From IMG/VR virus record IMGVR_UViG_3300049491_000008, positions 1 through 25,861 of that record: a stretch of DNA of 25,861 nt; one strand, 5' to 3'. The position numbers and the translations under genes are program-made. Shown here in pieces: positions 1-25,861 of this stretch; within the stretch, counting starts at the first letter, position 1; every line of letters starts with the position of its first letter. Origin of the DNA: a virus. The notes beneath the pieces were generated by a model, which saw only the letters and a program-made list of their open reading frames with translations, searched no databases and had not been told where the DNA came from.

Positions 1-13
1 GGTTATAATTAAG

Positions 14-27
14 ACTATAGCTATAGT
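14..27. repeat. 14-bp perfect palindrome
   Basis: ACTATAGCTATAGT reads the same on both strands with no spacer. It is AT-rich, so it is more likely a dimeric protein-binding site or a chance feature of AT-rich DNA than a terminator. Confidence 0.6.
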
Positions 28-64
28 AAATACAGGACTAAATATAGCTTTCCCTATCATTCAC

Positions 65-76
65 AGCTTTAAAGCT
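65..76. repeat. 12-bp perfect palindrome
   Basis: AGCTTTAAAGCT is a perfect 12-bp palindrome about 50 bp from the first one. Together they may mark operator-like sites; no function can be assigned from sequence. Confidence 0.55.
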
Positions 77-157
77 AAAAATAAGTTGAACTTAATTGAA
101 TTCTTGTTGTCTAATAAATCATTATGATTAGTATAAGTAAGATAATTAGGTTAGTTA

Positions 158-177
158 GATTGGTAATGATTGGTAAA
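158..177 (+). repeat. 10-bp tandem repeat, GATTGGTAAT then GATTGGTAAA
   Basis: Two abutting copies match at nine of ten positions. The core GATTGG occurs again at 211-216. The 10-bp period equals about one helical turn, so bound proteins would sit on one face of the DNA. Confidence 0.7.
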
Positions 178-180
178 CTA

Positions 181-200
181 ACTAGACTATACTAGACTAT
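181..200 (+). repeat. 10-bp perfect tandem repeat, ACTAGACTAT twice
   Basis: Two identical abutting copies lie just upstream of a TATAAT box at 205-210. Repeats phased at one helical turn next to a -10-like element resemble activator sites or iterons. The function is inferred. Confidence 0.75.
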
Positions 201-204
201 ATAG

Positions 205-210
205 TATAAT
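205..210 (+). promoter_or_regulatory. candidate -10 box TATAAT
   Basis: A perfect TATAAT lies about 70 bp ahead of the first gene. No recognisable TTGACA-like -35 is found 16-18 bp upstream (182-187 reads CTAGAC), and there is no TGN extension. AT-rich DNA yields such boxes by chance, so the call is weak. Confidence 0.3.
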
Positions 211-280
211 GATTGGACTATTGTCCACGATTTTCTAGTCATATATTTATGACTTCTTTCAGCTCTCTTACAGGTATCTC

Positions 281-1174
281 ATGGGAACAACCTACAATCC
301 GCAGACCATCCTTTCAGGCTTCCGCTCGACGGATATAGTCTCGGATGAACTGGTCCGCATCCAAGCTGATCTGGCAGCTAAAGTAGACAGGAACGGGGTC
401 GCTCCTAACCAGATGGAAGCTGACTTCGATATGAACTCTAATCGGATCTTGAATCTGCATGAAGGAGTTCTAGGCTCAGATGGTGTGAACCTTAGTCAGG
501 TTCAAAACATAGTTAACTCAGCTGTAGCAGCAGTAGGTGGATCTCTCGATCTATCTAATTCAGCTCCTCTGACCTTTAACTTCGGTGTAGCCGTAGGTAG
601 CCAAGGCACAGTAAGCCGTACTACGTTCAATCTGACTACTCTGTTTGGTGTAACCAGCTTCACAGGCTTGACTGTAATCGTAAACGGTGTGGTTCAAGTA
701 CCAGGCTTAGCATACACAGTTACTACTCCCACAACTGTCGTATTCAGTGAATCATTGAATACTGACACAGACATCATGTTCATCTATGGTGACTTGAGTC
801 CTACTCCAGTTCTCCCGAACATCTTGGCTAGCAACATCGGGTATGACTTCGGTGTATACTACGATGGAGCTACTACAGCTTCAGACACTATGTTCAGCTT
901 TGTAGCGCTAAGATCCTTTACTCTTGCAGCTAACTTTAGTGGTAGTTACGCTAAAGCAGCTACAGCAGCAGCAGCTAGTACTACCTTCGATGTACAGAAG
1001 AACGGAGTTAGTATTGGTACGTTCAACTTTGCAGCAGCAGCTTCTACAGCTACATTCACAGCTGGCTCTATCACTTCCTTCGCAGCTGGTGATGTGCTCA
1101 AAGTAGTATGTCCGGCTACTCCAGATGTATTGCTTAGTGATATATCCCTCTCTCTCGCAGGCACAGTAGCTTAA
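281..1174 (+). CDS. tail fibre / fibre adaptor with T7-type anchor motif
   Basis: This 297-residue protein is probably an external tail protein that docks a fibre or adhesin to the virion. Residues 43-62 carry the NxMxxDxDMNxNRILNL motif typical of the N-terminal virion-anchor part of T7-like tail fibres. Residues about 95-170 look like the short beta-rich fibre domain with the pattern VIVNGVVQ..G.AYTV. Residues about 183-297 match a C-terminal beta-sandwich common in phage fibres, with FDVQKNGVSIGT, an Ala-rich stretch, GDVLKVVCPAT and a final SLAGT. The start has only a weak AGG at 272-274. It is much shorter than a full T7 fibre (about 550 residues), and the next gene starts 2 nt after its stop, which suggests an adaptor working with that adhesin. 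Family recognition is from motif memory. Confidence 0.8.
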   Translation: MGTTYNPQTILSGFRSTDIVSDELVRIQADLAAKVDRNGVAPNQMEADFDMNSNRILNLHEGVLGSDGVNLSQVQNIVNSAVAAVGGSLDLSNSAPLTFNFGVAVGSQGTVSRTTFNLTTLFGVTSFTGLTVIVNGVVQVPGLAYTVTTPTTVVFSESLNTDTDIMFIYGDLSPTPVLPNILASNIGYDFGVYYDGATTASDTMFSFVALRSFTLAANFSGSYAKAATAAAASTTFDVQKNGVSIGTFNFAAAASTATFTAGSITSFAAGDVLKVVCPATPDVLLSDISLSLAGTVA

Positions 1175-1176
1175 AC

Positions 1177-3552
1177 ATGCCCGTTCTACAAACTCTTAGA
1201 CGCAGGAACTCAGGGGCTCTCAACACCTTCGACGGTGTTGTACGTTCTCTTAATCCTAGTTCATACTGGACCCTTAGCCAAGCAGCCAGAACTACTGACG
1301 CTGTAACTGACTTCGGTTCAGATTTGAACCATGCGACTTACGGTACATATAATACTGACCCACAGATGCCAGGCCCATTCATAGGAGCTTCTGGTATCTA
1401 CTCTGGCAGTATTATATTCGGCTCTCCTAACGGTACACCTACAGCTACAGTTAGGGCTAAGAAAGCAATTCTAGGAGCAACTACAGCTACAACTGGTACC
1501 ATCATGGGCTGGGTTAGGGCAGGCCCGAACACTGGCTCTGTATACCCGTGCTTTGCACAAGGTTATAACGGTAACACTGGATTTGGTTTACAACTAGAAC
1601 TCTTCAACAGCTCTGGTTGGAAAGTAAGGCTACGAGTACTTGGTAACGGTAACAACCTTACAGTTACATCTACATCTGGTACTATTGTGCAAGGACAGTG
1701 GCATTTCATATGCGCTATCCAAAGGAATAACGGGTCTGGTCCTGCTCTATACATAGATGGGTCTCCCGTAACTACAAGCAACGTAACTGCCGGTACAGGT
1801 ACTGTTAACTGGTGGTGTGCTAACATTGCAGCTCAAGCTGGAGCAACTCCTGCTGATGCTAACGTAAGACTAGGTGGTGAGCCTCTCTTAACAGGTACTA
1901 CTGAAGTTGCTGGTGTAGGTCCGGTAGCTTACTGGAGTAACGTAGCTCTAACAAACCAAAACATACTAGACTTGTGGAATGTTTCAACTCCGTACTTGTA
2001 TTCACAAGGCGCGACAGCAGCTCGTACTAGTTCGCACCACGATATGGTTCGCAAGATAGTGAATCCTGTGTTGTGGCTACCAATGACTGTTGGTGATCCG
2101 GCTAACATAAATACACCTAGTTATGTGCCGAACTGGGGAACGCACGGTATATCTAACTCTAACTCGTTGTACCCGCCCTCTGGATTCGTAACAGCAGATG
2201 GTAACCAGGCTGGCCCTTGTTTAAGGGCAGCAACCATTGATTTGGGTGATGGATCAATCCATCTCGGGTCTAACAAGACTATAGCGCAATCACAGACTCT
2301 TGCATCATCTACTAACACTTTTACAACTGGTACGATTAATTACTGGTTTAATGCAGATACAGTAACTGCGGTTAAGCAGACCATCTTCGGTTATGGACCT
2401 ACTGTAGTTAGTACGATTAACCTTGAAGTCTCGGCTAACAAGAAGCCTACTTGGAGAGCGCAAACAGCATCAGGAGCTAACCTGTATCAGGTAGAAGCTA
2501 ACGTTACTGTAGAAGCTGGCAAGTGGTACATGCTCACTGTTACACAATCAGGCTCAGCAATTGAGATCTTTGTAAACGGTGTCAAATATACTGGTGGTAG
2601 TAGAACAGTAACTACAGCTGGTGCTGGTGTAGACGGTACGTGGTGGTTTAACAATATCACCGCACTTGGTGGTAGTGAATTCTACCGGTGGGGAGGAGCA
2701 GTAGGTTCAGCTACATCTGACTTCTTCACTGGTCGTGTCGCTCACTTTTGGGCTACATCTAGTGTTATAGCTGACGCTGATATCCTGTCGATCTATAATG
2801 CCGCGCAAGCTGGTGCTGTGTTTGAACCGGCGATTACTACTGCCGCTCCGTTGCACTGGTGGAAGCAGAATGATCCAGGCACTTATAAAGACTTTGGTTC
2901 GTCACCTCTGTCTGACTTGACGCTTGTTTCAACAGCCCCTGTTCTAGTCAATAGTTCTAGTTCTGGGCTTGGTACTCCAGATAAGCAGAATGCTCTTAAC
3001 TGGAATAACGTAACTACTAACTTCGCTACAGGCACTGCTGGATTTGGTAGTTCAGCTACAGGATCTGTAGTAGTCTGGTCTAAGAACAGTGGTAACGGTG
3101 AAACGTTCATAGCTCATAGCAACACAGCTAACGAAGTAAATACTCTAGTGTTTGGTGTTAAAGCTAACGGTGTTGGAACAGATAACCGTATGAGCGCTTG
3201 CATGTCCACAACTGCTTTCACAAGCAGACGGGTATGGGAAGGTAACACCGATCTAACTTCTATTCTGAGTGACGGTAACTGGCACATGTTCGTCTGGACC
3301 GCTGACGGTTCAGCCACTATGAAACTGTACCTTGATGGTGCAGCTCAAACAGTTAGTGAAATCACAGCAGGTACACCGCCAGCGTCTACAGCTTGGACTA
3401 GTGCAGTTACAGATGCGAACAGCCGTACTGTAATTGGTAATGCTCGATTCGCTTCAGGTTCAAGTAATACCTCTGGTACTATGGCTCACATTCAAGTGTA
3501 CGACCGTGTACTAACTCCTACAGAAATTTCCGCAATGTACGCAGTAAGGTAA
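1177..3552 (+). CDS. tail adhesin with three LamG/concanavalin-like repeats
   Basis: This 791-residue protein is probably a receptor-binding or glycan-binding tail protein. It is built of three successive concanavalin A-like jelly-roll domains, at about residues 27-268, 298-541 and 559-789. Each shows the same order of marks: a GTIMGWVRA-type strand (107, 385, 629), a W-H/Y-F/M strand (QWHFICA 174, KWYMLTV 449, NWHMFVW 701), a ligand-loop-like YIDG/FVNG/YLDG (about 192, 465, 718), and a closing helix such as ILDLWN, ILSIYN or ISAMYA. The copies are clearly homologous but far diverged. The protein has no fibre-anchor motif of its own, so it likely attaches through the preceding gene product. 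The LamG_3 (Pfam) fold is inferred from the pattern. The ligand is unknown, and a hydrolytic activity is not suggested by any motif I see. Confidence 0.82.
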   Translation: MPVLQTLRRRNSGALNTFDGVVRSLNPSSYWTLSQAARTTDAVTDFGSDLNHATYGTYNTDPQMPGPFIGASGIYSGSIIFGSPNGTPTATVRAKKAILGATTATTGTIMGWVRAGPNTGSVYPCFAQGYNGNTGFGLQLELFNSSGWKVRLRVLGNGNNLTVTSTSGTIVQGQWHFICAIQRNNGSGPALYIDGSPVTTSNVTAGTGTVNWWCANIAAQAGATPADANVRLGGEPLLTGTTEVAGVGPVAYWSNVALTNQNILDLWNVSTPYLYSQGATAARTSSHHDMVRKIVNPVLWLPMTVGDPANINTPSYVPNWGTHGISNSNSLYPPSGFVTADGNQAGPCLRAATIDLGDGSIHLGSNKTIAQSQTLASSTNTFTTGTINYWFNADTVTAVKQTIFGYGPTVVSTINLEVSANKKPTWRAQTASGANLYQVEANVTVEAGKWYMLTVTQSGSAIEIFVNGVKYTGGSRTVTTAGAGVDGTWWFNNITALGGSEFYRWGGAVGSATSDFFTGRVAHFWATSSVIADADILSIYNAAQAGAVFEPAITTAAPLHWWKQNDPGTYKDFGSSPLSDLTLVSTAPVLVNSSSSGLGTPDKQNALNWNNVTTNFATGTAGFGSSATGSVVVWSKNSGNGETFIAHSNTANEVNTLVFGVKANGVGTDNRMSACMSTTAFTSRRVWEGNTDLTSILSDGNWHMFVWTADGSATMKLYLDGAAQTVSEITAGTPPASTAWTSAVTDANSRTVIGNARFASGSSNTSGTMAHIQVYDRVLTPTEISAMYAVR

Positions 3553-3557
3553 CAATA

Positions 3558-3773
3558 ATGGGTCACACAGCTGACAAAATGACGGAGACTCCTCCGGTAC
3601 AAGACCAAGGCGTAACTCGCTCTGGCAATGGTGCTAATCCGACTGTACTTGGTGGTGCAGTTGGTAATGCAGAGAGTGCGATGAAGAGTCGTGCTGAGAA
3701 GAATTTTGATGCAATGAACGAAGCACGTGCAGCTATGGGCTTGCCGAAGCTTCCGTATCCTGATAAGAAGTAA
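3558..3773 (+). CDS. small hydrophilic protein, unrecognised
   Basis: I do not recognise this 71-residue protein. It starts 5 nt after the adhesin stop and lies 6 nt ahead of the next gene, in the same operon. The first 40 residues are Gly/Pro/Thr/Gln-rich and probably disordered. Residues about 40-62 (AMKSRAEKNFDAMNEARAAM) form a charged amphipathic helix, and the C terminus is PKLPYPDKK. No signal peptide, membrane segment or metal motif is visible. Four of its five Asn codons are AAT, unlike the capsid genes. Position in a virion operon suggests a minor virion or assembly protein, but this is only context. Confidence 0.7.
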   Translation: MGHTADKMTETPPVQDQGVTRSGNGANPTVLGGAVGNAESAMKSRAEKNFDAMNEARAAMGLPKLPYPDKK

Positions 3774-3779
3774 CAGAAG

Positions 3780-4247
3780 ATGGCCGATAATTACGCGAGA
3801 CAGCGACAATACATTGATGAACAGCTGAAAGCTAATCCTGGTAATAAGGATCTGCTTAATGCTCGCGAGATGATTGACTATCGCGAGAAGGGCACTCTCC
3901 CGTCACGAGGAGCAGAACCTGACGCAGCTAAGATGAAAGCTAATGCTAAGGCAGCATCTTTCCAAGGAGAGATGACACCTGAAGCTAAAGCTAGTATGGA
4001 TGCTGAATATAAGACACGCACAGCAGCTACTAATGCTCGTAGGGCAGCAGCTAAAGCTGTTACTGACGATGTAGCCAGACGTGCAGTAAGAGATGCAGCT
4101 GGTGCTGTAGCTAAAGGTGCAGGTACAGTAGCACGAGTACTAGGCGGGCCTGAGCTTGCTTTGTATACAGCTCTCGTTCCTCTACATAAATCCCCTGAGA
4201 TGAAATCACTACAAGCGCTGCAAGAAGCTGCTAAGAAGGTATATTAA
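3780..4247 (+). CDS. Ala/Lys-rich small protein, unrecognised
   Basis: I do not recognise this 155-residue protein. Residues 1-35 form a charged helical N terminus. Residues about 45-110 are rich in Ala, Lys, Arg and Asp and probably helical. Residues about 108-134 form a Gly/Ala-rich, moderately hydrophobic stretch (AGAVAKGAGTVARVLGGPEL), followed by a short helical tail. That hydrophobic part could associate with a membrane or pack within the virion, but no clear transmembrane helix is seen. AAGAAG lies about 9 nt upstream of the ATG. The stop overlaps the next start as TAATG. All six Asn codons are AAT. A minor virion or ejected protein is possible from context alone. Confidence 0.72.
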   Translation: MADNYARQRQYIDEQLKANPGNKDLLNAREMIDYREKGTLPSRGAEPDAAKMKANAKAASFQGEMTPEAKASMDAEYKTRTAATNARRAAAKAVTDDVARRAVRDAAGAVAKGAGTVARVLGGPELALYTALVPLHKSPEMKSLQALQEAAKKVY

Positions 4248-4966
4248 TGGCTGTCCTAACTAAAGTCCGTGTACCAGTATCAGATATCGCTACGATATCT
4301 AATGGTACTACAGCGGCTAATATTGCAACAGCTGGTGCTAACATTACAGAGACAGTCTCTGGTAACCTTGTTGGTACGTGGCAAACTACTGGTCTGTTGA
4401 TTGATGCAGCTCGTACTCTTACGGCGAAGACTATCACTAACGAAGTCTTGAACCAGACAGTAGCAGCAGGTGCAACCGGTAGCTTGTCAGCACAAGCTAC
4501 AAAGATGCAGCTTAAGACTACTTCAGCTCATGTGCTAGAACTTCTAGCTAACAGTGTACTCGGCCTCACAGTAGGCACAGACGGGAAGTTGACACTTGGT
4601 GTACAAGGTACATCTGGTAGTCACCTCGTCAATAAGACGTATGTTGATGCAGCAATAGCCGCATCTGGTTCAGCTCCTACAGCGACAGCAGCGACGACTG
4701 GGGGTCTCTCTATCCCTACGGCAGCTGGCACTATCATATTTAAATGGGGCAGGACCAACGGTCTTGGACAACTGACACAAGTTACTTTCGGATCTGCATT
4801 CCCTAATGCGATCTTCATAGCACTAGCTAATGAGATTCAGAATAGGAATGCTAACTCTGACGGTGCTCGTGGTGTGTATGACTTGCAGACAACCGGGTTT
4901 AAGATTAACCAGTCTAACGGGTCTGCTTACACTAACCCGTGGGCGTGGTTGGCGATAGGTTACTAA
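4247..4966 (+). CDS. short tail fibre with gp53-like C-terminal domain
   Basis: This 239-residue protein is a likely tail fibre or fibre-tip protein. Residues 1-125 are a Thr/Ala/Gly-rich beta-repeat shaft. The junction LVNKTYVDAAI (127-137) is typical of trimeric fibres just before the tip. Residues about 158-239 resemble the tail-fibre gp53-like C-terminal domain, with FKWGRT (165-170), QVTFGSAFPNAIF (178-190), TTGFKI (215-220) and a terminal WAWLAIGY. The start overlaps the previous stop by 1 nt (TAATG), with AGAAGG a few bases upstream as ribosome binding site. It is probably a second, independent adhesin beside the LamG protein. The domain is recognised from motif memory. Confidence 0.82.
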   Translation: MAVLTKVRVPVSDIATISNGTTAANIATAGANITETVSGNLVGTWQTTGLLIDAARTLTAKTITNEVLNQTVAAGATGSLSAQATKMQLKTTSAHVLELLANSVLGLTVGTDGKLTLGVQGTSGSHLVNKTYVDAAIAASGSAPTATAATTGGLSIPTAAGTIIFKWGRTNGLGQLTQVTFGSAFPNAIFIALANEIQNRNANSDGARGVYDLQTTGFKINQSNGSAYTNPWAWLAIGY

Positions 4967-5532
4967 TGGATCTTAACTGGCACATAAACTATCAAGGGTT
5001 CTCTGGCCCAGACAAGGATAGGTCTATTCTTAAGAACGCTAATGGTTCTTACAGGATGAACTTGTTCAATGAATGGACATGGAGACCTACAGATAATGAC
5101 CTGCCTTTGTATACGATGAGGGAAGAACCTTACCTTGGTTATCCTTCTGCGTACTTGATCTACATGTATAGTGAATCTGAATACGAAGCAGCTATGAAGC
5201 TGGTTGGTTCTTGGAATCACTGGAATAAACTTCTCACTTCTCAACGGTTCATGGAAGGTAGTAAAGATACTCTTACATGGTCTGGCCTTAAGCAGTGGCG
5301 TGAAGAGAAAGCTATTAAAGATAGAGCAACCGTGTATACGATGCTCAAGATGGCAGCAGCTAGTGGTAATGTGAATGCCCAAAAAATACTTTTCGAGAAA
5401 GACAAAAACGGAACCAGAGGAAGGCCGACAAAAGCGCAAGTCGAGCAGGCTGCAAAAGAGGCGGCAATCCACGAAGAGTTCGTCCAAGAAGATCTCAAGC
5501 GCATACGGTTAGTAGCGAGTAATGGCAGCTAA
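4966..5532 (+). CDS. terS: terminase small subunit
   Basis: This protein should recognise the packaging site and load the large terminase. I choose the ATG at 4966 (188 residues) because it forms a TAATG overlap with the previous stop and has GATAGG upstream; an in-frame GTG at 4939 would add nine residues inside the fibre gene. The N-terminal half is rich in Trp/Tyr. Residues 100-145 are helical (WSGLKQWREEKAIKDRATVY). Residues 150-184 show RGRPTKAQVEQAAKEAA followed by EDLKRIRL, a basic-then-helical tail I associate with podovirus small terminases. The assignment also rests on the large terminase gene, which starts 11 nt before this stop. Codon texture changes near 5375: the last 50 codons look more like the large terminase gene. 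Confidence 0.78.
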   Translation: MDLNWHINYQGFSGPDKDRSILKNANGSYRMNLFNEWTWRPTDNDLPLYTMREEPYLGYPSAYLIYMYSESEYEAAMKLVGSWNHWNKLLTSQRFMEGSKDTLTWSGLKQWREEKAIKDRATVYTMLKMAAASGNVNAQKILFEKDKNGTRGRPTKAQVEQAAKEAAIHEEFVQEDLKRIRLVASNGS

Positions 5533-7093
5533 GGTAGAAATTGTACAGGTATGTGAAGGTAATCTCTTTGCGTTTGCAAAGCTTATCAACCCGCATTATC
5601 AGTACGGTGACATTCATGAAGAAGTATTTAGCTGGCTTCAAGATCAGAACTCTGAAAATCTTCGGAAGCTTCTGCTCCTACCACGGGGACATCTTAAGTC
5701 TCACTGCCTCGCTGTATACTGCGCATGGCGGATTACCTTTAAGCCGTGGGTCACGATCATCTATGTCTCCGCTTCAGAAGACCTAGCCAAAGATCAGATC
5801 TACGCGATTAAGAACATGATGACCTCGGACACGTACACTCGGTACTGGCCCGAGATGTTCAACCCAGAGGAAAGCAAACGTGAGCAATGGTCAGCCTACA
5901 GCTTCAATGTGGACCATCCTGAGCGAAAGCGGCGGGGTGTCAGGGATCATACGCTTATCGTTAAAACCGTCAAATCAAACTCTATCGGACTTCACTGCGA
6001 CGAGCTTGCTCTTGATGACGTTGTTGTTCCTCAATTTGCCGATACTCTTGTTGGCCGGTCTGAAGTCAATCGTAGTCTCTCTCAGCTCGTATCCGTACTT
6101 AACGCGGGTGGCCGAATTACGGCAGTGGGCACAAGGTATCATCCAGAGGATGCATACCAAGGCTTCATAGATACTGAGTATCCGTTCTGGAATAAGGATA
6201 CTAAGCAGTTTGAAGGGACTCGTAAGAGCTGGCAGGTTTTCGAAAGACAGGTAGAAAGCGACGGTGACGGAACAGGAACCTTTATTTGGCCCCGTTCAGT
6301 TGACGCTAAAACTGGAGAGTCCTACGGATTCGACCCAGGACTACTCGCAATCATCCGTTCGGATTATGAAAGTAAAGGACAGACAGTACAATACTACTGC
6401 CAATACTACAATGATCCTAACGCAGTGGACACTCAAAGAATCTCTCGTGGATCATTTCAATACTACGATCGGGCGAGGGTTAAGGTTACTGGCGGTCATG
6501 CTGTATTTCGAGACGCCCGTCTCAATGTTTATGCGGCGATGGATGTCGCGTGGACAGACAGCGATAGAAGCGATTTCACGGCGGTTGCGGTCATAGGTAT
6601 AGACTCGTCCTCTAACGTATACGTTCTTGACTTGGTTCAGTTTAAGACTGTTGACTTTGCTGAGTTCTACACAGAAGTAATCTCTCTCCACTACAAGTGG
6701 GGATTCAAGAAGATACGTGTAGAGACTAACGCAGGTGGGCAGTTCGTAGCTCAAGAACTAGAACGAATGATACGGCAGAATGGAAACATTCTGGCTGTTG
6801 AAGGTAAGTCTACTCAGAAGCAAGCAGGTAACAAGCGTGAAAGAAAGGCGGCGACACTTGAATGGCGATATGCTGATAAACAAATTTGGCACTATCGAGG
6901 AGGTCTTACTAGTGAGTTGGAAGATCAGGTGGTCCTTGATCGTCCTCGTCATGATGACCTTGTTGACGCCCTTGTGGCTGCCATTGATATAAGCAAGCCT
7001 CCGGGCAAACGGATGCCAAACGTGGTATCACTTAACGAATCCAATTTGTATTATGATCGCAGGTTTGGCGGTCGCAGAGGTAGAATAGCATGA
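5522..7093 (+). CDS. terL: terminase large subunit (ATPase and nuclease)
   Basis: This 523-residue packaging motor pumps DNA into the prohead and cuts it. The N-terminal ATPase shows a variant Walker A, LLLPRGHLKSH (51-61), Walker B with hydrophobic residues ahead of CDE (residues 157-161) and DD at 165-166, and the coupling motif AVGTRYHPED (201-210). The C-terminal RNase H-like nuclease shows AAMDVAWTD with Asp341, RVETNAGGQ with Glu401, and RHDDLVDAL with Asp478/479, the usual acidic triad. Length and domain order are complete. The PRGHLKS P-loop sets it apart from T7 gp19 (RGVGKS type) and fits other podovirus or marine-type terminases. It overlaps the small terminase by 11 nt and the portal by 4 nt (ATGA). 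Confidence 0.96.
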   Translation: MAAKVEIVQVCEGNLFAFAKLINPHYQYGDIHEEVFSWLQDQNSENLRKLLLLPRGHLKSHCLAVYCAWRITFKPWVTIIYVSASEDLAKDQIYAIKNMMTSDTYTRYWPEMFNPEESKREQWSAYSFNVDHPERKRRGVRDHTLIVKTVKSNSIGLHCDELALDDVVVPQFADTLVGRSEVNRSLSQLVSVLNAGGRITAVGTRYHPEDAYQGFIDTEYPFWNKDTKQFEGTRKSWQVFERQVESDGDGTGTFIWPRSVDAKTGESYGFDPGLLAIIRSDYESKGQTVQYYCQYYNDPNAVDTQRISRGSFQYYDRARVKVTGGHAVFRDARLNVYAAMDVAWTDSDRSDFTAVAVIGIDSSSNVYVLDLVQFKTVDFAEFYTEVISLHYKWGFKKIRVETNAGGQFVAQELERMIRQNGNILAVEGKSTQKQAGNKRERKAATLEWRYADKQIWHYRGGLTSELEDQVVLDRPRHDDLVDALVAAIDISKPPGKRMPNVVSLNESNLYYDRRFGGRRGRIA

Positions 7094-8904
7094 GTCTAGG
7101 CGGCAACGGTGTTGACCTTAACGTAGTCTTCGGTGACAGGCCCACGCTTGGCCGCGAGGTCAGTCGTATGTGGGACCAGTGGAACAGCGCCAAGGATTCT
7201 ATCCTCACGCGATGGAATGAACTGGAGCGTTATGTAAACGCTACCTCCACCAAAGATACCACGAATGAAACTGTCACGGATTGGTCGAACACGACGCACC
7301 GTCCGAAGATGGCTAATCTGTATGACACACTAACCATTAACTACGACATGACATTGTTCCCGAACAATGACTGGTTGAAGTGGTATGGTGCTGATGTAGA
7401 CGCAGCAAGTAAACAACGTCGTAAGATCGTAGAAGGATATATGAAGACGAAGCATGGCATTCGTGCCAGCGGCTTCAGACCTGTAATGCGCCAACTAGAA
7501 GGCGACTGGGTTCTGAAGGGCAATGCGTTCGCTTCAGTAGATTATGTACGCGAATTTGCAATAGATAAAGAAGGCTTCGCTGAAGCATCTTATGTCGGCC
7601 CTCGTATCAGCCGTATTGACCCGCGTGATATAGCATTCAATCCTCTCGCAGACTCTTTTGTCAAAGCTCCGAAGATAATTCGTAGCTTGTATACGATCGC
7701 AGAAATCAATAAGATCATCTCTAACTACCCAGATAAACAATACTTCAAAGATATTCTGGCCTACTCCTTAGATAACCGCGCACGTCTTCGTTCATTCAAT
7801 AAGAGTGACATTGACAAAGACATGATGCTTCAGTTCGATGGGTTCGGCACCGCTGGTGAATACTTCAATAGTAGTCTGGTAGAAGTACTAGAATTCTTCG
7901 GTGATATCTACTTCCAAGAAGGTACAGATCCTGAAGGAGTAATGAAGTCTAACCGTGTTATCACAGTTGTAGACCGTTGGCAGGTAGTACGAGATGAACC
8001 AGTAGACACGTGGAATGGCTGCCCTCACATCTATCATGTGGGCTGGCGTACACGTCCGGGTAACCTGTGGGCACAAGGCCCGTTGGATAACCTGGTTGGT
8101 CTACAGTATCGTATCAACCACCTGGAGAACGCAAGGGCAGACGCCTTTGACCAGATGATTGATCCGGATATGGTATTCGCTGGTGATGTTGAAGAGATTC
8201 AACAGCATGGCGGAGCCAAGCATTACTTCATCGCTGAGAACGGTAGCATCACGACGCTTCGTCCTGATACTACAATTCTCCAAGCTGATATGCAGATCCA
8301 AGAACTCACCAACAGCATGGAGCTATACGCTCTGGCACCGCGTGAGGCGCTCGGTATCCGTAGCCCAGGGGAGAAGACAGCTTTCGAAGTATCGACGCTT
8401 GAGAACGCAGCTAGCCGCTCATTTGAGCACAAGGTTAACGTGTTCCAAGAATTCCTAGAGGATCTAGTCAACGCTGAGTTGGAAGTTACAGTACGTAACA
8501 TGGACGGCGTAGACGTAGTAGAGGTAGTGGATGACGACTTCGGAGCAGTCGAATTTAAGAAAATCACTAAGCGTGATATTACAAGCAATGGAAGACTTGT
8601 CCCCATCGGAGCAAGACACTTTGCTCGTAGTGCTCAACTTGTACAGAATCTCGCACAGCTTCAAGCTGGACCGCTCGCAGATCCTGAAGTTGCTCAGCAC
8701 TTCAGCTCTCTTGGACTTGCCAACATGTATCAAGAGCTTATGGATGTCACAGGTGGAGGCAACCTTGTCGCCCCTTACATCAGAATCTCAGAACGTCTAG
8801 AAGCACAACGACGTTTGCAATCAGCGCAAGACCAAGCGCAGCAAGAAGCTATGACAAACCCAGCGGAGGCGGGTAATGCAGGAACAGGAATCCCTAACCA
8901 GTAA
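7090..8904 (+). CDS. portal (head-to-tail connector) protein
   Basis: This 604-residue protein forms the dodecameric ring through which DNA is packaged and ejected. The N-terminal part carries RPKMANLYDTLTINYD and LFPNNDWLKWY (about 71-99), followed by a central region with KGNAFASVDYV, RISRIDPRDIAFNP, and a stem-like segment GNLWAQGPLDNLVGLQYR then INHLENARADAFDQM. These match T7-type podovirus portals as I know them, and the length is close to theirs (T7 gp8, 536). The C terminus is Gln/Ala-rich, as in barrel-forming portals. The ATGA overlap with the large terminase and the scaffold and capsid genes downstream confirm the position. Confidence 0.92.
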   Translation: MSLGGNGVDLNVVFGDRPTLGREVSRMWDQWNSAKDSILTRWNELERYVNATSTKDTTNETVTDWSNTTHRPKMANLYDTLTINYDMTLFPNNDWLKWYGADVDAASKQRRKIVEGYMKTKHGIRASGFRPVMRQLEGDWVLKGNAFASVDYVREFAIDKEGFAEASYVGPRISRIDPRDIAFNPLADSFVKAPKIIRSLYTIAEINKIISNYPDKQYFKDILAYSLDNRARLRSFNKSDIDKDMMLQFDGFGTAGEYFNSSLVEVLEFFGDIYFQEGTDPEGVMKSNRVITVVDRWQVVRDEPVDTWNGCPHIYHVGWRTRPGNLWAQGPLDNLVGLQYRINHLENARADAFDQMIDPDMVFAGDVEEIQQHGGAKHYFIAENGSITTLRPDTTILQADMQIQELTNSMELYALAPREALGIRSPGEKTAFEVSTLENAASRSFEHKVNVFQEFLEDLVNAELEVTVRNMDGVDVVEVVDDDFGAVEFKKITKRDITSNGRLVPIGARHFARSAQLVQNLAQLQAGPLADPEVAQHFSSLGLANMYQELMDVTGGGNLVAPYIRISERLEAQRRLQSAQDQAQQEAMTNPAEAGNAGTGIPNQ

Positions 8905-9172
8905 AAGGCTCGAACCGAGTCCGATGCTGTTGAAGGGAATGACAGAGGAAGAGGCGAAAGATTTTCTAGACACCTACAGACGTAGTAAGAAGATCCTTCA
9001 AAGATTAAACCAAATCGCAACTGAGGAAGCAGCGGCCAAGTTACACAACATCGAATCGCCGAAAGCATTCGAAGTAACAAACTGGAGTCACTACGTGGCG
9101 TGGTGCTCAGGGTATAGGCAGGCAATGCTTAAGTTCATTAACCTGACAAGGTATGAGAGTAAAAGACGATGA
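8876..9172 (+). CDS. small helical head-module protein
   Basis: This 98-residue protein has no family I can name. It starts inside the portal gene (29-nt overlap). The start is well supported by GGAGG at 8865-8869, 6 nt upstream, one of the best ribosome binding sites in the window. Residues about 22-58 form a long charged helix (TEEEAKDFLDTYRRSKKILQ), and residues 67-90 hold an aromatic segment WSHYVAWCSGYRQAMLKF. No membrane segment is seen. It overlaps the scaffold start as ATGA. It sits between portal and scaffold, so a minor head assembly factor is likely, by position only. Confidence 0.75.
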   Translation: MQEQESLTSKRLEPSPMLLKGMTEEEAKDFLDTYRRSKKILQRLNQIATEEAAAKLHNIESPKAFEVTNWSHYVAWCSGYRQAMLKFINLTRYESKRR

Positions 9173-9894
9173 CCGATCAATTCGGCGAAACTGGCGACAC
9201 CAGTCAAAGCAATAAAGGAACAACCTTTGGTACAGAGGTCCATCCAGATCAAGGTGGCACTAACGGACAGGTTGTCACGGACTCGCAAGACGATATAGCG
9301 GCATTACGGCGACGAGATGAGCACGCACAGGCGCACATCGCTCGGCTGGAAAGTGAAAACGCAGAGCTTAGATCTACAGTAGTAGACTTGCAAGCGAAAG
9401 TAGCAAATGCGAAAACCGTTGAGTCAGTGATTAATCAGATTAAGTCTGAAGGTACGGCGTCTAATTCCGTAGACCCGAACCAGCTAGTCGATGCTGTCGA
9501 AGCTAGGCTAACACAAAGAGAAACAACGAAGACACAGGATGGCAACTGGGAAGTTGTCGTAACTAAACTAACCGGAACCTTCGGTGACTGGAATAAAGCG
9601 AATAGCGAGATCCAGCTTAAAGCGAAAGAACTTGGTTTGTCAAATGAAGATGCGACACTCCTGGCACGCCGTAGTCCTGATGCATTCTTCGAACTGTTTC
9701 TCCCTAAGTCTAGTGAAGGCTCAGCGGGTATTACTCGCACGGCTGGACTAGGACAATCAGCTGCCTCCACCCACACGGGTGAGGTACGAAACCAAGCATA
9801 CTACACGAAGATGCGTCGAGAGAACTCGAACAAGTACTGGTCCGTAGAGGTCCAGGCACAGTATCGTCGTGATAAGGCTGCTGGGCTCGTTTAA
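9169..9894 (+). CDS. capsid scaffolding protein
   Basis: This 241-residue protein probably guides prohead assembly and leaves before or during packaging. Residues 1-40 are polar and Gly/Thr-rich. Residues about 41-82 form a coiled coil (DIAALRRRDEHAQAHIARLE and onward). A helical acidic middle follows (about 100-175), then a Ser/Gly/Thr linker, and a basic, Tyr/Arg-rich C terminus (residues 210-241, YYTKMRRENSNKYW) of the kind that contacts the capsid shell. Size, charge layout and position right before the major capsid gene match T7 gp9-type scaffolds, though the sequence itself is not diagnostic. Confidence 0.82.
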   Translation: MTDQFGETGDTSQSNKGTTFGTEVHPDQGGTNGQVVTDSQDDIAALRRRDEHAQAHIARLESENAELRSTVVDLQAKVANAKTVESVINQIKSEGTASNSVDPNQLVDAVEARLTQRETTKTQDGNWEVVVTKLTGTFGDWNKANSEIQLKAKELGLSNEDATLLARRSPDAFFELFLPKSSEGSAGITRTAGLGQSAASTHTGEVRNQAYYTKMRRENSNKYWSVEVQAQYRRDKAAGLV

Positions 9895-9923
9895 CAATAA
9901 CTTTTTCTAACTAAGAGAGAAAC

Positions 9924-10907
9924 ATGGCAGTAGCTATGGACAGCGTTTGGGGATCTACCCATCTTCAACGCGGCGAAGTATTCTCCAGTCAGATCAAGGA
10001 AATGTTCATGGACCAGACCTTTGCTGCGGCAATGGTCCGGCAGATTTCGGACTTCGGCGACGGGAAGAACTATAAAATCTCCTCGATCGGCGAACTAGTA
10101 ATTGACCAGATGTCGGAATCGGTAGCTCTCCCCGAGCGCCGTCCGGATACCGGTCAGTTCGTGTTCAACATCAACGAATTCGTTGGTACCAAAGTTCCGT
10201 TCACGGACGTTTTCCTTGAAGATGACTTCCTTGCAAGTGCAGCGGTCGCAACCCTGCCGCGCAAGATGAAGCGTGCATTCGACGAATATTACGAATCGCA
10301 AGTCTTCAAACTCCAACGTGTACAAACGAACAACAACGGCAACATCATCAACGGCGCACGCCATCGCTATACGGCGAACGGCGCTACCCGTCAGATCACG
10401 TTGCAAGACATCGCTTACGCACGTTATGCCCTGCAAAAGGCGAAGGCTCCCCTGCAAAACCTCGTTGCAGTCGTGGACCCGAGCTTCGAATTCAACACTA
10501 ACATCACGGCGACGATCGTCGATATCTCGAACAACGCACGTTGGCAAGGTATCATCGAGACTGGCATTGGTGCTGGTGACAGCATGCGCTTCCTCCGTAA
10601 CATCTACGGCTTCGACATTTACGTGTCGGATTACCTGGATACGGAACAAGCAATCGAAGCTGGTTTGACCGACTATCAAGCTAACGTTACCGCAACGGTC
10701 GTTGGTGATAAGGTCAACCAATTCATGTGTCTGGCAGATGACGAGTGCAAACCGTACATCGGCGCCTGGCGTCGCAGCCCCTCGATTAAATCGTGGCGCG
10801 ACGAAGATGTCGAAACGGAATTCCACCAGTTGTCGGCTCGATTCGGTCTCAACCTGTATCGTCCGGAATCGTTGGTCTCCATCGTTTCCAGCACTGTACT
10901 CAACTAA
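9924..10907 (+). CDS. major capsid protein
   Basis: This 327-residue protein is the main shell subunit, close to T7 gp10A (345) in length. Features include the N-terminal GSTHLQRGEVFSSQIKEMF, the E-loop-like region around SESVALPERRPDTGQFVFNI, a long helix DEYYESQVFKLQR, a central LVAVVDPSFEF strand and NIYGFDIYVSDYL, which I associate with HK97-fold podovirus capsids. AAGAGAG lies just upstream of the ATG. The gene is visibly codon-optimised: all 19 Asn codons are AAC, and only one of 20 Leu codons is CTA, a codon frequent elsewhere in this window. That fits the most highly expressed late product. No slippery heptamer for a longer frameshifted form was found. Confidence 0.9.
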   Translation: MAVAMDSVWGSTHLQRGEVFSSQIKEMFMDQTFAAAMVRQISDFGDGKNYKISSIGELVIDQMSESVALPERRPDTGQFVFNINEFVGTKVPFTDVFLEDDFLASAAVATLPRKMKRAFDEYYESQVFKLQRVQTNNNGNIINGARHRYTANGATRQITLQDIAYARYALQKAKAPLQNLVAVVDPSFEFNTNITATIVDISNNARWQGIIETGIGAGDSMRFLRNIYGFDIYVSDYLDTEQAIEAGLTDYQANVTATVVGDKVNQFMCLADDECKPYIGAWRRSPSIKSWRDEDVETEFHQLSARFGLNLYRPESLVSIVSSTVLN

Positions 10908-10920
10908 TTAGGAGATTAAC

Positions 10921-11451
10921 ATGGCGCGTGCATCTACTGCAACGCTTGACGGTCTCGTAGTTGGCTACGGTACCCGAGATACTTATAACCCGGAATTGTC
11001 TGTCGTTAAAACCGACGGTCGAATCAAAACTCTGCAAGTAGAGATTGACTACCGTAACATCACGTCGTTCGCGACTGGTACGGCTCCGTCGCCTCTCAAG
11101 CGGAACTTTGAAATCCCGGCAGGCTCGGTTATTCAATCGAGTCAGTTCATTATCAAAGTTGGTTTCACCGCTCTTACTTCTATCATCATTGGTACGAAGA
11201 TTGCTGCTGGCACCACGATCGTGAACAACGGTCTCCACGCTTCTACCGCTCTGGCAGCTATCAACACTGCTGGTCAAACGGAAGAAGGTGCGGGTTCCCA
11301 AGTCAACGGAACTGCGCTGGCCTCGGCTGCGTATGTATCCCTCGACGTCACCGGTTCGGCTCCGACCGCCGGTCACGGTATCCTTGTAGTACGCTACATG
11401 GAACCGATGCCGTCGCAAGATCCCCCGGCTGTAATCACTGGCGTTATCTAA
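10921..11451 (+). CDS. probable capsid decoration / head-stabilising protein
   Basis: This 176-residue beta-rich protein has the pattern IPAGSVIQSSQFIIKVGF then TSIIIGT (residues 65-92), found in many phage virion proteins that coat or stabilise the shell. The C terminus ends in a strand HGILVVRYM and a Pro-rich tail. It has the canonical ribosome site AGGAG at 10910-10914, 6 nt from the ATG. It shares the C-ending, capsid-like codon use of the preceding gene, so abundant expression is expected. It lies 13 nt after the major capsid stop and is followed by a strong hairpin. Decoration is the most likely role from position, codon use and fold pattern. A different head-completion role cannot be excluded. 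Confidence 0.65.
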   Translation: MARASTATLDGLVVGYGTRDTYNPELSVVKTDGRIKTLQVEIDYRNITSFATGTAPSPLKRNFEIPAGSVIQSSQFIIKVGFTALTSIIIGTKIAAGTTIVNNGLHASTALAAINTAGQTEEGAGSQVNGTALASAAYVSLDVTGSAPTAGHGILVVRYMEPMPSQDPPAVITGVI

Positions 11452-11467
11452 CACCAGGTTTTGCAAG

Positions 11468-11491
11468 ATGGAGGGGCTTCGGCCCCTCTAT
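11468..11491 (+). terminator. UUCG-loop hairpin, possible attenuator or RNA-processing/stability element
   Basis: GAGGGGC (11471-11477) and GCCCCTC (11482-11488) form a perfect 7-bp GC stem around the stable tetraloop TTCG. Outer pairs A-U, U-A and a G-U wobble extend it to 10 bp. No U-run follows (TCACCAC), so it is not a standard intrinsic terminator. It sits 17 nt after the stop of the two high-expression capsid genes and 17 nt before the next start. It could be a partial terminator lowering downstream expression, or a 3' stabiliser of the capsid mRNA. Confidence 0.65.
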
Positions 11492-11508
11492 CACCACTAG
11501 GAATAACA

Positions 11509-12012
11509 ATGGCAGATTTACAACACGATACCTTGACCCACTCCCAGGTACATGAACCTAAGTGGATCTCACTCAGCAACACAGCTGACACAGGTAAGGT
11601 TATCACACCGTCTAGTTCTGTTTCCGGTACTTCTGAGCTTAGGAAACTAGTAGAGACTGAGATCTCTAACGTCTCAGATTATATCGTTATGGAACAAGCA
11701 AGTGGTACCAGCTCTGCTGAAATTATGTTTCCGTGCCCATACAATGGCACGATTATCAATTGGTACGTTATACAAGAAAAGGTCTTGACGACCGCAGCTA
11801 ACGTATACGAACTAAGAATTAACGGAGTAACTGTTACTGGTACACCAGTCACGGTTCTACTGGCAGGCGCAGCGGGAGATCAATACACCGCTTCAGCATC
11901 AGGTGCGAATACGTTCACAACTGGTCAGCGCATTGGAGTCAAACCGACTACGGTTGGTAATACTGACGCCACTGTCACCGTTCGCTTTGTTATTCAATTG
12001 CGGAGAGCATAA
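11509..12012 (+). CDS. head-fibre-like virion protein with HEPK motif
   Basis: I set the start at the ATG 11509 (167 residues), which has AGGA 6 nt upstream. An in-frame TTG at 11461 would put the hairpin inside the gene. The N terminus, LTHSQVHEPKWI (9-20), carries the HEPK signature that I know from short phage decoration or head-fibre proteins. Residues about 66-167 form a beta-sandwich-like domain (AEIMFPCPYNGTIINWYVI, VYELRINGVTV, then repeated strands) ending in RFVIQLRRA. It is probably an accessory surface protein of the head or neck. Its codons revert to the general texture of the window, suggesting lower expression than the capsid pair. It overlaps the next gene by 1 nt (TAATG). Confidence 0.65.
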   Translation: MADLQHDTLTHSQVHEPKWISLSNTADTGKVITPSSSVSGTSELRKLVETEISNVSDYIVMEQASGTSSAEIMFPCPYNGTIINWYVIQEKVLTTAANVYELRINGVTVTGTPVTVLLAGAAGDQYTASASGANTFTTGQRIGVKPTTVGNTDATVTVRFVIQLRRA

Positions 12013-12782
12013 TGGCAGCTGGCACTCTTACTCTACTTCAAGTAGTTCAGAAGACTCTAGAGGCTATGGGCTCTGATGATGTCAACTCTATCTCTGATTC
12101 AGTTGAAGCAACACAGATTGCTCAGCTGGCTGAGGATGCTTTCTACGAGATCCTGAATCAGAAAGAGTGGCCCTTCCTACAGAAACTCCGACAACTAGAA
12201 CCATTAGCAGATGCAGACTATCCTAATTACCTTAAGATACCTGCTGGCGTGGTTCGTATAGATCACCTTAAATACGATGTGACTGACCCTAACGACGAGG
12301 ACGCTGGCGCGTTCATGAAATGGGTAGAAGTCAATTGGGTTACACCTACTGAATTCGTAGATGAAGTCCAGACACGTAACACTCTCGATACTACCATTAC
12401 AGTCATCACAGATCTGAATGGTGTGAAGCTCCCCATCTACAGCGAACAAGATCCTTCTATGTGGACCTCGTTCGATGACAAGTACATTGTGTTCGATGCT
12501 TGGCGGAGTGATATCGAATCGACACTACAGGCTAACCGGTCTCAAGCTCAAGTAGTTGAGTACCCGGACTTCTCGCTGGATGACGACTTCATTCCGGATT
12601 GGCCGGTACACATGTTTCAGCTTTGGCTAGCTGAAGTAAAGTCAACAGCTTTTATTTACATGAGGCAGGAGGCATCGCCGAAGGACGAGCAGCGCGCGCG
12701 ACGCGGGCTAGCAGTGCTACGACGATCAGCTTCGAGGACAAACGAAGACGATGGAAAAGTACGATTCGGCAGACGAGTTTGA
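12012..12782 (+). CDS. tail tubular protein A-like adaptor (T7 gp11 type)
   Basis: This 256-residue protein should form the ring that links the portal to the tail nozzle. The N-terminal segment, with SVEATQIAQLAEDAFYEIL followed by NQKEWPFLQKLRQ (about 30-61), is the usual helical opening of gatekeeper/adaptor proteins of T7-like tails. IPAGVVRIDHLKYD (77-90) follows, then a middle beta region and a C-terminal helix around HMFQLWLAEVKSTAF. Length is near T7 gp11 (196) and larger relatives. The start forms a TAATG overlap and has GGAGAG 5 nt upstream. Its position two genes before the nozzle is standard. Confidence 0.86.
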   Translation: MAAGTLTLLQVVQKTLEAMGSDDVNSISDSVEATQIAQLAEDAFYEILNQKEWPFLQKLRQLEPLADADYPNYLKIPAGVVRIDHLKYDVTDPNDEDAGAFMKWVEVNWVTPTEFVDEVQTRNTLDTTITVITDLNGVKLPIYSEQDPSMWTSFDDKYIVFDAWRSDIESTLQANRSQAQVVEYPDFSLDDDFIPDWPVHMFQLWLAEVKSTAFIYMRQEASPKDEQRARRGLAVLRRSASRTNEDDGKVRFGRRV

Positions 12783-13146
12783 TATTCAATGGGACGAAAG
12801 TACTGTTGAGTATAACGAGACCACCCCTGAAGAGGAAAGTGATTTCGTAAAGAGCATTCTCGGAGTGCCATATGAAGTACCTGTAGACGAGCGACCAGCT
12901 CCTCGCAGGGAATATGAAGAGTTCCCCGATACACAAGAAACTTTGCAACAGATTCATGACAAGTACCACCCCCCGTATGAGACGGCAGGTGGTAAGAAGA
13001 TTCGGATTGTGAAGGATGCATGGGGTACCTTTTGGCATGTCGAGTTCACCAGTGGTGGGCAACTACCAGCTGAACTGGACATGAAGTTCACTAATGAACA
13101 AGAAGCCGATAAGGCTATTCAGGTTTATCTGGCTAAACAGGTTTAA
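12751..13146 (+). CDS. acidic small protein between tail tube genes, unrecognised
   Basis: I do not recognise this 131-residue protein. It begins in another frame inside the adaptor gene (32-nt overlap) and ends 2 nt before the nozzle start. Residues 1-33 are strongly acidic (DSADEFDIQWDESTVEYNET). Residues about 34-75 are Pro-rich with charged patches. Residues about 76-131 look like a small folded alpha/beta domain (KKIRIVKDAWGTFWHVEFTS and a final helix EQEADKAIQVYLAKQ). No catalytic motif or membrane segment is seen. The ribosome site is weak, so translation may be coupled to the adaptor. A tail chaperone or minor tail component is plausible from position only. Confidence 0.72.
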   Translation: MEKYDSADEFDIQWDESTVEYNETTPEEESDFVKSILGVPYEVPVDERPAPRREYEEFPDTQETLQQIHDKYHPPYETAGGKKIRIVKDAWGTFWHVEFTSGGQLPAELDMKFTNEQEADKAIQVYLAKQV

Positions 13147-13148
13147 TA

Positions 13149-15455
13149 ATGGCAACAGCAGAACAGAGTAAGTTGTTCACTACCTTCGTAGGTGGACTGA
13201 ACACTGAAGCGACAGCGCTTAACTTCCCAGAGAATGCAGCGCAAGAAATTGATAACTTCGATCTTGTAAGGACCGGAGAGATCAAGCGTCGCCTTGGTCT
13301 TGACTTTGAAACTGCTTACGTTATCAGATCTGAGTTCGAGACATCGAGCTATTTGGAGAGGGCAGCAGTATCTAACTCAGAGTGGAAGGCTGTCAATGGG
13401 AAAGGAGATGTTAACTTCCTGGTAGTACAGGTAGGAATGCATCTTTACTTCCACGATCTAGGGGCTGAGCCGACAAGCGATGCTTTGCGTGGTACCGTAG
13501 ATCTAACTCCTTACAAAACCCAATCAGATGCTGACTACCAGATCATGGACACGTCCTATGGTCAAGGTATCTGCATCGTATGTAACCCCGGTATGAACCC
13601 GGTGTACATTTCATTTGATGAAGACACTGAAACGTTCACAACTACGCAGATCAACATCCGGGTCAGGGACTTCGATGGTGTTGATGATGGCTTAGAGACA
13701 GATGAGCGTCCTACTTCATTGAGTGATCCACATAAGTATAACCTTCGTAACCAAGGATGGCCCTTGCTTTCGAACGGTGTATATTCCAAGTCCGGCTCTG
13801 CTGGTACTTGGCAGAATGCAGACCCATTGCCTCTTACTTATAACTTGATTGGCAAGTATCCGTCCAATGCTGATATCTTCTGGGCAGCCAGATGCGTAGC
13901 AGCAGCTTCGGGTAAAGAAGAAGCGATTGGTGCATACAGTGCATTCGCTCTATCCGATAACCTATTTGGAAATACTCCAGCTCCGAAGGGTCACTTCATC
14001 TATGACTTGTTCAATCAAGACAAGGCAGCAGTAAGTGGTATCCCTGTAGCTGCTGACGAGAATAAGATTACAGACGCACGACCGTCTGCTACTGCATTCT
14101 ACGCTGGCCGCGTATGGTACGCTGGTATAAAAGACAGAGAGTATACTGGTGACGTTATGTTCAGCCAGCTGCTCACTGACAAAGCTCGTATTGGTAATTG
14201 CTTCCAAGATCAAGACCCAACAGCTGAAGATCTAAACTCTTTGCTAGCTACAGACGGGGGAGTAATCCATATCGCTGACGCTGGTGAAGTACATCGCATG
14301 ATTGTGATGGGGCAAGATCTTGTGCTAGTGTGTGCTAATGGTGTATGGGCTATTACTGGTACACTCGGTGCTAACTTCAAAGCTGATGACTTCTCAGTTC
14401 GTAAGCTCACTGATATCGGCTCGATCGGCAGAGACACTATTGTCTTGGCTGAGAATCAATTGTTCTGGTTCTCTCAAGGCGGTATCTGGGCTATGCAGTC
14501 TGGTCAGATAGATGATAAGTTCCAACTAGATCGTATCTCTCGTGATACTATCCAGACCTTCTATGATGAAGATCTAGGGCAAGGCGCGAAGGTACTATCT
14601 CGTGGATTCTATGATGAGTTTAGTAAACGTATCATGTGGCTGTATAATGGCTCAGATACGTATGACTCTATCAGTTATAGATTCCGATACGACAAAGCGT
14701 TGCTACTGGATCTGACGTTACCCGCATTCTATTTGTACTCTATCGCAGATCTAGATACTAACTCACCGTTTGTGTCAGCTCTGTCTATGAAGTTCCCTGG
14801 TTCTGCTGCTGTAAACACTTACGATGTAGTGCTCGGTATTGATGACGTAGTACTAGGCGCGGATGATGTAGTCCAAGACTTGAGTTTCACACAGTACGCT
14901 AATAATAAGATCAAACTTCTAACGTTCGTACAAAATGAAGATACAACTTACAGCTATACCTTCTCTGAATTCAACTCACGGGCATTCACCGACTGGTCTA
15001 CCTGGGATACTTATAAACACGGAGTTGGTTTTAACGGAGCTGATTATACCTCGGTTATTCAAACAGGGTGGAATGATTACCAAGCCCCGTTGAATGATAA
15101 GCATATCACTCACGTTACTTCTTACTTCAAGAGAACAGAAGAAGGGTTTGAGCTAGACGAGAATGATGAGATCATCTATCAGTATCCGTCAGGGGCTCTA
15201 GTACAGACTAGATGGGAATGGACAGATCTAGATGTACACCGGTGGACAACACCGACTGAAGCATACAGATTGAATCCTTGGTATATACCTGAGGATGAAC
15301 TGGACCCGTATGATTTCGGGTACACTATTATCAAATCTAAATTGAGGATGAGAGGACACGGCCACGCCTTCAGTATACGGTATACAAGTACTCCCGGTAA
15401 CGACATGAGACTGGTAGGGTTCGCTGTTAACGTAAGAGGCGCGACTAAAGTATAA
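13149..15455 (+). CDS. tail tubular protein B-like nozzle (T7 gp12 type)
   Basis: This 768-residue protein should form the hexameric tail nozzle below the adaptor ring. The N terminus, FVGGLNTEATALNFPENAA (13-31) and EIDNFDLVRTGEIKRRLGLD (33-52), is the hallmark start of T7-like nozzle and phage-stabilisation proteins. The rest is long and beta-rich, including ATAFYAGRVWYAG and LVLVCANGVWAITG segments typical of the propeller body. Length matches T7 gp12 (794). Oddly, residues 559-577 hold a short tandem peptide, DVVLGID, DVVLGAD, DVVQD. CAGG at about 13139 is a fair ribosome site for the ATG at 13149. The stop overlaps the next start as TAATG. Confidence 0.9.
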   Translation: MATAEQSKLFTTFVGGLNTEATALNFPENAAQEIDNFDLVRTGEIKRRLGLDFETAYVIRSEFETSSYLERAAVSNSEWKAVNGKGDVNFLVVQVGMHLYFHDLGAEPTSDALRGTVDLTPYKTQSDADYQIMDTSYGQGICIVCNPGMNPVYISFDEDTETFTTTQINIRVRDFDGVDDGLETDERPTSLSDPHKYNLRNQGWPLLSNGVYSKSGSAGTWQNADPLPLTYNLIGKYPSNADIFWAARCVAAASGKEEAIGAYSAFALSDNLFGNTPAPKGHFIYDLFNQDKAAVSGIPVAADENKITDARPSATAFYAGRVWYAGIKDREYTGDVMFSQLLTDKARIGNCFQDQDPTAEDLNSLLATDGGVIHIADAGEVHRMIVMGQDLVLVCANGVWAITGTLGANFKADDFSVRKLTDIGSIGRDTIVLAENQLFWFSQGGIWAMQSGQIDDKFQLDRISRDTIQTFYDEDLGQGAKVLSRGFYDEFSKRIMWLYNGSDTYDSISYRFRYDKALLLDLTLPAFYLYSIADLDTNSPFVSALSMKFPGSAAVNTYDVVLGIDDVVLGADDVVQDLSFTQYANNKIKLLTFVQNEDTTYSYTFSEFNSRAFTDWSTWDTYKHGVGFNGADYTSVIQTGWNDYQAPLNDKHITHVTSYFKRTEEGFELDENDEIIYQYPSGALVQTRWEWTDLDVHRWTTPTEAYRLNPWYIPEDELDPYDFGYTIIKSKLRMRGHGHAFSIRYTSTPGNDMRLVGFAVNVRGATKV

Positions 15456-15871
15456 TGGTTGAATACCACGAAGAGACAATAGCTACGATCCCAGAGATCA
15501 TAGAACAATTAGCAGACGTAAACCAAGAAGAGTCTGGATTTGATCTACCTCTCAATGTCAGCATAGATATGTACATTGAGCCTTATACTAAAGTCTTCAC
15601 TATGCGTGATGGCTCACAGTTGGTAGGTTATGCAGTATTCTTCCTGATGCCTCACCAGCACTACAGTAATCACATCTTCGCAATGAACGATGTTATATAT
15701 GTAATGCCTGGGTACAGATTGTATAGTAAGAACTTCTTTACATACGTAGAAAGTAAGCTTGATGTAGACGTAGTGCAGTACACTATGAACTATGACAAAC
15801 CTCATACAGGTATGATGGAAGCTCTGGGTTATACTCCCTCAGAAATAGTGTTTCACAAGGTGATGAAGTAA
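15455..15871 (+). CDS. GNAT-like protein at the T7 gp13 position
   Basis: This 138-residue protein resembles the GNAT acetyltransferase fold: a strand QLVGYAVFFLMP (55-66), a strand-plus-loop DVIYVMPGYRLYSKNF (79-94) where acetyl-CoA would bind, and a closing MMEALGYTPSEIVFHKVMK (120-138), which looks like the GNAT C-terminal signature. The classical Q/R-x-x-G-x-G/A loop is replaced by MPGYRLYS, so catalysis is doubtful. T7 gp13, needed for building the internal core, is a similarly small GNAT-like protein directly before gp14, and the next gene here is gp14-like. A role in core assembly is therefore likely, while true acetylation is unproven. It starts by TAATG overlap. Confidence 0.72.
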   Translation: MVEYHEETIATIPEIIEQLADVNQEESGFDLPLNVSIDMYIEPYTKVFTMRDGSQLVGYAVFFLMPHQHYSNHIFAMNDVIYVMPGYRLYSKNFFTYVESKLDVDVVQYTMNYDKPHTGMMEALGYTPSEIVFHKVMK

Positions 15872-15872
15872 T

Positions 15873-16352
15873 ATGGGTACAGGCGCAGAGATTGCATTCT
15901 ACGCTCTTGCAGTAGCTGGTACTGGTACCGCTATTGTGCAGCAACACAGAGCAGCACAAGCACAGCGTAAAGCTGATAAAGCTGGTCAAGCACAAGCTGA
16001 GATAGCTAACCAACGATCTATTCGTCAAGCGATCGCGCAGAGCCGTATCCAGCAAGCACAAGTCTTGGCCTCAGGTCAAGCACAGACTGGTGGTACAGAT
16101 TCCTCGGGTATCCAAGGCGGACTAGCTTCAGCGCAGTCACAGCTTGGTGCTAACGTAGGGTTTGCTCGTACTACCGCAGCAGCTAATAACTCAATCAATC
16201 AATCTACTCAAAAATATAATGACTTCATGGCTAACGCTGGTACAGCGCAAGCTATAGGTAACCTAGGAACTCAGTTCGGTTTTAGTCCAGAGTCACTAGT
16301 TAAGAAGTGGACAGAGAATAAGAATCAAGGCCCGGCAAGCGGAGCGCCATAA
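15873..16352 (+). CDS. internal virion protein, T7 gp14-like
   Basis: This 159-residue protein is probably ejected first and inserts in the outer membrane, as T7 gp14 does. It opens with a hydrophobic helix IAFYALAVAGTGTAIV (7-22), then a long Ala/Gln-rich helix (23-66, many QAQ and RxAxA repeats). Residues 80-98 (IQGGLASAQSQLGANVGFA) match a motif common in this family, and a polar C-terminal tail follows. Length is near T7 gp14 (196). Its place before two large ejection proteins supports the call. The stop overlaps the next start as TAATG. Confidence 0.83.
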   Translation: MGTGAEIAFYALAVAGTGTAIVQQHRAAQAQRKADKAGQAQAEIANQRSIRQAIAQSRIQQAQVLASGQAQTGGTDSSGIQGGLASAQSQLGANVGFARTTAAANNSINQSTQKYNDFMANAGTAQAIGNLGTQFGFSPESLVKKWTENKNQGPASGAP

Positions 16353-19300
16353 TGGCTGTAGAGAATACTCCGGTTGATTTCAACCAACCGGTGATGCTTA
16401 ATCAAGCAGGGACGTATGATCCTGCTCAAGCAAACAACGATGTTACCATCCTTGGTACGCCAAGTAATGATGTAAACATCCTGCCTTCGGTTTCTCCTGG
16501 CCCTGAAACAGTTGAGACTAAGAATCGTCGTGTGCTACAAGCAGCTATGATTCAAAGTGCTAACGACGGTAGTAGCATCTTCGAGAACTACTCAGCTATG
16601 TTAAAGAACGGGCTGAGCGGACAGTCTACTTTGAAACAAGTAAGTGATAAGTGGAATGAAGATGTTAAGTCTGCTATGTTCAAGCAGGTAGATCAGAACT
16701 TCGCTAACCTTGGTAATCCCAAGGAGTATGTTAAGTCTCTGAATGATGTCATTACACACAACGATCAGCTTGCTGCACGAGAGTCGGCAGGACAGCGCGC
16801 ATCTGTAGATACGTCAGCTGTAAATGCTCCGTATGATCTGCAAGAGTCTATCCGTACTCGATTGCAGATGATTGACATCGCAGAAGATATCGTAAAGCAA
16901 ACCAGTATTCTCGATACGATAGGTGAAGTAGCTTCTGGGTTCATACCCGGTAAGTTAACTCTAGATAATTGGCAAGCAATGGGATTCGATCTGAACCCAT
17001 TCAAGATGGCGGAAGACTACCGCAAACTAGCCACTAAGATACAAGCTCTCCCTCAAGATGAAGCACTAGAACAGTTCAATGTTCTTAAAGAAGAATGGTT
17101 GGATAAGCTGCCTCCTAACCGAGCAGCACAGATGCTTCTAGGTTTGGTAGACCCGAGTGCTACTGAAGAGGTCGCGAGTTCTCTTGGTAGTGGACAGATA
17201 CTAAACCTAGCTTTTGACATGACCGTCTTCTACAGTACATTAGCTGGACTGCGTAAGCTGTACAATCCTATCCGTGTAGCCTCAGGGCTTGGGGATAAGA
17301 CTACTGCTGCTGATATCAATATCAACGTGCAGCGTGGTGAGCAGACATGGGAAGAAGCTGTACATATCAAAGGGTTGATAGCTAACACTAATGCTGGCCC
17401 TTGGAAGACATCAGAAGTTCTTCCTGGTGTTACAGAAGATATCTCTCCTGCGATCCATGAACGTCTATTCCAATTCAGGGATATGATTAAGGATTCTCTA
17501 GGTAGCTTGTCTGACAAAGACGGGTTCATCAGAGAAGGGATGCTTAATGCTTCAGACCGAGAGATCGCTCTGCGTCGTATCAACGATGAGTTCACTCAGT
17601 GGACTGAACAAGCACTCCGAGGTGAGAATAAGATCATCCGTTTGGAAGGGCAGAAAGAGACACACCGTGGTGTAGAGTTCTCTTTCGAAGTTACTGATGC
17701 ATTCGGTAATATCTCTAAAGGTAAGACCTTGATGCCTTTCAAAAGGGAAGACATTAAGTTCTGGCAGAATCTTCCTCAGAATACTTTGTCTTCTATCTTC
17801 GGGTCAGAGAAGTGGCAAGCGGCCAGTTCTGATTACCTTGACTCAGTTGAAGCTGCAATCAGACTAGATACTACGACAGCAGCTATCGGTACTCAGTTCC
17901 GTAAGCTGGTGAAGGATGCTACCGCTCCTATCCGAGAGACTAAGAGTGCTGTCGGTAAGAGTAGGAAGGAAAGACTACAAGATGTAGATGCTGTCCTGAT
18001 CTATGGTGACCAGAAGCAGAAGGTATTCAGCGCTAAAGAACTCAGGATGGGTGTCAATGGTATCCCTCTTGATGACGCACAGATCGAAACGTACTGGCGT
18101 CTGCGCACGACTTTCGATGCCCTTGGAGTACTACGTAACCAAGAGGAATACGCGCGACTGAGCGCGTCTGGTGCTAAGCAAATCAACTTCGGCCATGATC
18201 TCTTCAGATTCGGTGAAGTGAAAGCTACTGCACAAGAAGCAGCAGATCTGCTAAAGAATAATAAGCAAGTCTTCTCTGTCTGGAGGCATGAAGGCAGAGA
18301 TGCGGGTAAAGCTGTAGAAGTAAGAGAAGCTATTAAGAACATGGACAATCTGTACGCTCAAGGGTGGCGGCTTGTCAGACTAGAAGATGATGTACAAAGA
18401 GCGAGTGGAATATACAAACACGTCCTCGTATACGGAGACGGAGTTACTGACGGTGCGAAGACGATCGACAATCTTCCTCCGATTGTGGTGGATCTTAAGC
18501 GTGGTTATGTACCGCGTCTTAACAAAGAGGCCACTTGGTTTGTTCAGGCTATCCGAGATGGATACGTAGACGGGCACTTGAGAGAAGGCTCTCGACGCCA
18601 GGCAGTTCGGTCATTTGATAATGAAGCCGATGCCCACGCCTGGGCGAAGACAATGTATGATGGAGCAATTGATGCAGGATTCGACAGTAGCACTAAATTC
18701 ATCGTCGTCAAAGATGGAGAGTTGGAAGCTTTCAAGGCTGGTGACTCTCAGCTCGGTGCATCTCGCGGCCTCATTACTGGTCCCCGCGCTAAGAAGGCAA
18801 TCCCTCATGGATTCCCCGGTGAGTTCGATGTTGACCAGATGCGAGTCGGTGCCTTCGAAGCACTAGAGTTGTACCTGGAGAATACTAAGAACTTCATCTC
18901 TCGTAATGAGTGGCGCATGGGTATGCGTACACGTTGGGAGAATACAGTTAAACAGAAGCTCGGTCTCGATGTTAAGTTCGAGGAACCGGGTGCAGTCTTG
19001 GCTGATAAAGAACTGGGCGATCTACATTCGAAGATCGCTGAATGGTCAGGGTTCAGAGATAAGAGTGAAAAGAGTTTCGAAGAGTTCGTTCGCAAGACAT
19101 ACGAATTTGCGATGCCGATCTTCGGACGTAATAATTTTACAAGACTCTTACTCAATAACAGAGATGCTGACCCGTTGGGTCGTATACGCACGTGGGCATT
19201 CCACTCACTGCTAGGCACATACAACCCCGCTCAATTGTTTGTACAGGCTAACGGCGCAGCTGTAGCTCTGGCATCACAGTTCGGCAGGGCAGGTGCAGCT

Positions 19301-20866
19301 CTAGTTAAAGGAAACGTTGGAGAAGCTGCCGCTAACATGGGCCGCATTGTAACCTCGTTCACTAAGCAACAAGGTCTAGCAATGATGCAGCATGCTGGTG
19401 CTGAAGTACCTGAGACAGCACTCAAGGTAGTAGGCAAGGCGCATGGCTTCAAGAATGTGCAAGAGTTGAAGGACATGAAGACTATCTGGGATCGGACAGG
19501 CTATTACGATAGCGTGCTGACCTCAGCTGACGTAGAAGCAGCAGCTCGTGGATACCCGGTAACGGCATCTGCGTTCAAGCGCTTCTTCGACAACGGTTTG
19601 TTCTTCTTCAGGGCAGGGGAACTGTTCAACAGACGCTTCTCGTTCATCACAGCAGTAGACGAGCTGGGTGGTGCAACGAAGGTTCTAGGTAATGAGCAAC
19701 TGTTGAAACAAGCAATGACGAGGGCTAACAACCTTATGTTGAACCTTGGTCGGTCTAACCGAGCAGCGTTCCAGAAGGGATTTACGTCAGTACCCACGCA
19801 GTTCCTTCAGATCCAGACTAAGACGATAGAGACTATGCTCGGACTGAACAAGTCATTAGATGCATCAGAGCGTCTAGGTCTATTCCTTAGTCAAGCAATG
19901 CTGTATGGTCCGGCCGGTATCCTAGGCGGGCACTTCGCTACGAAGTATCTCCTAGATACTATGGGCAAGGATCAGATAGATGTGAATAATCTACCCCCAG
20001 AAACACTAGCTATGATTAATGGTGGTTTCACCGACTACATGCTAGCACTGTTCGGGGTCGATGGATCATTCTCAGATAGGGCAGCGTTGTTCAATGGTAT
20101 GGACCAGACTATCGTAAGCTTGTGGACTAAGGATAATACCTTAGCTGAATGGCTGCTCGGTCCTGGTGGTGTACCAATCAAGCGTGTCTGGCAGGCGTGG
20201 TCGCTTGCAACGCCAGTCGCTTGGTCTCCTAAACCGGTTGACAGATCGGTTAATGCTACAGCTCAAGACATTACAGATGCCTTGACATTCATGGCTACAG
20301 ACGTTAGTGAGATCATGGTAAGCCCATTCTCAACAGCGTCACAAGTAGCACGATTCATGTTGATGAGAGATTTGGGTGTAATCAAAGATACTCAAGGTAA
20401 TACGATTGCTAGGCCGATAGGTGGGTATAATCCGCAGACGGAGTGGGCTGCTTTGATCGGTGTTAAACCGAACGACTTGCAGCGTAAGTTCGACTTGGCT
20501 GATATGAACAAGGCTTACGAAGATTATATAGACTTGCGTGTTAACATGCTTCTCCGTAACTTCGATGAGTATATGGCTACAGTTAACCAACATGTATCTA
20601 CACAAACCCCGATGGAACAAGAGACACAACGTCTGTTCCGTAAGCGGTGGGATATCATCGTTAACTCTATTGAAGATGAAGGATTGAGAGATAAGGTTAA
20701 GCAGCGGTGGGCAGACAGACTCGATCAGCGTTTGACTGGTGACTCTCAACTGGATCGTCAGATCCAAACGTTCTACAGGAACATGGTAACAGAACTAGTA
20801 GGGGCACATACCTCAACTGGCACTCGACTCGTACAAACTAGAGAGAATGACAATGGCGTTCAGTGA
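16352..20866 (+). CDS. large ejection (internal core) protein, T7 gp16-like
   Basis: At 1504 residues this is the largest protein here and probably crosses the host inner membrane to help pull in the genome, as T7 gp16 (1318) does. The N-terminal 60 residues are polar and Pro-rich. Long helical stretches follow, with GYVPRLNKEA (718-727) and a C-terminal region holding LMLNLGRSNRAAFQKG and PTQFLQIQTKT (1148-1158), both recurrent in large podovirus ejection proteins. Moderately hydrophobic helices lie around LGTYNPAQLFVQANGAAVAL and AMLYGPAGILGGHF. I see no SLT catalytic motif, unlike T7 gp16, whose N terminus is a transglycosylase; here that domain is on the next gene. CGGAG lies 7 nt upstream of the start, which overlaps the preceding stop (TAATG). 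It overlaps the next gene by up to 20 nt. Confidence 0.86.
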   Translation: MAVENTPVDFNQPVMLNQAGTYDPAQANNDVTILGTPSNDVNILPSVSPGPETVETKNRRVLQAAMIQSANDGSSIFENYSAMLKNGLSGQSTLKQVSDKWNEDVKSAMFKQVDQNFANLGNPKEYVKSLNDVITHNDQLAARESAGQRASVDTSAVNAPYDLQESIRTRLQMIDIAEDIVKQTSILDTIGEVASGFIPGKLTLDNWQAMGFDLNPFKMAEDYRKLATKIQALPQDEALEQFNVLKEEWLDKLPPNRAAQMLLGLVDPSATEEVASSLGSGQILNLAFDMTVFYSTLAGLRKLYNPIRVASGLGDKTTAADININVQRGEQTWEEAVHIKGLIANTNAGPWKTSEVLPGVTEDISPAIHERLFQFRDMIKDSLGSLSDKDGFIREGMLNASDREIALRRINDEFTQWTEQALRGENKIIRLEGQKETHRGVEFSFEVTDAFGNISKGKTLMPFKREDIKFWQNLPQNTLSSIFGSEKWQAASSDYLDSVEAAIRLDTTTAAIGTQFRKLVKDATAPIRETKSAVGKSRKERLQDVDAVLIYGDQKQKVFSAKELRMGVNGIPLDDAQIETYWRLRTTFDALGVLRNQEEYARLSASGAKQINFGHDLFRFGEVKATAQEAADLLKNNKQVFSVWRHEGRDAGKAVEVREAIKNMDNLYAQGWRLVRLEDDVQRASGIYKHVLVYGDGVTDGAKTIDNLPPIVVDLKRGYVPRLNKEATWFVQAIRDGYVDGHLREGSRRQAVRSFDNEADAHAWAKTMYDGAIDAGFDSSTKFIVVKDGELEAFKAGDSQLGASRGLITGPRAKKAIPHGFPGEFDVDQMRVGAFEALELYLENTKNFISRNEWRMGMRTRWENTVKQKLGLDVKFEEPGAVLADKELGDLHSKIAEWSGFRDKSEKSFEEFVRKTYEFAMPIFGRNNFTRLLLNNRDADPLGRIRTWAFHSLLGTYNPAQLFVQANGAAVALASQFGRAGAALVKGNVGEAAANMGRIVTSFTKQQGLAMMQHAGAEVPETALKVVGKAHGFKNVQELKDMKTIWDRTGYYDSVLTSADVEAAARGYPVTASAFKRFFDNGLFFFRAGELFNRRFSFITAVDELGGATKVLGNEQLLKQAMTRANNLMLNLGRSNRAAFQKGFTSVPTQFLQIQTKTIETMLGLNKSLDASERLGLFLSQAMLYGPAGILGGHFATKYLLDTMGKDQIDVNNLPPETLAMINGGFTDYMLALFGVDGSFSDRAALFNGMDQTIVSLWTKDNTLAEWLLGPGGVPIKRVWQAWSLATPVAWSPKPVDRSVNATAQDITDALTFMATDVSEIMVSPFSTASQVARFMLMRDLGVIKDTQGNTIARPIGGYNPQTEWAALIGVKPNDLQRKFDLADMNKAYEDYIDLRVNMLLRNFDEYMATVNQHVSTQTPMEQETQRLFRKRWDIIVNSIEDEGLRDKVKQRWADRLDQRLTGDSQLDRQIQTFYRNMVTELVGAHTSTGTRLVQTRENDNGVQ

Positions 20867-23444
20867 CGCTCGTAATGCAATGCCAGCTGCTATTGGAGTA
20901 GAGACTCCTCGTATCCAAGCTGGTCCTGACTATACTGTTGCCAGATCTATCACCGCGTTCGGTGAGATGGGCGGGCAGTCATACGCAGGGTATAGGATGG
21001 GTGATCTAAACAATCAACTCCAAGATGCTGGTAATATGATTGCTGCTCTGAACTCACCTCTAGTAGAGGGTACCTACACAGTAGGTCAACAGTTCGGTAA
21101 GAGCGGAGATCTAGTAGGTGTAGATATCAGTAAAGCAGACCCAACAGGGACTGTTGATATTACATCTGAAAGGTTTAAGCGCTTGGAAGCGGCACGTATG
21201 CAAGGGATGATCTCTCAACAGAGAGCGCAGCTAGAAGCAGATGTGATCCTTCGTCAAGCTATAACCAAAGCCCCCGGGTTCGCAGATAAACTACGAGCTT
21301 CAGCAGCATTAGAACTAGGTTTCAATCCTTCTGGTGCAGCTCTTGAACAGTTGTATCTGTCTGGTCCTGATCTTAATAAGACAGTACGTCAGACAGCACA
21401 ACAGAAAGAACTAGAAGATGCTGACTCATACGTAGCAGCTGGTCTGTTCCCTGATAGGGCGACAGCTTTCCACTTCATTCAAGAATCTAAAGTACAGAAG
21501 CAACAGAACGTCATAGATCAGGGTAAGATTACTCGTGGTCAGATGGCAGCTCCTCAGATTACTTCAGCAGCTACACAAGACTTCTCTAACAATGCGAATG
21601 GCTTGCTTGCCGGTATGATAGCTGAGCTTAATACAACAGGTACTATCGCTGACCCTCAGTTCTGGAATGCGCAGATATCACTAGTAGCGCAGAAGACTAA
21701 AGATCAGTACCGTGCAGCTATGGCTTCGTCTGAGATTGCCTATCCTCAAGACGCATACGACTCGATGATTAAATCAGTTGATGCAAGTCTCAAGACGTAC
21801 ACAGACATGGCTAGTAACAACGACTTCATAAAGGTTATGAAGGACCATCGAGACGGTGTGTTCGCAGTAGCTCAGATGCAAGCAGTTGAGATGGCTCCTG
21901 ACTTGTTCGCAGTGTATCAAGTCTCTGGTAATGCTGGTGTAGAGGCTTACCTTAAAGTAATGCAACTCGCTAGTGGTAACCCGAAGCAGCTAGCAGAACT
22001 AGCTAAGTCACGATCTGACATAGCGTACATGGTCAACCTGTCTAACAAGTTGCCAGAAGTATCGAAGGCAATCACTGGGGTTCTTACCCGTGGGATTGGC
22101 CCGATGGTGCGTGCTGGTGCTGTTACCAAGGACACAGCTGAGAAGGTAACACGTAGCCTTGCTGAGCAGTGTACTGCTAATGGTGACCCTACTACTTGTG
22201 CAGCAGCACTAGAAGCGGGTAAGGATCTTGAACTCAAAAACGTATCCGTATCTACCGCAGCTCAAGTACCAGGTAGTTTCACTACAGCTACTGAAGCTTC
22301 TAAAGTATTCGTTAAGAATGCAGCTACTACTAACTTCGAGATTGTAAAAGATCAACTCTCTACATCTCTGGCTGGTAGCAAGTGGAAGCTAGGTTTCGAT
22401 ACCAATAAGAAAGCGTACACTATTGTACCGCGTGAAGATTACGTTGCAGCTAACTGGAGTGATGCATTCCGTCAACCACAAGGGGACGCATTCGCATACA
22501 ACGATAAGACTCGTCAGTATGGTTCTCCTTTACTTGGTAGTCCAGGCCCAGCTGTCATACGTCCTAACGTAGATGCACAGTTGGAAGTATTGAATCATCA
22601 GATTCAAGGGCTAGCTACGCAACCTGATTGGTCCACTTATGTATTCGATCAGACTACATTCGACCCGACTACATTCACGAATCAAACGATCAATGAGATC
22701 AATCTACGTGCAGTGGATAAAGAACTACAGAACACTGATGTTACTTCTGGTTATACAGTTAAAGAACAAGTAGATCTGTACCACGCTATTGAAGAAGCGC
22801 GTAAGACTGGTGATCGTACTAAATTAGATGAACAGCTTAAAGCACTTGGCCTAGAAGATACAAGACAAGCAACCAGTGCACCTGTCACTGAACAAGTAGC
22901 CCCTCCGGTTACTCGTCTTGATGCTGGTGTATACAAGGATGATGTAACTGGGGAAGTATTCTCGGTTGGTGCAGATGGTAGTCATACCATTCTGTCTGGT
23001 CCTAACAGTGGTAAGATCATCCGTGGTCCTGACTTCGGAGATGCAGGTCTTGGTGTAGTACAACTACCAGTGGGCGATGAAGCTTCTCCTATCTTGGAAG
23101 TACTTAAGAATGCAGCATTCAATAACGGGGTAGACCCGAACGTATTTGCTAGCCTTTCCTTCCAAGAGTCTACTCTGAACCCGAGAGCACAGAATCCAGA
23201 GAGTTCAGCTGGTGGGCTGACTGGTTTAATTGACGCAACAGCCGCAGGTCTTGGAGTAACCAATAAGTATGATCCAGTACAAAACGCAGAAGGCGGAGCA
23301 GCATACCTCAATGCCGCTCTCAAGCGAACCAATGGTGATTACAGGGAGGCGCTGGCCTTATATCATGGCGGTATCAATAAAGACCAACCAGACGCAGCAG
23401 ACTACGCCTACGCAGATCAGATCCTTAGCCGACTGAAGAAGTAA
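20847..23444 (+). CDS. ejection protein with C-terminal lytic transglycosylase domain
   Basis: This 865-residue internal virion protein has long helical regions and a C-terminal SLT-type lytic transglycosylase, which would cleave peptidoglycan while the ejection channel forms. Catalytic Glu774 lies in [13 protein letters not shown], followed by [31 protein letters not shown] and ALALYHGG, the expected order of SLT motifs. The N-terminal and central helical parts could correspond to T7 gp15 (747 residues). Two starts are possible: ATG at 20847, or ATG at 20853 (863 residues). The purine run AGAGAG at 20840-20845 is only 1 nt from the first but 7 nt from the second, so 20853 may be the true start. 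It lies 2 nt ahead of the collagen-like fibre gene. Confidence 0.88.
23166..23168 (+). other. catalytic Glu codon of the transglycosylase domain
   Basis: The GAG codon encodes Glu774 in SFQESTLNP, the position of the general acid/base Glu in SLT-type lytic transglycosylases. The following Ser (ES) is the usual neighbour in this family. Confidence 0.75.
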
Positions 23445-23446
23445 TC

Positions 23447-25288
23447 ATGGCTTTTAGAAAAGTAAGTGATACAGAGCTACTACTCGATAGAGTAGGACAG
23501 TCTCTTAAGTCTTTCACTGGGCCAAGAGGACCGGTTGGTCCTGTCGGACCTAAGGGAGACAAGGGTGACACTGGCCCTGTAGGGCTACCAGGGGTACCTG
23601 GAGAACGTGGCGCTACGGGCCTCCCAGGGGCCTCTGGAGCGATGGGGCCAGCTGGTCCTAAAGGGAAGGATGGTAAAGATGGTAAGCCTGGTAAGGATGG
23701 AAAGGACGGGAAGCCAGGGCGTGATGGCCGTGATGCTGGGTCTTTCTCCATTGGTGGTATGCTTGTCAGCCATCTGTCTGATGTGTACGGCGGAGATGCA
23801 GCTACAGACGGTCAAGCACTAGTATGGGATAACGCTGTACGTAAGTGGCACCCAGGTTCTATAGCTGGTGCTGGTGAGACTAACACTGCCTCTAACCAAG
23901 GAGCTGGTGTAGGGCTGGCCATGACGAAGGTAGGTGTAGACCTGCCCTTCAAGACGCTAGTAGCGGGTACTAATATAACCCTAACTCCATCAACTAACAC
24001 AGTAACGATTGATGCAACTGGTGGTGGTGGCGTATCAGATGGAGATAAAGGCGATGTTGTTGTTAGTAGCTCAGGCACTGTTTGGACTATTGATAGTAAT
24101 AGTGTCGATAACACTAAGCTTAGCGATGTTGCAACCAGTACTTTCAAAGGGCGCATTACGGGAGGTTCGGGAGATCCAGAGGATCTGTCGGTCGCTCAAG
24201 CAAAAACCCTATTAAACCTAACAGGTACTAATAGTGGGGATCAAACGATTACCCTTACTACTGATGTAACTGGTTCAGGCACTGGATCATTCGCTACTAC
24301 GATTGCTAACAATGCAGTCACTAATGCTAAGGCTGCCGATATGGGGGCCAACACTATCAAAGGTAACAATACCGGTGGTAGTGCAGACCCGATAGACCTG
24401 TCAGTTGCTCAAGTACAGGCTATGTTGGGCACCTCAGGTACCAACACTGGTGATGTAACTCTTGCTGGTTCACCTACTTATATAACTATAGCTGGTCAAG
24501 TAATCACACGTAACGCAGTTGACTTGACTTCGCATGTTACTGGTGACTTGCCATTGTCTAGCTTGGCTCAATCAGCTGCTGCTAGCAGACTGCTTGGTCG
24601 AGGTTCAGCTGGTGGTGCAGGTGACTACGAACCTATCACAGTAGGCGGTGCACTGTCCTTCTCAGGTACAGTACTAAGCGCTACAGATACCAACACCCTT
24701 GGGCCTGATGGCGATAAAGGGGATGTAACAGTAGGCGGTACTGGTACCACACTGACGATTGATAACAACGCAGTAACGTATGCAAAGATGCAAGACGTAT
24801 CTGCGACTAACAGATTCTTAGGTCGTATCACAGCAGGTGCTGGAGATACGGAAGAACTAACAGGGACACAAGCTACATCTCTACTAGATCTATTCTCAAC
24901 TAGTACTACGACTAAAGGTCTTGTACCTGGTTCGAACGGAGTAGCGTCTACTAACTTCTTGAACGCTAGTGGTGCATGGAGTGTACCAGCCGGTGGTAGC
25001 GCTGACGGGCTAGGCCCGGATGGTGACAAGGGAGATGTAACAGTTGGTGGTACAGGGACTACCCTTACCATTGATAACGATGCAGTAACATACGCTAAGA
25101 TGCAGAACATCTCGGCTGCAAGCTTACTGCTAGGGAGAGGGAGCGCTGGCGGTGCTGGCGATCCACAAGAAATTACTCTAGGCACTAACCTGTCTATGAG
25201 TGGTACCACGCTGAATGCTACGGGCGGTGGTGGAGGACTGACACAAGGTCAAGCAGTAGCAGCAATTCAAATGATAGCGATGATTTAA
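23447..25288 (+). CDS. collagen-like tail fibre with internal repeats
   Basis: This 613-residue fibre starts with a short helical anchor (1-24), then 24 uninterrupted Gly-X-Y triplets (25-96) that should form a collagen-like triple helix. Residues about 100-130 ([25 protein letters not shown]) match a small domain common near fibre N termini. From about 190 on, the shaft consists of repeats built on DGDKGDV, a [17 protein letters not shown] strand and [11 protein letters not shown]-type turns (copies near 199, 418 and 522). It ends with a short helix [11 protein letters not shown]. Copies at 418-449 and 522-553 are almost identical as protein yet heavily recoded as DNA. AAGAAG lies 5 nt before the start. 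It is likely a trimeric receptor-binding fibre or its stalk, with the tip supplied by downstream genes. Confidence 0.87.
23519..23734 (+). repeat. collagen Gly-X-Y tract, 24 triplets
   Basis: Residues 25-96 of the fibre are 24 perfect Gly-X-Y triplets. The first half is Pro-rich and the second half is Lys/Asp-rich, with the nonamer GKDGKDGKP repeated in tandem (nt 23663-23716). Lys-Gly-Asp pairs can give interchain salt bridges that stabilise bacterial-type collagen without hydroxyproline. Confidence 0.92.
24698..24793 (+). repeat. fibre shaft repeat, copy A
   Basis: This segment encodes residues 418-449, starting [14 protein letters not shown] and ending AVTYAKMQ. Copy B at 25010-25105 encodes the same 32 residues with one change (Asn to Asp), while 19 further codons differ synonymously. 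Confidence 0.9.
25010..25105 (+). repeat. fibre shaft repeat, copy B
   Basis: This segment encodes residues 522-553, the partner of copy A. It is followed by [13 protein letters not shown], which also repeats an earlier segment near 24590-24630 ([13 protein letters not shown]) with nine of eleven [11 protein letters not shown] codons changed synonymously. Confidence 0.9.
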
Positions 25289-25289
25289 T

Positions 25290-25724
25290 ATGGCAGCTAA
25301 CACAGCACCGATCTACAGCATATCTGGAGATCAATCGAACAACGGTACTACGGGTATGAACGCCCTGATTACCGCAGCAGCGGCAGATTATACTGGTGCC
25401 GGTGCTAACAACTCTCTCGTTTTTACAGCTGACAGCACTAACGGTTCTTTTGTAGAACGGTTGCGTTTCAAAGCTGGTGGTACTAACGTAGCCGCTGTTA
25501 TGAGGATCTACCTCAACAACGGGTCTACCAACGCTACTGCAACGAACAATGTGTTCTATGGAGAGATTTCTCTTCCTGCTACTACAGCGTCTACGACAGC
25601 CGCAACAGTAGAAGTTGATTACCCAATGGGCTTCGCAATGAAGGCCGGTTGGCGTATCTACGTCGGGCTTGGTGCAGCAGTGGCTGCTGGCTGGGTATGC
25701 ACTCCTATCGCCGGTAAGTACTAA
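25290..25724 (+). CDS. fibre-associated small virion protein
   Basis: This 144-residue protein starts MAANTAPIYS and shows a beta-sandwich pattern: LITAAAADYTGAGANNSLVF, VERLRFKAGGTNVAAVMRIY (residues about 55-74), NNGS, EISLPATT, AGWRIYVGLG and a final AGKY. I know this layout from widespread small proteins encoded beside phage tail-fibre genes, usually annotated as structural or unknown. It may cap or decorate the collagen-like fibre. It starts 1 nt after the fibre stop with no clear ribosome site, so translation is probably coupled. Confidence 0.72.
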   Translation: MAANTAPIYSISGDQSNNGTTGMNALITAAAADYTGAGANNSLVFTADSTNGSFVERLRFKAGGTNVAAVMRIYLNNGSTNATATNNVFYGEISLPATTASTTAATVEVDYPMGFAMKAGWRIYVGLGAAVAAGWVCTPIAGKY

Positions 25725-25725
25725 A

Positions 25726-25861
25726 ATGCTGTACGGTACTAAGGCTGATACTTTACACATGCCATTTAGCTCCAGAGCTGATGTGCAGATATTCAATCGA
25801 CCAAGTACCGCTAACAACCTTCAAGCCTATACTTGGATTAAACCAAGGGGTGTAACTAACG
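25726..25861 (+). CDS. partial tail protein, 5' end only
   Basis: An ATG one base after the previous stop opens a frame that stays open to the window edge (45 codons). It reads MLYGTKADTLHMPF, then QAYTWIKPRGVTN at the edge. The WxKPxG(A/V) signature is typical of phage tail proteins in which it is followed by a Gly-rich shaft or tip, so this is probably another fibre or tip protein of the same cluster. The product is cut by the window, so its length and C terminus are unknown. Confidence 0.6.
   Translation, partial: MLYGTKADTLHMPFSSRADVQIFNRPSTANNLQAYTWIKPRGVTN

Follow-up and report, generated by a model that had tools for sequence, protein, structure and literature searches.

The fibre gene of this virus encodes peptides that recur almost unchanged, and the DNA beneath them differs at most of the codons. 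The initial annotation had offered two explanations for this: selection that removes recombination-prone direct repeats, or old copies held by purifying selection on the protein. The DNA examined (the window, i.e., the whole stretch analysed) is a complete virus record of 25,861 bases. The gene occupies 23447–25288 on the plus strand, the strand of all repeats and modules described below. It is an open frame of 613 amino acids with a short N-terminal region, a collagen-like stretch and a series of DUF5907-type modules. We asked which of the two explanations the codons of the repeats, the exact repeats in the gene and the wider module family favour.

Two Pfam families were matched above their curated cut-offs: Collagen (PF01391; 53.9 bits vs. 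27.2), with its best stretch at residues 24–77, and DUF5907 (PF19264; 63.5 bits vs. 27), in two stretches of which the best spans residues 529–591. The Gly-X-Y stretch (23516–23731, approximately residues 24–95) also accounted for most of the PHROG tail-fibre matches and for the PDB sequence matches, which comprised 31 solved structures, almost exclusively collagens, whose best stretches lay between residues 9 and 99. Genes upstream matched terminase, head-tail adaptor, major head protein, tail appendage and internal virion protein families. Based on the PHROG matches and the position after these virion genes, the product is probably a phage tail fibre or virion protein. Judged by its domains it would be a collagen plus DUF5907 fibre, and nothing was found that would place the gene outside the DUF5907 family. 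The terminase shared approximately 43% identity with its counterparts in Vibrio phage ICP2 (Zobellviridae) and others. Searching the phage collection with positions 22800–25861 revealed no nucleotide relative, and when genes with 150 bp in common at 80% identity were grouped, the fibre gene stood alone in its cluster. An AlphaFold2 model of residues 418–613, built with 12 sequences, was too poor (pLDDT 57, pTM 0.21) to indicate a fold or a reason for constraint.

Several other proteins of the window were recorded alongside the fibre. Directly 3′ of it, a 144-residue protein (25290–25724) had no PHROG match at E 0.001 and no Pfam match at E 0.01; judged by its position, it is perhaps a fibre tip or a chaperone. 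A 791-residue protein (1177–3552) matched a virion structural PHROG (phrog_8510) and carried a Laminin_G_3/concanavalin-like lectin domain (PF13385, E 2.7e-25); it is a possible second host-binding protein. A C-terminal Gp53-like tail-fibre domain (PF21882, 34.4 bits, cut-off 24.9) was present in a 239-residue protein (4247–4966). A 138-residue protein (15455–15871), flanked by the tail appendage gene on one side and other virion genes on the other, gave a weak match to an acetyltransferase family (phrog_1249, E 9e-5) and none in Pfam up to E 0.01.

Five modules, starting at residues 198, 272, 333, 421, and 525, were marked in the fibre by a profile that had been seeded with the modules of the window itself and refined using related loci. 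Module 1 (24038–24190, residues 198–248) is typed by a 16-residue stretch, and the first half of module 2 (24260–24403, residues 272–319) is unlike the DGDKGD type. Module 3 (24443–24640, residues 333–398) shares 73% identity with a module of locus L089 across 66 residues and carries the first copy of an 11-residue segment (24593–24625), which recurs at 25130–25162. Module 4 (24707–24862, residues 421–472) and module 5 (25019–25177, residues 525–577) overlap copies 1 and 2, respectively, of a 32-residue repeat (24698–24793 and 25010–25105); their second halves are 22 and 23 residues long. In the collagen-like stretch, the nonamer GKDGKDGKP occurs twice in tandem (23663–23689 and 23690–23716).

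On recount, the coordinates, reading frame and codon counts first given for these repeats all proved exact. The 32-residue copies share 31 of 32 residues (the exception being N/D); of the shared residues, 12 use the same codon and 19 a synonymous one. Nucleotide differences at codon positions 1, 2, and 3 numbered 1, 0, and 20, respectively. Nine of the eleven codons differ between the 11-residue copies, including Ser TCA vs. AGC, and six of nine between the nonamers. It might be argued that such figures are chance or a counting artefact, arising from a wrong frame or from short stretches picked because they differ. The three examples were indeed chosen by eye, and when the module pair is taken in full (52 aligned residues), 15 of 39 codons match, vs. 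15.3 expected. Against this, the protein repeat is real, being 31/32 identical in frame and lying within a Pfam family matched above its curated cut-off, and no frame or assembly error was seen in the stretch. We therefore give an artefact almost no credence: the observation is correct and its cause is ordinary.

The ordinary cause became apparent when codon matching was compared with random draws. For the 32-residue repeat, 11 of 30 degenerate codons match, vs. 12.5 expected from the gene's codon usage (P(≤) 0.35) and 11.2 from that of the window (P(≤) 0.56). Corresponding values were 2 of 11 vs. 3.8 (gene) and 3.5 (window) for the 11-residue segment (P 0.20 and 0.27), and 3 of 9 vs. 4.2 and 4.0 for the nonamer (P 0.32 and 0.38). 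The Nei–Gojobori pS of the 32-residue pair was 0.82, compared to 0.76 ± 0.11 for random codon redraws, at a pN of 0.014; dS is undefined because of saturation. The DNA had been called strongly recoded, but matching sits at the level of a random draw, which takes away the surprise, and the phrase amounts to "saturated". At its synonymous sites the pair retains no detectable trace of common ancestry, and identity is not significantly avoided. A recent duplication within the gene was ruled out by this saturation. Import from a source of differing base composition was also considered; third-position GC was 0.35 and 0.42 in the two copies and 0.34 in the gene, all from small samples.

These counts bear directly on the proposal that identity-breaking silent changes were favoured since exact repeats cause deletions. 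All three repeats fall slightly below expected codon matching, as such selection would have it, but none does so significantly (P 0.16–0.56 over these deviations and that of the exact repeats below). Combined, 16 of 50 codons match vs. 19.7 expected (P 0.17), so that synonymous identity is not significantly below random. The power of this combined test, which used the window only, was 0.90 for 50% avoidance, 0.72 for 40% and 0.24 for 20%; weak repeat avoidance confined to this gene would thus escape it.

Exact repeats gave a similar picture. The gene contains one pair of exact 12-mers, vs. 6.7 ± 5.5 in 2000 synonymous shuffles, of which 16% were as low. Its longest exact repeat is 12 nt, but the shuffled versions already average only 14.8 nt. 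All deviations for repeats of at least 9 bases are downward, which counts against a purely passive reading; 8-mers do not follow (98 vs. 91.8). Among 38 fibre genes, the window's included, its exact-repeat rank of 0.12 was the lowest, level with that of L121, but a lowest rank of 0.12 in 38 genes is not unusual. Together, the 38 genes hold 890 exact 12-mers vs. 326 after shuffling, an excess to which a few genes contribute most; 26 genes lie above their shuffled mean and 12 below, none ranks under 0.05 and 11 rank over 0.95. Eighty control open reading frames from the same loci, which still include near-copies, likewise showed an excess in sum (295 vs. 34.6), with 47 of the 80 below the mean, and the excess is therefore not special to fibres. 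In a larger set, 22 of 72 fibre genes contain an exact repeat of at least 20 nt. Taken with the overall excess, this indicates that direct repeats are not purged from fibre genes as a rule, and the deficit that the initial annotation had led one to expect against shuffled-codon controls was not significant in the window gene and reversed across the 38 genes.

To place the window pair among its relatives, 327 loci plus the window were surveyed. The three scans for relatives kept the best 80 of 134, the best 80 of 137, and the best 80 of 426, and different locus labels often derive from one contig. Of 659 domain hits, 557 were kept (E below 1e-3, at least 35 residues). Clustering on a shared 150 bp at 80% identity left 188 of 327 open reading frames with 325 modules; the profile itself had been refined on 98 of 165 frames left once near-copies were removed. 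Pairs were counted only with at least 35 aligned residues, giving 41,539 module pairs from the 188 DNA-distinct genes. Codon memory was defined as (matches − expected)/(positions − expected), so that 1 denotes identical codons and 0 random ones.

Between genes, memory was 0.02–0.05 in every protein-identity bin from 0.2 up, values that the DNA clustering biases downwards. Even the 54 between-gene pairs with at least 90% amino-acid identity matched at only 905 of 2454 codons vs. 818 expected (memory 0.053). Within genes (222 pairs, 67 genes), memory rose from 0 to 0.31, the latter in 13 pairs at 80–90% identity, and was 0.08 in the five pairs from three genes at 90% or more (90 of 206 codons vs. 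80.4). Per-gene memory, taken over pairs of at least 50% identity in 59 genes including the window's, averaged 0.103 (95% CI 0.058–0.151), being positive in 41 genes and negative in 18. The distance between copies was not detectably related to codon difference (rho 0.10, P 0.23, 140 pairs), and near copies were not more different than distant ones. Repeat-breaking selection predicts negative memory within genes, lowest for neighbours; neither was seen, and the survey thus does not support it.

Individual genes covered both extremes. In L103 (frame 3689–5206), three modules that are 90–97% identical in protein match at 15/39, 15/39, and 16/36 codons, vs. 15.1, 15.0, and 14.2 expected, and this gene is the clearest other case of constant protein at random codons. 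The fibre gene of L108 presents the opposite: its modules at residues 109, 187, and 261 have 30/35, 27/38, and 23/33 identical codons and look young, which speaks against anti-repeat selection. Considering the non-significant counts in the window, the 12-mer excess in fibre genes (even if a few genes dominate it and control frames behave alike) and within-gene matching above random with no effect of spacing, we regard anti-repeat selection as a very improbable cause of the pattern.

The repeats are, with high probability, two copies of an old and widely shared DUF5907 fibre module in which purifying selection has kept the protein while silent sites became saturated. The module would pack in the fibre shaft, probably as a trimer, and its protein would be constrained as a result; amino-acid changes would be removed and silent changes would pile up to saturation. 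The DNA repeat would then have faded passively with age, and selection against direct repeats would not be required. We infer purifying selection from the low pN alongside a saturated pS. This agrees with the second of the two explanations given at the outset, except that either copy may have its nearest relative elsewhere.

How widely the module is shared was evident from the peptides themselves. DUF5907-related modules occurred in many virus contigs and also in bacterial and archaeal contigs. The window's own subtype, GDKGD[IV] followed by ten residues and [IV]D, was encoded by six further gene clusters. When most of that peptide was written as a degenerate DNA pattern, the virus collection yielded 11 matching stretches. 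One viral contig, L081, encodes the same 18-residue stretch as the window gene in a fibre gene of 63% GC, vs. 50% in the window gene; the core of its second module agrees with copy 1 at 27 of 29 residues and at 61 of 87 bases. In a comparison limited to ungapped cores (167 cores of 29 residues in 127 clusters), 97 of 13,815 between-gene pairs differed at no more than one of the 29 residues; one of 46 within-gene pairs, the window's own, did so too. The twelve between-gene pairs with all 29 residues alike matched at 116 of 334 codons vs. 116.8 expected. For the motif LGRGSA.G.GD, 446 of 1677 codons matched between genes (169 pairs) vs. 440 expected, and 4 of 22 within genes (two pairs) vs. 6.8. 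Its serine was encoded by TCN in 14 of 19 instances and by AGY in 5, showing that both serine codon families are used here across the family.

The ancestry of the two window copies themselves was less clear-cut. Their cores agree at 28 of 29 residues, and any core elsewhere agrees with them at no more than 27 of 29. With so few between-gene pairs (the 97 of 13,815) reaching that level, this fits shared ancestry of that half and is a point against the explanation given above. In contrast, a comparison of 92 second halves from 77 gene clusters paired copy 1 with L095 (21 of 22 residues identical) and copy 2 with L007 (22 of 23). Because each second half is closest to another virus contig, the gene reads as a mosaic, and the comparison suggests, with less support than the reading of an old module, that it was put together from shared half-modules rather than by a fresh internal duplication. 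Across whole modules, copy 1 was nearest to a module of L081 (84%) and copy 2 to one of L089 (85%), compared to 77% between the copies.

A tree restricted to the 103 of 325 modules that aligned with a window copy over 45 residues or more at 68% identity or higher (52 columns) also separated the copies: the starred branches force two changes, and 0% of 200 bootstrap trees united them, in a bootstrap that had not settled. An AU test on the same 52 columns did not reject the tree that unites both copies (p 0.073), despite a log-likelihood lower by 50.75. Module order adds a further point. L001 and L089, which are one contig by name, carry a module like module 3 and, 88 residues on, a module 81% identical to copy 1 and 85% identical to copy 2. 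Modules 3 and 4 of the window are likewise 88 residues apart, and part of the module order was thus perhaps inherited as a block.

Two histories fit these data: separate acquisition of the modules, or an internal duplication long ago with half-module exchange afterwards. Independent acquisition, in which the two modules came from different phages and were never duplicates within the gene, would refine the explanation by an old shared module rather than replace it. It is favoured by the nearest whole modules lying in other contigs (L081 and L089), by the near-twins of the second halves in L095 and L007 and by the separation in the tree. It is weakened by the AU result, by first halves that are closest to each other, by the block-like order at 88-residue spacing and by the fact that half-module exchange after an internal duplication could yield differing second halves. 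On balance we consider it a serious candidate that falls somewhat short of being probable.

The reading of an old DUF5907 module under purifying selection has consequences beyond this gene. Once silent sites have become saturated, a repeated protein can rest on non-repeated DNA with no need to invoke anti-recombination selection, and DUF5907 cores that are identical between DNA-distinct phage genes at random codons make the constraint on the peptide a structural question. A modest by-product is the recognition of near-invariant peptide half-modules common to unrelated phages. More speculatively, phage fibres may draw on a common stock of such half-modules (approximately 29 and 22 residues long, meeting near AKMQ), which unrelated phages would combine freely; we put this idea forward tentatively. 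If so, codon identity hardly above chance would mean that the exchange is very old or proceeds via very short DNA identity, and some feature of the protein, e.g., the register of the shaft, would hold the peptides near constant across hosts.

Among the papers searched, none dealt with DUF5907, and the titles listed included nothing on recoded phage fibre repeats. The family (PF19264) is a repeat of unknown function, of which the window gene is a member that combines the repeats with a collagen stretch. Repeats within proteins have been reported to be under purifying selection, with dN/dS < 1 (Nat Commun 2016, PMC5120217). That paper puts its weight on repeats diverging faster than orthologues do, and it gives no dS value where pS ≥ 0.75; under that rule, the window's 32-residue pair (pS 0.82) would receive no value.

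A close known likeness is polyubiquitin, in which protein repeats are near constant and silent sites strongly different, as in the window fibre. The 32-residue pair falls in the same regime of low pN (0.014) and saturated pS (0.82) between units. The evolution of polyubiquitin has been debated between purifying selection with birth-and-death and concerted evolution (Sharp and Li, 1987; Nei et al., 2000; as reported in PMC10457151). Concerted evolution would make DNA closer within genes than between them, and this was not found for the window pair, whose cores share 69 of 87 nucleotides, vs. up to 68 of 87 with L318 and L328. Across the DUF5907 family such closeness is small, with memory of 0.06–0.31 within genes (identity bins from 0.5 up) exceeding the between-gene values, themselves lowered by clustering, and in the window pair it is undetectable. 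Unlike polyubiquitin, the fibre unit is common to DNA-distinct phage genes, in which it appears in varied combinations of half-modules.
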